From NCBI GenBank assembly GCA_945787335.1, contig CALZHR010000222.1:1-64000 (forward strand): a stretch of 64,000 nt of DNA, in the 5' to 3' direction. Source of the stretch: an uncultured Desulfuromonadales bacterium. Its GTDB lineage: Bacteria; Desulfobacterota; Desulfuromonadia; Desulfuromonadales; Geopsychrobacteraceae. Positions 1 through 64,000 of this stretch are shown piece by piece. Position numbers and translations under genes: made by a program. The stretch's first letter is position 1. Every line of letters starts with the position of its first letter. Below the pieces are notes generated by a model that ran no database searches, was not told the DNA's origin, and worked only from the letters and a program-made list of their open reading frames with translations.

Positions 1-271
1 GCTTGATGTCGAGGCGGCCGCCGGAGGCCAGCTTGACGCTGTCAGCAAAATGCTGCGCGATATCGAAGAAGAGCAGGCCTTTGCTCCAGGGCATGACCAT
101 CTTCCAGCGGAAGGTCTTGTCGGAGGTCTTGATGGTGCGCAACTCGCGCTTGACCTCTTCGTGGCGCTTGTCGGTGCCGAACTTTTCACGCTTGGCGGCA
201 AAGGCTGCCGGGGCGAGGGCCAGGCTGACCAGGATCAGCAGGCTGATTACACGCTTGAACGTTTTCATCAT
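1..271 (-). CDS. TRAP transporter substrate-binding protein, DctP type (partial)
   Basis: This is the N-terminal 90 residues of a periplasmic solute-binding protein of a tripartite ATP-independent (TRAP) transporter; the rest lies beyond the left window edge. Residues 1-25 form a typical signal peptide (basic start, leucine-rich core, APAAFA cleavage region). After a charged linker comes the strand 'FRWKMVMPW' and then a helix ending in 'SGGRLDIK', which is the family's usual opening (Trp-Lys-Met, then S-G-G-R-L-x-I). The start is the first of two ATGs, preceded by GGAGAG. It is divergent from lutC-lutB and carries an LldR/FadR-like operator at its promoter, so a lactate or other 2-hydroxy-acid substrate is a reasonable inference, not shown by the sequence itself. 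Confidence 0.8.
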   Translation of the reverse strand, partial: MMKTFKRVISLLILVSLALAPAAFAAKREKFGTDKRHEEVKRELRTIKTSDKTFRWKMVMPWSKGLLFFDIAQHFADSVKLASGGRLDIK

Positions 272-357
272 TGACTCTCCTCTCATACTCCAGGGTGGTT
301 GGATGTGTAAGACATCCGATTAGTAAACATGCCGGGTAAAACTTTATCTCGGCAAAG

Positions 358-401
358 TGGTAAGGCCAATTGAAAATAATACTGGCCGTGCATTGTGTCA
401 A
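358..401 (-). promoter_or_regulatory. Promoter and LldR/FadR-like operator of the TRAP gene
   Basis: Read on the minus strand there is TTGACA (401-396), a 17-base spacer and TATTTT (378-373). The sequence AATTGGCCTTACCA (371-358) lies over the expected transcription start. It differs by one base from the Escherichia coli LldR site AATTGGCCCTACCA as I remember it. A repressor bound here would block initiation. No such regulator is encoded in the window. Confidence 0.5.
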
Positions 402-671
402 GAAAAAAATCAAAAGTTGTTTTATTGTATGCAGTACGCAAAAACTAGGTGTTCGAAATGAGGTGATAGACAGGCATGGCATCAGTGGTGGAAAAGTCCC
501 ACCTGGGAGGCAGATACGCTCTCTGGAACCGCCAATAAATCTAAAACTTGTTACCAAAAGACTCATTTTTATTGATATTTGGACTACCGCAGCAAGTCTA
601 TGCGGATCTGTTAGACTGAATAAAAAAGGCGTCTTTTCGGACGGCAGGAAACAAACAATGTCTTCTTTCTC

Positions 672-720
672 TTGACATCCAGGCAGATCTGAGGTTATTT
701 ATTTTTGAGTGGTCAGACCA
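672..720 (+). promoter_or_regulatory. lutC promoter with perfect FadR-family palindrome
   Basis: TTGACA (672-677) is followed at 17-18 bases by TTATTT or TATTTA (695-701). The perfect inverted repeat TGGTCAGACCA (710-720) sits at the expected start of transcription, 15 bases before the lutC start. TGGTnnnACCA is the known core of GntR/FadR-subfamily operators, which include the regulators of lactate genes. Confidence 0.6.
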
Positions 721-735
721 ATTTCTGGAGTCATT

Positions 736-1302
736 ATGAAAAAAACAACCGAATTGAAAAAGAGTTTTGTCGCTGCCGCCCAGGTCGTCGGAGCTGAAGT
801 TATCGACTGCAAAAACCTGCAGGAGGCGGTTGCCTACCTCGCCGAGCAGGTCGATGGGCCGCTGCTCTGCCCATCATTCGCCAGCGGCGAGCGGGCCGGG
901 CTGGCAGAGAAACTGGTGGCCGCCGGGGTGACCCTGGTGGCGGAAGATTTTCGTCAGCAGGCCCCGCATGCCAAATGGGGCGTGACCGGTGTCAACTTCG
1001 CCATGGCCGACACCGGCAGCCTGGCGCTGGAGAGCACCGCGGAAGATATCCGCCTGGCGACCACCCTGCCGGAAATCCACTTTGCCCTGCTCGACCCGGA
1101 GAAAATTCTCGCTGACAGTCTGGATGCGGTCGAGCCGATGCGCCAGCTGCATCAGCGCGACCCGCGCAACTATATCGCCTATATCACCGGCCCCAGCCGC
1201 ACCGCCGACATCGAGCGGGTGTTGACCATCGGTGTCCACGGCCCCAAGCAGCTGCATATTCTGCTGGTGCCGAAGCTTTCAAGCGATCCGTTGGAAATGT
1301 AA
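736..1302 (+). CDS. lutC: Lactate utilization protein C (LUD domain)
   Basis: The 188-residue product is a single LUD (LutC/YkgG) domain. In the LutABC system this subunit acts with the iron-sulfur proteins LutA and LutB in oxidation of L-lactate to pyruvate in the cytoplasm. The core 'VTGVNFAMADTGSLALES' and 'RLATTLPEIHFALLDPEKI' are the signature stretches shared by LutC and LutB. An in-frame GTG lies upstream inside the operator; the ATG at 736 is preferred because CTGGAG precedes it at good spacing. The next gene, lutB, starts 8 bases downstream, so the two form an operon. Confidence 0.92.
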   Translation: MKKTTELKKSFVAAAQVVGAEVIDCKNLQEAVAYLAEQVDGPLLCPSFASGERAGLAEKLVAAGVTLVAEDFRQQAPHAKWGVTGVNFAMADTGSLALESTAEDIRLATTLPEIHFALLDPEKILADSLDAVEPMRQLHQRDPRNYIAYITGPSRTADIERVLTIGVHGPKQLHILLVPKLSSDPLEM

Positions 1303-1310
1303 GGAGCGTC

Positions 1311-3470
1311 ATGATGAATAAACAGCGCAATAAAGATTATCGCCAGCGGATCGACCAGGCCCTTGCCACCCCGAAATTGCAGGACGCCCTGCACAAGTTC
1401 GGCGACGCCTACCTGGTGTCGCGCGGCAACGCCTTCGCCAATTACGATTTTGAAGCGATGCGCAGTGAAATTTCGGCGATGAAAACCGACGTCCGCGAGA
1501 ACCACGCCGCGCTGCTGCAGCAATTTATCAGCAACGCCGAAGCCGCCGGGGCAACCGTCTACCTGGCCAAGACCGCCGAAGACGCCAACAATTACATCGC
1601 CGAACTGGCGAAACAGAAGGGCGCCAAGCTGGCGGTCAAGAGCAAGAGCATGGCCAGCGAGGAAACCCACCTGAATGTCGCGCTGGAAAAGGCCGGCACC
1701 AGGGCCTTGGAGACCGACCTGGGCGAATGGATCATTCAGCTTGCCGGGCAGCGCCCCAGCCACATGGTGATGCCGGCGATTCACATGTTCAAGGAAGATG
1801 TCGCCGAACTGTTCAGCAAGCAGACCGGCCAGCAGGAAAAAGCCGAGATCAAGCATCTGGTCGAGGTGGCCCGGCAGCAGCTGCGGCAGGGCTATCTGGA
1901 CGCGGAGATCGGCATCACCGGCGCCAACATCGCCGTCGCCGAGACCGGCGGCATCGCTTTGGTGACCAACGAGGGGAACGCCCGGCTCGCCTCGACCCTG
2001 CCGAAGGTGCATGTCGTCCTGGTCGGCATCGAGAAACTGGTGCCGACCCTGGAGGACGCCACCAAGGTGATCCGCATCCTGCCGAAGAACGCCACCGGTC
2101 AGCCGCTCACCTCCTACGTCACCTGGATCCGCGGCGCGGTGCCCTGCGCCGGTGAAGAAAAAGAACTGCACATCGTGCTGCTCGACAACGGCCGCAGCAC
2201 TCTGGCCGAATCTCCGCACTGCCAGGATGCCCTCAACTGCATCCGCTGCGGCGCCTGCGCCAATGTCTGCCCGGTCTACCAGACGGTCGGCGGGCATGTC
2301 TTCGGCCATATCTATATCGGCGCCATCGGGATCATCCTGACCGCCTTCTACCATGGCCTGGAGAACGCCGCGGAGATCGTCCGCGCCTGTATCGGCTGCC
2401 GCTCCTGCGTGGCGATCTGCCCGAGCAAGATCGACCTGGAGGAGATCATCCTCTCTTTGCGCGAGACCATCGGTGAGGAAGAAGGGATCGGCACCGGCAA
2501 GGACATCGTTTTCCGCAAGGTGATGCGGAACCGCAAGCTGTTCCACGGCCTGCTGCGCGCCGCCAGCGTCATGCAGAAGCCGGTCACCAGGGGTGAGCGC
2601 TCGATCCGCCACCTGCCGCTGTTCTTCTCCTCGCTGACCGAGTGGCGCACCCTGCCGGCGGTGGCGGACAAACCGCTGCGCGATCTGATCCTGCAGCAGC
2701 CGCAAAAAGTGGCCAAGCCGCGCTACCGGGTCGCTTTTTTCGGCGGCTGCGCCAACGATTTCCTTTATCCGGAGCTGGGCCTCGACCTGGTGACGGTGAT
2801 GAATGCCCTGGATGTTGAGGTCTACTATCCTCTCGAGCAGAACTGCTGCGGCGTGCCGGCTCTCTATTCGGGCGACAAGGAGACCGCCATCGAGCTGGCC
2901 AAGCAGAATATCGACGCCATGCTCGAGGGCAACCCCGACTTCGTGCTGACCACCTGCCCGACCTGCACCATGGCGCTGCAGCGTGATTTCGTCGAACATC
3001 TCAAGGACAACCCGGCCTGGGCCGCCAAGGCGGAAGCGCTGGCCGAGATCACCGTCGACGCGGCCGGTTTTATCGTCAACCAGCTGGGTGCCGCCGAGCT
3101 CTTCAAAGAGTTGGCGACAGCCGAGAAAGTCACCTACCACGACTCCTGCCACCTCAAGCGCGGCGCCGGGGTCTGGAAAGAGCCGCGTCAGCTGATCGAG
3201 ACCAGCGGCTTTGAGCTGGTCGAGATGGACCACGCCGACCGCTGCTGCGGGTTCGGCGGCTCCTACTCGCTGACCAGCCACCCCGATATCGCCAAGATGA
3301 TCCTCAAGGACAAACTGAACGATATCGCCGAAAGCGGCGCTTCCTGTGTGGCGATGGACTGCCCCGGCTGCATGATGCAGATCCGCGGCGGCCTGGAAAA
3401 ACAAGGCTCCGGCGTGCGCGCCCAGCACACCATTGAACTGCTCGCCGAGGCGCTGAAGAACCAGACGTAA
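1311..3470 (+). CDS. lutB: LutB iron-sulfur protein fused to LutA-like CCG domains
   Basis: The 719-residue protein joins two parts that are separate in Bacillus LutABC. Residues about 60-300 are a LUD domain. Two ferredoxin-type [4Fe-4S] motifs follow at C310-C313-C316-C320 and C360-C363-C366-C370. From about residue 470 there are two CCG (heterodisulfide-reductase/GlpC-type) repeats: C480, C512-C513 and C549-x-x-C552, then a second set with 'DSCHLK', 'DRCCGFGG' and 'DCPGC'. With lutC this would be a complete two-gene lactate oxidation module delivering electrons to the quinone pool. The start is the first of two ATGs after AAGGAG. The role is well supported; the L- versus D-lactate preference cannot be read from the sequence. 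Confidence 0.9.
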   Translation: MMNKQRNKDYRQRIDQALATPKLQDALHKFGDAYLVSRGNAFANYDFEAMRSEISAMKTDVRENHAALLQQFISNAEAAGATVYLAKTAEDANNYIAELAKQKGAKLAVKSKSMASEETHLNVALEKAGTRALETDLGEWIIQLAGQRPSHMVMPAIHMFKEDVAELFSKQTGQQEKAEIKHLVEVARQQLRQGYLDAEIGITGANIAVAETGGIALVTNEGNARLASTLPKVHVVLVGIEKLVPTLEDATKVIRILPKNATGQPLTSYVTWIRGAVPCAGEEKELHIVLLDNGRSTLAESPHCQDALNCIRCGACANVCPVYQTVGGHVFGHIYIGAIGIILTAFYHGLENAAEIVRACIGCRSCVAICPSKIDLEEIILSLRETIGEEEGIGTGKDIVFRKVMRNRKLFHGLLRAASVMQKPVTRGERSIRHLPLFFSSLTEWRTLPAVADKPLRDLILQQPQKVAKPRYRVAFFGGCANDFLYPELGLDLVTVMNALDVEVYYPLEQNCCGVPALYSGDKETAIELAKQNIDAMLEGNPDFVLTTCPTCTMALQRDFVEHLKDNPAWAAKAEALAEITVDAAGFIVNQLGAAELFKELATAEKVTYHDSCHLKRGAGVWKEPRQLIETSGFELVEMDHADRCCGFGGSYSLTSHPDIAKMILKDKLNDIAESGASCVAMDCPGCMMQIRGGLEKQGSGVRAQHTIELLAEALKNQT

Positions 3471-3515
3471 GCGATCAGATTTCACAACGTGGTATTCTCT
3501 CTCCCACGTTCTTCT

Positions 3516-3556
3516 GCCCCATTCCGGACCTCCTCCCGGAGTGGGGCGCTTTTTTT
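3516..3556 (+). terminator. Intrinsic terminator of lutCB
   Basis: A 12-bp stem (GCCCCATTCCGG against CCGGAGTGGGGC, one G-T pair) is followed by seven T residues, 45 bases after the lutB stop. Confidence 0.9.
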
Positions 3557-3571
3557 CCAGGTGCTTCCGAC

Positions 3572-3600
3572 TTGTTGTCGGCAGGGCCTTGTGCTATATC
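3572..3600 (+). promoter_or_regulatory. Candidate promoter of the gspA-gspB pair
   Basis: TTGTTG (3572-3577), a 17-base spacer and TATATC (3595-3600) lie between the lutB terminator and the next start codon. The match to sigma-70 boxes is moderate. Confidence 0.4.
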
Positions 3601-3620
3601 GATGGGCAGGAGGTCGCTGA

Positions 3621-5228
3621 ATGTACAAAGATTATTTCGGACTCAAGGAAGAGCCATTTTCCATCGCCCCCGACCCGCAGTTTTTGTACATGAGCGAACG
3701 TCACCGCGAGGCGCTGGCCCACCTGATCTACGGGATGAAAACCGATGGCGGTTTCGTCCTGCTCACCGGCGAAGTCGGCACCGGCAAAACCACCGTCTGT
3801 CGCTGCCTGCTCGAACAGATCCCGGAGCACTCCGAGATCGCCTTTGTCCTCAATCCCAAGCTGACCGCCAGCGAGCTGCTGGCAACCATCTGCGACGAAC
3901 TGCACATCAGTTATCCTGCCGGCAATCGCAGCAACAAGGTGTTTATCGATGCGCTGAACGCTTTTCTGCTCGAAGCGCACAGCCAGGGGCGCAAGACCGT
4001 CCTGATTATCGATGAGGCGCAGAACTTGAGCGTCGCGGTGCTCGAGCAGATCCGCCTGCTGACCAACCTGGAGACCAACAAGCAGAAGCTGCTGCAGGTG
4101 ATCATGCTCGGCCAGCCGGAGCTCAAGCTCTTGCTGGATAAGCCGGAGCTGCGCCAGCTGGCCCAACGCGTCACCGCCCGTTATCACCTCGAACCTTTGT
4201 CGAAGAATGAAATTCAGGCCTATATCCGCCACCGTCTGGCGGTGGCCGGGGTGGAGCGGCCGCTCTTCTCAAGCGCGACCGCGAACAAGCTCTATCAACT
4301 CAGCGGCGGGGTCCCGCGGTTGATCAATCTGCTCTGCGACCGGGCTCTGCTCGGCGCCTACGTGAAAAACCAATCGACCATCAGTCCCGCGCTGCTCAGC
4401 GAGGCGGCGCGAGAGGTTTTCGGCAAGAAGATCAAGCCCGTGCCGGCGCCAGCGCCATTCTGGCAATGGGCGCTGCTGGTGCTGGTCCTCCTGGTGGGCA
4501 GCGGCTTTCTGTTGCAGACCTACCTGCAGCATCAACCGCCTGCCGCCAATGCTGTTGCGGTTAAGATTCCGATCGCCCGCGAAAGCTCGCCGCCACCTAA
4601 CCCGGCACCACTGACCTGGAGCGGCACGGAGCCGATCAGTCGCAGTAGCGTGCTCGCCTACCAGGCGCTCTTTGGCCGCTGGGGGCTGAAGTTCAGTGAG
4701 GCCGAGGGCACGGCCCGGGGGCAGGCGGAGCAGCATGGCCTCAACCTGATCGACAGGCGCGGCAGCCTGGGGCGTCTGCGCCAGCTGAACCGTCCGGCGG
4801 TCTTGAAACTGAATGACCCGGAGCGGCGGCCGTTTTTTGTCACCTTGACCGCGCTCGGAGAGACCGATGCAACCCTGGTGCTCGGGACCGAAGTGAGGGT
4901 GGTGCCGATCGAAACCCTGCTGAAGCAGTGGCTGGGTGAATTTACCCTGCTCTGGCAGACGCCGCCCAACTACAGCGGAGTCGTCAAGCCGGGAGACCAG
5001 GGGCAGGTGGTGCAGTGGCTGGAAGAGCAGATGGCGGCGCATTACAGCCGCGACGTGCGAACCGGTGCCAGTCCGAAGTTGTCGGGACAGCTGCTGGAAG
5101 AGGTGCAGAAATTCCAGGCCGAAGCCGGCTTGCAACCGGACGGGATCGTCGGCACCTACACCCTGATCCTGCTCAACAGCCGGGCGAACAAAACCCATCC
5201 CACCCTGACGGCCGGTCAAAGGGGGTAG
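3621..5228 (+). CDS. gspA: GspA/ExeA-family ATPase with C-terminal peptidoglycan-binding domain
   Basis: The 535-residue protein is an ExeA/GspA-type inner-membrane ATPase. In Aeromonas, ExeA with ExeB assembles the type II secretin through the cell wall. Residues 1-270 form an AAA+ module with Walker A 'GEVGTGKTT' (50-58) and Walker B 'VLIIDEAQN' (about 126-134). A single membrane helix lies at about 278-300, a C39-peptidase-like segment at about 370-430, and a PG_binding_1 domain at the C-terminus ('FQAEAGLQPDGIVG'). The start follows CAGGAGGT. gspB begins two bases after its stop. No other type II secretion genes are in the window, so the partner machine is elsewhere or the pair serves another envelope complex. 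Confidence 0.85.
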   Translation: MYKDYFGLKEEPFSIAPDPQFLYMSERHREALAHLIYGMKTDGGFVLLTGEVGTGKTTVCRCLLEQIPEHSEIAFVLNPKLTASELLATICDELHISYPAGNRSNKVFIDALNAFLLEAHSQGRKTVLIIDEAQNLSVAVLEQIRLLTNLETNKQKLLQVIMLGQPELKLLLDKPELRQLAQRVTARYHLEPLSKNEIQAYIRHRLAVAGVERPLFSSATANKLYQLSGGVPRLINLLCDRALLGAYVKNQSTISPALLSEAAREVFGKKIKPVPAPAPFWQWALLVLVLLVGSGFLLQTYLQHQPPAANAVAVKIPIARESSPPPNPAPLTWSGTEPISRSSVLAYQALFGRWGLKFSEAEGTARGQAEQHGLNLIDRRGSLGRLRQLNRPAVLKLNDPERRPFFVTLTALGETDATLVLGTEVRVVPIETLLKQWLGEFTLLWQTPPNYSGVVKPGDQGQVVQWLEEQMAAHYSRDVRTGASPKLSGQLLEEVQKFQAEAGLQPDGIVGTYTLILLNSRANKTHPTLTAGQRG

Positions 5229-5230
5229 TG

Positions 5231-5854
5231 ATGTCGTTTATTCTCGATGCGTTGAAAAAATCGGATCATAAACGCCAGGATACCAGTGCCCCGCGACTTG
5301 ATACGGTGCATGATCCGGTGCCAGCAAAGAAGCCCCGCCGGACGCTGCTGATCGGACTGGTCCTGCTGGCGCTGGTGCTCAACGGCGGCCTTGTCGCCTG
5401 GTTTCTGCTGCCAGGCTCAGCGCCCCGGGTCGAGCAGGTGAGCGTCATGGAATCGGCGCTGCTGCCGGCTGTCCGGGTGCCCAGGCCGGCCGATTCCGCC
5501 ACTGTCCAACCTCCTGCTCAGCCTGCGCCGCAGGCTTTGACAGCGGCCTCGCAAATTCCGCCTCCGGCCGCTGGGAAAATGGCTGCGCCGGAAGCGGGTC
5601 TGACGTCTGACAGGCATATTTACCAGATTGACGAGCTCCCTGCGACAGTTCGCGGGCGGCTGCCGGAACTGCACATGTCATTGCATGCCTACCGCAGCGA
5701 TGAGGCTGCAGCAAGCCTGGTCCGCATCAACGATCGCATCATGCGGGAAGGCGATCTGCTGGGCAATAAATACCTGGTCGAAGAGATCACCCCGGGGGGC
5801 GTGGTGTTCCGTTATCAGGGTTATCGTTTCATCCTGCCCCGCAAACGAACCTGA
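5231..5854 (+). CDS. gspB: General secretion pathway protein B (GspB)
   Basis: The 207-residue protein opens with 'MSFILDALKKSDHKRQ', the conserved cytoplasmic start of GspB/ExeB proteins. One membrane helix follows at about 37-58, then a proline/alanine-rich periplasmic linker, and a C-terminal GspB domain ('LHMSLHAYRSDEAAASLVRIN', ending 'YQGYRFILPRKRT'). It is the expected partner of the preceding GspA: ExeA and ExeB form an inner-membrane complex that binds peptidoglycan and localises the secretin. The ATG at 5231, two bases past the gspA stop, is chosen because it gives this family start exactly; the longer upstream reading frame runs back over gspA. Confidence 0.85.
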   Translation: MSFILDALKKSDHKRQDTSAPRLDTVHDPVPAKKPRRTLLIGLVLLALVLNGGLVAWFLLPGSAPRVEQVSVMESALLPAVRVPRPADSATVQPPAQPAPQALTAASQIPPPAAGKMAAPEAGLTSDRHIYQIDELPATVRGRLPELHMSLHAYRSDEAAASLVRINDRIMREGDLLGNKYLVEEITPGGVVFRYQGYRFILPRKRT

Positions 5855-5961
5855 GCCGCTGGTCATGTCCTGGCTGCCTCATCACGACATCCCTTAGCAC
5901 TTGCCTCACTCGGACGAAAAATGCTACCACTGCGGGACTTTTTTCTCGTGAGGGAGCAGCT

Positions 5962-7596
<1,635 letters not shown>

Positions 7597-7679
7597 CTTC
7601 GCGGCGCACTCCGCTGCAAACCCTGGCAAAGCTGCTATGCTTTGCTCATTAAGTTTACCAACTCAAGGAGGGAGCTTGC

Positions 7680-8039
7680 ATGGAAGACAAATGCTATTAC
7701 TATCGGGGGCATGTCGCTTCGGTCTACGACGGAGACACCTGTCATGTTGATATCGATCTCGGTTTCGGTATCTGGAAGAAGAAGGAGACTCTGCGCCTGA
7801 ATCGCATCAACGCCCCGGAGCTGCGCGGTGAGAGCAAGATCGCCGGCCGGGCCTCACGCGATTATATGCGCGAGCTGATCCTGGACAAGGACGTGATGAT
7901 CCAGACGATCCAGGACACCAAAGGGAAGTACGGCCGTTATCTGGCGGAGATCTGGATCTTCGACGCTCTGAACCAGCAGTGGCAGAACGCCAACGACCTG
8001 CTGGTGGCCAGTGGCCATGCGGAGTATAAAGAGTACTGA
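7680..8039 (+). CDS. Thermonuclease-like (SNase domain) protein
   Basis: The 119-residue product is a single staphylococcal-nuclease fold (Ca-dependent phosphodiesterase of DNA/RNA in the family). The motif 'DGDT' (17-20) and residues R39, E47 and R86 line up with the catalytic R35, E43 and R87 of Staphylococcus nuclease. The usual 'DTPE' is 'NAPE', so one metal ligand differs. No signal peptide is visible, so the protein is probably cytoplasmic, unlike secreted nucleases. The ATG is preceded by a strong AAGGAGGGAG. It stands alone between ABC-F and a convergent EF-G gene. Confidence 0.82.
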   Translation: MEDKCYYYRGHVASVYDGDTCHVDIDLGFGIWKKKETLRLNRINAPELRGESKIAGRASRDYMRELILDKDVMIQTIQDTKGKYGRYLAEIWIFDALNQQWQNANDLLVASGHAEYKEY

Positions 8040-8063
8040 GAGAAAGTTCCGGGAGCTATGGTT

Positions 8064-8100
8064 AAAGCTGGCCTGTCCTTTTGGGGATAGGCCAGCTTTT
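8064..8100. terminator. Bidirectional terminator between SNase gene and EF-G paralogue
   Basis: AAAGCTGGCCT (8064-8074) pairs with AGGCCAGCTTT (8089-8099), with T-runs on the plus strand and A-runs giving U-tracts on the minus strand. It lies exactly between two convergent genes. Confidence 0.88.
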
Positions 8101-10167
8101 TTATTTCAAGCCGAACCTCAGCAGCGTCTCAGCTGGCGCCTGGTCGAAGTGGGAGAACTCCATGGTGAAGCTGCCCTGCCCCTTGGTGGCGCTGCGCAGT
8201 TCGGTCATGTAGCCGAACATTTCGATCAGCGGGACGGTGGCGCGGATGACGTCCTGCCCCGGGCGGGAGCTGATCCCTTCGACCTGGCCGCGTTTCTGCT
8301 GCAGGCTGCCCATCACCCGGCCGGTGTAGTCGGTCGGCGTGGTCAGCTCCAGTGACATGAGCGGTTCGAGCAGGGTCGGCTTGCCGGCCCGCAGGGCGGT
8401 GGAGATGGCGCGGCTGATGGCGGCGGAGATGCCCAGGTCAGTCGACTTGCCCGGTTCATAAGGGGCGGCAAGGAGGTGAATCTGCAGGTCGGTCAGCGGG
8501 TAGCCGGCGGCCGGCCCTGACCTGCTGGCGGCGAGCAGTTTCTCCTGCAGGAGTTCCGCCTCTGCCTCGGGCCAGCCTTCCAGCGCCTGCGGCGCCAGCT
8601 CAATCGTCAGGCCGCTTTTGCGCTCGCTGGGGACCAGCTTGATCCTGACCTCGCCCAGATGCAGCTTGCCGTCGATCTCCCGCTCGAAGCGCTCATGCTG
8701 CTCGGCGGGCCGGGTCAGGGTCTCGCGGTAAACAACCTGCGGCCGGCCGGTCTGGGTGGCGACGCCGAAGTCGCTGGTCAGCCGCTGCACGACCACCTCC
8801 AGGTGCAGCTCGCCCATGCCGGTGAGCAGGGTCTGCCCGGTCTCCTGATCCTCTTTGACCAGAAAGGTGGGGTCTTCCCACTGCAGCTTCTCCAGCGCCA
8901 CCGGCAGCTTGTCTCGGTCAGCGACGGTCTTCGGCTCGACGGCCAGCGAGACCACCGGCTCGGGGTATTCCAGCCCGGCCAGCTGCAGGGGCAAATCGGC
9001 CTTGCTGATGGTGTCGCCGGTCAGCACGTTTTTCAGCCCGGTGGCGGTGACGATATCGCCGGCGACGGCATGATCGATCCGCTCGCGTTTGTGGGAGTGC
9101 ATGCGGAACAGCCGGGCGACCTTCTCTGCCTGCAGCGTGCGGCTGTTGAACACCGTGTCCCCCGGCTTCAGGCTGCCGGAGTAGAGCCGCAGGTAGGTCA
9201 GCTTACGCCCTTCGTCGGCCAGAACTTTGAACGCCAGCGCACAGAGCGGGCCCTTGGAATCGGTTGCGATCGGCAAATGCTGCTGGTTGTCGAGGCGGGT
9301 GGCATCTGCCGGGGGGGTGTCGAGGGGGGCGGGGAGCAGGCTGCAGATGGCATCGAGCAGCGGCTGGACCCCCTTGTTGCGCAGCGCCGAGCCGAGCAGC
9401 ACCGGGGCGATCTGACAGGCGATGACCCCCTGACGCAGCGCCGGCAGCAACCGTTCGCCAATAATCGGCTTGCCTTCGAGAAAGTCGCTCAGGATGCTGT
9501 CGTCGTAATCGGCGGCCGTCTCGATGATCCGTTCCCGCGCCTGCAGCACCTCTTCGGTCAGTTCGGTGGGGATCTCGCCATCGACCAGGGTCTGCCCCTG
9601 ATCCTCCTCGCGGAACAGGATCGCCTTTTCCTCGATCAGGTCGACCACCCCGCAGAAACGGTCTTCGCTGCCGATCGGCAGTTGCAGCAAGAGTGGCTTG
9701 GCGTGCAGCTTTTCGATCATGCTGATCAGCACCTGGCGGTGGTCGGCGCCGATCCGGTCCATTTTGTTGATCAGGCAGATGCGCGGCACCCGGTAGCGAT
9801 CGGCCTGACGCCAGACCGATTCGCTCTGCGGCTGGACCCCTTCGACGGCGCTGAAAATCGCGACTGCGCCGTCGAGGGCGCGCAGCGAGCGTTCGACTTC
9901 GATGGTGAAGTCGATGTGGCCGGGGGTGTCGATCAGGTTGAAGGTGTGGTTCCGCCAGTGGCAGCAGGTGGCGGTGGCGGTGATGGTAATGCCCCGCTGC
10001 TGTTCCTGCTCCATCCAGTCCATGACCGCCATGCCATCGTGGACTTCGCCCATCTTGTGGATTTCCCCGGTGTAGAAGAGAATCCGTTCGGAGACGGTGG
10101 TTTTGCCGGCATCGATGTGCGAGATGATGCCGAAATTGCGGATCTGGTTGCGGTTGACGTCTGCCAT
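8101..10167 (-). CDS. fusA: Elongation factor G paralogue
   Basis: The 688-residue product is a full-length EF-G-type translational GTPase. It has G1 'AHIDAGKTT'-like 'SHIDAGKTT', G3 'DTPGH', G4 'NKMD', and the EF-G domains III-V down to 'GMGELHLEV' and '[14 protein letters not shown]'. EF-G catalyses translocation or ribosome recycling. The gene is not in a str operon (no rpsL, rpsG or tuf nearby), so it is likely a second copy (EF-G2 type), whose role may differ from the housekeeping factor. It is the last gene of a three-gene minus-strand set. The start codon follows GGGGGAAGG. Confidence 0.88.
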
Positions 10168-10212
10168 GCCTTCCCCCGGGTTCGTCGGCTGTTTGGTCTC
10201 GTCGCGGTGGGT

Positions 10213-12039
10213 TCAGTTTTCGTTGCTGGCCCTGAGCTGCAGCAGGTGGTCGAGGTCGATCTGGTTGCGGTTGAAGTAATCCCGTTCGAGTTCTTCGACG
10301 TAAAAACGATCGAGACCGCTGTTGTGCAAAAAATCTTCGCGCAGCTCCCGATCCTGGCTGGAGATGATCTCCGGCAGCAGGCTGTGCAGGTAGAGCGCCT
10401 CTTTTTTGATGTCGTGGATCACCGCCCGGAACAGGGCCGGATCGAGCAGGTCGCCGATAATGCCGCGGACCAGCAGTTCGTCGTTGAGTTCATTGAACAG
10501 GGCGTCCTGCTCGGCGCGGGTGTCGTAACGGGAATAGCGGTTGCGGATCCGCTCCTTGGCGCTGTTCAGCACCATCCGATAGAGGTGTTCTTCGGCGTCG
10601 AGGGCTTTGAGCTGGTAATTCAGCTCCTGCAGGGTTGAGCGATCGGCGGTGATCTTCTGCAAACCGCTGTACAGGCAGCTCAGCTTGCGCCGCCCGTAGC
10701 GGCCGAGGTAGTTGTTGTCGAGGATCTCGCTGAAGAAGAGCTCGCCGAACAGCTTGTCCTGCAGTTCGTTGAACGCCTGCTGGCTGCCGAGCAGGCTGCG
10801 CAGCAGATCCTCGGTGATCCGATAGTTCTCCATGAAGCCGAGCTGGCTGATCTGCGTGGAGGTGCTGTCGTAGCGGTCGAAGAAGGTGATGATGGTGGAG
10901 AAATTCTCCAGCAGGGCCAGCGGGGCGCCATCGCGGATCTGTTCATCGCAGACTTTGCCGGTTTCCAGCAGCAGCTGTTCGAAAGCGTGATCGCGGTTTC
11001 GGTGCGCCTGGCGTTTGGCTTCGAGCAGCTGCAGCATGTCCTGTTTGTCGATGCCGGCGTTCTGGTCCTCGGCAGCGATGAAAATCCCCTGCAGGATCTG
11101 CCGGGTGGTCGAGATATATTCCGGCTCCTGGCTCTCCCTGACCGGCTCAACCTTGAGCTGCTCGTCGAGGGTGTGAAACAGCGCCGCGGGGATCTTGTTG
11201 CGGACCGAAAGGGTCTTCAGCCGGGTCAGGCGGGCGTGCTGCTGACGATCGACGCGCCCCCGCTGATGGCACTCGATCAGCACCTTTTTGTATTCGTCGA
11301 TAATCCGGTAGTTGTCGCGGTGGCGGTACATGACATCGATGCGGATCCGCTCCTGCTGATAGCGGTCGATGGAGAGTTCCGTGGCCATGGCCTGCAGGTC
11401 GTTGTAGGCGGCGTCCGGGATCGAGCGGTGCTGATAATAGAGGCGCTGAAACTCCTCCTGATAGTGGCGATGCCGGGTGTTGATCAGGCGCACCAGGAAA
11501 AGCGTGCATTGTTGCGGGAGCTCGGCGAGCAGTTGGTGGCAGAGCTGCGAGTCGTCCAGCTGATTCAGGCGCGGCAGCCGTTTCAGCTTGCGGCCGAGCA
11601 GGCGCAGGATCTGCTCCTGCTGTTGCTGTTGGGTGGTTCCCTCGAGCCCGTCGATAAACAGAAAGTGATTGCAGCTCGCGTGGCCTTCGAAAAAGAGCTT
11701 TTCGTAGTTGAGCGCAAAGGAGTGGTGGTCGGTCATGCTCAACTGCCCCGCTTCGTTGTAGCTGGCCCCGAGCAGGATCAGGCGGTTGTTGATGCCGTCT
11801 TTGGTCAGGTCGGCCAGTGGCTGGTCGACGCCGAACATATATTCGCAGAAGATGCCACCGTTGCCCGACTGCCGGACCCCTTCGGCGTCCAGCGAAAACT
11901 CGTTGCCCGGGGAGAACAGCCGCAACTGTTCATCGGCGACCTGGTAAAAGTGGTGATGAGCGGTGCGGCCGCCAGCCGCTGTGGCGAAGTATTCGACATT
12001 CTCGTGGATATGCCCATGCAGGCGCAGTTCAGCATTCAT
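10213..12039 (-). CDS. Conserved-looking protein of unknown function, 608 residues
   Basis: I do not recognise this family with confidence. The product is soluble, acidic and largely helical, with no signal peptide or membrane segment. It has a histidine-rich opening ('LRLHGHIHENVEYFATAAGGR'-like, with 'TAHHHF' near residue 28), a Gln run near residue 136 and long charged helices through the C-terminal half. The gene overlaps the upstream hydrolase gene in an ATGA (start 12039, upstream stop 12038-12036), which implies translational coupling. The EF-G paralogue follows after 45 bases. This context hints at a translation- or nucleotide-related role but does not prove it. Confidence 0.8.
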   Translation of the reverse strand: MNAELRLHGHIHENVEYFATAAGGRTAHHHFYQVADEQLRLFSPGNEFSLDAEGVRQSGNGGIFCEYMFGVDQPLADLTKDGINNRLILLGASYNEAGQLSMTDHHSFALNYEKLFFEGHASCNHFLFIDGLEGTTQQQQQEQILRLLGRKLKRLPRLNQLDDSQLCHQLLAELPQQCTLFLVRLINTRHRHYQEEFQRLYYQHRSIPDAAYNDLQAMATELSIDRYQQERIRIDVMYRHRDNYRIIDEYKKVLIECHQRGRVDRQQHARLTRLKTLSVRNKIPAALFHTLDEQLKVEPVRESQEPEYISTTRQILQGIFIAAEDQNAGIDKQDMLQLLEAKRQAHRNRDHAFEQLLLETGKVCDEQIRDGAPLALLENFSTIITFFDRYDSTSTQISQLGFMENYRITEDLLRSLLGSQQAFNELQDKLFGELFFSEILDNNYLGRYGRRKLSCLYSGLQKITADRSTLQELNYQLKALDAEEHLYRMVLNSAKERIRNRYSRYDTRAEQDALFNELNDELLVRGIIGDLLDPALFRAVIHDIKKEALYLHSLLPEIISSQDRELREDFLHNSGLDRFYVEELERDYFNRNQIDLDHLLQLRASNEN

Positions 12040-12854
12040 GGCAGCTGGCTCCGCAGCGGCTCGGTCTGCTGCCGGCCGAGAGGGAAGGAGAACCGCTGGC
12101 CGTCGTAGGCCAGGTTGATCCCGGCAGGGAGCTGCGGGTCGTGACGGGGATGGTCGACCTCATGACTCAGGTGGGTCAGCAAGGTTTGCTTCGCTCCGAT
12201 CCGTTCGGCAATTTGCACCGCTTCGGCGATGTTGAAATGGGTGCGGTGCGGCTTGAAGCGCAGGCCGTCAAGAACCAGCAGATCAAGTCCGCTCAGTAAG
12301 TCCAGTGAGGAGTCGGGAATGCCGTTGCAATCGGTCAGGTAGGCAAACGGCCCCAGCCGGTAGCCGAAAACCGGCATCCGCCCGTGCATCAGCGGAATCG
12401 GCGTGATCGGCACCCCGAACAACGCGAAGCGGCTTTCGACCGGGTTCAGCGCCAGGCGCGGAACATAGCCCGGGTTTTCGATATCGTCGAAGATGTAACT
12501 GAAATTATCCCGCACCCGCTCAAGGGTCCGGGCAGAGCCGTAAATCGGGATCGGTTCCTTGCTGCGCAGGTTGAAGCCACGCAGATCGTCGATGCCGTGC
12601 AGGTGATCGGCGTGACTGTGGGTGTAGAGGACCGCGTCGATCCGGCGGATATCCTCGCGCAGGGCCTGCAGGCGCAGGTCGGGAGAGGTGTCGATAAGGA
12701 TGTTGTGTTCGGCCGCCCTGATCAGGGCACTGCAACGGGTGCGCTGATTGCGTCGGTCGGACGAGCGGCAGACCGTGCAGTCGCATCCCACCACGGGGAC
12801 GCCGGTGCTGGTGCCGGAGCCGAGGATGGTGATATCCAGAAATTCAGGTGTCAT
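12036..12854 (-). CDS. MBL-fold metallo-hydrolase, PhnP-like
   Basis: The 272-residue protein has the metallo-beta-lactamase fold of the PhnP/RNase Z-like group. Visible landmarks are 'GSGTSTGVPVVGC' followed by a Cys pair ('CDCTVC'), the metal motif 'THSHADH' with 'LHGIDD', and a late 'THLSHEVDH'. In PhnP the Cys cluster holds a structural zinc and the enzyme cleaves cyclic phosphodiesters. The exact substrate here is unknown. An in-frame TTG ten codons upstream is possible, but the ATG at 12854 gives the usual N-terminus. It is the first gene of the coupled minus-strand set with the 608-residue unknown protein and EF-G. Confidence 0.82.
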   Translation of the reverse strand: MTPEFLDITILGSGTSTGVPVVGCDCTVCRSSDRRNQRTRCSALIRAAEHNILIDTSPDLRLQALREDIRRIDAVLYTHSHADHLHGIDDLRGFNLRSKEPIPIYGSARTLERVRDNFSYIFDDIENPGYVPRLALNPVESRFALFGVPITPIPLMHGRMPVFGYRLGPFAYLTDCNGIPDSSLDLLSGLDLLVLDGLRFKPHRTHFNIAEAVQIAERIGAKQTLLTHLSHEVDHPRHDPQLPAGINLAYDGQRFSFPLGRQQTEPLRSQLP

Positions 12855-12947
12855 CGTCTGTCCGCAGCCGAGGGCCAATTCCAAGAGTAGCTTAATAATC
12901 TAGCATTTTGCTGACGCTGGAGACAACAGTTGTTTCGCGCTGTTCTC

Positions 12948-12977
12948 TTGTCAGTGGCAACCGGACTGGAGTATTAT
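12948..12977 (+). promoter_or_regulatory. Sigma-70-type promoter of the 53-residue protein
   Basis: TTGTCA (12948-12953), an 18-base spacer and TATTAT (12972-12977) precede the small gene. The expected start of transcription is near 12984, leaving an 18-base leader with GGAGGAG. Confidence 0.65.
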
Positions 12978-13001
12978 GAATTTGTTCTGGAGGAGCCGTA
13001 G

Positions 13002-13163
13002 GTGGATAAGCAACCGGATATCATCAACAAACTCTGTGCCCGCTGTGTGCGGCAGTGCAAGCAAAACGATGCGATGCTGATGCTCGACTGTCCGCGTTTT
13101 CAACCCAGGCCGTTCAAGTCGGACGAACACCGCTTCCAGCAGCTTGATCTGTTCGGGAAATAA
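13002..13163 (+). CDS. Small cysteine-rich protein, 53 residues
   Basis: This is a short GTG-started gene. The product has C12-x2-C15-x3-C19 and a fourth cysteine at C30 ('LDCPRF'), a spacing that could hold zinc or an iron-sulfur cluster. The C-terminus is basic and then hydrophobic ('QQLDLFGK'). A GGAGGAG ribosome-binding site, an independent promoter upstream and a terminator 40 bases downstream together make it a likely real, separately transcribed gene. I do not recognise the family. It is divergent from the MBL hydrolase gene. Confidence 0.65.
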   Translation: MDKQPDIINKLCARCVRQCKQNDAMLMLDCPRFQPRPFKSDEHRFQQLDLFGK

Positions 13164-13202
13164 AGCACAATTTTTTTCCTGGACAGCCGCTTGAAACTGA
13201 TA

Positions 13203-13227
13203 AGGGCGACGCTTGCGTCGCCCTTTT
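13203..13227 (+). terminator. Terminator after the 53-residue gene
   Basis: AGGGCGACG and CGTCGCCCT form a 9-bp stem with a CTTG loop, followed by five or more T residues. The core resembles the palindromic repeats found elsewhere in the window. Confidence 0.8.
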
Positions 13228-13241
13228 TGCGTGAGAAATTC

Positions 13242-13267
13242 AGGGCGACTTGGCGAGTCGCCTCTAC
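13242..13267. repeat. REP-like palindrome overlapping the metX stop
   Basis: GGGCGACT (13243-13250) and AGTCGCC (13256-13262) form a stem. Read on the minus strand the element starts GTAGAGGCGACTCGCC, and its TAG is the metX stop codon. It belongs with the GTAGGGGC-type elements in the his operon. Confidence 0.6.
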
Positions 13268-14391
13268 CGGGCTGTCCGGCTCGCCTGTTCGTCGAGGAAC
13301 GTCTGCAGAATCGGGATGAATTTCTCCGGTTCGACCAGGAAGGAGTCGTGGCCGTAGTCCGACTCGATCAGGTGATAGGCAACCGGCTTGTTCAGCCGTT
13401 GCAACTCGTTGACCACTTCCTCGGTCTGCTGAGGAGGGTAGAGCCAATCAGAGCTGAAAGCGAACCAGAGCGACGGGCAGTCGAGCCGGTCGAGGGCCTC
13501 GCTCAAGGAGTCGAAATTCCAGGCGACGTCATACAGGTCGAGGGCCTTGGCCAGATAGAGGAACGAATTGGTGTCGAAGCGCTCGACGAAGTTGCCGCCG
13601 TTGTAATCGAGGTAGCGCTCGATTTCAAACTTGCCGAAGAAGTCGAACATCCCGTCGCGCACCGAAAAGCGCCGACCGAATTTCAGCTGCATCGAGGCGT
13701 CGGAGAGAAAGGAGATATGGCCGACCGCCCTGGCGAGCGCCAAGCCGTCGCCTGGTGGATGCTCGGTGCGGTAATTGCCTTTTTTCCAGAGCGGGTCGTT
13801 ATAGATCGCCTGGCGGGCCAGGGCGTTGAGCGCGACCGCCATCGGCGAGGTGCGCCCGGTACCGGCGATCGGCACGATCGAGCGGACCATCTCCGGGTAG
13901 TGGATGCCCCATTCCAGCGCCTGCATGGCGCCCATTGAACCCCCCACCACGGCCAGCAGCGAAGCGATCCCCAGCCGCTCGAGGAGCAGCTTCTGGGCAC
14001 GGACCATGTCGCGCACCATCAGCACCGGAAAATTCAACCGGTAGGGTCGGCCGGTCTTGGGGTTGAGGCTGGTCGGGCCGGTTGACCCCTTGCATGAGCC
14101 GATGACGTTGCTGCAGAGGACGAAATAGCGGTCAGTATCGAAGACTTTGCCCGGCCCGATCATGTTGTCCCACCAGCCCGGCTTGCGGTCTTCATCGGAA
14201 TGAAACCCGGCGGCATGGGCGTCGCCGGTCCAGGCATGGGTCACCAGGATGACGTTGCTGGCATCGGAGTTGAGCTGACCGTAGCTCTCGTATGCCAGGG
14301 TCAGCGGGCCGAGCAGCCGGCCGCTTTCGAGGCGCAGTTCGATGTCAAAGTTGGCGAATTCCGTTGTGACGATACCGACCGAATCGTTCAA
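13264..14391 (-). CDS. metX: Homoserine O-acetyltransferase
   Basis: The 375-residue enzyme transfers an acetyl (or succinyl) group to homoserine in methionine synthesis. It has the alpha/beta-hydrolase fold with '[12 protein letters not shown]', '[13 protein letters not shown]', '[12 protein letters not shown]', the nucleophile elbow '[13 protein letters not shown]' and the late catalytic pair in '[10 protein letters not shown]...' and '[11 protein letters not shown]'. The start is a TTG at 14391 after ACGGGAG. The reading frame stays open further upstream, but that part is the riboswitch and terminator, so it is not coding. Expression is expected to fall when S-adenosylmethionine is high. 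No methionine genes are adjacent. Confidence 0.93.
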
Positions 14392-14413
14392 GCGAGCTCC
14401 CGTTCTCCTGGCG

Positions 14414-14451
14414 AAAAAAAGGCCCGTTCCCGTGAGATGGGAAGGGGCCTT
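14414..14451 (-). terminator. Riboswitch expression-platform terminator of metX
   Basis: On the minus strand AAGGCCCCTTCCC pairs with GGGAACGGGCCTT and is followed by seven T residues, just before the metX ribosome-binding site. The loop CCATCT (14440-14435) can pair with AGATGG (14494-14489) on the 3' side of aptamer P1, giving a plausible antiterminator. Confidence 0.88.
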
Positions 14452-14483
14452 GGGGATACGCTTTCTCGTGGTATCGCAGGCTC

Positions 14484-14619
14484 CGTCTCCATCTGTCCCC
14501 CGGGACCCTAAGGCCGGCAGGGCAGGAATTGGCACCAGACGCCTGCTGAACAATCGTGTCAGCGGCCGGTTGCCGTGGCTTCGCAGGGCCTTTTCCCTCC
14601 ACCACTCTGGATAAAGACG
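14484..14619 (-). ncRNA. SAM-I (S-box) riboswitch aptamer
   Basis: The minus strand carries the S-box core: 'TTTATCCAGAGTGGTGGAGG', 'GGCCCTGCGAAGCCACGGC' and 'GGTGCCAATTCCTGCC'. P1 is a 10-bp helix of CGTCTTTATC (14619-14610) with GATGGAGACG (14493-14484). The aptamer binds S-adenosylmethionine. With the downstream terminator it should switch metX off when the ligand is abundant. Confidence 0.93.
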
Positions 14620-14647
14620 TTGGTACGTTGAAACTGTACTGCGGCAG

Positions 14648-14677
14648 ACTTTAGCCTATCCGCTTCGGGCTTGTCAA
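14648..14677 (-). promoter_or_regulatory. Promoter of the metX riboswitch transcript
   Basis: On the minus strand TTGACA (14677-14672) and TAAAGT (14653-14648) are 18 bases apart, about 30 bases upstream of the aptamer. Confidence 0.6.
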
Positions 14678-14712
14678 TTGTAACTCAGGCGAATTGCGGG
14701 AGATTCGCTGCT

Positions 14713-17082
14713 TTAAACTTTAAATGCCCCCATTTCGGTTTGCAGGTCCTTGGCCTGTTCGGAGAGCTCCTCGACCACCGCGTCCATGTCGGCGGCGCGC
14801 TCGGCGTTTTCTTCGGCGATCTGGCGCACCGTTGCGACCGATTCAACAACCTCGCTGCTGCGCTGGCTCTGTTCGCGGGTGACGCTGTCGATCAGCTCAA
14901 TGGTCTGCTGGATGTGTTCCATGCTTTTGGCGATCTGTTGGCTGCCGCGCCCCTGCTCCGAAGTACTGTTCTTTACCCGCGCGGCGATGTTCTTCATCGA
15001 TTCGGCCGCGCTCGACAGGTTGCGGGTGCTGGCGGTCTGCTGGCTGATCGAGCTGGCGATCTGCTCAAGCATCTTGGTAATTCCCAGCACCGATTGAGTA
15101 ATTTTGCGGTTTTCTTCCGATTGTTTCTGCGTCTGGTGGGCGATTCCGGTGATCTGCTCGGTCGATGTCAGCGAGCTGGCATGCAGTTTCTCCAGCGCTT
15201 CCCCGGCGGTGTGAGAACGGGCGACCTCCTGATGGGCGCGGACGCTGCCGGCCTCGATGCTGGTGATCGCATCCTGGGTGCCGAGCTGCAGGCTTTCGAT
15301 GATTTCTGCGATCTCCTTGGTCGAAGTGGTGGTGCGTTCGGCCAGGCTGCGGATTTCTTCGGCGACCACGGCAAACCCCTGGCCATGTTCGCCGGCCTGG
15401 GCGGCGATGATCGCGGCGTTCAGTGCCAGCAGGTTGGTCTGGTCGGCCACCTCGGAGATGACGTTGATGATGCTGCCGATGGCATCGGAGCGTTGGCCCA
15501 ACTCCTGGATCGAGGTGTGGGCCTGCTCGATCAGCTGTTGCAGACCGCTGATGCCGCGGATCGTATCCTGAACCGCGGCTTTGCCTTCCAGGGCCTGGCT
15601 GGTGGCCTGCTGGGCCAGCTGACTGGTCTGCTCGGCGCTTTTCTCGATCGAGCTGGTTGCGGCTTCCAGCCCTTCGGCGGCATGCGAGGTTTCGCGGGCG
15701 CTGTTCGAGAGTTCGACGATATTGCCATCGATCTGCTCGTTGGAGGAGGAGAGCTGGTGGATCGAGCTGGAGATGTCGCTGATGATGCCGAACAGGTTCT
15801 CCATCTGCTCGGCGATGCTGTTGGTCGTCGACTCCAGTTCATGAGTGGCCGCGGCGCTCTGCTGAACCGAGGCGACCAGGTTGGAGACGCTGTCGGCGAT
15901 ATCACTGGAACTCTGGCCGATTTCGGTGATCCCGAGGTGCGTTTTTTCCAGCGCCTGAGTCTGTTCCACGGCACTGATTCTGACTTCGCTGAACCGGCCG
16001 CGGATATTCTGCGTGGCAGCGGAGAGGCTGACAGAGGTTTCCAGGGTGCGCTGCACCAGGCTGCGCAGCCGTTCGATAAAGCTGTTGAAGCTGCCAGCCA
16101 GCTGGCCGACTTCATCCTGCGAGCTAACCTTGAGGGTCTGGGTCAGATCGGCTTCCCCCTCGGCGATCTCCTGCAGGTTCTGCACAACCGTGTTCAGCGG
16201 CCGGGCGATGCCGCGGGACAGCAGCACCCCGAGCACCGTCGCGACAATAATTACCAGGATGACCACCATGGTCAGGGTCTCGTTCAGCGACGCGGAAGCG
16301 GCGACGACGGAGGAACGATCGAGGGCCAGCAGCACACCGGCGGTCGGGTGGTTCAGGGGGTAATTGTAAACAATTTTTGAGCGACCTTTCAGATCCATCA
16401 CCACGGCGTCTTCATCCAGCAACTGCGTCAGGTCGACGTCGCGCAGTTCGTCGCTACCGCTCGCCACGACCTGCGTACCGTCGTGGAAAGCCAGTTTGGC
16501 CTCGGTCATCATCTGGAACTGCTTGGCCATCTTATCGTCGATGCTGAGGTTGGCGACCAGGTTGCCGGCCAGGCTGTTTTTCAGCCGCAACGGGATGGTT
16601 CCGGTAATCGCAAGCTGGCCATTGTGGGAAGATACCTGGCTCATTTGGTTGCTGGTCAGCTCAGGTGGCGCGCCATCGATCGGTTTCAGGTCGATCAGGC
16701 CGGTGTCGCTGCCGGAGTCAAGAATGTGGCTGTGGCCATCGACATGGATAACTTTGACCTGGTTGAAGCCGAACTGGGCCTGGTAGTTCTGCAGGATCGC
16801 TTGCAGCTGAGCTGAATCGCCGGTGAGCTGGGTGAAGTAAACCGCGTTGAGCAGATCACTGTCCTTGGCCATCAGCTGCAAGTCTTCCATCAGCATCATC
16901 TCCGTGTGGGAGCTGTTTTGCATGATGAAACGACCCGCCTGGTCGGCGATCAGGTCCATCTGGGCGCGGACCTGACTGGTGGTGACATTGTTGAACATGT
17001 AGGTGAGTAGAAGCATCGGGAGAATGGACAGGGCCAGCAGGCCGAGCAGTATTTTCCAACGGATGCTGAGACTTTTAGGCAT
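14713..17082 (-). CDS. Methyl-accepting chemotaxis protein
   Basis: The 789-residue chemoreceptor has a membrane helix at about 10-30, a periplasmic sensor to about residue 265, a second helix at about 270-295 and a HAMP domain starting '[25 protein letters not shown]'. A long cytoplasmic signalling coiled coil follows. The hairpin tip '[21 protein letters not shown]' is intact; the 'IIAAQ' in place of 'IEAAR' is a variant. The C-terminus has no CheR-binding pentapeptide. The ligand is not deducible. The start ATG follows AAGGGGAC. No che genes are nearby. Confidence 0.92.
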
Positions 17083-17401
17083 CAGGTCCCCTTCGTAATC
17101 CGACCGAGTTGGGCAATGTTAATAAACTAGAATCTTTGAATACTATAATGTTGTGGGAAAACATGCAAGCAGGGGATTGTCTGTCGCGCCGCTTTTTTCT
17201 TCAGGTTTCAGAAAACAGACGGCGGCTGCTTAAAATTTCAGCTGCTGTGGCTAAATGTTGTGCAGTCTGTCGGCGGGTCCTGTGCCTGGGTGCCCATTTT
17301 CTGCGCTGTGTGAATCAGGCATGGCTATTGAATGAGCAGGCTGGCCGTCAAACAATGATGTTGGCGATTATCCTGAACGAAGAAGACGAGGAGGTCTTTT
17401 C
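17083..17401. other. Intergenic region upstream of amt
   Basis: These 319 bases separate divergent receptor and amt genes. A TATAAT-like box lies near 17144 without a convincing -35 partner. I looked for a sigma-54 -24/-12 element and found none with correct spacing. A reading frame running through the region has no ribosome-binding site or recognisable product. Confidence 0.5.
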
Positions 17402-18616
17402 ATGGAAGCATCAATTGCGACCCTGCAGCGCGGCGGGGATGTGCTGTTCCTGCTGCTTGGAGCGGTCATGGTTTTCGCCATGCACGCCGGTTTTGCCTTT
17501 CTGGAGGTTGGCACGGTTCGCGAGAAGAGCCAGGTCAATGCCTTTGTAAAAATTCTCTCCGACTGGTCGGTCTCGACCGTTGTCTATTTCTTGATCGGTT
17601 ACCCGATTTCTTACGGGGTTCATTTTCTGCTGCCGGCCTCCGAGCTGATGGGCGGTAATCAGGGGTATGAGCTGGTGCGGTTCTTCTTTTTGCTCTGCTT
17701 CGCCGCCTGCATCCCGGCGATCATTTCCGGCGGGATCGCCGAGCGCGCCAAGTTCTGGCCGCAGGTGGTCGCCGGGGCGATCTTCGCCGGCATCTCCTAC
17801 CCGATCTTCGAGTCGCTGATCTGGGGGCAGAACAGCGCCGGGCTGCAGGGCTTCTTTGAGTCGACCTTCGGCGCACCCTTTCATGATTTCGCCGGCAGCG
17901 TCGTGGTTCATTCCATCGGCGGTTGGCTGGCCTTACCGGCGGTCTTGATCCTCGGCCCGCGGCTGGGGCGTTTCGTCCGTGGCCGCAGCCAGGCGATCCC
18001 GATCAGCAACATCCCGTTTCTGGCCCTGGGGAGCTGGATTCTGGCGGTTGGCTGGTTCGGGTTCAACGTCATGAGCGCCCAGTCGCTGGAAGGGATTTCC
18101 GGGCTGGTGGCGGTCAATTCGCTGCTGGCCATGGTCGGCGGCGTGCTCTTCGCTCTGGTCGCCAGCCGGAATGACCCCGGCTTCGTACACAACGGCGCTC
18201 TGGCCGGGCTGATCGCCATCTGTGCCGGTTCCGACCTGGTGCACCCGATCGGGGCCTTCTTTGTCGGCGGGCTCGGCTCGCTGATTTTCGTTTACGGGTT
18301 CCAGGTCGAGCAGGAAAAGCTCAAGATCGACGATGTGCTCGGCGTCTGGCCGCTGCACGGGGTGGTCGGCACTTGGGGCGGGATTGCCGCGGGGATCTTC
18401 GGTACGACCGCTTTCGGCGGGATGGGCGGTGTTTCTTTCATGTCGCAGCTGGCCGGCAGCCTGCTCGCCGTCGTCTATGCCCTGGTCACCGGATTTGCTG
18501 TATACAAGGCAATCGACACGGTCTCCGGCTTCCGTCTGGACGAAGAACAGGAGTTCGCCGGGTCCGATTTAAGCGTGCACAAAATCAACGCTTATCCGGA
18601 GGAGAATGTGAAATAG
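17402..18616 (+). CDS. amt: Ammonium transporter
   Basis: The 404-residue membrane protein is a full-length Amt/Mep/Rh channel for ammonium uptake. It has the family landmarks 'GAVMVFAMHAGFAFLEVGTVR', 'DFAGSVVVHSIGGW' (first pore histidine), and 'GVWPLHGVVGTWGG' (second pore histidine), with about eleven membrane helices. The ATG at 17402 is preceded by GAGGAGG. The usual partner glnK is not next to it, so PII control would have to come from elsewhere. No regulatory site was identified with confidence. Confidence 0.93.
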   Translation: MEASIATLQRGGDVLFLLLGAVMVFAMHAGFAFLEVGTVREKSQVNAFVKILSDWSVSTVVYFLIGYPISYGVHFLLPASELMGGNQGYELVRFFFLLCFAACIPAIISGGIAERAKFWPQVVAGAIFAGISYPIFESLIWGQNSAGLQGFFESTFGAPFHDFAGSVVVHSIGGWLALPAVLILGPRLGRFVRGRSQAIPISNIPFLALGSWILAVGWFGFNVMSAQSLEGISGLVAVNSLLAMVGGVLFALVASRNDPGFVHNGALAGLIAICAGSDLVHPIGAFFVGGLGSLIFVYGFQVEQEKLKIDDVLGVWPLHGVVGTWGGIAAGIFGTTAFGGMGGVSFMSQLAGSLLAVVYALVTGFAVYKAIDTVSGFRLDEEQEFAGSDLSVHKINAYPEENVK

Positions 18617-18655
18617 TCCGCAAATGTGGTTAGCTTAAATTAATGGGATACGCGT

Positions 18656-18683
18656 TTGACAGTCTGCCTTGGGGGGGTACAAT
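18656..18683 (+). promoter_or_regulatory. Strong promoter of a putative small RNA
   Basis: TTGACA (18656-18661), a 16-base G-rich spacer and TACAAT (18678-18683) form a near-consensus sigma-70 promoter. No protein-coding gene in the same direction follows for 700 bases. Confidence 0.7.
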
Positions 18684-18689
18684 GGCTGC

Positions 18690-18777
18690 AGAAGGTCGAA
18701 CGTTTACAGGAGGCAGTGGCAGCCTCCTGCTTTACCCTGGACGACCTTATCCCTCCTGGTCTCCAGGGTATTTTTTT
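18690..18777 (+). ncRNA. Candidate small RNA with two hairpins and intrinsic terminator
   Basis: From the predicted start near 18690 the transcript would be about 88 nt. Hairpin 1 is CAGGAGGC (18707-18714) with GCCTCCTG (18722-18729), loop AGTGGCA. Hairpin 2 is TACCCTGGA (18733-18741) with TCCAGGGTA (18762-18770), extended by GACC/GGTC, and is followed by seven T residues. Its loop TTATCCCTCCT contains CCCTCCT, the complement of a strong Shine-Dalgarno sequence. There is no ORF with a ribosome-binding site. The layout (promoter, folded body, terminator, isolated between amt and a convergent rrf2 gene) is that of a trans-acting small RNA. I do not recognise it as a known family. Confidence 0.6.
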
Positions 18778-18783
18778 CTTGAG

Positions 18784-18820
18784 AAAAGGGCCTCCGGAAT
18801 CTGCTCCGGAGGCCCTTTTT
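18784..18820. terminator. Bidirectional terminator downstream of the Rrf2 gene
   Basis: AAAAGGGCCTCCGGA and TCCGGAGGCCCTTTTT form a 15-bp stem with a six-base loop. It ends the minus-strand Rrf2 transcript and backs up termination from the left. Confidence 0.88.
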
Positions 18821-18841
18821 GAATCAAAACTGCGCAGAAGG

Positions 18842-19276
18842 TTACGCGGTGTTCCGTTGCGCCAGCTTGAGTTTTTCGCGGCGGACCAGTTCGGCGACGC
18901 TATAATTCTGCAGGACCCTGATCATCTCGTTCTGCGCCTCGTTCCAGACATCGTGGGCCGGGCAATGTTCGTCACGGGAGCAGCTGCCATCGTCGACCAG
19001 GCAATGATTCAGTTTCAGCGGTCCTTCTTCGGCTTGCAGGATATCGAGCAGGGTGATCTCGCTGGGGTTTTTGGCCAGAAGAAAACCACCGCCGACGCCC
19101 CGTTGCGAACTGACGATGCCACTTTTGATCAGCGGTTGCAGGATCTTGGTGAGAAAAGCCGGGGTGACCTCCTGAGTCCGGCAGATGTCCTTTTTCAAAA
19201 CGATTTCATCTTTCGGCTGCTGGGCCAGAAAGATCACGGTGCGAATTGCATATTCTGTCGCTCGTGTAATAACCAC
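18842..19276 (-). CDS. Rrf2-family transcriptional regulator with three-cysteine cluster motif
   Basis: The 144-residue protein is a winged-helix Rrf2 regulator ('ITRATEYAIRTVIFLAQQP', 'FLTKILQPLIKSGIVSSQRGVGGGFLLAK'). Three cysteines in C-x6-C-x5-C spacing ('HCLVDDGSCSRDEHC') match the region where IscR, NsrR and RsrR bind an iron-sulfur cluster, so redox or NO/iron sensing is likely. The GTG start at 19276 is chosen because GGAGG precedes it and the helix-turn-helix begins at once. It stands alone; no isc or suf genes are near. The targets are unknown, and autoregulation is possible. Confidence 0.88.
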   Translation of the reverse strand: MVITRATEYAIRTVIFLAQQPKDEIVLKKDICRTQEVTPAFLTKILQPLIKSGIVSSQRGVGGGFLLAKNPSEITLLDILQAEEGPLKLNHCLVDDGSCSRDEHCPAHDVWNEAQNEMIRVLQNYSVAELVRREKLKLAQRNTA

Positions 19277-19309
19277 ATTGTCCTCCACGATAGTTAACTT
19301 GCAAAGTAA

Positions 19310-19338
19310 GGAATACACTGAAGCAAAGAGCTTGTCAA
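19310..19338 (-). promoter_or_regulatory. Promoter of the Rrf2 gene
   Basis: On the minus strand TTGACA (19338-19333), a 17-base spacer and TATTCC (19315-19310). Just downstream ACTTTGCAAGT is a short inverted repeat that might be an autoregulatory operator. Confidence 0.55.
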
Positions 19339-19383
19339 TCGTTGCTGTGGCTGCGGGGGTTGACAGCCGGGCAGGGGAGACGC

Positions 19384-20343
19384 ATGATTTGCGCTTGTCA
19401 CCTCTCTCCAGGGATTGCTCAGATGGTATCTGCAGGACAACCAGCTCAGGTCGTTGGCCGTTTCGCCCCCAGCCCGACCGGCCCGCTGCATTTCGGGTCG
19501 CTGCTGGCTGCGCTCGGCAGCTACCTGCTCGCGCGAGTGGCAGGTGGTCGCTGGCTGCTGCGGGTGGAAGATCTTGACCCGCCGCGGGTGGTACCTGGAG
19601 CCGCCGAAGAGATCCTCCGGTTGCTCGAGCGGCTTGGTTTCGCCTGGGACGGCGAGGTGGTTTATCAGAGCCGGCGCAGTGCGCGCTACCAACAGCTGGT
19701 CGAACAGCTCTGTGAGCAACGTCAGGTGTTCGACTGCAGCTGTTCGCGCCGGGAGATTCTACTCAGCGCCCCGCACCCGGGGGAGGAGGGGCCGGTCTAT
19801 CCGGGAACCTGCCGGCTGGGACCGGTCGGCAGGCGCAGTGAACGGGCGATCCGACTGCTGGTAGCAGATGAGGAGATCGCCTACACTGACGGGGTGTTCG
19901 GGCCTCAGCGGCAGAACCTTATGCAGGCGATCGGCGATTTTGTGCTGCGCCGCGCCGACGGGCTGTTCGCCTATCAGCTGGCGGTGGTGGTCGATGATAT
20001 CGATGCCGGTGTCACTCAGGTGGTCCGCGGCGCCGACCTGCTCTCTTCAACCCCGCGGCAGATCTATCTGTACCGCTGTTTGCAACAGCCCTTGCCCGAC
20101 TATTATCACCTGCCGCTGGTGCTGGGTGCCGATCAGGAAAAGCTGAGCAAGCGGCACGGGCCAAGCGCTCTGATTACACAGCAGAACAGCTCCCTGGCGA
20201 TCTGGCAGGCGCTGCGGTTTCTCGGTCAGCCGGTGCCGGACGAGTTGCGCCGCGCTTCTGGCCGGGAGCTGCTGAGCTGGGGAGAGCTCAATTTTGACCA
20301 CACCCGGATATCGACCCGGGCGCAGCTTGCTCCTGGGCTTTGA
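19384..20343 (+). CDS. gluQ: Glutamyl-Q tRNA(Asp) synthetase
   Basis: The 319-residue enzyme resembles the catalytic half of glutamyl-tRNA synthetase and lacks an anticodon-binding domain, as in GluQRS, which glutamylates queuosine 34 of tRNA(Asp). The class I motifs are 'FAPSPTGPLHFGSLLAALGS' and 'EKLSKRHG'. A zinc site is formed by 'DCSCSRREIL' and the later 'YPGTCR'. The ATG at 19384 has AGGGGAG at good spacing. A second ATG at 19423, closer to the conserved core, is the main alternative. It is divergent from the Rrf2 gene. Confidence 0.9.
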   Translation: MICACHLSPGIAQMVSAGQPAQVVGRFAPSPTGPLHFGSLLAALGSYLLARVAGGRWLLRVEDLDPPRVVPGAAEEILRLLERLGFAWDGEVVYQSRRSARYQQLVEQLCEQRQVFDCSCSRREILLSAPHPGEEGPVYPGTCRLGPVGRRSERAIRLLVADEEIAYTDGVFGPQRQNLMQAIGDFVLRRADGLFAYQLAVVVDDIDAGVTQVVRGADLLSSTPRQIYLYRCLQQPLPDYYHLPLVLGADQEKLSKRHGPSALITQQNSSLAIWQALRFLGQPVPDELRRASGRELLSWGELNFDHTRISTRAQLAPGL

Positions 20344-20478
20344 GCGGTTGGTTGGCTCCGCAGCACGTCGTCTGCCCGGCCGCAGGCGACTTTCGCGGCT
20401 GTCTCGATTTTGCTAAAGTTGTCTGGTTGTGAAGGCCTTAGAGATATCATTGTGACATTCACTTTGAGGGAGGTTGTC

Positions 20479-21252
20479 ATGCGAAAAATGCTTCTGTTCG
20501 GACTGATGATACTGCTGCTGAGCAGTTGTGGCACGGGGACCTTTCAGGTCCCGAAACAGGACTATCAGGCCAAGGTGCAGGTGCTCGGCGTGGTCCCGCT
20601 GTTGCTCGACCGGCAGGCACCGCTCGATTATCCGCAGCGTGAGGCGCTTTACGATCTGCTGGTCCGCAGCAATGCCGGCAAGCACGAGCAGCTGGTCACG
20701 CGCTTGAAAGCAAAGAAGGGCTATTTCGATGTTCGGTCGCTCAGCGGCAGCGCAGACCTGCTTGAGATGTCGCTGCTGGCCGGTGAGCGGCCCCGCGACG
20801 AGGTCGGCCGCCCGACCGGCTATCTCTTCAATCCAGAGGCGGTTGATGAGCTGGCCAGGCGCAATGTTGTCGACGCACTGCTGGTGGTGATCTTCACCGG
20901 CGGCAAAGTCGAAGAGACGCGTCGCTCACGGAATCTGCTCGAATCGCTGAACACCGGCTATAATGATGTGCTGGTGACAGCTGCGGTGATCGACCGCCAG
21001 GGGCAGCCGCTCTGGACGATGGCCGGAAAGGACAGCTTTCAGGCGATGACCCTGCAGTACGCCGATTTTGACGAGGCTTACTACAACCGGACCGACCAGG
21101 TGGAGGTAAAGAATATCCGCCTCTCAGGAATCGAGCCGTTGCTGATGCCGGCGCCCGAAAGCGCTGAGCAGGCGACAGTGCCGAAACTTTACGAGCGGCT
21201 GTTCGACCAGATTGCCGCCGGAATAAGTCCGGGCTTGCTCGGCTCCTTGTAG
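20479..21252 (+). CDS. Putative lipoprotein of unknown function
   Basis: The 257-residue product has a lipoprotein signal peptide ('MLLFGLMILLLSSC', Cys about residue 17) and no further membrane segment. The mature part is mixed alpha/beta and includes 'VVDALLVVIFTGGKVEE' and 'NDVLVTAAVIDRQGQPLWTMAG', reminiscent of envelope proteins that combine small ligand-binding domains, but I do not recognise the family. The start at 20479 follows GAGGGAGG; an upstream in-frame start would spoil the signal peptide. It sits alone between GluQRS and a histidine kinase gene. Confidence 0.75.
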   Translation: MRKMLLFGLMILLLSSCGTGTFQVPKQDYQAKVQVLGVVPLLLDRQAPLDYPQREALYDLLVRSNAGKHEQLVTRLKAKKGYFDVRSLSGSADLLEMSLLAGERPRDEVGRPTGYLFNPEAVDELARRNVVDALLVVIFTGGKVEETRRSRNLLESLNTGYNDVLVTAAVIDRQGQPLWTMAGKDSFQAMTLQYADFDEAYYNRTDQVEVKNIRLSGIEPLLMPAPESAEQATVPKLYERLFDQIAAGISPGLLGSL

Positions 21253-21330
21253 TGCTATTGATGGCAACCCGGCTTGCAGGAGCGAGCGACTGTGTTATTC
21301 TTCTGGGGTTAATTATTCTTAATTGGCAGC

Positions 21331-23166
21331 ATGGAGTTTCGATTGGCATCATCGGCCGAAGAACATAACCAGAAGTTATACTGCATCTCGGAGCGGGATG
21401 ACTGTATCCGGGTTCAACAGCGGATCCAGGATTTGGAAATCTCCGAAGCGCGCTACCAGAATCTTTTCGAGGCAGTCAAGGACGCCATCCTCTCCTTTAC
21501 CCCGGCAGGGAGAGTGAATCGCGCCAATAGCGCCTGCCTGCAGATTCTCGGTTGGCCAACCGCGGACCTGTTCGATAAACAGCTCGCCGACCTGTTCGGC
21601 GCGCAATCTCTGGCTGCCCGGGCTTTCGAGCGCAGCCTCAAGGGTCAGGTCTGCAGTCTGGAGCAGGATTACGAGTGGCCAAGCGGGCGTCAGGTCACTC
21701 TGGCGCTGCAGATCTCGCCGATTCATGACGGGCAGGAAATATCTGGTGTATTGCTGATGGCGCGCGACCTGACGGAAGTCAGGCTGCGTGAGTTGGAGAG
21801 GACGCAGCTCTACCAGGGGCTGCAGCAGAGCCACAAGGCGCTGGAGGAGAAAGCTCTGGCGTTGGAGGAATCGCAACGCCAACTGCAGGAGGCGATGGCC
21901 GAGCAGGAAAAGGTCAACGCCGAGCTGCGCGAGCTGGGGCGGCTGAAAAGCGACTTTATCGGCATCGCCTCGCATGAATTGAGGACCCCGCTCACCTTCC
22001 TGCTCGGTGCGTTGGAGTTTCTCCAGGAGAGTCTGCCGGCGAAGATCAACGAGGACGAAAAAGGTCTGCTCGGTTATGCCATGCAGGGTGGCAAGCGGCT
22101 ATCCGATATTGTTGACAACATGCTCGATATCGTCCGCCTGGAAGCCGAGGGATTTCGTCCGCAACGCCAGCTGACCTCCATCCATCCGTTACTGGAACAG
22201 ATCCGCAGCGAGCTCAGCTGGGCGTTGAAGGAGCGGCAACTGCGCCTTGAGTACGCTGCGACCGATGCTTGGCCGGAGTTTCTCATCGATCCGGTGATGA
22301 TCCGGCGCGCCCTGGAGGATGTCATTGAGAACGCCATCAAGTATACCCCGGCCGGAGGGCTGATCAGGGTTGCCGGGCGCTTGCGCACCCAGCAGAGCCT
22401 GCAAGAGGAGCTGGCGCAGATCCGGCTGTTCTGGCCGGATTTCCCGGTCGGGTTCGACTGGATGGGGGATTACTTCGAGGTCAGTATCAGCGATGATGGC
22501 ATCGGGATACCGCGCCAGGAGCTGGCCCATGTTTTTGAACGGTTTTACACCGCCGGCAGCATCGAAGAACACAGCTCGGCGGGAACCCTGCAGGGGCAGG
22601 GCGCCGGCCTGGGCCTGGCGCTGGTCAAGCGGATCGTGCGAGGGCACAACGGCCTGGCCTGGGTACAGAGTCCCGGTTCGCAGCAGGAGACCGGTCTTTC
22701 CCAGCCGGGCAGCTGTTTTCGGCTCTTGCTTCCTTTTGAGCGGCAGGTGAAAAAACTGCCGGAGCAGCCTCGGGGCGACCGCAAGCCGCGGGTGCTTCTG
22801 ATCGACGACGAACCGGCGATCCGGCGGTTTGTCGAGGTGCTGATGAATAAGGATTATCAGCTCGAGCTGGCCGCCAGTGGGCCGGAAGGGTTGGAAAGGG
22901 CCGCGCAGTGTCAGCCCGATCTGATTCTGCTGGATATCTATATGCAGGGCATGGACGGTTTCGAGGTTTGCCGCAAATTAAAAGCAAATCCACACACGGC
23001 AACGATCCCGGTCGCCATGTTTACCGCCATCTCGCGCAAGTATGAAAAAGAGAAGGGACTGGCCGCCGGTGCGGTCGATTACATCACCAAGCCATTTTTC
23101 CCTCGCGAACTGCTACAGCGGGTCGAACTCCTGCTCAAGGAGCATGGAGTGCAAATAAATGACTAA
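21331..23166 (+). CDS. PAS-containing hybrid histidine kinase
   Basis: The 611-residue protein is cytoplasmic (no membrane helix). A PAS domain covers about residues 38-150, followed by a coiled coil to about 205. The HisKA box has H215 in 'GIASHELRTPLTF'. The ATPase part shows 'DVIENAIKYTP' (N box), 'SDDGIGIP' (G1) and 'GQGAGLGLALVKRI' (G2). A C-terminal receiver domain has the acidic pair in 'LLIDDEPAIRR', phospho-acceptor D535 in 'LILLDIYMQGMDG' and the Lys in 'DYITKPF'. Signals and downstream partner are unknown. The ATG at 21331 has only a weak ribosome-binding site, so a nearby alternative start is possible. Confidence 0.88.
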   Translation: MEFRLASSAEEHNQKLYCISERDDCIRVQQRIQDLEISEARYQNLFEAVKDAILSFTPAGRVNRANSACLQILGWPTADLFDKQLADLFGAQSLAARAFERSLKGQVCSLEQDYEWPSGRQVTLALQISPIHDGQEISGVLLMARDLTEVRLRELERTQLYQGLQQSHKALEEKALALEESQRQLQEAMAEQEKVNAELRELGRLKSDFIGIASHELRTPLTFLLGALEFLQESLPAKINEDEKGLLGYAMQGGKRLSDIVDNMLDIVRLEAEGFRPQRQLTSIHPLLEQIRSELSWALKERQLRLEYAATDAWPEFLIDPVMIRRALEDVIENAIKYTPAGGLIRVAGRLRTQQSLQEELAQIRLFWPDFPVGFDWMGDYFEVSISDDGIGIPRQELAHVFERFYTAGSIEEHSSAGTLQGQGAGLGLALVKRIVRGHNGLAWVQSPGSQQETGLSQPGSCFRLLLPFERQVKKLPEQPRGDRKPRVLLIDDEPAIRRFVEVLMNKDYQLELAASGPEGLERAAQCQPDLILLDIYMQGMDGFEVCRKLKANPHTATIPVAMFTAISRKYEKEKGLAAGAVDYITKPFFPRELLQRVELLLKEHGVQIND

Positions 23167-23488
23167 CGGGAGAGATTTTTTTCCCTTTAGGTAGTTGACA
23201 CGATAGGGTAAAGCAGGTAAAAGCTAACTTTAGTAACTGTAAACCCGTCAATTTTTACTTCCTGCCAGAATAAGGTTGAGAAACCTTCTGAACATAATAA
23301 ATAAGATTCAGCGCAGCCATCCAGAGACCTTTATTACAGAGAATCTGTTAGCTCTCATATATTAACCTGTCTGACCGTACTTTCGAGCTTTTCGTTATCG
23401 ATATTCTAATCAATCGCCACATCCTGTTTGTTGTGCTGCGCCCCTTTCGGCTCCGCACGCATGTCCGGCCCATCCTGGAGAACATTTT
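23167..23488. other. Long leader and promoter region of rho
   Basis: TTGACA at 23195-23200 with TAAAAG 17 bases later is a candidate promoter, which would give rho a leader of about 260 nt. A hairpin (CAGAATAAGGTT with AACCTTCTG) lies at about 23266-23290, and the part near 23430-23480 is C-rich. Rho is commonly autoregulated through its leader, and a leader of this length fits. No ORF is supported. Confidence 0.45.
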
Positions 23489-24736
23489 ATGAACCTTAAA
23501 GACCTGAAGCAGAGAAAAATTTCCGACCTGATCGCTCTCGGTAAAGAGCTGGGGCTGGAGGAGATCGGCGGCATGCGCCGTCAGGACCTGATCTTCAACA
23601 TCCTGCATGCCACCGCGGCCCAGAAGAAAGCGATTTTCGGTGAAGGGGTCCTGGAAATTCTGCCGGATGGTTTCGGTTTCTTGCGCGCCCCCGACGCCAA
23701 CTATCTGCCCGGGCCGGACGATATCTATATCTCCCCGTCGCAGATCCGCCGGTTTGGATTGCGCACCGGCGACACCGTCGCCGGCCAGATCCGCCCGCCC
23801 AAGGAGGGGGAGCGCTATTTCGCGCTGCTGAAGGTCTCCGAGGTCAACTTCGAAGACCCGGCCAAGATGAAGGAGAAGACCTTCTTCGACAATCTCACCC
23901 CGCTCTATCCTGAAGAGCAGCTGATGATGGAGACCGGCCCCGACTGTCGCTCGACCCGGATCATGGACCTGGTGTCGCCGATCGGCAAAGGGCAGCGCGG
24001 TCTGATCGTGGCGCCGCCGCGCACCGGTAAGACGGTGCTGCTGCAGAATATCGCCAACTCGGTGTCGCAGAACCATCCGGAAGCCTACCTGATCGTGCTG
24101 CTGATCGACGAACGCCCGGAAGAGGTGACCGACATGCAGCGCAGCGTCAAGGGGGAAGTCATCTCCTCGACCTTCGACGAGCCGGCCAACCGTCACGTGC
24201 AGGTGGCCGAGATGGTCATCGAGAAAGCCAAGCGACTGGTCGAGCACAAGCGCGACGTGGTCATCCTGCTCGACTCGATCACCCGCCTGGCGCGGGCCTA
24301 CAACACCATCATCCCCTCCTCGGGGAAAATCCTCTCCGGCGGGGTCGACGCCCACGCCCTGCACAAGCCGAAGCGCTTCTTCGGGGCGGCGCGGAATATC
24401 GAAGAGGGGGGCAGTCTGACCATCATCGCCACCGCGCTGATCGATACCGGCAGCAAGATGGACGAGGTCATCTTCGAGGAGTTCAAAGGGACCGGCAACA
24501 TGGAGCTGCACCTCGACCGGCGCCTGGCCGACAAGCGGACCTTCCCGGCCATGGACATCAACCGCTCCGGGACCCGGAAAGAGGACCTGCTGGTCGATGC
24601 CACCCAGCTGCAGCGCACCTGGCTGCTGCGCAAGGTGCTCTCGAGCATGAACACCGTCGACAGCATGGAGTTCCTGCTTGAGAAGCTGGCCGAGACCGAG
24701 ACCAACCAGCAATTCTTAGATTCGATGAATCAGTAG
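23489..24736 (+). CDS. rho: Transcription termination factor Rho
   Basis: The 415-residue protein is a standard-length Rho, the hexameric RNA-dependent helicase that terminates transcription. The N-terminal part has the Rho RNA-binding fold ('[14 protein letters not shown]', primary site). The motor has the P-loop '[12 protein letters not shown]', '[20 protein letters not shown]', the Q-loop region and '[27 protein letters not shown]' (R-loop). There is no inserted N-terminal extension. The start ATG follows CTGGAG. It leads the rho-rpmE neighbourhood typical of this bacterial group. Confidence 0.97.
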
Positions 24737-24745
24737 CAAAAGCTC

Positions 24746-24774
24746 TTGCCTGCAGCGGGTAAAAGTGATATTTA
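24746..24774 (+). promoter_or_regulatory. Candidate rpmE promoter
   Basis: TTGCCT (24746-24751), a 17-base spacer and TATTTA (24769-24774) lie just after the rho stop. A short hairpin (AGCGG/CCGCT) follows in the leader. Confidence 0.45.
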
Positions 24775-24839
24775 AGCGGTTTGTTTGCCGCTAATACCTA
24801 TAGACCTGTACCAAAGCCAGGTCGCCAAGGAGAAAAAAG

Positions 24840-25043
24840 ATGAGAGAAGGAATCCATCCCAAGTATCAGGATGTCACCGTCCGCTGTGACTGCGGGAACA
24901 CTTTCGAGACCCGCTCCACTCTGGAAAAAGAGATCCACACCGAAATCTGCTCCGCTTGCCACCCATTCTACACCGGCAAGCAGAAGCTGATCGACACCGC
25001 TGGCCGGATCGAGCGCTTCCGCAAAAAGTACGCCCAGAAGTAA
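24840..25043 (+). CDS. rpmE: Ribosomal protein L31, zinc-binding form
   Basis: The 67-residue protein is bacterial L31 of the zinc-containing (C+) type: C16, C18, C37 and C40 provide the four ligands. L31 bridges the two ribosomal subunits. The N-terminus '[14 protein letters not shown]' and 'HPFYTGKQK' are typical. It follows rho and is closed by a strong terminator. The Cys-containing form usually serves zinc-replete cells; no Cys-free paralogue is in the window. Confidence 0.96.
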
Positions 25044-25058
25044 TCCGGGTAAGAATGA

Positions 25059-25083
25059 GGCGGCCCGACGGGCCGCCTTTTTT
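25059..25083 (+). terminator. Terminator after rpmE
   Basis: GGCGGCCC (25059-25066) pairs with GGGCCGCC (25070-25077), followed by six T residues. thyX begins only 20 bases after the U-tract. Confidence 0.88.
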
Positions 25084-25102
25084 GTTTAAGGTCTTAGAAC
25101 CT

Positions 25103-25792
25103 ATGCATGTCGAGCTGTTGACCCATACTCCCGATCCGGAACAGGTGGTCGCCGCCGCCGCCCGGCTCTGCTACTCCAATTCGTCGATCGGCGAGCTGAT
25201 GGAGAAGAGCAGGACCGACCGGCAGGAGTTTCTCGAAAAGATCCTCTCTCTCGGCCATCATTCGGTGATGGAGCATGTCAGCTTCTCCTTCGGCGTCGAA
25301 GGGATCAGCCGCGCCTGTTCGCATCAGCTGGTGCGCCACCGGCTCGCCTCCTACTCGCAGCAGAGCCAGCGCTACGTGTCGCACAAAAAGCGCTTTTCTG
25401 CCGTAACCCCCGCGAGTATCGCCGAGAAACCCGAGTTGAATCTGCGTTACCAGCAATTGCTCGATGAGATCCACCAGTTTTACGGCGAGATGCTCGATGC
25501 TGATATCCCGGCTGAGGATGCCCGCTTTCTGCTGCCGAACGCCGCCACCACCAAGATTGTGGTGACCATGAACGGTCGTGAGCTGCGCCATTTCTTTGCC
25601 TTGCGCTGCTGCCGCCGGGCGCAGTGGGAGATTCAGGAGCTGGCCAAACGGATGCTGACCCTGGTCAAGCCGATTGCTCCGACCCTGTTCGCCAGCGCCG
25701 GTCCCGGCTGCCTCAGCGGTCCCTGTCCGGAAGGCAAGATGACCTGCGGACAGATAACTGCGGTCCGCGAAGAATTTGCCCGGCTGGGCTGA
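25103..25792 (+). CDS. thyX: Flavin-dependent thymidylate synthase ThyX
   Basis: The 229-residue enzyme converts dUMP to dTMP using methylene-tetrahydrofolate and FAD. The ThyX signature appears as 'RHRLASYSQQSQRY', and the C-terminal part includes 'LPNAATTKIVVTMNGRELRHF' and 'RRAQWEI'. The start at 25103 gives the normal family N-terminus ('MHVELLTHTPDPEQVV'); the reading frame continues upstream over rpmE but that is not coding. The ribosome-binding site is weak (AAGG at long spacing). It sits between rpmE and prfA, right after a terminator, so it probably depends on readthrough or on a promoter within rpmE. Confidence 0.94.
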   Translation: MHVELLTHTPDPEQVVAAAARLCYSNSSIGELMEKSRTDRQEFLEKILSLGHHSVMEHVSFSFGVEGISRACSHQLVRHRLASYSQQSQRYVSHKKRFSAVTPASIAEKPELNLRYQQLLDEIHQFYGEMLDADIPAEDARFLLPNAATTKIVVTMNGRELRHFFALRCCRRAQWEIQELAKRMLTLVKPIAPTLFASAGPGCLSGPCPEGKMTCGQITAVREEFARLG

Positions 25793-25801
25793 AAGATCCT
25801 T

Positions 25802-26869
<1,068 letters not shown>

Positions 26870-26871
26870 GT

Positions 26872-27720
26872 TTGAGCGACACCTGGACCCTGCTGAAGCT
26901 GCTGCGCTGGACGACCGATTATTTTGCCGGCAAGGGGATCGACAGCCCGCGGCTGAACGCGGAATTGCTGTTGGCGGGGGTGCTCGAACTCGACCGGGTC
27001 GGGCTCTACCTCAATTACGACCGCCCCTTGACGGCCGAGGAGCTGGACCGCATCCGGCCGCTGGTTAAACGGCGCGGGCAGCGTGAGCCGCTGCAGTACC
27101 TGCTCGGTCGCACCGAGTTCTGGTCGCTGGAGTTCGAGGTTGACCCGGCGGTGCTGATCCCGCGCGCCGACACCGAAATCCTCGTCGAAGAAGCGCTAAA
27201 CCGTGCCAAGGAAGCCGGCACGCTGCTCGATGTCGGCACCGGCAGCGGGGTCATCGTCATCAGCCTGGCGACTGAACTTCCCGGGTGGCAGATGACCGGG
27301 CTGGATATTTCCGCAGACGCTCTGGTGGTTGCGCAGCGCAACGCCGAAAAAAATCAGGTCGCCGAACGGATTGCCTGGCAGCAGGGCGACTTGGCGAACC
27401 TGCCGGCGCAGCGCTATGATCTGATCGTCTCCAACCCGCCCTACATAGCGCCAGACGAATGGGACGAGCTGATGCCGGAAGTGCGCTGTTTCGAGCCGCA
27501 GCTGGCGCTGCTGGCGGAGAATCAGGGGCTTGACTGTTACCGGAAGCTTGCCAGCCAGGCGCCTGAGCATCTTCACCCCGGCGGCTGGCTGCTGGTTGAA
27601 ATCGGCTACCGGCAGGCCAGCGAAGTGCAGCAGCTGTTCAGTGCTGCCGGGCTCAAAGAGATTTTTATTCGTGATGATTATGCTGGCCAGCCGCGTGTGG
27701 TTGGCGGCTGTCTGAATTAG
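26872..27720 (+). CDS. prmC: Release factor glutamine methyltransferase
   Basis: The 282-residue SAM-dependent enzyme methylates the glutamine of the GGQ motif in RF1 and RF2. The N-terminal helical domain is followed by the Rossmann part with '[16 protein letters not shown]' (SAM site) and the catalytic 'NPPY' (N188) that binds the glutamine side chain. The start is a TTG two bases after the prfA stop, with the ribosome-binding site GAGGGGTAGG inside prfA. Rare start plus tight spacing point to coupled translation with prfA. Confidence 0.95.
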
Positions 27721-27733
27721 AAAGCAGGATCGG

Positions 27734-28987
27734 TTGGAAAAGATTGTTATTCAGGGCGGGGTACCGCTCACTGGTGAGGTTCAGGTCAGCGGCGCGAAGA
27801 ACTCGTCGCTGCCGCTGCTGTTCGCCACGCTGCTGGCCGACGGGGTCAGTGAAATCTGCAATGTGCCGAACCTGCGGGACATCAGCACTGCGGTCAAGCT
27901 GCTGCGCGAGCTGGGCGCCGACGTCAGCCATCACGGCGATTGCATCCGGGTCGATGCGCGCCGCATCCAAAGCGTCGAAGCTTCCTACGACCTGGTCAAG
28001 ACCATGCGCGCCTCGGTGCTGGTGCTCGGTCCCTTGCTGGCCCGCTGCGGCCACGCCCGGGTCAGCCTGCCGGGCGGCTGCGCCATCGGCGCCCGGCCGA
28101 TCAACCTGCACCTGAAAGGGTTTGAGGCGCTTGGCGCGCGGATTCAGCTCGACCATGGCTACGTCGAGGCGACCGCCGATCGCTTGCGCGGCGCGAAGAT
28201 CTATCTCGACATGCCGACCGTCGGTGGTACCGAGAACCTGTTGATGGCGGCCGCCCTGGCCGAAGGGGTGACGGTGCTGGAGAACGCCGCCCGCGAGCCG
28301 GAGATCGTCCAGCTGGCCGAGGCTCTGAACAGCATGGGGGCGAAGATCGAAGGCGCCGGCACGGCGATCATCCGCATCCAGGGGGTGGAGCGTCTGCAGC
28401 CGCTGAACTGCAGCGTGATTCCCGACCGGATTGAAGCCGGCACCTTCATGATCGCCGCGGCGATCACCGCGGGCGACCTGCTGGTGCGCGGCGCGGTCGA
28501 GGAACATCAGGAGGCATTGATCAGCAAGCTGGTCGACGCCGGGGTGCTGATTCGGCCCGAAGCGGATGGTTTGCGGGTGGTCGGGCCGGAGAAACTGCAG
28601 CCGGTCGATATCCGCACCAGCGTCTTTCCCGGTTTCCCGACCGACATGCAGGCCCAGTTCATGGCGCTGATGACCAAGGCTGACGGCACCAGCCGGATCT
28701 CCGAGACGGTCTTCGAGAACCGTTTCATGCATGTCTGCGAGCTGCAGCGGATGGGTGCCGATATCCAGATCGACGGCCACAGCGCGATCATCCGCGGCTG
28801 CACGCCGCTGACCGGAGCGCCGGTGATGGCGACCGATCTGCGCGCCAGCGCCTCGCTGATCCTGGCGGCTCTGGCGGCCGAAAACACCACCGAAGTGTCG
28901 CGGATCTATCATCTCGACCGCGGCTACGAAAAGATCGAAAAGAAACTGGCTGCGCTCGGTGCCCGCATCTGGCGCGAACAGGAGTAG
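27734..28987 (+). CDS. murA: UDP-N-acetylglucosamine 1-carboxyvinyltransferase
   Basis: The 417-residue enzyme catalyses the first committed step of peptidoglycan synthesis, transferring enolpyruvate from PEP to UDP-GlcNAc. The catalytic loop has C116 in '[12 protein letters not shown]', so it is the fosfomycin-sensitive Cys type. The '[15 protein letters not shown]' start and '[12 protein letters not shown]'-like '[13 protein letters not shown]' are family marks. The start is a TTG after AAGCAGGA. It follows prmC by 13 bases and precedes hisG, a common order in this group. Confidence 0.95.
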
Positions 28988-28996
28988 AGGGGGACG

Positions 28997-29093
28997 GTTT
29001 GAGGTCCTCACTTCAGGGGACGCATGAATCCATCCCTGGAGCTTGACTGCCGCCGTCCGGGCGGCAGACACCCCTTACGTGAGAACCTCAAAC
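28997..29093. repeat. 97-nt palindromic element between murA and hisG
   Basis: The ends GTTTGAGGT (28997-29005) and ACCTCAAAC (29085-29093) pair perfectly, followed inward by CTCAC/GTGAG and GGGG/CCCC. Inside is a second hairpin, CTGCCGCC with GGCGGCAG. The whole folds into one branched structure with no ORF. It looks like a short mobile or REP-type repeat. Confidence 0.65.
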
Positions 29094-29129
29094 CTCATGG
29101 GGTTGCAAGATTAAAAGGGAAATAATGCA

Positions 29130-29795
29130 ATGAGCGACTGGATCACCTTCGCCCTGCCCAAGGGGCGGATCATGCAGGATTCGATGGAGCTGTTCGGCAA
29201 GATCGGCATCACCTGCCCGGAGATGGACGAAAAGGGCAGCCGCAAGCTGGTCTTCGAAAATGCCGAGCAGAAGTACCGCTTCATGGCGGTACGCGCCACC
29301 GATGTGCCGACCTATGTCGAGTACGGCTGCGCCGACATCGGCGTGGTTGGTAAGGATACCTTGCTGGAACAGGAAAAAAATCTCTACGAACCGCTCGATC
29401 TCAAGTTCGGCTACTGCCGGCTGGTGGTCGCCGAACCGAAGGCGCTACGTGACGCGGACAATCCGCTGAACTGGTCGAACATCCGCGTCGCCACCAAATA
29501 CCCGAATCTCACCGAACGCTTCTTCGCCGCCAAGGGGGTGCAGGTCGAGTTGATCAAGCTCTACGGCTCGATCGAGCTGGCGCCGCTGGTCGGCCTCTCC
29601 GAGCGGATCGTCGACCTGGTCTCGACTGGCGGCACCCTGAAAGCCAATGGTATGGTCGAAGTTGAGACCATCGCCGAGATCACCAGCCGGCTGATCGTCA
29701 ACCGCGCCAGTCTGAAGACCAAGCATCAGCGGATCAGCCGGATCATCGAGGAACTGGAGCCGTTGATCGGCGACGAAGTGAAGATCTCCCAGTAA
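29130..29795 (+). CDS. hisG: ATP phosphoribosyltransferase, short form
   Basis: The 221-residue enzyme catalyses the first step of histidine synthesis (ATP plus PRPP). It is the short HisG without the C-terminal regulatory domain; such enzymes need the HisZ subunit for activity and feedback control. The catalytic loop 'DLVSTGGTLKANGM' binds PRPP. hisZ is not in the window and must be elsewhere. The ATG has only a weak GGGAAA upstream. It heads the his cluster; hisD follows 17 bases later. Confidence 0.95.
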   Translation: MSDWITFALPKGRIMQDSMELFGKIGITCPEMDEKGSRKLVFENAEQKYRFMAVRATDVPTYVEYGCADIGVVGKDTLLEQEKNLYEPLDLKFGYCRLVVAEPKALRDADNPLNWSNIRVATKYPNLTERFFAAKGVQVELIKLYGSIELAPLVGLSERIVDLVSTGGTLKANGMVEVETIAEITSRLIVNRASLKTKHQRISRIIEELEPLIGDEVKISQ

Positions 29796-29812
29796 CTGAG
29801 GAGTCCCCGAGC

Positions 29813-31102
29813 ATGCGTATTCTCAAATTTTCCGATGCCAACTTCGCCGCTGAATTCCGTCGCATCGAGCAGCGAGCTGAGGCAGTGCCCGCCGGCATAG
29901 AAGAGACGGTCAAAGGGATTATTGCCGATGTCCGGCAGCGCGGCGACGCGGCACTGTTCGAGCTGACCGCCAAATTCGACCGGCTGGAACTGACCGCTGA
30001 TTCCTTGGAGGTCAGCGAGGAGGAAATCGATGCGGCGATGAAAAAAGTCAGCGCCGAGTCGCTCAATGCCCTGCAGCTGGCCGCCGAGCGGATCGCTGAT
30101 TACCACGCCAAGCAGAAGCAGGAAACCTGGCTCTCGACCGACGAGGATGATGTGCTGGTCGGGCAGATGGTGCGGCCGCTTGATCGGGTCGGCATCTATG
30201 TCCCGGGCGGCAAGGCCTGCTATCCCTCCTCGGTGCTGATGAACGCCGTGCCGGCCAAGGTCGCCGGGGTCGCAGAGGTCATCATGGTCGTGCCGATGCC
30301 GGGCGGCGAGGTTAATCCGCACGTGCTGGCGGCGGCCCGCATTGCCGGGGTCGACCGGATTTTCAAGCTCGGCGGCGCCCAGGCGGTTGCCGCGCTCGCT
30401 TACGGTACAGAGAGCGTGCCGCGGGTCGACAAGATCACCGGCCCGGGCAACATTTACGTCGCCACCGCCAAGCAGCTGGTCTTTGGTCAGGTCGATATCG
30501 ACATGATCGCCGGCCCCAGCGAGATCCTGGTGATCAACGACGGCAGCGGCAGCGCCGCGCACATCGCCGCCGACCTGCTCTCGCAGGCCGAGCACGACGA
30601 GCTGGCCTCGGCGGTGCTGGTCACCAGCTGTGAAAAGATGGCGACCGCGGTCGCGGCTGAGGTGGAAAAGCAGCTCAAGCAATTGAGCCGCGAAGCGATC
30701 GCGCGCAAGGCGATCGACGACTACAGCGCCATTATCCTGGCCCAGGATCTGGACGAGGCGATCGCTTTCAGTAATCGCATCGCCCCCGAGCACCTGGAGC
30801 TGGCGGTCGACAAACCCTTCGAAATTCTGCCGCAGATCCGGCACGCCGGGGCGATCTTCATGGGGCATCACACCCCGGAGGCGGCCGGCGATTACCTGGC
30901 CGGGCCGAACCACACCCTGCCGACCGGTGGCACCGCGCGCTTCTTCTCACCACTGTCGCTGGATGATTTCGTCAAGAAGTCGAGCATCGTCTCCTTCTCG
31001 CCGGCCGGCCTGCAGCGGCTCGGCAAGGAGATCATCCATATCGCCGAACTCGAAGGGCTGGAAGCGCACGCCAAGTCGGTGTCGATCCGGCTGAAGAAAT
31101 AA
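29813..31102 (+). CDS. hisD: Histidinol dehydrogenase
   Basis: The 429-residue zinc enzyme oxidises L-histidinol to histidine using two NAD+. Landmarks include 'VPGGKACYPSSVLMNAVPAKVAGV', 'GPGNIYVATAKQLVFG', 'DMIAGPSEILVI', and the acid/base Glu-His in 'NRIAPEHLEL'. Length is normal. In many related genomes hisC follows; here a palindromic repeat and hisB follow instead. Confidence 0.96.
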   Translation: MRILKFSDANFAAEFRRIEQRAEAVPAGIEETVKGIIADVRQRGDAALFELTAKFDRLELTADSLEVSEEEIDAAMKKVSAESLNALQLAAERIADYHAKQKQETWLSTDEDDVLVGQMVRPLDRVGIYVPGGKACYPSSVLMNAVPAKVAGVAEVIMVVPMPGGEVNPHVLAAARIAGVDRIFKLGGAQAVAALAYGTESVPRVDKITGPGNIYVATAKQLVFGQVDIDMIAGPSEILVINDGSGSAAHIAADLLSQAEHDELASAVLVTSCEKMATAVAAEVEKQLKQLSREAIARKAIDDYSAIILAQDLDEAIAFSNRIAPEHLELAVDKPFEILPQIRHAGAIFMGHHTPEAAGDYLAGPNHTLPTGGTARFFSPLSLDDFVKKSSIVSFSPAGLQRLGKEIIHIAELEGLEAHAKSVSIRLKK

Positions 31103-31105
31103 TAT

Positions 31106-31160
31106 TGTAGGGGCAGGCCCCTGTGCCTGCCCTGGGCGGCCACAGGGGGCCGCCCCTACA
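31106..31160. repeat. REP-like palindrome between hisD and hisB
   Basis: TGTAGGGGC (31106-31114) pairs with GCCCCTACA (31152-31160) and the inner arms GGCCCCTGTG and CACAGGGGGCC continue the stem with few mismatches. It lies 3 bases after the hisD stop. This GTAGGGGC-type palindrome is a form seen repeated in many bacterial genomes. Confidence 0.75.
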
Positions 31161-31180
31161 CGTTTGTTTGGAGATTGCAA

Positions 31181-31771
31181 ATGGCACGTACAGCCAAAAT
31201 TGAACGCGAAACCAAAGAAACCAACATCAGCATCGAGCTGAACCTGGACGGCTCCGGGCAGCACCACATTGAGAGCCCGGTGCCGTTTTTCAACCACATG
31301 CTGTCGGCGGTGGCGCGGCACGGCTTTTTCGATCTGTGCGTCAAGGCGACCGGCGATGTCGAGATCGACGCCCACCACACCGTCGAAGACCTCGGTATTG
31401 TCCTCGGCGAGGCCTTCAAACAGGCGCTCGGCGACAAGGCCGGGGTGCGCCGCTTCGGTCGCGAGACCATGCCGATGCACGAGGCGCTCGCTTCGGTGGT
31501 GATCGATTTCTCCGGCCGGCCGTTTCTGGTCTTCAACGTCGATCTGCCGAAAGCCAAGGTCGGTGAGTTCGACACCGAACTGGTCGAAGAGTTCTTCGTC
31601 GCTTTCTGCAACCACTCTGGTGCCAACATCCACGTCAACCTGGCTTACGGCGACAACCTGCATCACATTATCGAGGGGATCTTCAAGGCCTTCGGCCGCG
31701 CCCTCGATCAGGCGACCAGTATCGACCCCCGCATTCAGGGGGTGATGTCGACCAAGGGCAAATTAGAATAA
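31181..31771 (+). CDS. hisB: Imidazoleglycerol-phosphate dehydratase
   Basis: The 196-residue enzyme is the monofunctional dehydratase of histidine synthesis (manganese-dependent, 24-mer). The metal-binding histidine motifs are '[11 protein letters not shown]' and '[11 protein letters not shown]'-'DNLHHIIEG'. There is no histidinol-phosphatase domain. The ATG at 31181 is preferred over one six bases upstream because TTGGAG is then at normal distance. It is followed by a repeat-containing gap before hisH. Confidence 0.95.
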
Positions 31772-31776
31772 GATTC

Positions 31777-31862
31777 TTAACGCAGAGACGCAGAGTGCGC
31801 TGAAAAATCGGGTTCGATATTGAGCCTTCTCTCCGCCTCTTTTGTCTCTGCGACACAGCGTC
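31777..31862. repeat. Interspersed repeat between hisB and hisH
   Basis: TTAACGCAGAGACGCAGAG (31777-31795) and an inverted partner GTCTCTGCG (31844-31852) flank a short spacer. The first 15 bases recur exactly at 32583-32597 in the hisH-hisA gap. Confidence 0.65.
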
Positions 31863-31890
31863 AATGGCATTTGAACCCCGGAAAAAATAC

Positions 31891-32514
31891 ATGATCAACA
31901 TAATTGACTATGAAATGGGCAACCTGCGCAGCGTCGAGAAGGCTTTCGAAAAGCTCGGTTTCGCAGCGCGCGTCAGTCGTCGCCCGGAAGATATTGCCAC
32001 TGCCGATAAACTTGTCCTGCCGGGTGTTGGTGCCTTCCGCGACTGCATCACCAACCTGCGCGAGGGCGGCTTTGTCGAGCCGTTGCTGACTCATGTAAAA
32101 AGCGGCAAGCCGCTGCTCGGCATCTGCGTCGGCATGCAGATGCTCTTCGACGAGAGCGAGGAGTTCGGCCGCCACCAGGGGCTGGGGCTGATTCCGGGGC
32201 GGGTGGTGCGTTTTCCTTCCGGCATGATCGAGAATGATGAGCGGCTCAAGGTGCCGCACATGGGCTGGAACACCATCAGCTTGCAAAAGGCGTCGCCGAT
32301 CTTCAAGGGGATCGCGGACGGCAGCTTCGTCTACTTCGTCCACTCCTACTACTGCGCCGCCGAGAACGCCGAAGATGTTGCTGCCAGCTGCACTTACGGC
32401 GATGTCGAGTTCTGCGCCTCGCTGTGGCGCGACAACATCATGGCGACCCAGTTCCACCCGGAGAAGAGCCAGGACATCGGCCTGCAGATTTTCAAGAATT
32501 TCGGAGAAATATAA
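31891..32514 (+). CDS. hisH: Imidazole glycerol phosphate synthase, glutaminase subunit
   Basis: The 207-residue class I glutamine amidotransferase supplies ammonia to HisF. The catalytic triad is visible: C79 in 'GICVGMQMLF', H189 and E191 in 'QFHPEKSQDIG'. The ATG at 31891 gives the family N-terminus 'MINIIDYEMGNLRSVEKAF'; an ATG nine codons upstream lies inside the repeat region and lacks a ribosome-binding site. The partner hisF is two genes downstream. Confidence 0.95.
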   Translation: MINIIDYEMGNLRSVEKAFEKLGFAARVSRRPEDIATADKLVLPGVGAFRDCITNLREGGFVEPLLTHVKSGKPLLGICVGMQMLFDESEEFGRHQGLGLIPGRVVRFPSGMIENDERLKVPHMGWNTISLQKASPIFKGIADGSFVYFVHSYYCAAENAEDVAASCTYGDVEFCASLWRDNIMATQFHPEKSQDIGLQIFKNFGEI

Positions 32515-32519
32515 AACTA

Positions 32520-32733
32520 GCCACCACCAAAAGTAGGCGCTTTAGGCGAGACACCAAGAACGCCAAGTAAATCAAAATAATTTTAACGCAGAGACGCTGA
32601 GAACTGCGGAGGCGCTGAGAGTACAATCCATTGTTTTTTGAGATAATGCTCTGGTTATTATCGGTTTTCTCTGCGTTCTCTCTGCCTCTGCGCCTCTCCG
32701 TTAAAAAAAGTAATTTCTTGGTGCCTTGGTGGC
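32520..32733. repeat. 214-bp inverted-repeat element between hisH and hisA
   Basis: The ends GCCACCA (32520-32526) and TGGTGGC (32727-32733) are inverted, with further paired arms: ACACCAAGAA against TTCTTGGTGCC, and TTAACGCAGAGACGC against the reverse complement of GCGCCTCTCCGTTAA. The size, terminal inversion and lack of ORF suggest a MITE-like element. Confidence 0.65.
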
Positions 32734-32751
32734 AAATAAAGGATTGAAAGA

Positions 32752-33483
32752 ATGATCATTCTACCCGCGATCGATTTGAAAGAAGGCCGCTGCGTCCGCC
32801 TGGAGCAGGGGCTGATGGAGAAGGACACCGTCTACAACGACAACCCGGGCGAACAGGCGCGTATCTGGCAGGAGCAGGGGGGCGAGCTGCTGCACATTGT
32901 CGATCTCGACGGCGCTTTTGCCGGGGTGCCGAAGAATAAAGCGGCGATCAGGGCGATAGTCGAAGCGATCGATATCCCGTCGGAACTGGGCGGCGGCATC
33001 CGTGACCTGCAGACCATCGAGGCCTATCTCGAACTCGGCATCGACCGGGTGATCCTCGGCACCGTGGCGAAGGAGAGCCCGGCGCTGGTCGCAGAGGCCT
33101 GTAAAAAATTCCCGGGGCGGATCGTTGTCGGCATCGACGCCAGGGACGGCCTGGTGGCGGTGCGCGGCTGGGCCGACGTCACTGAAAAGCTCGCCACCGA
33201 GATGGCCAAGGAGATGGAGGGCTTCGGCGTCGAGGCGATCATCTACACCGACATCGCCCGCGACGGCATGATGCAGGGGCCGAACATCGAGGCGACCAGG
33301 GCGCTGGCCGAGTCGATCAGCATCCCGGTGATCGCCTCCGGCGGCCTGTCGACCCTCGAGGATATCCGCCGGCTGATGGCGATCGAGTCCTCCGGGGTGA
33401 CCGGGGTGATCACCGGCAAGGCGATCTACTCCGGCGCCATCGACCTGCGTGAAGCGGTGGCGCTGACCAAAAAGGGTTTGTAG
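32752..33483 (+). CDS. hisA: ProFAR isomerase
   Basis: The 243-residue (beta/alpha)8 enzyme isomerises the ProFAR aminoaldose to PRFAR in histidine synthesis. '[14 protein letters not shown]' carries the N-terminal catalytic Asp, the two phosphate sites are 'LGGGIRD' and '[12 protein letters not shown]', and the second catalytic Asp is in '[14 protein letters not shown]'. The stop codon TAG forms the start of a REP-like palindrome. A 5' ribosome-binding site AAAGGA is at normal distance. Confidence 0.95.
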
Positions 33484-33503
33484 GGGCGTCCCTTGGGACG
33501 CCC
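33482..33503. repeat. REP-like palindrome overlapping the hisA stop
   Basis: GGGCGTCCC (33484-33492) and GGGACGCCC (33495-33503) form a perfect 9-bp inverted repeat directly after TTGTAG. The TAG that begins the GTAGGGGC-type element is the hisA stop codon. Confidence 0.7.
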
Positions 33504-33551
33504 GAGCGGTCGAGAACTGTCTCGCCCAGAGCAGTGTATTTGAGGTTAATA

Positions 33552-34319
33552 ATGTTAACGAAACGGATTATCCCCTGCCTCGACGTCAAAGACGGCCGGG
33601 TGGTCAAAGGGGTCAATTTTGTCGGCCTGCGCGACGCCGGCGACCCGGTCGAAGCGGCCGAGGCCTACTGCGAGCAGGGCGCCGACGAGCTGACCTTCCT
33701 CGACATCACCGCCAGCAGCGATAAGCGCGGCATCATTTTGGATGTGGTCCGCGAGACCGCCGAGCGGGTCTTCATGCCGCTGACCGTCGGCGGCGGGGTG
33801 CGCGAGGTGAGTGATATCCGCAACCTGCTTAACGCCGGGGCCGATAAGGTCTCGATCAACACCGCCGCCGTGCACCGCCCCGAGTTCGTCCGCGAAGCCG
33901 CCGAGCGCTTCGGCAGTCAGTGCATCGTCGTCGCCATCGACGCCCGGCGGGTCGAGGGCTCCGACCCCCAGGCCTGGGAGGTCTATACCCACGGCGGCCG
34001 CAACCCGACCGGCATCGACGCCATCGAGTGGGCAAAAAAGATGGAGGACTATGGCTGCGGCGAGATCCTGCTGACCTCGATGGACTGTGACGGTACCAAG
34101 GCCGGTTTCGACATTGCCCTGACCCGCGCCGTCAGCGACGCGGTGGAGATCCCGGTGATCGCCTCCGGCGGGGTCGGCAACCTTGAGCATATCCGTGAAG
34201 GGCTGGTCGAGGGAGGCGCATCGGCTGCGCTGGCCGCGTCGATCTTCCATTTCAAGGAATACACCATCGCCGAGTGCAAGCAGTATCTCAAAGAGCACGG
34301 CGTGCCGGCCCGGATTTGA
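33552..34319 (+). CDS. hisF: Imidazole glycerol phosphate synthase, cyclase subunit
   Basis: The 255-residue (beta/alpha)8 enzyme cyclises PRFAR with ammonia from HisH to form imidazole glycerol phosphate and AICAR. Catalytic Asp residues are in '[15 protein letters not shown]' and '[14 protein letters not shown]', with phosphate sites '[11 protein letters not shown]' and '[11 protein letters not shown]'. The ATG at 33552 follows GAGG and gives the family N-terminus. hisIE begins 10 bases later. Confidence 0.96.
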
Positions 34320-34329
34320 GGATAGAAAT

Positions 34330-35022
34330 ATGTCGCTGATCGAGCAGCTGAAATTTGATGAGAACGGCCTGATCCCGGCCATCACCCAGGATGCCGGGAC
34401 CGGCGAAGTGCTGATGATGGCCTGGATGAACGCCGAAGCGGTCGAGCAGACCCTCGCCACCGGCAAGGTGCACTACTACTCCCGTTCGCGGCAGAAGCAG
34501 TGGCTGAAGGGGGAATCCTCCGGACACCTGCAGCTGGTCAAGGAGATCCGCTTCGATTGCGACAACGACTGCCTGCTGATCAGGATCGAGCAGCAGGGTA
34601 CCGCCTGCCACACCGGCCAGCGCTCCTGCTTCTATCGGAGCTGGGATGATGGCGTCAAAGAGACTGGCGAAAAAGTCGTCGACGCGGCTGCGGTCTACGC
34701 CCGCCAGGACATTTTAGAGGCGCTCTACAACATCATCCAGGAGCGGCGCCAGTTGCCCGACGGCGAGAAATCCTACGTCAAGTCGCTGTTCGACAAGGGG
34801 CTCGACAAGATCCTCGGCAAGATCGGCGAGGAAGCGACCGAGACCGCCATCGCCGGCAAGGGGGGCGATAAGCAGGAGGTGATCTACGAGGTCGCCGACC
34901 TGTTCTTCCATGTGCTGGTGTTGCTCGGGTACTACGATCTGCCGCCGGAGCGGATCTACGCTGAGCTGCGCAGACGCTTCGGGTTGTCGGGGATTGAGGA
35001 GAAGGCGAGCCGGACGAAGTAG
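34330..35022 (+). CDS. hisI: Bifunctional PR-AMP cyclohydrolase / PR-ATP pyrophosphatase
   Basis: The 230-residue protein fuses HisI and HisE, which are separate genes in many relatives. Residues 1-125 are the cyclohydrolase with zinc ligands in '[11 protein letters not shown]' and '[13 protein letters not shown]'. Residues about 135-225 are the all-alpha MazG-like pyrophosphatase ('[18 protein letters not shown]', '[14 protein letters not shown]'). They carry out steps 2 and 3 of histidine synthesis. It is the last his gene and is followed by a terminator. Confidence 0.95.
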
Positions 35023-35044
35023 TTGATCGGTAGGATTTTAATCA

Positions 35045-35078
35045 ACAGGCAACATCTCTGAGATGCTGCCTGTTTTTT
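35045..35078 (+). terminator. Terminator of the his cluster
   Basis: ACAGGCA-CATCT pairs with AGATG-TGCCTGT across a three-base loop, with a run of six T residues. The lhgO start codon is only 18 bases beyond. Confidence 0.85.
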
Positions 35079-35096
35079 ATTGGAGATGAAACATAT

Positions 35097-36293
35097 ATGT
35101 ATGATTTCCTGGTCATCGGCGGTGGCATCGTCGGCGTTTCAACCGCCTGGCAGCTGCAGCAGCGCTACCCGCAGAAGAAGATTCTGCTGGTGGAAAAGGA
35201 AGCGGGCTATGCCCGCCACCAGACCGGACACAACAGCGGCGTAATTCATGCCGGGGTCTACTACGCGCCGGGCAGCCTCAAGGCGCAGTTCTGCCGGGAC
35301 GGGGCGCAGGCGACGGTCGAGTTCTGCCGTGCACATGCGATCCCCTACGATCAGTGCGGCAAGCTGTTGGTGGCGACAAGCGAGCTGGAGCTGGAGCGGA
35401 TGCGGGCGTTGTTCGAGCGCTGTCAGCAGAACCGGATCGAGGTTGAGCTGCTCGGCCGTGAGCAGCTGCGCGAGCGGGAGCCGAACATCTGCGGTCTGGG
35501 GGCGATCTGGGTGAAGGCGACCGGGATCGTCGATTTTACCCAGGTCGCTGAAAAAATGGCTGAGCAGTTCATCGCTTTGGGCGGCGAGGTGCGTTTGTCG
35601 GCCGAGGTGTCCGGGCTGAGCGAGGCTGCTGATCGAATTCATGTGCAGACAGCGGTGGGGCAATTCGAGACGAAATATCTGGTCTGTTGCGGTGGTCTGA
35701 TGGCTGACCGGCTGGTGAAGATGCTCGGCATCGCTGCCGACTTCCAGATCATCCCGTTTCGTGGCGAATACTACCAGCTGCCGGTAAAGCACAACCGGAT
35801 CGTCAATCACCTGATCTACCCGATCCCCGATCCTGAGCTGCCGTTTCTCGGCGTCCACCTGACGCGGATGATCGACGGCAGCGTCACGGTCGGCCCGAAC
35901 GCGGTGCTCGGTTTCAAGCGCGAAGGATATGGAACGATCAATTTTTCATTGCGCGACACATATGAGATGCTGTGCTTTTCTGGATTCTGGAAAGTGATCC
36001 AGGCGAACCTGGGTTCGGGATTGAAAGAGCTGAGGGATTCGCTTTACAAGCCGGGCTATCTGCAGTTGGTGCGTAAATATTGTCCGCAGCTGCAGGTTGA
36101 AGATCTGCAGCCCTATCCGGCCGGCATCCGCGCCCAGGGGGTCCGCCGTGACGGCAGCCTGGTGCACGATTTTCTGTTTGCCGAGAGCCCGCGCAGCCTG
36201 CATGTCTGCAACGCGCCCTCGCCGGCGGCCACATCGGCTATTCCGATCGGCAGCTACATCTGTGACCAGGCCGCCGAGCGACTCGGCGACTAG
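35097..36293 (+). CDS. lhgO: L-2-hydroxyglutarate oxidase
   Basis: The 398-residue FAD enzyme of the DAO superfamily oxidises L-2-hydroxyglutarate to 2-oxoglutarate, passing electrons to the membrane quinone pool. The dinucleotide motif is '[20 protein letters not shown]', and '[16 protein letters not shown]' and '[11 protein letters not shown]' are characteristic of LhgO. The ATG follows GGAGATG. It starts just after the his terminator, and its TAG stop overlaps the convergent slipin gene's stop by a shared CTAG. Confidence 0.92.
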
Positions 36294-37057
36294 TCGGTTT
36301 TCTTCTTCTCCAAAAACGGCGTGAGCAGATCGATCGGCAGCGGGAAGAGGATGGTTGAGTTCTTCTCGGTGGCGACTTCGGTCAGCGTCTGCAGGAAACG
36401 CAACTGCAATGCGCCCGGCTCGGAGCTGATCTGCTTGGCCGCTTTGGCGAGTGATACCGAGGCCTGCAGTTCCCCTTCAGCGTGGATCACCTTGGAGCGC
36501 CGCTCCCGCTCGGCCTCGGCCTGCCGGGCGATAGCGCGGGTCATTTCCGCCGGCAGGTCGACATGCTTGATCTCGACGTTGGATATTTTTACCCCCCAGG
36601 GATCAGTCTGCCGGTCGAGGATCTGCTGCAGCTCCTGGTTGATCTTGTCCCGCTGGGCCAGAAGTTCGTCCAACTCGACCTGTCCCAGCACGCTGCGCAG
36701 CGAGGTCTGGGCCAGCTGGCTGGTGGCGTACAGGTAGTTTTCCACCTCGATCAGCGCCTTCTCAGGCTGCACGACCCGGAAGTAAAGCACCGCGTTGACC
36801 TTCACCGACACGTTGTCGCGGGTGATGATGTCCTGCGGCGGCACATCCATGGCGATGGTGCGCAGGCTGACCTTTTTCAGCTGATCGACGATCGGGATGA
36901 TAAATTTAAGGCCCGGTCCCTTGACGCTTGAGAAGCGCCCGAGCCGGAAGACCACGCCCCGCTCGTACTCGAGCAGGACGCGGACCGCGGAAGCGATAAT
37001 GACCAGCAGAAATGCCAGGGCGACAATCCAGAAAAAACCGACACCGAGTCCGAACAT
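36290..37057 (-). CDS. Slipin (stomatin-like SPFH protein)
   Basis: The 255-residue protein has one N-terminal membrane helix (about 5-28) followed by an SPFH domain ('[13 protein letters not shown]', '[12 protein letters not shown]', '[25 protein letters not shown]') and a coiled coil ('[19 protein letters not shown]'). Slipins form membrane-scaffold oligomers and are paired with NfeD proteins; a membrane-bound ClpP-class NfeD cleaves the slipin C-terminus in archaeal examples. The nfeD gene is immediately upstream with a 3-base gap, so the two are an operon. The C-terminal '[15 protein letters not shown]' resembles the region targeted by such proteases. Confidence 0.9.
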
Positions 37058-37060
37058 ATT

Positions 37061-38395
37061 TTAGTCCTCCGTTGCTTGGGGGGCGACAGCTGTTTGGGAT
37101 GCTCTGCTTCTGACTTCCAACTCCAGGCCGTCCAGCAACTGGACCACCTCAATTTCTTCGCCTGCTGTGATCGGTTTACTGGCGCGCGCCTGCCAGTATT
37201 CGCCATGCACGAACACCCTCCCTTTGCCGTCGAAGGCCTCGACCGCCGTGCCGATTTCACCGACCATCCCCTCCTGCCCGGAGGTGACCGGACGTTTCTG
37301 GGTGCGCATCACCATCCAGACGGCGAACAGGAAGAAGCTGGCGCTGACGGCGACCGTGGCCGCGATCACGGCCGTGGAGATCTGCAGGTAGGGCTCGCTG
37401 CTGTCGATCAGCATCAGCGAGCCGAGGGTCATGGCGATAATGCCGCCGATCGAGAGCATGCCGTACGAGATAACCTTGACCTCGAGGACAAAGAGCACAA
37501 AGGCGAGCAGGATCAGCAGCACACCGACATAGTTGACCGGCAGGGTCGACAGGGCAAAAAAAGCCAGCAGGATAGCGATGGCGCCGATCACGCCGGGCAG
37601 AATCACCCCCGGTTGCGAGATCTCGAAGAAGATCCCGAGGATGCCGAGCATCATCAGCAGGTAGGCGATGTTCGGGTTGCCCAGGGCGTTGAGGATCTGC
37701 TGCCGCCAGTTCATCTCGGCAGTGATCAGTTGCGTGTCGGCAGTGGTGATTTTCAAGATTTTCCCGCCGCGGATGTAATTCTGCTGATCGAGCTGTTTGA
37801 GCAGATCGTCCAGATTCTCCGCGACGATATCGATCACCCGCAGCTCCAGGGCCTCTTCGGCCGAAATAGAGACGCTCTCGCGCACTGCCTGCTCCGCCCA
37901 CTCCTGGTTGCGGCCGCGCTGCTGGGCCAGGCTGCGGGCGTAGGCGGCGGCATCGTTCTCGACCTTATCCATCATCGTCTTGTCCGGCTGGTTGCCGCCG
38001 CCGATCGCGACCGGGTGGGCGGCGCCGATGTTGGTCCCCGGGGCCATGGCGGCAAAATCGGCCGCCAGGGTGATCAGGGCGCCGGCCGAAGCCGCCCGGG
38101 CGCCCTGCGGCCCGACATAGACGATGACCGGGATGGTGGAATTCAGCTCTGCCTGGATGATGTCGCGCATGGCCGTGTCCAGCCCGCCGGGGGTGTCAAG
38201 CTGGATCAGGATTCCGCTTTCCCGATTGTTATTGGCGAGCGTGATCTGTTCAGCGATAAAGGATGCAGTCACCGGGTTGATCGCCGAGGCGATACTCAGA
38301 TAGCGGATTTCAGGCCGCGTTCCCGCGCCTTGCGGAGATTCTGCCAGGGCCAGATAAGGCAGGCCGATCAGTATGAGTATCAGCAGTCGTCGCAT
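37061..38395 (-). CDS. NfeD family membrane serine protease (ClpP class)
   Basis: The 444-residue protein has a signal peptide, a ClpP-class protease domain ('IQLDTPGGLDTAM', 'GPQGARAASAGALITLAADFAAMAPGTNIGAAHPV' containing the catalytic Ser in 'ASAGA'), four to five membrane helices (about residues 235-370) and a C-terminal OB-fold NfeD domain ('GMVGEIGTAVEAFDGKGRVFVHGEYWQARA'). It is the long NfeD1b form that pairs with slipin. The ATG at 38395 is chosen because the signal peptide follows directly. The ribosome-binding site is weak. The reading frame continues upstream without coding features. Confidence 0.9.
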   Translation of the reverse strand: MRRLLILILIGLPYLALAESPQGAGTRPEIRYLSIASAINPVTASFIAEQITLANNNRESGILIQLDTPGGLDTAMRDIIQAELNSTIPVIVYVGPQGARAASAGALITLAADFAAMAPGTNIGAAHPVAIGGGNQPDKTMMDKVENDAAAYARSLAQQRGRNQEWAEQAVRESVSISAEEALELRVIDIVAENLDDLLKQLDQQNYIRGGKILKITTADTQLITAEMNWRQQILNALGNPNIAYLLMMLGILGIFFEISQPGVILPGVIGAIAILLAFFALSTLPVNYVGVLLILLAFVLFVLEVKVISYGMLSIGGIIAMTLGSLMLIDSSEPYLQISTAVIAATVAVSASFFLFAVWMVMRTQKRPVTSGQEGMVGEIGTAVEAFDGKGRVFVHGEYWQARASKPITAGEEIEVVQLLDGLELEVRSRASQTAVAPQATED

Positions 38396-38484
38396 GATTT
38401 CAAGCTTACCGCTGTTGCCGTGCCTGTCAATTTCCGCCGGAGCGGTGGCAGTATTTTTACCGCACATTTTTATTAAAAGATCGC

Positions 38485-38513
38485 TTGCCTTGAGGGGGGT
38501 AAATCCATATACT
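38485..38513 (+). promoter_or_regulatory. Promoter of the yqeY-rpoD operon
   Basis: TTGCCT (38485-38490), a 17-base spacer and TATACT (38508-38513) precede yqeY, giving a leader of about 70 nt. Confidence 0.6.
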
Positions 38514-38589
38514 ACCAAATTCGTTAAAATACGGGTGCCAGAGTTCTCTGTGCGCCCTCTTTGTGTGTCCACTTGCTAGGAGCAGGATC

Positions 38590-39033
38590 ATGAGCCTCAA
38601 GGATCAACTCACCGCAGATATGAAAGAGGCGATGAAGGCCAAGCAGACGGAGCGCCTCGGCACTATCCGTCAGCTGCGCAGCGCCATTAAGAATAAAGAA
38701 ATCGATCTGGGCAAGGAACTGGACGACGACGCCGTGATCGCGGTGATCGGCACCCTGGTCAAGCAGCGTCGCGAGGCGGCTCAGATGTATCGGGAGAACG
38801 ACCGGCCCGAACTGGCCGATAAGGAAGAGAGCGAATTGGCCGTGCTGCAGGGCTACCTGCCGGCGCAGCTGGGGGAAGAGGAGATCCGGCAGATTGTCAG
38901 TGAGGTGATCGCCGCCGTGGGCGCGACCTCGCTCAAGGACCTCGGCAAAGTGATGCCGCAGGTGATGGCCCGCACCAAGGGGGCGGCAGAAGGGAAGCTG
39001 GTTAATCAGCTGGTGCGCGAGCAGCTCGGCTAG
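38590..39033 (+). CDS. yqeY: GatB/YqeY domain protein
   Basis: The 147-residue helical protein is related to the tail domain of GatB, the tRNA-dependent amidotransferase subunit ('LKDQLTADMKEAMKAKQTER', 'YRENDRPELADKEESELAVLQGYLP'). Its own function is not established. The ATG at 38590 follows AGGAGCAGGA. It opens the yqeY-cvpA-mutS2-dnaG-rpoD run; it is often next to dnaG-rpoD or rpsU in bacteria, which fits the macromolecular-synthesis context. Confidence 0.93.
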   Translation: MSLKDQLTADMKEAMKAKQTERLGTIRQLRSAIKNKEIDLGKELDDDAVIAVIGTLVKQRREAAQMYRENDRPELADKEESELAVLQGYLPAQLGEEEIRQIVSEVIAAVGATSLKDLGKVMPQVMARTKGAAEGKLVNQLVREQLG

Positions 39034-39051
39034 TTCGCTGCGGAGCTTGCG

Positions 39052-39537
39052 GTGAGTCTGGTTGATATCGCCATCCTGGCGGTCCTGGCGTTATTTCTTC
39101 TCAAGGGGGTGCTGCGCGGTCTGCTGCGGGAAGTCTGTTCGCTGCTCGGTCTGGTTTTGGGAGGGGTGCTGGCGTTCGTGTTTCACATGCCGCTGGCCCA
39201 GTTCCTCCAGGATCGCGTCAATCTGCCGGCACAGCTATCGATCTGGGGCTCTTACCTGGGCATCTTTCTGCTGACGATCATCCTCTTCGGCGTCCTCGGC
39301 TTTGTCCTGCACCGCTTTGTCAAACTGCTGTTTCTCGGCGGTTTCAACCGGCTGGCCGGGGCTCTGTTCGGGCTGGCGCAGGGGGTGGTGCTGCTGGCGA
39401 TGATCATGCTCGCGCTCAACTCCTCGGTGGTTCCGGGGTCGCTGCGGACCATGGTGAAGGATGCGCAACTGGCGCCTCCTTTTGCCAAGCTGGGGAAATC
39501 GATCTTCGAGGGGAGCCGCGACCTGATCGGGCGCTGA
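39052..39537 (+). CDS. cvpA: CvpA family membrane protein
   Basis: The 161-residue protein has four predicted membrane helices and the CvpA start 'VDIAILAVLALFLLKGVLRGLLREV'. CvpA proteins are needed for colicin V export in Escherichia coli and affect envelope stress resistance, but the molecular role is unclear. The start is GTG at 39052 (ribosome-binding site GCGGAG). It lies between yqeY and mutS2 with short spacers. Confidence 0.85.
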   Translation: MSLVDIAILAVLALFLLKGVLRGLLREVCSLLGLVLGGVLAFVFHMPLAQFLQDRVNLPAQLSIWGSYLGIFLLTIILFGVLGFVLHRFVKLLFLGGFNRLAGALFGLAQGVVLLAMIMLALNSSVVPGSLRTMVKDAQLAPPFAKLGKSIFEGSRDLIGR

Positions 39538-39547
39538 ACAGGAGCAG

Positions 39548-41917
39548 ATGAGCGGCACGCAAACCGCCCTGGAGCGGCTTGAATATCCAAAGTTAAGGCA
39601 GCTGCTGGCTGGGCAGACCCAGTCTGAACCAGGCCAGTTGCTGGCCGGGCAGCTGCAGCCGCTGGCGGACGAAGCGCTGGTGGCCGTCAGTTTGGACGAA
39701 GTCGACGAAGCGCTGCGCCTGCTGCTTGAGGGGCGGACGCCGCCGCTCGGCGGCTGCTGGGACCTGCTGCCGGTTCTTGATCAGGCCCAGGCCGCTGGCC
39801 AGCTGATCGCCGCCGACGGCCTGCTGAAGATCGGCCAGTCGCTGCAGGTCTATGCCGATTGCCGGCGCTGGTTTGCCGCAACGCAACCGCCACCGCGCCT
39901 CGGCGCGCTGGCCGGGCAGCTGGAGCTGCTCGATGAGCTGCATCGGCGCCTGCGCGAGTCCCTCGGCAGCCGCGGCGAATTGCTCGACAGCGCCTCCTTT
40001 GCGCTTGGCGATCTGCGCTACCAGATTCGCCAGCTGCGCGGCCGCATCAAGCAGCAGCTGGAGCAGCTGCTGTCCGGCGAACAGTACGCCAGCTGCTTTC
40101 AGGAGCGGCTGGTGACCATGCGCAACGGCCGCTACGTGGTGCCGCTCAAGGCCGATTGCCGCGGCCAGCTCAAAGGCTTCGTCCAGGATGAATCGGCCAG
40201 TGGCCAGACCCTCTACCTGGAGCCGACCCAGGTGCTCGACGGCAACAACCGCCTGCAGCAGCTGCTGCGCGAGGAACAGCGCGAAGAGCGGCGCATCCTG
40301 CTGCAGTTGGCTGACCTGGTGCGGCGCGATACGCTGCCGCTGCGTGCCAACCAGCAACTGCTGGCACGCATCGACCTGCGCCTCGCCGCGGCGCGCCTGT
40401 CGCGCAGCTATCAGGGGGCGCGTCCGGAGCTGGTGGACGAGCCGGTCATCGAGCTGAAGCAGGCCCGTCACCCGCTGCTGATGGAAGATGAAGGGCGTCT
40501 CGACCCGCAGCGGGCGGTGGCGATCGACCTGCTGCTGCCGGAGGGCTGCCAGGCGCTGGTGATCACCGGGCCGAACACCGGCGGCAAGTCGGTGGCGCTG
40601 AAAACCCTCGGCCTGCTGCTGTTGATGGTGCGCTCGGGACTGCATGTCCCCTGTCACCCGGACAGCCGCCTGCACCTGTATCGACAGCTGTTTGTCGATA
40701 TCGGCGACGAGCAGAGTATCGCCGCGAGCCTGTCGACCTTCTCCGGGCACCTGGTGCGGATGCGCGAGATCCTGGCCCAGGCCGATCAGGAAACCCTGGT
40801 GTTGCTCGATGAAGCCGGCACCGGGACCGACCCGGCCGAAGGGGCGGCGCTGGCCCAGGCGGTTCTCGATCAGCTGCGTGCCAGTGGCGCGAAAACCGTT
40901 TTGACCACCCATCTCGGGCAGCTGAAGCTCTATGCTCACGGCGACCCGCAGGTGGAAAATGCCGCGGTCGAATTCGACCCGCAGACCCTGCAGCCGCGGT
41001 TTTCCCTGCGTTACGGAATCCCCGGGGCGAGCAGTGCCATGGCCACCGCCCGGCGGCTCGGACTGCCGGATGCGGTGCTGCAGAAGGCGGAAGCCTATCT
41101 GGGGCAGGGGGAGCAGGACAGCACGGCGCTGTTGACCAAGCTGAACAGTCAGCAGCAGCAGCTTGAAGCCGAACTGGCCGAGCTGCGGTTAACGAAACAG
41201 GATGCGCAGCGGCTGCAGGCCCGCCGCCGTGAGCAGTTGCAGCAACTCAAAAGCCAAAAGCGCGAAATCATCGCGCGGGCGACCACGCAGGCCGAAGGGC
41301 TGATCAGCGCCACCGAGGCGCACCTCAAAGGGTTGCGCAAGCGGCAAAAAGGGTCAGCCTCGCCGCGGCAGGCGGTCGCCGATCGCGAGCAGCTCACCGC
41401 GGCGCGAGAAGAACTGACGCCTTTCAAGCCGTCGCACCGCAAATCCAAAGCGGCGCCTACGGATCTGCAGGTCGGCGAGCTGGTGAAGATCGTCCCCCTG
41501 GGTGTTGAGGCTCAGGTGGAAAAGGTTTCCGGTACCAAGGCTGAGCTGCGGGTCGCCGGCAAGCGCCTGCGCCAGCCGCTGTCGGCCCTGGAGCAATACG
41601 CGCCGCGGCGCTTTGCCACAGCGCAGCCGCGCAGCGGACCGGTCACGCGGGAGATCGGCGAGCGGACTTTCGAGCCGCGGCTGAAGCTGATCGGCCAGCG
41701 GGTCGATGAGGCGCTGCCGCAGCTGGAGCGTTTTATCGACGACGCCCTGCTGCACAACCTGCGACAGGTGGAGATCATCCACGGCGCCGGCGAGGGGATT
41801 CTGCGGCGTGCCGTGCGGGAGTTTCTCGCCGGGCAGGCGGGGGTGAGCGCCTTTTATGCGGCGCCGGTCGAGCAGGGGGGGGAGAATATCACCATTGCCG
41901 AACTGGGCGGGCGATGA
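39548..41917 (+). CDS. mutS2: Endonuclease MutS2
   Basis: The 789-residue protein lacks the mismatch-binding domain of MutS and ends with a Smr nuclease domain, the MutS2 layout. Core and clamp cover about 1-320, the ATPase has Walker A 'GPNTGGKSVALKT' and 'LVLLDEAGTGTDPAEGAALA', and a long Gln/Arg-rich coiled coil (about 530-620) links to the Smr domain ('LIGQRVDEALPQLERFI', 'EIIHGAGEGILRRAVREFL'). Proposed roles are suppression of homologous recombination and rescue of collided ribosomes. The dnaG start overlaps its stop by four bases. Confidence 0.95.
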   Translation: MSGTQTALERLEYPKLRQLLAGQTQSEPGQLLAGQLQPLADEALVAVSLDEVDEALRLLLEGRTPPLGGCWDLLPVLDQAQAAGQLIAADGLLKIGQSLQVYADCRRWFAATQPPPRLGALAGQLELLDELHRRLRESLGSRGELLDSASFALGDLRYQIRQLRGRIKQQLEQLLSGEQYASCFQERLVTMRNGRYVVPLKADCRGQLKGFVQDESASGQTLYLEPTQVLDGNNRLQQLLREEQREERRILLQLADLVRRDTLPLRANQQLLARIDLRLAAARLSRSYQGARPELVDEPVIELKQARHPLLMEDEGRLDPQRAVAIDLLLPEGCQALVITGPNTGGKSVALKTLGLLLLMVRSGLHVPCHPDSRLHLYRQLFVDIGDEQSIAASLSTFSGHLVRMREILAQADQETLVLLDEAGTGTDPAEGAALAQAVLDQLRASGAKTVLTTHLGQLKLYAHGDPQVENAAVEFDPQTLQPRFSLRYGIPGASSAMATARRLGLPDAVLQKAEAYLGQGEQDSTALLTKLNSQQQQLEAELAELRLTKQDAQRLQARRREQLQQLKSQKREIIARATTQAEGLISATEAHLKGLRKRQKGSASPRQAVADREQLTAAREELTPFKPSHRKSKAAPTDLQVGELVKIVPLGVEAQVEKVSGTKAELRVAGKRLRQPLSALEQYAPRRFATAQPRSGPVTREIGERTFEPRLKLIGQRVDEALPQLERFIDDALLHNLRQVEIIHGAGEGILRRAVREFLAGQAGVSAFYAAPVEQGGENITIAELGGR

Positions 41918-43758
41918 GCGGACAGATTGCGGACGGCAAGATCAACGAGGTGCGCGAACGGGTCGACATTGTCGAGCTGGTGTCGCAGTACGTCTCGCTG
42001 AAGCGCTCCGGGGCGAACCATATGGGCTTGTGCCCCTTTCACGCGGAGAAGTCCCCCTCGTTCAGCGTCCACGCCGGGCGGCAGTTTTTTCACTGCTTCG
42101 GCTGCGGAGTCGGTGGTGATGTCTTCTCCTTTCTGATGAAGATCGAAGGACTGGCCTTTCCCGACGCGATCCGCAGGTTGGCTGAGCGCGTTGGGGTCGA
42201 GCTGGAAGAACGGCAACTCTCTCCCGAGGAGGAGCGCCGTCAGCAGCAGCGCGAGCGGCTGTTCCGGGTCAACGAGATTGCCGCAGACTATTTTCATCAG
42301 CTGCTGATGGAGCAGCCGCAGGGGGAGCCCGGTCGCCAGTACCTGAAGCAGCGCGGCTACGGGCGTAAGGCGGCGAACGAGTTTCAGCTCGGCTATGCCG
42401 CCGACAGCTGGGAAGGCTTGACCCGGCACCTGCAGCAGCAGAATGTCGCCGCCGAAGATGCCCGCACCCTCGGCCTGATCCGGCCGGGCAAACAGGAGCG
42501 CGGCGATTACGACCTGTTCCGCGGGCGGCTGCTGTTCCCGATCAGCGATCTCTCCGGGCGGGTGGTCGCCTTCGGTGGCCGGGTGCTGGATGACAGCAAG
42601 CCGAAGTACATCAATTCGCCGGAGTCGCCGATTTACCACAAGGGGCAGGTCCTGTTCGGTCTCTACCAGGCGCGCCAGGCAATGCGTCAGGCCGGCGAGG
42701 TGATCCTGGTCGAAGGCTATTTTGATCAATTGGCCCTCTGCCGGGCCGGATTCCCGCAGGTGGTCGCCACCTGCGGCACCGCTTTGACCAGCGACCACGC
42801 GCGGCTGCTGAAGCGCTATGTGCAGAAGGTATTGTTGCTCTTCGATCAGGATGCGGCGGGCAAGCAGGCGACCTTCAAGGCGATGGCGGCCCTGCAGGAC
42901 GAAGGCCTGCCGGCGGCGGTGATCGAGCTGCCGAGCGGCGAGGACCCTGATTCCTTCGTGCAAAAACAGGGGGCGGAGGCCTTCGGGCAGTGTCTCGCGC
43001 AGGCCCGGCCGGCGATGGACCTGTTCATGGAGGAGTCCCTGGCGGCAGCCGGGAGCGACGTGGCGGAGCGGGTGCGGGCGGCCGAAACCATCCTTGAGCG
43101 GTTGAGCGGGCTGCCCAGCGAGTTGGAGCAGGATCTTTATCTGAAGGCCCTGGCCGAACGCAGCGGCATCGACCTGCAGCTGCTGAAGCAGAAGCTGGCC
43201 GAGGTCGCCCGACGCACCAGCAGGCCGCGCGAAGCGCCGGCGCCGCCAGCTGTCGAGTACCCCGCGCCGGCAGAGTATCCGCCGGTTGGCGATAGCTATT
43301 CTGAGCCGCCGCTGCCGCCAGCCGTCGAGTCCCCGCCGGATCAGCCGCAGTGGCTGCGGGGCGAAGAGATGGTCCTCTGCCTGCTGCTGCGCGAGCCGGA
43401 AGCCCGCCAGCTGCTTATGGACGAGGGCGCGGCAGAGTATTTTCGCAGTCCGGCGGCGCTGGCCCTGGCCGAGCGCCTGCTGGCGTTGCTCGGGGACACC
43501 CCGGCGGACCAGCTGGCCCCTTTGATTGCGAAGCTTGACCCTGAAGAGTTGCCTCCGGTAAAGGCTCTGCTGCAGATTGATCCCGCCCTGCTGTCCGGCG
43601 GCGTGCGGGAAATCCTGGCCGGCTGCCGGCAGTCTCTGGCGCGCAACTCCAGGAAGCAGCGGCGGGAAGAGCTGCTCAAGCAGATTCGTGCGGCCGAACA
43701 GGCTGGTGACGTGGCTCGGGCGAAAGAATTGATGGATGAGTTTACTAAACAGAAGTAA
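41914..43758 (+). CDS. dnaG: DNA primase
   Basis: The 614-residue primase has the N-terminal zinc-binding domain with C40, H43, C61 and C64, the TOPRIM core ('EVILVEGYFDQLALCRAGF', 'LLFDQDAAGKQA'), a proline-rich linker (about 440-475) and a C-terminal DnaB-interacting domain. It synthesises RNA primers for replication. The start ATG overlaps the mutS2 stop in an ATGA, so translation is coupled. rpoD follows after a 64-base gap containing a GC-rich hairpin. Confidence 0.96.
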   Translation: MSGQIADGKINEVRERVDIVELVSQYVSLKRSGANHMGLCPFHAEKSPSFSVHAGRQFFHCFGCGVGGDVFSFLMKIEGLAFPDAIRRLAERVGVELEERQLSPEEERRQQQRERLFRVNEIAADYFHQLLMEQPQGEPGRQYLKQRGYGRKAANEFQLGYAADSWEGLTRHLQQQNVAAEDARTLGLIRPGKQERGDYDLFRGRLLFPISDLSGRVVAFGGRVLDDSKPKYINSPESPIYHKGQVLFGLYQARQAMRQAGEVILVEGYFDQLALCRAGFPQVVATCGTALTSDHARLLKRYVQKVLLLFDQDAAGKQATFKAMAALQDEGLPAAVIELPSGEDPDSFVQKQGAEAFGQCLAQARPAMDLFMEESLAAAGSDVAERVRAAETILERLSGLPSELEQDLYLKALAERSGIDLQLLKQKLAEVARRTSRPREAPAPPAVEYPAPAEYPPVGDSYSEPPLPPAVESPPDQPQWLRGEEMVLCLLLREPEARQLLMDEGAAEYFRSPAALALAERLLALLGDTPADQLAPLIAKLDPEELPPVKALLQIDPALLSGGVREILAGCRQSLARNSRKQRREELLKQIRAAEQAGDVARAKELMDEFTKQK

Positions 43759-43774
43759 CGGTTAAACTTAAAAA

Positions 43775-43802
43775 TAGCAGAAGGCCCGCGCCAAGAGCGG
43801 GC
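43775..43802 (+). promoter_or_regulatory. GC-rich hairpin between dnaG and rpoD
   Basis: GGCCCGC and GCGGGCC form a 7-bp stem with a seven-base loop in the short dnaG-rpoD gap. No T-run follows, so it is not an intrinsic terminator; an RNA-processing or stability role, as known for the dnaG-rpoD junction in Escherichia coli, is an inference. Confidence 0.4.
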
Positions 43803-43822
43803 CCAGAGGAGAAGACGCAGAA

Positions 43823-45583
<1,761 letters not shown>

Positions 45584-45603
45584 GCTTGACCCGAAGTTGG
45601 CGC

Positions 45604-45633
45604 TTGACAGTCAACCGGCTGTTTCCTTACTAT
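45604..45633 (+). promoter_or_regulatory. tRNA promoter
   Basis: TTGACA (45604-45609), an 18-base spacer and TACTAT (45628-45633) lie 15 bases before the mature tRNA. Confidence 0.65.
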
Positions 45634-45648
45634 TAGCGCTTGTGCTAA

Positions 45649-45725
45649 GGGCCTATAGCTCAGTTGGTCAGAGCCGCCGGCTCATAACCGGCTGGTCCCA
45701 GGTTCGAGTCCTGGTGGGCCCACCA
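45649..45725 (+). tRNA. tRNA with CAU anticodon, probably tRNA-Ile2 (lysidine)
   Basis: The 77-nt sequence folds as a complete tRNA: acceptor GGGCCTA with TGGGCCC, anticodon stem GCCGG/CCGGC around loop CTCATAA (anticodon CAT, 45683-45685), T-arm GGTTCGAGTCC and encoded CCA. A CAU anticodon could be initiator Met, elongator Met or Ile2. The pairs C4-G69 and C5-G68 are known recognition elements for TilS, which makes lysidine in tRNA-Ile2, and the overall match to Bacillus tRNA-Ile2 as I recall it is close. Elongator Met remains the alternative. Confidence 0.85.
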
Positions 45726-45877
45726 CGTATAACCCCGACGGCTGTGCCGTCCTGACAACAGCAGGTTTTAATTGCGTTGAACGCGAATCGCTTTACAGAG
45801 CTGATGCGCCCCCGGAGTTTAAAGGGATGCGCCGATCAAGCGACAGGAATCGCACAGGGGGGAAACCAGATACATCA
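45726..45877 (+). other. Leader-like region between tRNA and terminator
   Basis: This 150-base stretch has a small hairpin (GACGGC/GCCGTC near 45738-45752) and GC-rich repeats of 'GATGCGCC' (45802-45809 and 45827-45834) but no ORF. It would be the 3' trailer of the tRNA transcript or a leader of the following gene. Confidence 0.35.
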
Positions 45878-45914
45878 AGAGTGCACCGGAAAACCGGTGC
45901 ACTCTTTCTTTTTT
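45878..45914 (+). terminator. Terminator after the tRNA, just before the Nif3-like gene
   Basis: AGAGTGCACCGG and CCGGTGCACTCT form a perfect 12-bp stem with an AAAA loop, followed by a T-rich tract. The next start codon is 14 bases away. Confidence 0.88.
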
Positions 45915-45928
45915 GCCCGGATGCCCTG

Positions 45929-47062
45929 ATGGCTAAGCCGAAAATTGCCCGTATCAACGATCTGCTCGGACTGCTCAACGGCCTCTGCCCGCCGGGATTG
46001 GCCGAAGACTGGGACAATGTCGGCCTGCAGGTCGGCGACCCGAACGCCGAGGTCAGCCGGGTGCTGGTCTGCCTGGATGCCGAACAAGCCGCGATCGCCG
46101 CTGCCGAAGAGGCGGGCGCGCAGGCGGTGGTGTCCCACCATCCGTTGCTGCACCGGCCGCTCAAGCGATTGACCCCCGCCGACGAGACCGGCCGGGTGCT
46201 GTTTCGCGCCATCCGCAACGGGATCGCGGTGCTGAGTGCACATACCAACCTCGACCGGGTGGCCGACGGGCTGAACGACTGGCTGGCGGCGCGACTCGGC
46301 CTGAAATCTTGCCAGCCACTGGAACGGCCGCAAGACGGCGCTTTCTACAAGCTGGTGGTGTTTGTGCCGGTCGGGCACGAAACCGAGTTGCTCGACGCGA
46401 TCTTCGCCGCCGGCGCCGGACAGATCGGCAACTACGACCGTTGCTCGTTCCGCACGGTCGGTACCGGATCTTTTCGCGGTGCGAGCGACTCCAAACCGTT
46501 TATCGGAGCGGCCGGGGAATACGAAGAAACCGAGGAGCTGCGCCTGGAAACCGTTGTACCGGCCGATCGGCTGCAGAAGGTGGTCGCCCGGATGCTCAAG
46601 GCTCACCCTTACGAGGAGGTCGCTTACGACCTGCTGCCGCTGGCCAACAGTCGCCAGGATGTCGGCCTGGGGCGGATCGGCGTCCTGGCCGAGCCGCTGA
46701 GCTTACAGGCGTTTGCCGAGCAGGTGCGCCAGCAGCTTAAAACCCCGACGCTGCGGATGGTCGGCGATCCGCAGCGCGAGATCCGCAAGGTCGCGGTCTG
46801 CGGCGGCAGCGGTGCTTCGCTGCTCCCCGATGCCCTGCGGCAGGGAGCCGATTGCCTGGTCACCGGCGATGTCAAATATCACGATGCCCAGCGGGCCCGC
46901 GCCGAAGGGCTGGCGCTGATCGATGCCGGGCATTTTGCGACCGAGCAGTTGATGGTCGCAGAGCTCACCAGCCGCTTGCGGCTGGCGGCGGATAAGCGGC
47001 AGCTGCCACTGGAAATAATCGAAATGACAGCCGAGCAAGACCCCTTTTTCACGCTTTGCTGA
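45929..47062 (+). CDS. Nif3-like dinuclear metal centre protein
   Basis: The 377-residue protein belongs to the Nif3/YbgI/YqfO family (annotated GTP cyclohydrolase I type 2 homologue). It has the N-terminal half with 'GLAEDWDNVGLQVGDP' and 'AVVSHHPLLHRP' (metal ligands), an inserted PII/CutA-like domain (about 135-245), and the C-terminal half with 'VAVCGGSGASLLPDAL', 'TGDVKYHDAQ' and 'DAGHFATEQLMV'. Family members form toroidal hexamers with a dimetal site; the true substrate is debated. The ATG at 45929 fits the family start but its ribosome-binding site is weak and a terminator lies directly upstream. Confidence 0.9.
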   Translation: MAKPKIARINDLLGLLNGLCPPGLAEDWDNVGLQVGDPNAEVSRVLVCLDAEQAAIAAAEEAGAQAVVSHHPLLHRPLKRLTPADETGRVLFRAIRNGIAVLSAHTNLDRVADGLNDWLAARLGLKSCQPLERPQDGAFYKLVVFVPVGHETELLDAIFAAGAGQIGNYDRCSFRTVGTGSFRGASDSKPFIGAAGEYEETEELRLETVVPADRLQKVVARMLKAHPYEEVAYDLLPLANSRQDVGLGRIGVLAEPLSLQAFAEQVRQQLKTPTLRMVGDPQREIRKVAVCGGSGASLLPDALRQGADCLVTGDVKYHDAQRARAEGLALIDAGHFATEQLMVAELTSRLRLAADKRQLPLEIIEMTAEQDPFFTLC

Positions 47063-47112
47063 CTGTCAGCTCAACTCATTATCCGAAGAGAACCTAAACG
47101 GAGGTTGTAAAC

Positions 47113-47823
47113 GTGCATGAAAAGATGAACCTGCTCAAAGAGCTTCAGGAGATCGATCAGGAGATCAGCTCGATCGAAGCGACCCACAAAGGCTATCAGA
47201 CGGAACTGTCCGGATTCGACACAGAAACCGGCCGGGTCCAGGCGATGCTGGATGAACTGAACGAGGAACTCGAAGCGCTCAAGCAGGATGAGGCCCAGCT
47301 GCAGCAGGCTCTGCTCAAAGAACGCGACAATATCAAAAAGGTCGAGGGGCGCCTGCCGGAAATCCAGACTCAGAAAGAGTATGTCGCGGTTCTCAAAGAG
47401 ATCGATATGGCGAAAAAGGCCAACAAGGAGCTTGATGAGCAGCTGCAGGCCAAGCTGCAGGAGATCGCGACCCTGGAGCAGGACCAGCAGGAAAAACAAA
47501 CGGAACTGTCGGCCATCGCCGAAAAAGCCGATGCCCGTGGGGCCGAGCTTGGCGAGTTGCTGGCAGAGAGTGAAAAGGCTCTGAAGCAGCGCAAGGAGAC
47601 CCGCAAGTCGGTCGCCGAGGACGTTCCGGCCCCCTTGCTGCGCAAGTACCAGACCCTGTTCAAACGGCGCGCCGGGCTGGCCTTGGCGCTGGCCCGCAAC
47701 GGGGCCTGTCTGGGCTGCAACATGCAGTTGCCGCCGCAGCAGTTCAACAGTCTGCTGCGCGTCACCGAACTGCAGACCTGCCCGCACTGCAACCGCCTGC
47801 TCTACGTTGAGCAGGAGGTCTGA
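47113..47823 (+). CDS. Zinc-ribbon coiled-coil protein (CT398/CdsZ-like)
   Basis: The 236-residue product is a long helical hairpin (residues 1-175, heptad-rich) followed by a C4 zinc ribbon 'GACLGCNMQLPPQQF' and 'TCPHCNRLLY'. Proteins of this shape (DUF164, CT398 of Chlamydia) act as adaptors and some bind RpoN or secretion components, but the function here is unknown. The GTG start is supported by GGAGG at eight bases. It follows the Nif3-like gene by 50 bases and precedes the RNase P RNA, an order that recurs in related bacteria. Confidence 0.87.
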   Translation: MHEKMNLLKELQEIDQEISSIEATHKGYQTELSGFDTETGRVQAMLDELNEELEALKQDEAQLQQALLKERDNIKKVEGRLPEIQTQKEYVAVLKEIDMAKKANKELDEQLQAKLQEIATLEQDQQEKQTELSAIAEKADARGAELGELLAESEKALKQRKETRKSVAEDVPAPLLRKYQTLFKRRAGLALALARNGACLGCNMQLPPQQFNSLLRVTELQTCPHCNRLLYVEQEV

Positions 47824-47843
47824 TAGATATCCAGAGACAGCTC

Positions 47844-48236
47844 TGGCCAAAGAAGGACAGGTGATCGCCGGTTCGCCCTTGGGCGGGCGGGAGGAAAGTC
47901 CGGGCTCCACAGGACAGGATGGTCCCTAACGGGGACCGGGGGCAACCCCAGGGACAGTGCCACAGAGAGCAGACCGCCCGGCGCAGCCTCGGTTGCGGCG
48001 GGTAAGGGTGAAAGGGTGAGGTAAGAGCTCACCAGTTTCGGCGGTGACGTCGAAAGCTAGGTAAACCCCATCCGGAGCAAGGCCGAATAGGGGAACGTTT
48101 GAGGATGGTCCGTCCAAAGTTCCCGGGTCTGGCCGCTTGAGACCGTCGGCAACGGCGGCCCTAGATGAATGATCATCACCCTGTTCCGGGTAACCGGGGC
48201 GGGGAACAGAACCCGGCTTACGGACTTCTTTGGCCA
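47844..48236 (+). ncRNA. rnpB: RNase P RNA, bacterial type A
   Basis: The approximately 393-nt RNA is the catalytic subunit of RNase P, which cleaves tRNA 5' leaders. P1 is TGGCCAAAGAAG (47844-47855) with CTTCTTTGGCCA (48225-48236). The conserved 'GAGGAAAGTCCGGGC' (CR I) is near the 5' end and 'GAACAGAACCCGGCTTA' near the 3' end, with the type A arms in between. A short T-run follows P1. Confidence 0.95.
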
Positions 48237-48243
48237 TTTTTTA

Positions 48244-48282
48244 CCGGCAGCATGGCGCACACGCTATGCTGCCGGATTTTTC
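48244..48282 (+). terminator. Terminator downstream of rnpB
   Basis: CCGGCAGCAT (48244-48253) pairs with ATGCTGCCGG (48266-48275), with an inner GCG/CGC pair and a following ATTTTT. A reading frame begins inside this stem, so the next gene must start later. Confidence 0.8.
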
Positions 48283-48286
48283 TTCG

Positions 48287-48853
48287 ATGAACGAATTATC
48301 CACAGATCGCCAGCGTCGCTGGCAGCGGCTGGTCGCCCAGGTCGAGCGCGAGTATCGGGCGCTGGGCGCAGCAGAGCGCGATTGGATCGCCGCGCGTCTG
48401 CAGCAGATCGCCGACCTGCAGTCGCAGCTGCAACAACTGTTTCGCTACGGGGGTGGCGAACAGGCCTGCGGTTTATGCAGCGGCGATTGTTGCGCCAAGG
48501 GGCATAACCACATGACCCTGGTCAACCTGCTCGGTTACCTGCAGCAGGGCCAGCTGCCGCCGCAGACCGATTTCGCCGCGACCTGCCCGTATCTTGGCCC
48601 GCGCGGCTGCCGGCTGTCGGTGGAACGGCGCCCTTACAACTGCATCAGCTTCATTTGTGATAAAATTGAAAACCGCCTGGCGGCGGCAGAGGTTGAGAGA
48701 TATTACCAGCTTGAACAACGGCTGCGCAGACTCTATCAGGAGTTTGCCGAGCGTTATGCCGGCGGTGCGCTGACCGGCTTGTTGCTCCAGGAGCAGCGCC
48801 TCGGCGGGCGCGGCTTCCTGCGACGGAAATCAAAGCCTGCCAGCGAGCAGTGA
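48287..48853 (+). CDS. YkgJ-type cysteine-cluster protein
   Basis: The 188-residue protein has 'CGLCSGDCCAKGHNH', then 'CPYLGPRGCRLSVERRPYNCISFICD', the Cys pattern of the YkgJ/zinc-or-iron-chelating domain family; no function is established. The C-terminal third is an arginine-rich helix. The ATG at 48287 is the first start outside the rnpB terminator; upstream starts in the same frame lie in the RNase P RNA or the terminator stem. The ribosome-binding site is weak. The LOG-family gene follows after 23 bases. Confidence 0.75.
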   Translation: MNELSTDRQRRWQRLVAQVEREYRALGAAERDWIAARLQQIADLQSQLQQLFRYGGGEQACGLCSGDCCAKGHNHMTLVNLLGYLQQGQLPPQTDFAATCPYLGPRGCRLSVERRPYNCISFICDKIENRLAAAEVERYYQLEQRLRRLYQEFAERYAGGALTGLLLQEQRLGGRGFLRRKSKPASEQ

Positions 48854-48876
48854 GCCTATTTATATCAGGAGTTGCC

Positions 48877-49905
48877 ATGAAATTGAGTTTCGAGCGCAGC
48901 AACGGCGAGATCGATGCGTTGATCGACGAGCTGCTGAAAAAGACCAACGTCTACCATCCGGAGATGATCCGCCAGATGATCCTTGGCGCCCTGAAGTCAG
49001 GCCAGGAGAACGATTACCTGGCCGACCAGAAGCTGATGCGCACCACCATGAAGGAGATGCGCTTCACCAACAAGGTCTTCGCCCCTTACCGGAATCGGAA
49101 GAAGGTCAGTATCTTCGGCAGTGCCCGCACCCAGCCGAGCGAACCGATCTACCAGAAGTGCGTGCGCTTTGCCCGATTGTTGGCCGAGCGCAACTACATG
49201 GTGATCACCGGCGGCGGCCCGGGGATCATGCTCGCCGGCAACGAGGGAGCGGGCGAGGCGAACTCTTTTGCCGTCAACATCGATCTGCCCTTCGAGCAGG
49301 ACATGAACCCGATCATGAAGGACAGCGACAAGATCATCAACTACAAGTACTTCTTCAACCGCAAGGTTGCCTTTGTCAAGGAAGCGGACGCGGTGGTGCT
49401 GTTCCCCGGGGGGTTCGGGACGCTGGATGAGGGGATGGAGGTGATGACCCTGGTGCAGACCGGCAAGAACCCGCCGATTCCGCTGATCATGATCGACGAT
49501 GACAACGGCGGCTACTGGGACATGTTCTTCAATTTTATCCGCGATGCGCTGCTCAAACGCGGTCTGATCAGCGGGGAGGATTTCTCGCTGTTCACCATCA
49601 CCAAGGACGCCGAAGAGGCCGTGCAGATCATCGATGACTTTTATCGCAACTACCACTCGATGCGCTTTGTCAAAGACAAACTGGTGATCCGCCTCAACAA
49701 GGTCCTCGATTCCAGCCACCTGCAGACGCTCAGCAGCGAATTCAGCGAGATTCTTGCTCCGGGCGGCACGATGCGCCTGACCTCGGCCCTGCCGGAAGAG
49801 ATCGATCAGCCCGACCTGAAAAGCCTGCCGCGATTGACTATGGAGTTCAATCGGCGCAGCTACGGGCTGCTCAAGGCCTTCATCCGCCGGCTCAACTCCT
49901 TTTAG
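48877..49905 (+). CDS. LOG-family protein (PpnN/YgdH-like)
   Basis: The 342-residue protein has a Rossmann core with 'VSIFGSARTQPSEP', 'VITGGGPGIMLAGNEGAGEA' and 'VLFPGGFGTLDEGMEVM', the GGxPGIM and PGGxGTxxE motifs of LOG/lysine-decarboxylase-like phosphoribohydrolases that cleave nucleoside monophosphates. It is longer than the usual 190-residue LOG proteins, with extra helical segments at both ends, closer to PpnN. The ATG follows CAGGAG. It is followed 8 bases later by the ATP-grasp-like gene, so they are co-transcribed. Confidence 0.85.
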   Translation: MKLSFERSNGEIDALIDELLKKTNVYHPEMIRQMILGALKSGQENDYLADQKLMRTTMKEMRFTNKVFAPYRNRKKVSIFGSARTQPSEPIYQKCVRFARLLAERNYMVITGGGPGIMLAGNEGAGEANSFAVNIDLPFEQDMNPIMKDSDKIINYKYFFNRKVAFVKEADAVVLFPGGFGTLDEGMEVMTLVQTGKNPPIPLIMIDDDNGGYWDMFFNFIRDALLKRGLISGEDFSLFTITKDAEEAVQIIDDFYRNYHSMRFVKDKLVIRLNKVLDSSHLQTLSSEFSEILAPGGTMRLTSALPEEIDQPDLKSLPRLTMEFNRRSYGLLKAFIRRLNSF

Positions 49906-49913
49906 GCGCAGCG

Positions 49914-51029
49914 ATGGCAAAGCTCAAAGAACTGCCGATCAGCCGTCTTCCCGCGCTCTTGCCGCGCCCGGCGCTCGGGCAGATGTTGCGCCTGGTGCGC
50001 CTGCTCTACCGCTTGAGTCAGAGTCAGGAGTATCGGCAGGCGGTTTATCCGCAATTGCCGGAGATCGCCAGGTTCGATCCCGGTCATGCGGCGCTGATGA
50101 TGGGCTACGATTTCCATCTGACCGACGCGGGCCCCCGTCTGATCGAGGTCAACACCAATGCCGGCGGCGGCTATATCGCCTGGCTCAGCGAAGCCCAATC
50201 GCACCCCGATTTCCCGGTCCGGCTCTCCCGGCGGCTGCAGAAGCGGCTGCTGGCCAGTTTTCAGCAGGAGTGGGGCGAATTCTCCACTCGCTCAGAGCCG
50301 TTGCAGTCGGTGCTGATCATGGATGACGACCCTGAAGAGCAGCCGCTCTACCCCGAAATGCACGCCTGCCGCGACTGGCTGCGCGAGCAGGGATTTCAGA
50401 CCGATATTGCCCCCCCGGAGCAATTGGAGTGCACTGCTGACGGCGTGTTCCTGGAGGGTCGCAAAATCCAGCTGATCTATAACCGCCACTGTGATTTTTT
50501 CCTTGAAGAGCCGCAGTTGGCCGGGCTGCGCGACGCCTACCTGAAGCGCAGGGTCTGCCTTTCTCCCAACCCCTACGCCTATGGACTTTTGGCGGACAAG
50601 CGCCGGATGATCCTCTGGTCGGATGAACAGTCTCTGGCGGGTCTGGGCCTGGCCGCAGCGGACCGTCGGCTGCTGCTTGAACTGGTGCCGCCCAGCCGGC
50701 TGCTCAGCCTTTGCGACCCGGAGGAGATCTGGCAGGAGCGCAAAAGGCTGGTCTTCAAGCCGGTCACCCGGTTCGGTAGCCGCGGCGTTTTTATGGGCAA
50801 AAGTATCAGCCGTAAACGGTTTGCCGAGCTGGAGCCGGCAGAGACTCTGGTGCAGGAGCTGGTTGTTCCGTCGGTGGAAAAAGATGCGGCCGGGGAGGCG
50901 TTCAAGGTTGATCTGCGGTTGTTTGTTTACCGCGACCGCCTGCTCGGTGTCGGCGCACGGCTCTACCAGGGACAGGTGACAAATCTGCGGACCGAGGGCG
51001 GTGGCTTTGCTCCTGTGAGGCTGGTCTGA
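49914..51029 (+). CDS. ATP-grasp-like protein of unknown function
   Basis: The 371-residue protein shows elements of the ATP-grasp fold: 'RLIEVNTNAGGGYIAWL', a phosphate-loop-like 'VFKPVTRFGSRGVFMG' and a metal-binding end 'FKVDLRLFVYRDRLLGVGARLYQGQVTN'. The middle ('VLIMDDDPEEQPLYPEM', 'LIYNRHCDFFLE') resembles the pre-ATP-grasp part of glutathionylspermidine-synthase-like or circularly permuted members. I cannot name a substrate. It is tightly coupled to the LOG-family gene in front. Confidence 0.7.
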   Translation: MAKLKELPISRLPALLPRPALGQMLRLVRLLYRLSQSQEYRQAVYPQLPEIARFDPGHAALMMGYDFHLTDAGPRLIEVNTNAGGGYIAWLSEAQSHPDFPVRLSRRLQKRLLASFQQEWGEFSTRSEPLQSVLIMDDDPEEQPLYPEMHACRDWLREQGFQTDIAPPEQLECTADGVFLEGRKIQLIYNRHCDFFLEEPQLAGLRDAYLKRRVCLSPNPYAYGLLADKRRMILWSDEQSLAGLGLAAADRRLLLELVPPSRLLSLCDPEEIWQERKRLVFKPVTRFGSRGVFMGKSISRKRFAELEPAETLVQELVVPSVEKDAAGEAFKVDLRLFVYRDRLLGVGARLYQGQVTNLRTEGGGFAPVRLV

Positions 51030-51051
51030 TGGCGGACGAACTTGAAGTGCA

Positions 51052-51498
51052 CTATTTCAGCAGCTGGCTGATTCGCTCCTGCCGGTAGTCGAAGATCCTC
51101 TCCAGTTGTCGCTGCACCAGCGGCGCCGCCAGCTCCCCGAAAGGCCAGAACGGCAGCTGGTAATCCACCACATCGACCATTTCCGTCTGCTCCCCACGTT
51201 CGCTGAAACTATGCCGGTGACGCCAGAGGCGATAGGGGCCTTTGAGCTGCTCGTCGACAAAATTGTGCGGCGGCTGCCACTCGGAAATCAGCGTCTGCCA
51301 GTTGAAGGAAATCCCGAACAGTTGCAGGCGGTAATCGATCAAAGCGCCAACCTGCATGGTGATCGGCAGCGGGCTGGTGATCCGGAATGAGAGCTCCGGC
51401 GGGGTGATCGCCTCGAGATTCGCGGCATCGGCGAAAAAGGGAAAGACTTCAGCAAGCGGCAGGTCGATGAGGGCCTGGCGGCGCAATTGTCTGATCAT
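51052..51498 (-). CDS. SRPBCC (START/Bet v1-like) family protein
   Basis: The 148-residue protein has the polyketide-cyclase/dehydrase type fold: 'LPLAEVFPFFADAANLEAITPPEL', 'GALIDYRLQLFGISFNWQTLI' and 'RHSFSERGEQTEMVDVVDYQLPF'. Family members bind hydrophobic ligands in a cavity; some are coenzyme Q-binding. The role here is unknown. The ATG at 51498 follows AGGGAG; the frame continues upstream without a plausible start. It is convergent with the ATP-grasp gene. Confidence 0.82.
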   Translation of the reverse strand: MIRQLRRQALIDLPLAEVFPFFADAANLEAITPPELSFRITSPLPITMQVGALIDYRLQLFGISFNWQTLISEWQPPHNFVDEQLKGPYRLWRHRHSFSERGEQTEMVDVVDYQLPFWPFGELAAPLVQRQLERIFDYRQERISQLLK

Positions 51499-51580
51499 GC
51501 CTTTTCTCCCTGCGGTTTTTGTCGGGCTCTGGCTAAGATTATAAACGAAAGCCAGATCGCCGCCACAGAGGGCCGACAAA

Positions 51581-51608
51581 GAAAAAGCCGCCCGGGCCTG
51601 GGCGGCTA
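51581..51608 (-). terminator. Terminator after the SH3-domain gene
   Basis: On the minus strand AGCCGCCC and GGGCGGCT form an 8-bp stem followed by TTTTTCTTT. Confidence 0.82.
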
Positions 51609-51630
51609 TGATCGGCAGGTGATACGGCGC

Positions 51631-52065
51631 TCAATAGCCCCAGGTCAGATTCTGCCAGACCCAGCCGGTCTGGCCGGTGTCGCTGGCGATCTCGATCCAT
51701 TCGTCCTTTTGCCCCAGAACCCGGTAGCTGCTGCCGCGGGTCGCCTTGAAGACGATCGCGAAATCGGTCCCCGGGCCGCTGCGGACGTTGCAGACGTCGG
51801 CCTTGATCGCCAGGCTCTTCTCCGGGCTGATGACCGCCTTGTGGATGTACCCGACCCGGCCGCTGTAGTCCTGGACCTTGATGTATTCCGACCCGGTTTC
51901 AAGGACCTTGAGCGGAGCATGCAGCGGCAGGGAGCCGAGCACCTCGGCGCGGGCGACTTTCGGCTTGTTTTTCAATTCGGCCGGCTGGTGAGCAACGCTG
52001 AGCATTTCAGCCAGGCAGGGGCCGGCGGTCAGCAGAAACAGGCAGAGTAAAAGCAGTTTTTTCAT
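51631..52065 (-). CDS. Secreted protein with two bacterial SH3 domains
   Basis: The 144-residue protein has a signal peptide (1-19, 'LLLLCLFLLTAGPCLA') and two SH3_3-like repeats, the first around 'PLHAPLKVLETGSEYIKVQDYSGRVGYIHKAV' and the second around 'ADVCNVRSGPGTDFAIVFKATRGSSYRVL' with a final 'TGWVWQNL'. Such domains bind peptidoglycan or peptide ligands in the periplasm. The start ATG follows GGAGG. It is the last gene before its terminator, and is divergent from the lipoprotein gene. Confidence 0.85.
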   Translation of the reverse strand: MKKLLLLCLFLLTAGPCLAEMLSVAHQPAELKNKPKVARAEVLGSLPLHAPLKVLETGSEYIKVQDYSGRVGYIHKAVISPEKSLAIKADVCNVRSGPGTDFAIVFKATRGSSYRVLGQKDEWIEIASDTGQTGWVWQNLTWGY

Positions 52066-52241
52066 GGAGCCTCCTTGAAAAGCTTGATCGAAAAGCGGGC
52101 AGAATAAACGCGCGTATTAGAACAATTTAGCTCTTTTCTGTCAAGCCGCGAAACTGCGGCCTCTGCCGCGCGGAGGGCAAGGCGAAGCTGCCACGGGACG
52201 AAACGATATGCTATCCTGTAAGAAACATGGAGCACCATAAG

Positions 52242-53102
52242 ATGCGATTTATTCTCCCCCTGACCATGATCGTTGTGACCCTGCTGGCAGGCTGTCAGCA
52301 GGCTGAACCTGAAGCTGTCAACACGGCCGTGGTCGAGGCCAACGCTGCCTACCGCCAGCATTTCGGTCCGCCCCCCGAGGTCAGAAGCGGCCGGGCATTC
52401 GCCCGGGTCGGCTACCTGCCGCTGAAAAGCGAGCCGCAGCAGGTCGCGGCCCTGCCGCTCTTTCTGTATAGCGAGCAGGAACAGATTCAACTGGTTCTCG
52501 ATCGCGTGGTCAGCGGCGCGATGTCGCGCAGCGGCGATGCCCGTTACCTGACCCCCTTTGCCGGCAAGGTCGCGATCAGCAAAGTTCAGCGGCAGGGCAG
52601 CACCTTGCAGGTGGCGCTGCAACGTCTTGTGAAAGAACCGCTGTCCGAACCGCAGGCACTGGCGCGCGCGTTGACGGCGACCAGCTGCCAGTTCGATGAC
52701 GTGAAGCAGGTGCAGCTACTTGTGGCGGGCGAGCCTTTTCCCGGGCAGCCGGAAGCTGGCTTCGCCTGCCAAGCGCAGTTGATCGCGCCTGTCGCCAAAC
52801 CGGAGTTGGTGCTGGTTGCCGGCGTCTGGGAAGCTGACTCCAGCGCGCCGGAGGAACTGATGATCAGCTTCGACCGGCCGGTGTCGATCAACAGTTTCCG
52901 CGTTTTGGATGAACGGGGCGAGCAGGTCGGCGGCAACTACTTTTCCTCGATGTTCAATATGGCGGTCGTGATTCATCCCCAGCGGCCGGAAGATTTCACT
53001 CCCGGCACGCTGCTGAACGTTGTCTGGGACGTCACGGACCAGCTCGGGCGCAGCAATTCCGGTTTCAGCAAGCTGGCGCTGCAGCGTTTCGAGCATCCGT
53101 AG
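52242..53102 (+). CDS. Lipoprotein with GerMN-like domain
   Basis: The 286-residue lipoprotein has lipobox 'LLAGC' (Cys about residue 18). Residues about 60-165 resemble the GerMN domain ('LPLFLYSEQEQIQLVLDRVVSG', 'GKVAISKVQRQGSTLQVALQR'), found in spore and envelope proteins. The C-terminal part ('DRPVSINSFRVLDERGEQVGG') looks like a second beta domain of copper- or calcium-binding immunoglobulin type, without certainty. The start at 52242 has ATGGAG at nine bases; an ATG five codons upstream is possible. Function unknown. Confidence 0.72.
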   Translation: MRFILPLTMIVVTLLAGCQQAEPEAVNTAVVEANAAYRQHFGPPPEVRSGRAFARVGYLPLKSEPQQVAALPLFLYSEQEQIQLVLDRVVSGAMSRSGDARYLTPFAGKVAISKVQRQGSTLQVALQRLVKEPLSEPQALARALTATSCQFDDVKQVQLLVAGEPFPGQPEAGFACQAQLIAPVAKPELVLVAGVWEADSSAPEELMISFDRPVSINSFRVLDERGEQVGGNYFSSMFNMAVVIHPQRPEDFTPGTLLNVVWDVTDQLGRSNSGFSKLALQRFEHP

Positions 53103-53287
53103 GCTGATCCTTTCTGCATCACTTTCCTGACTGCACCTCAAGAGAACCGCATACCTTCCTGGTTCGGCTGCATCCTCTCCACGACTTCTCTAAAAAATAG
53201 TCAAGTTGTCCCTAGTCATGTTTGAACCTGACCGAGCTGGTTTTGAATTTGGCAATATCCATATGTGGAAATTATTCCCAAGGCTGA

Positions 53288-53779
53288 AAATCCAGCGAAA
53301 GCGGCTGCGAATCCTGCCATGGTCCCGGCAGCCTGCACGCGGAGAGCAACAGCAAGGCTGATATCATCTCTTTCGGCAAGGGCTCGGCGCAGGATGTCGC
53401 GGCCCAGTCTGCCCAAAGCCTGAACTGTCACGTTACCTCGACCGAGCTGGCGTTCTGGGATGTCAGCCAGCATAACGGCGAGATCTCCTGCGGCGCCTGC
53501 CACAATCCGCACGGCTCGCTGGAAAAAAGGATGCTGCGCGCCGACAGCCGCAACCAGCTCTGCTACACTTGCCACGCTGAAAAACGCGGACCTTACGTCT
53601 GGGAACATCCACTGGTCGAAGAAAACTGCGGTGTCTGCCACGAACCGCACGGCAGCCGGCATATTAACTTGATGGCCGATAAGCCGCTAAATCAATTCTC
53701 GCCAGGTGCAGGCCCGCCTCAACGGGGCACCGGCGACCCTGCTGGAAATCCTCAACGGCAGCTTCGAAGATGCCGATGA
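53288..53779 (+). pseudogene. Remnant of a DmsE/MtrA-type multihaem cytochrome c
   Basis: An open stretch after a TGA (53285-53287) encodes the C-terminal part of a multihaem cytochrome but has no start codon or ribosome-binding site. Four intact haem motifs are visible: CESCH (53306-53320), CGACH (53489-53503), CYTCH (53561-53575) and CGVCH (53627-53641). A fifth site reads 'LNCHVTSTELAFW' (Cys-His at 53426-53431), with the first Cys-x-x apparently lost. 'CHEPHGSRHINLM' is the typical near-C-terminal signature of DmsE-family decahaem proteins. Past about 53690 the frame leaves cytochrome sequence. It runs into the beta-barrel fragment, so this is a deletion remnant, not a functional gene. 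Confidence 0.85.
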
Positions 53780-54173
53780 CTTCAACTGGACCCTAGAACG
53801 GCTTGATATCACCAAGTCTTTTGGCGTCAAGCTGGAAGTGCCGCTGCTGAAAGAGCGTCTGAACCTGAGCGCCGGCTTCGATTACCAGAATAACGACGGC
53901 AAGGCCGACTTTACCGCAACAGCGGTCAGCCTTGAGGACATCACCGATTACGACGACTATGTCAAGAAAACGGCCAAGCTGAAGGCGGAATTCGCCGTCA
54001 AAGAGAACCTGTCGCTGATTGCCGGATACACCTATGAGAAATATGAATACGACGATATCCTGGTCAATGATTATGAGAATATCGTCGGCGGCAATGCCTA
54101 CTTCTCCGGAGCTTATGCCGACCTCGACTACGAAGCCAACATCGGCTACCTGAGCCTGAACTACAAGTTCTGA
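53691..54173 (+). pseudogene. C-terminal fragment of an MtrB/PioB-type outer-membrane beta-barrel
   Basis: In another frame, starting after TAA (53688-53690), 160 residues match the end of an MtrB/PioB porin: alternating amphipathic strands ('LNLSAGFDYQNNDGKADF', 'LKAEFAVKENLSLIAGYTYEKYEYDD') and the final aromatic 'IGYLSLNYKF'. The N-terminal two thirds, and any signal peptide, are missing. MtrB-type barrels sheathe an MtrA-type cytochrome in an electron conduit across the outer membrane. The two fragments lie in the native gene order but overlap, which points to one deletion that removed the cytochrome end and the barrel start. Confidence 0.8.
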
Positions 54174-54192
54174 GGCTGTTTGCCGGATTGAA

Positions 54193-54223
54193 AAAAGGGG
54201 AGCGCTTTATGCGCTCCCCTTTT
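54193..54223. terminator. Bidirectional terminator after the barrel remnant
   Basis: AAAAGGGGAGCGC and GCGCTCCCCTTTT form a 13-bp stem with a five-base loop. It ends the old cytochrome/barrel transcript on the plus strand and the yciH transcript on the minus strand. Confidence 0.88.
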
Positions 54224-54246
54224 ATTCGGACGATTTGACCTCCGCT

Positions 54247-54606
54247 CTAGCCGCCGGCCTTTTTCACCTGATATCCCCGCTCCTGCAGTTCTTTGAGCAG
54301 AATGTCCCGATGATCCCCCTGAATTTCGATCACGCCGTTTTTCACCGTGCCGCCGGTGCCGCATTTCTGTTTCAAACTCTTGGCCAGGGTTTTCAACTCA
54401 TCGCCGGCCAGGGGTACGCCGGTGATCAGGGTCACCCCTTTGCCCTTGCGCCCTTTGGTTTCGCGCTGGATGCGGACAATGCCATCCCCTTTGGGCGCGG
54501 ACGATTGCTTGCAGCGGCAGTTTTTCAACGGTTCGCCGCAGCCGGCGCAAAGGCGGCCGTGTTCGCTGGAATAGACCGGGCGGCTGTTCTCCGATTCACG
54601 CTTCAT
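54247..54606 (-). CDS. yciH: YciH/SUI1-family translation initiation protein
   Basis: The 119-residue protein has an N-terminal C4 motif ('RLCAGCGEPLKNCRC') and a SUI1/eIF1 fold ('IQRETKGRKGKGVTLITGV', 'LKQKCGTGGTVKNGVIEIQGDHRDILLKELQERG'). Bacterial YciH stabilises stringent initiation choices at start codons in vitro. The ATG at 54606 lies inside the end of the GGDEF-EAL gene: the two share 11 bases (54596-54606), so translation is coupled. It is the promoter-distal gene of that pair. Confidence 0.92.
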   Translation of the reverse strand: MKRESENSRPVYSSEHGRLCAGCGEPLKNCRCKQSSAPKGDGIVRIQRETKGRKGKGVTLITGVPLAGDELKTLAKSLKQKCGTGGTVKNGVIEIQGDHRDILLKELQERGYQVKKAGG

Positions 54607-57322
54607 CTTGGCCTCGGTTCTGCGGGGGGATGTTCTGGGTCTGGTAATAGTCGGGAACCGCGGCAGCCGGCAGCGGATTGCTGAAGAAATAGCCCTGCCC
54701 CTGGTGGCAGCCTCTTTGCCGCAGGAGGTCGCACTGGGCGGCATTCTCGACCCCTTCTGCGATCACCTGCAGTTTCATGCTGCGAGCCAGTGCAATTACC
54801 GAGTCGGCGATGGCGGCATCGTTTTTGTCCTTGAGGATGTCGTTGACGAACTCCTGGGCGATCTTCAGTTTGCTGATCGGGAAACGTTTGAGGTAGGCCA
54901 GGGAAGAGTAGCCGGAGCCGAAATCGTCAATCGCCAGCTCGATCCCGAGTTCATCGAGTTCCCGCATAATCAGGATCGCCCTTTCCGTATTGTCCATCAC
55001 CATGCTTTCCGTCAGCTCCAGTTCCAGCCACCTGGCCTCGAGATCCGCCTGGTCGAGACAGCTGCGGACCATTTCCAGCAGGTCGCTGCTGCGGAACTGG
55101 CGGGCCGAAATGTTCACGGCGACGCGAACCGGCGGATAGCCGCGATCCTGCCAGTGTTTGATCTGGCGGCAGGCGGTCTGCAGAACCCATGCGCCGATCG
55201 GCTCGATCAGGCCGGTCTCTTCCGCCAGTGGGATAAAGGCCTTCGGCAGCAGCAGGCCGTGCTCGGGATGATCCCAGCGGACCAGGGCTTCGAAGCCGAC
55301 CAGCTGTCCCGATTCCAGGTCGAGTTGTGGCTGGTAATACAGCTCCAGCTGCTGATTATCCAGAGCCTGCCGCAGGCTGCTCTCCAGCAGCAGCAGCTCA
55401 TGGGCGTGCGCATCCATATCGGCGGTGTAAAACTGGAAATTGTTGCGTCCCATCTCTTTGGCCCGATACATCGCCGTGTCGGCGCATTTCATCAGGGTGT
55501 CGGCGCTATCACCGTCATTCGGGAAGAGGCTGACGCCGATGCTGGTGGTGGTGTAAAGGGTTTGCTCGGCGACATTGACCGGTTGCGCCACCTGGCGCAG
55601 GATCTTTTGCGCCACCGAGGTGATCTGTGCGCTGCTGGAGATATCCTCCAGCAGCAGAATGAATTCGTCACCGCCCAGGCGGGCGACGGTATCGCTGCCA
55701 CGGCAGCTGAGTGCTAAACGTTCGGCGACCACGCAGAGCAGGCGATCGCCGCAATCGTGCCCGAGCGAGTCGTTGATGGTCTTGAACCGGTCCAGGTCGA
55801 GGAACAGCAGTGCCATGCGGCGGCCGGTACGGCGCGAGGTGGCGATGGCGTGCTCCAGGCGGTCTTTGAACAGCAGCCGGTTCGGCAGATCGGTCAGGGA
55901 GTCGTGGTGGGCCAGATGGTCCAGACGAGACTGGTTCTGCTGGAGAGAGAGATTCACGCTGGCCAGTTCCTCGGTGCGTTTTAAAACCCGCTCTTCCAGC
56001 GACTGTTGGGCCTGCTTGAGGTCATTGAAGGTCCCTTGCAGGGTCTGGCTCATTTCCTGGCAATTGTAGATCAGGTCATCGATCTCGTCGATGCGCGAGC
56101 TGGGCCAGTCGAGGTCGGTTTCTCCCCGCTGCAGGCGCGCCGGCAGACGGTTGGTCACCAAGGAAAGCCTGGCCAGGGGGAGCGAGATCCGGTTACTGAG
56201 CAGCTGGGCCAGGTAAAGGGCGGGGTAAAACAGCAGCACCAGCAGGCCGAACGTCCGGATCGCCGTCCAGCGCAGCTCGGAGAGGAAAGGTTTGACCGGC
56301 TTTTCCACCACCAGCCGCCAGCCGGGAATCGCATCGATATCGCGGATATAGAGGTAGCTCGAATTCCGCCAGCGGGCCGCCAGGGGAACGTTAAACCGGC
56401 TCGCATGGGGAATGCGGTGCAGAGCCCCATGCCCTGCGGGCTCGATATCCGCTCTCAACAGATGCGTGTATTGATCGCCGGGGGCGTAATCGGTCGAGGT
56501 GCTGAGCAGGACTTTGTTGTAGTTCAGCAGGGTGAGCGTCCAGGGGCCCTGCTCGTGGTTTTTTTTCCGCCAGTGTTCCTGAAGCAACTTCACCAGGCGG
56601 CTGCGGTGCCCCTCCGGTTGCTGAGTCATGTTCATGGCCAGCAGGTCGAATTCAGCATTCAAGCTGGAGGCTTTCTCGCGTAGCTCCTGGCCGATCCGCG
56701 TTTCCATCAAGGTAACCGAGCCGATCAGGTGAGCAATCAGCATGACCACGGCCGGCAGAATCAGGAAGCCGACCAGCAGCGTGTACAGCTGGTGGGCAAG
56801 TGCGGTCTGCGGTTCCTGTTCTTCTTTCAGCAGCCAGCGCCGCAGCGGGAGGTTCTGCACCAGCAGGCTGGCCAGCGTGGCGTTGGCGACGCCGTTAGCG
56901 CAGTTCTTGGCAGAAATCAGCAGGCCGACTTCGAGATTGACTCCGAGCAGCATGAAGCTGAAAAGTACCAGCGGGGAGCCCAGGCAGACCCAGTACACGG
57001 CGTCGCTGAGGATCAGGTTCTGCTGCTTCTTGCCGCGGGTCAACCAGGCAATAAAGCAGAACTCCAGAAAATACCAGATAACAACATATGGGTGGCCGAC
57101 GGAAAACGGGAGCACAGACGAGCTCAGCAGGGCGCAGACCCCGCCCCAGAAGGCGCCGTACAGTCTGAAGATCAGCAGCGTGAAAATGCTGCCCGGCAGA
57201 TAGAGAAAGACCAGCGGAATGTCGAGCGGAAAGCAGTTTCCCAACAGGCCGGCTGTCAACAAGAGCAACAATATCAGCTTTGCCTGCGGTGAATCAGGGA
57301 GTTTGGCCTGCAGCTTCAACAT
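54596..57322 (-). CDS. GGDEF-EAL protein with membrane sensor and HAMP-like linker
   Basis: The 908-residue protein opens with about six membrane helices (residues 15-170, MASE-like), then a second helix pair flanking a Cache-like periplasmic region (about 205-350) and a HAMP-like linker. The GGDEF domain is intact ('LGGDEFILLL'), with inhibitory I-site RGSD five residues upstream, so diguanylate cyclase activity with product inhibition is expected. The EAL domain is also intact ('FEALVRWDHPE', 'LELTESMVM', 'DDFGSGYSSLAYLKRFPISKLKI'), so c-di-GMP breakdown is possible too. The net activity cannot be read off. The start ATG is AT-rich upstream with no clear promoter. It is coupled to yciH. Confidence 0.9.
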   Translation of the reverse strand: MLKLQAKLPDSPQAKLILLLLLTAGLLGNCFPLDIPLVFLYLPGSIFTLLIFRLYGAFWGGVCALLSSSVLPFSVGHPYVVIWYFLEFCFIAWLTRGKKQQNLILSDAVYWVCLGSPLVLFSFMLLGVNLEVGLLISAKNCANGVANATLASLLVQNLPLRRWLLKEEQEPQTALAHQLYTLLVGFLILPAVVMLIAHLIGSVTLMETRIGQELREKASSLNAEFDLLAMNMTQQPEGHRSRLVKLLQEHWRKKNHEQGPWTLTLLNYNKVLLSTSTDYAPGDQYTHLLRADIEPAGHGALHRIPHASRFNVPLAARWRNSSYLYIRDIDAIPGWRLVVEKPVKPFLSELRWTAIRTFGLLVLLFYPALYLAQLLSNRISLPLARLSLVTNRLPARLQRGETDLDWPSSRIDEIDDLIYNCQEMSQTLQGTFNDLKQAQQSLEERVLKRTEELASVNLSLQQNQSRLDHLAHHDSLTDLPNRLLFKDRLEHAIATSRRTGRRMALLFLDLDRFKTINDSLGHDCGDRLLCVVAERLALSCRGSDTVARLGGDEFILLLEDISSSAQITSVAQKILRQVAQPVNVAEQTLYTTTSIGVSLFPNDGDSADTLMKCADTAMYRAKEMGRNNFQFYTADMDAHAHELLLLESSLRQALDNQQLELYYQPQLDLESGQLVGFEALVRWDHPEHGLLLPKAFIPLAEETGLIEPIGAWVLQTACRQIKHWQDRGYPPVRVAVNISARQFRSSDLLEMVRSCLDQADLEARWLELELTESMVMDNTERAILIMRELDELGIELAIDDFGSGYSSLAYLKRFPISKLKIAQEFVNDILKDKNDAAIADSVIALARSMKLQVIAEGVENAAQCDLLRQRGCHQGQGYFFSNPLPAAAVPDYYQTQNIPPQNRGQDEA

Positions 57323-57543
57323 GACGTACTACCTGTGGCTGAATATAAGAGATCAGGAATCACAGGCTACTATAAGGAGGAAGGCTGCGTGATTCCAGCA
57401 TTACTTCGAAACAGACATAAGATGCCGGGGTAGAATTGCATTATCCAAACCATTCAAAGAAGGAGAAATTCTGCTATAGTAAAGATGACTGTTTTGGTCT
57501 TGTATTGGGTGTGGTAAGGCAACGGAGGCAGGAGGATTGACTT

Positions 57544-57954
57544 ATGGTCTTTCGTACCCTGCTGCTGGAAGATGACGAGATGTTGCGGAATTTGTTGGAG
57601 CTGATACTGACCCGCCGGGGACACCAGGTCATCAGCTATGATTCGCCGCTTCACTGTCCACTGCTTGACTCTGAAAAAGATGTTTGCGACCGCAACCTCA
57701 GCTGCGTCGATTTTCTGATCACCGACAACCAGATGCCGGGGATGACCGGGATGGAGCTGATCCAGCTGCAGGCAAAGCAAGGTTGCCTGTGCGAGGGGCA
57801 GCAGCGGGCGATCATGTCGGGAACCTGGCGTGAGCAGGACCGGGAGCTGGCCCGGAAACTCGGTTTTCAGGTGTTTCGCAAGCCGTTCAACTGGAATGAA
57901 TTCAGCGCCTGGCTGGAAGCCGGGGAGCAGCAGATCGCTGCAACCCGGCATTGA
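57544..57954 (+). CDS. Single-domain response regulator
   Basis: The 136-residue protein is a lone receiver (CheY/Spo0F-like) domain: acidic pocket 'LLLEDDEMLRN', phospho-acceptor Asp in 'DFLITDNQMPGMTGMEL', the Ser switch in 'AIMSGTW' and the Lys in 'VFRKPF'. An unusual segment with two extra cysteines ('SPLHCPLLDSEKDVCDRNLSC') sits between beta2 and beta3, so a redox link is possible. There is no output domain. The ATG follows GGAGG at long spacing. A TATAGT box lies at 57475-57480. It is convergent with the zinc-ribbon membrane gene by 7 bases. Confidence 0.85.
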   Translation: MVFRTLLLEDDEMLRNLLELILTRRGHQVISYDSPLHCPLLDSEKDVCDRNLSCVDFLITDNQMPGMTGMELIQLQAKQGCLCEGQQRAIMSGTWREQDRELARKLGFQVFRKPFNWNEFSAWLEAGEQQIAATRH

Positions 57955-57961
57955 GGAACTC

Positions 57962-59464
57962 TCAGGTCTGTTCCGGACTGATCTCGATCTCAAAGGTTTT
58001 CGAGCCCCCCTGGTCCTCAAGCACCCACTCCTTAAAAACGGTGCGCTCGCCGGTTTCCCAGTTCGGCTTGTATACCTTGATCCGCAGCTCGACCTTCCAG
58101 GGGTTTGGCAGGGAGCTGTAATCCACCTTGAAAATGTTCTTACCGTACTGCAGGGCGCCACCGGTCGAATAGTTGTAGTTCATGTCCGGAGTGCCTTTGA
58201 TGACGTAGAAATCTTTACCGTTCAGGTTGATTTTCCCTTTGTAATTCAAGGAGTAAACATAGACCATGAGGTCTTGGAGAGGGTCATTGTTGGCCGCCGG
58301 CTGCGCCTTTCGGTCGGTGACCTGATTGTTCTGCTGCAGCTGCAGTTGCATCTGGCGTTCCAGCTCGCGGGCCATCTCCTCTTCATCCATCTGCAGCGAA
58401 AAGCCGGAGCCTGACATGCTGCCCATCATCGAAATTGCCTGACGGAATTCCGGACCGGCTGTGAAATAGGTGAAGACCGGCATGGCGAGAAATCCGACGA
58501 TCCCCAGAGTGATCCAGAGCGACTTCTGACCACTTGAAACTGGATAGGTGATATCCGGTTTCATCTCGCGCAGATCCTGATAGATCTCGTTGTAGTAGAT
58601 CATCGTAAAGGGGCCGAGGAGCATCGACAGCAGGGGGCCGACAATCGGAATTAAACTGATCGGAATGAAGATCAGCATCAGCAGCAGAAGTCGTCCGAAG
58701 ACTCCCCAGCCATGGCCGCGAACGTATTCTTTGCTTTTCAGCAGGGCTTCCATGCCGCGGGTGTCTTCCGCCGCCAGCACATACTGCGCAAAAGAAAACC
58801 AGACGGTGAACAGAATGCCGGGGATGATTAACAGGCCGAAACCACCACCTACGATCAGCCCGACCAGCGAAAACAACCAGAGAAAAGCCCAGACCCGATT
58901 CAACCCCAGGCCAAGCGATGCCTTCACCCCGGTGCCATCGACGACGGCGTAAACCGTCGCTGCAGCCACCCAGGTGACCGCGAGGAACATGAAGCTGCCC
59001 ATCACCAGCACACTGAGCAGCGGGCCGAGCATGCTGCCGCCGAACAGACCCATCAGCAGATTCATCCCCGATTGCATCAGGAAGAAGGCGATCAAGACTA
59101 ACAGAACCCCGAGCAGGCTGATACCGAGCAGCGTCCAGATCCGGCTTTTGAACGATTGCCAGCTGGCCGAAAACAGCTCGCCGATGCGCATCATTTCAGT
59201 GCGGCGCGGTTTCGCCGGGGGAGCTTCCAGGGGGATTTGTTCTGCCGCAGGTTCATGTCCGACCGAAGGCGTTTCGGGATCCTTGCTGGTCAGTGGTGGC
59301 GAAGTTGCCGGTTCATCATCAGAAGCCACCAGGCTGGCGACGATCGGGTCGAATGAGAACGTATTAGAGCACTTCGGGCACTTCAGATTGGTTTCCTGCT
59401 GCGGCAATTTGTCCGCCGGCATCGACTTGCAGAAACCGCAATGAGGGCATTCAACTGAAACCAT
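57962..59464 (-). CDS. Zinc-ribbon multi-helix membrane protein of unknown function
   Basis: The 500-residue protein starts with an MJ0042-type zinc ribbon ('VECPHCGFCKSMPADKLP', 'LKCPKCSNTFSF'), then a low-complexity Pro/Glu linker. From about residue 90 come six or so membrane helices with glycine/leucine-rich cores (DUF4013-like, to about 300), a further helix near 315, and a soluble C-terminal domain (about 390-500) with many charged beta strands ('ALQYGKNIFKVDYSSLPNPWKVELRIKVYKPN'). I do not know its function; regulator-like envelope proteins have similar layouts. It stands alone on the minus strand. Confidence 0.78.
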   Translation of the reverse strand: MVSVECPHCGFCKSMPADKLPQQETNLKCPKCSNTFSFDPIVASLVASDDEPATSPPLTSKDPETPSVGHEPAAEQIPLEAPPAKPRRTEMMRIGELFSASWQSFKSRIWTLLGISLLGVLLVLIAFFLMQSGMNLLMGLFGGSMLGPLLSVLVMGSFMFLAVTWVAAATVYAVVDGTGVKASLGLGLNRVWAFLWLFSLVGLIVGGGFGLLIIPGILFTVWFSFAQYVLAAEDTRGMEALLKSKEYVRGHGWGVFGRLLLLMLIFIPISLIPIVGPLLSMLLGPFTMIYYNEIYQDLREMKPDITYPVSSGQKSLWITLGIVGFLAMPVFTYFTAGPEFRQAISMMGSMSGSGFSLQMDEEEMARELERQMQLQLQQNNQVTDRKAQPAANNDPLQDLMVYVYSLNYKGKINLNGKDFYVIKGTPDMNYNYSTGGALQYGKNIFKVDYSSLPNPWKVELRIKVYKPNWETGERTVFKEWVLEDQGGSKTFEIEISPEQT

Positions 59465-59631
59465 GGCGACACTCCGGACTAAAAGGTTAGACGCAAATTA
59501 TAAAATAAATTTAATTGTAATGGAATAGTTTAAATGCGATTCAACGATATTTCCGTGCGGGACGGAAAAAAATCAGGATGTTCAGTGAAAGATTGGCCGG
59601 CTGACCTGTACTTCTGGAGGAAACAAGCGGG

Positions 59632-59835
59632 TTACAGCTGTTTTCTGAATTGACACTCGGCGCAGACCTGCTTCAGCTCGTAAAGGCCGGAGTCCTGGTT
59701 CCGGACCGTTGCCACCACTAAATGTTCCCGGCAGGCGATTTTAAAGCATTCACTGCAAGCCTGGCCCTCGGTAGCTGAGGATTTATAGTCGCAGATATGG
59801 CAGATCCAGAGCGACTTTTCGTCAGAATGAGACAT
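59632..59835 (-). CDS. Small zinc-finger-like protein, 67 residues
   Basis: The small protein holds four metal-ligand pairs: 'ICHIC', 'ACSEC', 'ACREH' and 'VCAEC'. This spacing resembles a cross-brace (RING/FYVE-like) treble clef, rare in bacteria. There is no signal peptide. The ATG at 59835 has AGGA at somewhat long spacing; the frame continues upstream, but without good start sites. I do not recognise the family. It stands alone on the minus strand. Confidence 0.6.
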   Translation of the reverse strand: MSHSDEKSLWICHICDYKSSATEGQACSECFKIACREHLVVATVRNQDSGLYELKQVCAECQFRKQL

Positions 59836-60148
59836 GGTTGATGCGTCCTGCTGCAGAGATAATCGAATGAATTGAACAGAATCATGCAATGACATCAAAG
59901 ATAAATCAATATGCAAATAACCAGACGTTTTTTCCTGGACCCGCTTTCCGGCAACCACCATATCGCAGCGCAAAGATTAAAATCATTGATATGTAAAATT
60001 AGCATGCTATAATATTAGCGATCTGTCGGGGCTGGATTGCATAGCATCATTTCGCAATGTCGTGTGGGGCATGGGCAGGCTTTTATTTCGTTGAAAAACA
60101 AGGGAGGTTCGAGAACTTCGGACGGTTATTTTAAGAAGGGGTAAGGCT
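59836..60148. other. Intergenic region before the Sel1 protein gene
   Basis: These 313 bases hold the Sel1 promoter and a leader of about 130 nt with a small hairpin (GTTCGAGAAC near 60107-60116). Otherwise I see no gene. Confidence 0.5.
59986..60013 (+). promoter_or_regulatory. Promoter of the Sel1-repeat gene
   Basis: TTGATA (59986-59991), a 16-base spacer and a consensus TATAAT (60008-60013). The distance to the start codon leaves a leader of about 130 nt. Confidence 0.65.
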
Positions 60149-60658
60149 ATGTCGTATCAAATAACGAAATGGATCTGTCAAGGCGTTTCGGTTGTTGTTT
60201 TTTTCACCCTTATTATTTCGAACGCGTCTGCAAATTCATTTGATACGGCATCGAAGGCTTATCGTGCGGGAGAATTTAAGAAGGCCGCCAGAATATACTC
60301 TTCTCTCGCCGGGCAGGGGGATGCCGCAGCCCAGTTCTCCCTCGGGGAGATGTATGTGAAAGGAAAGGGCGTGCCGCAGAACGACAACGAGGCGTTTAAG
60401 TGGTATCGGTTGGCTGCTGAACAGGGGCTTGCCCAGGCGCAATACAATCTTGGGTCTCTGTATGCCGAGGGGAAGGGCATTTCACAGAGCTACCAAGATG
60501 CTTATGCCTGGTGGATCGTGGCCGCAATGAATGGCAAGAAAGACGCCCTGAAGGGTATCGAGACTGGAACAAAGCAGTTCACTGCCCAGGAGGTCGAGAA
60601 AATTCGGCAACATGCGAAACTGATATGGTCCCGAACGGTCATGATCGCTCAGAAATAA
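60149..60658 (+). CDS. Sel1-like repeat protein, secreted
   Basis: The 169-residue protein has a signal peptide (about 1-29) and two to three Sel1-like repeats ('AAAQFSLGEMYVKGKGVPQNDNEAFKWYRLAAEQG' type, then 'AQYNLGSLYAEGKGISQSYQDAYAWW'). Such alpha-alpha repeats serve as protein-interaction modules in the periplasm. The C-terminal helix ('QFTAQEVEKIRQHAKLIW') is not a repeat. The ribosome-binding site AAGAAGGGG and the separate promoter support it. Base use is AT-richer than its neighbours, which may hint at transfer. Confidence 0.85.
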   Translation: MSYQITKWICQGVSVVVFFTLIISNASANSFDTASKAYRAGEFKKAARIYSSLAGQGDAAAQFSLGEMYVKGKGVPQNDNEAFKWYRLAAEQGLAQAQYNLGSLYAEGKGISQSYQDAYAWWIVAAMNGKKDALKGIETGTKQFTAQEVEKIRQHAKLIWSRTVMIAQK

Positions 60659-60751
60659 AGTCGAGGGTCTGAAATAACTTTGGGTTAACCACCCAAGCGG
60701 ACAGAGCGGGTCACGCTACGGGCAAGCAAAATCCTTATCCAGCAGAAAGAT

Positions 60752-60783
60752 AAAAAGCCCTTTCTTAAATCGGAAGGGCTTTT
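60752..60783 (+). terminator. Terminator after the Sel1 gene
   Basis: AAAAGCCCTT pairs with AAGGGCTTTT around a short loop, followed by more T residues. Confidence 0.8.
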
Positions 60784-60837
60784 ACCTTTCTGAAATTAGC
60801 GGCGATGTTGAGTCGTCAATCCTGCACGTTTGAAATG

Positions 60838-60866
60838 CCGCCGCCCATTTACAGGGCGGCGGTTTT
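60838..60866 (+). terminator. GC-rich hairpin with T-run near the ydbL end
   Basis: CCGCCGCCC (60838-60846) and GGGCGGCGG (60854-60862) form a 9-bp stem followed by TTTT on the plus strand. It may be a second plus-strand terminator or a stem at the 3' end of the minus-strand ydbL transcript. Confidence 0.5.
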
Positions 60867-60893
60867 GTTGTCTTGGGCCGCCCGGCGCTCTTC

Positions 60894-61472
60894 TCACTTC
60901 TGCGACCAGCTGCCGTCGCCTGCCTCGCTGAACCAGCCAGCCTTGGCCTGCTCGCGCCAGGAGTCGGCAAAAATGGCCTGCACTTCACCGACCTTGTCCG
61001 GGAAACCGTTAGCCACGGCAATCTCCTGGTAGAGTCGTTGCCGGTCCTGGTTCTCGGCGTTGACCAGTTTGTTGATTTCGCCCCGCTGTTTCAGGTTCAG
61101 GCCGTCGGTGTTACGGATTTTCAGCAGTCCGTCACCGCCGATGCCGACATTCCCGGAGTCGAGATAGCCGAACAGTGCGCCAGAGCGTTGCTTGATCGAG
61201 GCCTTGATGGCGCGGATCTCCGGGGTGCTGACATTAATATCCTGAGCCGCGAAGGCGCTGGCCGGCTGCAGGATATCCCACAGGCCGCTGCCAGGCTTCT
61301 CCGCTGGGGGCGTTGCCTGGTCGGACTCGTTGTTCCCTTCACCCCAGACCTCGTTGACGATCTTGTCGGCCGCACCACGGATCTCCTCGGCGGGGAAATA
61401 GATGTTGATGGTGACGCAGGAAATAACCGAAAGAGCCAGCAGCAGGCCGAGAGCGTAAATAATTTTTTTCAT
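60894..61472 (-). CDS. ydbL: YdbL-like (DUF1318) lipoprotein
   Basis: The 192-residue protein has a lipoprotein signal peptide ('GLLLALSVISC') directly followed by a short beta segment 'VTINIYFPAEEI', a low-complexity linker, and a C-terminal domain with 'GALFGYLDSGNVG', 'NRERQRLYQEIA'-like 'AENQDRQRLYQEIAVANG' and the end 'GWFSEAGDGSWSQK', matching YdbL. In Escherichia coli, YdbL is a periplasmic chaperone for the small lipoprotein YnbE, which pairs with YdbH in lipid transport. No separate ynbE exists here; the N-terminal part may fill its role. It lies 37 bases after the ydbH-like gene, same strand. Confidence 0.78.
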   Translation of the reverse strand: MKKIIYALGLLLALSVISCVTINIYFPAEEIRGAADKIVNEVWGEGNNESDQATPPAEKPGSGLWDILQPASAFAAQDINVSTPEIRAIKASIKQRSGALFGYLDSGNVGIGGDGLLKIRNTDGLNLKQRGEINKLVNAENQDRQRLYQEIAVANGFPDKVGEVQAIFADSWREQAKAGWFSEAGDGSWSQK

Positions 61473-61509
61473 CCTGTCCTCCCTGTGACGGTGGTTGGGC
61501 TCAGCCTCT

Positions 61510-64000
61510 TCAGCTGCCGGCCCGGTCGATCCGACTGAGTCGTCGCACCATCTCCTTGAACGAAATGGTCGGCGTGGTGGTTGTGATATCGATCCGCGGC
61601 GGCAGCAGGCTGCCGTAGACCAGATATTTCTCCGTGCCGGGCCGGGCTGTACCCCTTAGGGTAAAGGTATCATTTTCCAGAGCACATTCAAAACCGATCT
61701 TATTATAGCGATAAAAGTCGATAAAGCGGTAAATCCCCTTGGAGAGCGCCGCGGAAATCCCCCCCTGACTGATAATACTCAGGTTGTTCAGCGCCTTCAC
61801 GCTGATGTTCCGTTTACCCTTGGTGCGGGTCGCGAACTCCGCTTCGAAGGCGGATGGGGTGGTTCCGAACAGCCGCAGGCTGCGGACAGAGCCATCGACG
61901 ATGCCGTTCATTTCGCCGAATTCAAAGGTCCGGGTCGCCTGGAGCAGATCGAGTCCCAGCACATCGATGTCGGCATGAAAGATCGGATAGCGTGAGAACG
62001 GGTCGCTGTAGCGCATGTTGCGCAGCATGATCCGGCCGCCGAAGACGTTCAGCTTGACCGTTCCTTCGGTGCTGAGCTGCTCATCGGCATAGCGCAGCTG
62101 ACCAAGATCACCGCTGAAGCGGCCCTGCATCTCCGGCAGTTCGAGCTCTGCGGTCAAATGACCCAGGTCGACCGAATCGATGTTGACGCGTACACTGCCC
62201 TGCGGCCCTTGTCGGCCCCAGCCGAGATTTAGATTCTCGAATAAAACCTGTCCGCCGGCCAGTTGCAGTCGCAAGGGGGAGAGGAAACTGAAGTGGTTCG
62301 CTGCGGCGGAAAGTTGCAGCTGGCCGTCGGCCAGATTCGCCAGACCGACCGAAAGGACAGCAAAAGAAAGTTGACCGGACTGTTGCGGTGCGTTTTTGTC
62401 CTCGCCGGGCGGCTCTGCCTGTTGCAGGTTATAGGGGATGCTGCCGGACCCGTTCCGCATCTCCAGCCGGTAACGCGGCCAGAGGGCTGTCAGCCCCTGC
62501 GGGCGCAGCTCGCCGCGTGCCTGCCAGCCGCCCGGTTGCCAGCTTAGCCTGCTAGCGAGGCTGAGTCCGCCAGCGAGAACCAGGCCTCTGCTTAAGGGAT
62601 ACACCCCTTCCAGCAGGGGGGCGAGGTGGGTCGGGTAAGAGGTGGCCAGGTCGGGGAGCTCGAGGCTGCCGGTAACCTCAAGCTGCTGTGGGCTGAGCTG
62701 ACCGCTGCCGACGAGGCTGCCGAGCGTTGGAATCTTCAGCTCCAGATTCTTCAGCGCCAGCTGCTGTTGCTGGATAAAATACCTGCCGTTGAGCTGTAAG
62801 CGGCTGCGCAGCTTAGAAAGGTCGGCGTAAAGCGCGCCCCAAAGCCCTTCTTCGGCTCCTGCGCTTCCAGAGATATCGAGAGTAATTGTTGTCAGAGGCC
62901 GCTCGCCGCGCAGGGCCCCCATCAGGCTGAGACGGCCGTTGCCAATTCCGGCCTGCCCATCTTTAGCCAGATAGTTCAGCTGGCCGAGAGTGAGATCCCG
63001 CAGGTCGAGCGCCCAATGATCAGGGGTCATTTGGCCCGAGAGTTCACCCGAAAGAAGAGCGCTATTTTCTGCAGATTGATGGACCCCGGCTTTGAAAATA
63101 AAATTATTGAAACTCAGCCTGCTGCCCTCGAATCGCAGAGAAGCCTGACTGTTGAGATCAGCCAGGGTCATGCCAGATAGCTGGAGCTGTTCTGCGTTCA
63201 GCACAACGCGAGCTTGCCAGCCGGTCCCTTCGGTCTGAGAGACTTGACCGCTTGCTGAAACGCCCCGCAGAGCCGATAACTGTGCTGGAAAAAGATTCGG
63301 CGCGATGAGCTGTCTTAATTGCAGCAGGTTCTGTGGCACAAGGGAAAAACTGAACTGCTGCAAAGTTCCCTCAGCAGCCAGGAGGGGGCGTTTGCCCAGA
63401 TCAAGCTTCAGTGTGATTTCATCGGTTTTGTTCTTTCGCTGCAACTCCAGCTGGCCACTCAACTGTGCCAGATCAAGCAAATAGTCCGCCGGTGCGGCAG
63501 CTTTGCGGCCCCGAAAGCTTGCCGACAGCTGCAGCTGCTCCCCGGCCAGGGCAAAGTTGATCTCGCCCGCCAACCCACCAGCGACACCAGGCGGCTCGCC
63601 CCCGAGCAGGGCGGTTTTTAAACGGTTCGGCTGCGGGAGATCGAGACCGGCGGTTCCATTAATCTGCGCCTTCGAGCCGGTCGCGGAGAATTGTAACGCG
63701 GCCTTGGCCAGTGTTTGCAGCTTGCCTTGCGCCTGCCAACCGGTCTCGGCGAGAGCCAGGCTGAGCTCTGCGGTGCTGAAGGGAAGTTCAAGCTGCGGCA
63801 GAGTCACGCGCCCATGAGCGATCTTGATGACAGAGCTGAGCGTCTCTTTTTGCAGCGCCAGGGTAATTTCAATCTCCTGCAGGGCAAAATGGGCACTGTC
63901 CGGCAGCGGGGAGCTTATCTCGACGGCCCTGAGCAGGTCGCGCAGCTGCTGATCATCAAAATTCGCCAGCTGCAAGGTGCCACCCCCTTGGGTGAATCCG
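61510..64000 (-). CDS. ydbH: YdbH-like AsmA-superfamily intermembrane lipid transport protein (partial)
   Basis: The frame stays open to the right window edge, so the N-terminus is missing; about 830 residues are visible. It is rich in repeated amphipathic beta strands, as in AsmA-like bridging proteins that span the periplasm with a hydrophobic groove. The C-terminal part ('KLNVFGGRIMLRNMRYSDPFSRYPIFHADIDV' type, 'FEFGEMNGIVDGSV', 'LYGTTP'-like 'RLFGTTPSAFEAEFATR') matches YdbH, and the order with ydbL agrees. In Escherichia coli, YdbH works redundantly with TamB and YhdP in phospholipid transport to the outer membrane. Confidence 0.8.
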   Translation of the reverse strand, partial: GFTQGGGTLQLANFDDQQLRDLLRAVEISSPLPDSAHFALQEIEITLALQKETLSSVIKIAHGRVTLPQLELPFSTAELSLALAETGWQAQGKLQTLAKAALQFSATGSKAQINGTAGLDLPQPNRLKTALLGGEPPGVAGGLAGEINFALAGEQLQLSASFRGRKAAAPADYLLDLAQLSGQLELQRKNKTDEITLKLDLGKRPLLAAEGTLQQFSFSLVPQNLLQLRQLIAPNLFPAQLSALRGVSASGQVSQTEGTGWQARVVLNAEQLQLSGMTLADLNSQASLRFEGSRLSFNNFIFKAGVHQSAENSALLSGELSGQMTPDHWALDLRDLTLGQLNYLAKDGQAGIGNGRLSLMGALRGERPLTTITLDISGSAGAEEGLWGALYADLSKLRSRLQLNGRYFIQQQQLALKNLELKIPTLGSLVGSGQLSPQQLEVTGSLELPDLATSYPTHLAPLLEGVYPLSRGLVLAGGLSLASRLSWQPGGWQARGELRPQGLTALWPRYRLEMRNGSGSIPYNLQQAEPPGEDKNAPQQSGQLSFAVLSVGLANLADGQLQLSAAANHFSFLSPLRLQLAGGQVLFENLNLGWGRQGPQGSVRVNIDSVDLGHLTAELELPEMQGRFSGDLGQLRYADEQLSTEGTVKLNVFGGRIMLRNMRYSDPFSRYPIFHADIDVLGLDLLQATRTFEFGEMNGIVDGSVRSLRLFGTTPSAFEAEFATRTKGKRNISVKALNNLSIISQGGISAALSKGIYRFIDFYRYNKIGFECALENDTFTLRGTARPGTEKYLVYGSLLPPRIDITTTTPTISFKEMVRRLSRIDRAGS

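Follow-up and report, generated by a model that had tools for sequence, protein, structure and literature searches.

The 64,000 nt stretch of DNA analysed here (the window), from an uncultured Desulfuromonadales bacterium, contains a putative small RNA locus. It is probably an autonomous gene for a trans-acting small RNA that would pair with Shine-Dalgarno sites through the loop of its terminator hairpin. Matches in relatives, the invariance of the loop and strong covariation place the predicted locus beyond chance. Sequence comparison showed a conserved promoter, structure and terminator with an invariant loop and, in most copies of the order, no adjoining same-strand downstream gene. As the RNA is constant, its neighbours change and it has a promoter and terminator of its own, the best interpretation is that of a small RNA acting in trans. 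If this is true, the RNA is a class-wide candidate translational regulator for Geobacter-type bacteria, few of whose small RNAs are understood, and laboratory species are available in which to delete and test it.

Locus and architecture

The features of the locus are given in Table 1. The promoter (TTGACA-16-TACAAT, 18656-18683) matched the consensus at 11 of 12 positions, and one such site was observed in a 401-base region compared to 0.1 expected in shuffles. From this promoter, transcription was predicted to start at approximately 18690, 7 nt after the -10 box. The RNA from 18690 to 18777 folded into two hairpins at -37.7 kcal/mol compared to a shuffled mean of -24.4 kcal/mol (z -4.0), with none of 200 shuffles folding as low. 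Hairpin 1 is formed by 18707-18714 pairing with 18722-18729, and the terminator stem by 18734-18746 pairing with 18758-18769. The terminator loop (18747-18757) is UUAUCCCUCCU, within which CCCTCCT was predicted to be unpaired with a probability near 1 in the window RNA; the mean unpaired probability of the motif was 0.97. The preliminary description of this DNA, which proposed a near-consensus promoter, an 88-nt folded body and a U-tailed terminator with CCCTCCT in its loop, standing alone between amt and a convergent rrf2 gene as a small RNA gene, agreed with these results on every one of these points. Two small ORFs over the RNA (59 aa at 18643 and 213 aa at 18656) were rejected on inspection only, with indels in homologs that misfit a conserved frame.

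Table 1. Features of the predicted small RNA locus and its neighbours, in window positions.
Feature	Position	Strand	Basis and remarks
amt ammonium transporter, upstream neighbour	17402..18616	+	PF00909; context only
-35 box TTGACA	18656..18661	+	Promoter match; TTGAC retained in 49/71 homologs
-10 box TACAAT	18678..18683	+	Spacer of 16 bases; equivalent to GgUAuAcU, with which the RF01733 consensus opens
Putative small RNA, ~88 nt	18690..18777	+	Fold z -4.0; 34/60 relatives; full-model likeness to RF01733; R1 67.9 bits
Hairpin 1, 8 bp, loop AGUGGCA	18707..18729	+	Compensatory stem changes; AGGAGG sequence not conserved
Terminator hairpin	18734..18769	+	Fold, terminator match, covariation
Unpaired loop motif CCCTCCT (putative anti-Shine-Dalgarno seed)	18751..18757	+	Identical in 71/71 copies; predicted exposed
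U7 tail of intrinsic terminator	18771..18777	+	Terminator match
rrf2-type regulator, convergent downstream neighbour	18842..19318	-	PF02082; start codon uncertain; context only

Conservation and covariation

The window RNA was matched in 34 of 60 relatives by blastn, and 71 distinct homologous copies were aligned. The CCCUCCU loop was identical in all 71 at a mean column identity of 56%; copies were collected partly by a CCTCC loop search, which favours the inner CCTCC, and all aligned copies had in addition been matched by blastn or a covariance model with no such filter. TTGAC of the -35 box was present in 49/71 homologs and the -10 box matched TATAAT at four or more of six positions in 69/71, with spacers of 16-18 bases. 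The terminator was intact in all copies. Within the family of the window's genome 98.6% of cells were paired and 28 cells carried two-sided changes, a number equalled in 0/500 shuffles. The other families gave 67 such cells (0/500 shuffles as high). These counts are inflated by sequence relatedness, and slid controls were far lower. Two-sided changes supported both stems. The preliminary description had called for covariation of both stems around a fixed CCUCCU loop and had made conservation of promoter and loop in close relatives decisive for its proposal, and both expectations were borne out. An upstream element, AATTAATT, was not retained as a feature; it is partly the end of the amt coding region and an AT-rich stretch and was present in part of the window's family.

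It had also been proposed that hairpin 1 sequesters AGGAGG, which could pair with the terminator loop and give an RNA of two states. CAGGAGG of the window can indeed pair with CCUCCUG (7 bp), and at least six consecutive loop-complementary bases were found in 45% of stem 1 arms compared to 17% of shuffled arms. This switch is nevertheless extremely unlikely and was set aside. AGGAGG was present in the stem 1 arms of 11/71 copies and stem 1 covaried with its own 3' arm, varying between copies (AGAGGG, AGAAGG, GGAAGC, GAAGGCC) with the loop constant. The forced switch folded at -17.2 compared to -37.7 kcal/mol, a cost of approximately 20 kcal/mol.

Genomic neighbourhood

In the order, amt was upstream on the same strand in 33/67 copies and rrf2 was convergent with the RNA in 62/71 copies (58/67 in the main sets plus four further copies), usually with gluQ beyond it. 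The downstream same-strand gene of Geobacter-type loci was of 4Fe-4S type in 14/26 and folK in 6/26. Several genomes had extra copies of the RNA in unrelated contexts. The neighbours are weak evidence for function, since rrf2 is kept in the order and replaced in Geobacter-type families. The link to ammonium or iron stress suggested in the preliminary description has these neighbours, which change between families, as its sole basis.

The position between convergent genes and the good terminator at the end would also fit a mere terminator that serves both amt and rrf2, in which case the promoter match and the loop would be incidental. This is very unlikely, as the promoter, the covarying first stem and the invariant loop persist without amt and also without rrf2, and termination alone does not need a fixed loop sequence.

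Two further RNAs were predicted in the window, a SAM riboswitch (RF00162, 68.3 bits) at 14486-14617 on the minus strand and a class A RNase P RNA (RF00010) at 47849-48235 on the plus strand.

Relation to RF01733

No Rfam family matched the locus at gathering cut-offs. A permissive search identified the atoC RNA, RF01733, with model positions 1-93 aligned and a score of 32.6 bits compared to the 50-bit cut-off (E 2.6e-4 in a 251-base search). The cut-off was reached in nine genomes of the order, and Geobacter-type members scored up to 88 bits. Homology to RF01733 is continuous because the intermediates pass the cut-off and Geobacter-type members reach such scores. The window RNA is thus classed, on sequence likeness, as a divergent relative of RF01733, and the earlier statement that it belongs to no known family was replaced. 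The full-length alignment included the -10 box, the hairpin, the terminator hairpin with its CCCUCCU loop and the U tail. The window copy differs in scoring below the gathering cut-off, in the loop and length of hairpin 1 and in lying outside a cis-regulatory position, with no adjoining same-strand downstream gene.

RF01733 was described as a probable RNA and probable cis-regulator by Weinberg et al. 2010 (PMC2864571) and its Rfam type is Cis-reg. No experimental work on atoC RNA was found in the literature searched. A cis-regulatory leader, with the terminator controlling read-through into a downstream gene, would agree with that typing and with the 4Fe-4S-type or folK gene that follows on the same strand at Geobacter-type loci. 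It is, however, unlikely. The cis-regulatory label cannot hold in the order because the next gene is the convergent rrf2 in most copies, and downstream genes are unrelated between lineages. The terminator was intact everywhere and no conserved 5' partner for its arms was seen on inspection of the alignment. The consensus start of RF01733, GgUAuAcU, aligned with the -10 box of the window promoter, and therefore the catalogued motif includes promoter DNA. An RNA catalogued for more than 10 years as a cis-regulatory motif, part of whose conserved sequence is promoter DNA, appears to be an independent regulator. If so, RF01733 should be re-typed and widened.

Proposed mode of action

The inferred parts of the mechanism of this putative trans-acting small RNA are its transcription, mRNA pairing, repression, targets and signal and any role for Hfq. 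RNA polymerase would start near 18690 at the conserved sigma-70-type promoter and stop at the U7 tract. The product of approximately 88 nt would open with a short 5' tail, followed by one structural hairpin and then by the terminator hairpin, which would present single-stranded CCCUCCU. This motif, by its sequence, is complementary to Shine-Dalgarno sequences and would most likely pair with AGGAGGG-like sites of several mRNAs. Pairing would block ribosome entry, perhaps with Hfq, which is encoded in the window's genome and in 122/134 genomes of the order. The anti-Shine-Dalgarno role proposed for the loop in the preliminary description is in keeping with its complementarity, its invariance and the covarying stems, and the translation block itself is kept here as a prediction.

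Two characterised small RNAs resemble this arrangement. NfeR1 silences mRNAs at ribosome-binding sites through unpaired anti-Shine-Dalgarno motifs in hairpin loops (PMC10746234), and sX13 of Xanthomonas uses C-rich apical loops to repress mRNAs with start-codon-proximal G-rich motifs, with no need for Hfq (PMC3771888). The window RNA shares the unpaired anti-Shine-Dalgarno loop motif with the alpha-r14 / NfeR1 family (RF02344) and a C-rich loop, which would act on G-rich mRNA sites, with sX13 (RF02232). It has two hairpins and one CCCUCCU loop, whereas alpha-r14 of the Alphaproteobacteria has three hairpins each with CCUCCUCCC and sX13 has three stems with CCCC/CCCCC loops. Both models scored weakly on the window RNA (26.7 vs 58.8 bits for alpha-r14 and 21.5 vs 50 bits for sX13), placing it outside both families. 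By analogy, the best reading is that it works like NfeR1 or sX13, through predicted pairing.

A C-rich loop could also bind a protein. In a rival reading, the RNA would bind a CsrA-type protein through GGA or act as an Hfq sponge rather than act on mRNA Shine-Dalgarno sites. GGA is found in the first loop (GGACGC) of most families outside the window's own, and Hfq is present. This rival is quite unlikely, however, as the window's family has GUGGCA in place of the GGA loop and Geobacter-type members have lost that loop, whereas CCCUCCU is invariant. A CsrA sponge of the CsrB/CsrC type was rejected; the window RNA has no loop GGA and the loop 1 GGA of other families was not retained.

Targets of the putative trans-acting RNA were searched for. 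Counts of the extended complement CNAGGAGGGNAAG were close to those of the reversed control with no clear enrichment, and no target is claimed from them. The ribosome site in the amt leader, GACGAGGAGGTC (17385-17402), showed almost no variation within the window's family and is complementary to the small RNA loop and three flanking bases. It is possible from this complementarity that amt is a target, and pairing at the conserved AGGAGG site could be a generic anti-Shine-Dalgarno match. When pairing to the amt, rrf2 and gluQ leaders was compared, compensatory change between the amt site and the small RNA flank was seen in at most one case, which leaves amt as a lead only. A window-wide ranking of ribosome sites was uninformative, having used guessed start codons.

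Distribution

A covariance model built in this analysis (R1), on which the window RNA scored 67.9 bits, matched 212/277 genomes of the class in 66/82 genera, a few of these matches being the separate C40-type RNA described below. In a 395-genome sample of the phylum only two matches were outside the class, both near 31 bits. By sequence, the predicted small RNA family is confined to one class. An exact-pattern scan of approximately 85,000 species matched 78 contigs, nearly all Geobacter, Geomonas, Desulfuromonas or relatives by name. One contig labelled Chloroflexi had the same sequence as a same-genus contig of this set, and one was from Candidatus Moranbacteria.

The Moranbacteria contig (L254:6099-6205, 38% GC), which belongs to another phylum, has a terminator hairpin that is almost the same, GCCCTGGCGACTTGCCCTCCTAGTCGCCAGGGT. 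It is accompanied by a promoter-like TTGACA site and lies between genes resembling dnaK and grpE. Transfer, contamination or convergence are possible explanations of this copy. Two order members of family f4 (L071:2067 and L078:2068) have another stem, GCGCGCCTGG...CCGGCGCGC, with the loop TTTTTCCCTCCTGA, possibly related to the C117-type RNA below.

Other RNAs with C-rich terminator loops

Two further conserved and unrelated RNA candidates with C-rich terminator loops were identified in the window's genome. The first, at contig C117:16254-16384 on the minus strand (L159/L180), has a promoter-like stretch, an unpaired GGCAACAAACATT and a terminator loop containing CCCCTCCTGG. It was found in 19/60 relatives with the GGCAACAAACATT stretch conserved. 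The second, at contig C40:42423-42558 on the plus strand (L158/L192), is downstream of a sensor-kinase-like gene and was found in 22/41 relatives. It has a GAAAC...GTTTC hairpin followed by the terminator GCCCCGAAG with the loop CCCCCCCTCC. The terminator loops of both types were conserved, and neither type had an Rfam match at E 0.05. It is conceivable, as a tentative proposal, that at least three separate small RNAs (atoC-like, C117 and C40) with independent anti-Shine-Dalgarno loops jointly tune translation from shared mRNAs with strong Shine-Dalgarno sites.

Two of the 15 terminators found in the window contained CCTCC in the loop. The terminator at 3517-3555 on the plus strand follows a plus-strand reading frame, has the CCTCC loop ACCTCCTC and was found, weakly conserved, in 7/41 relatives.
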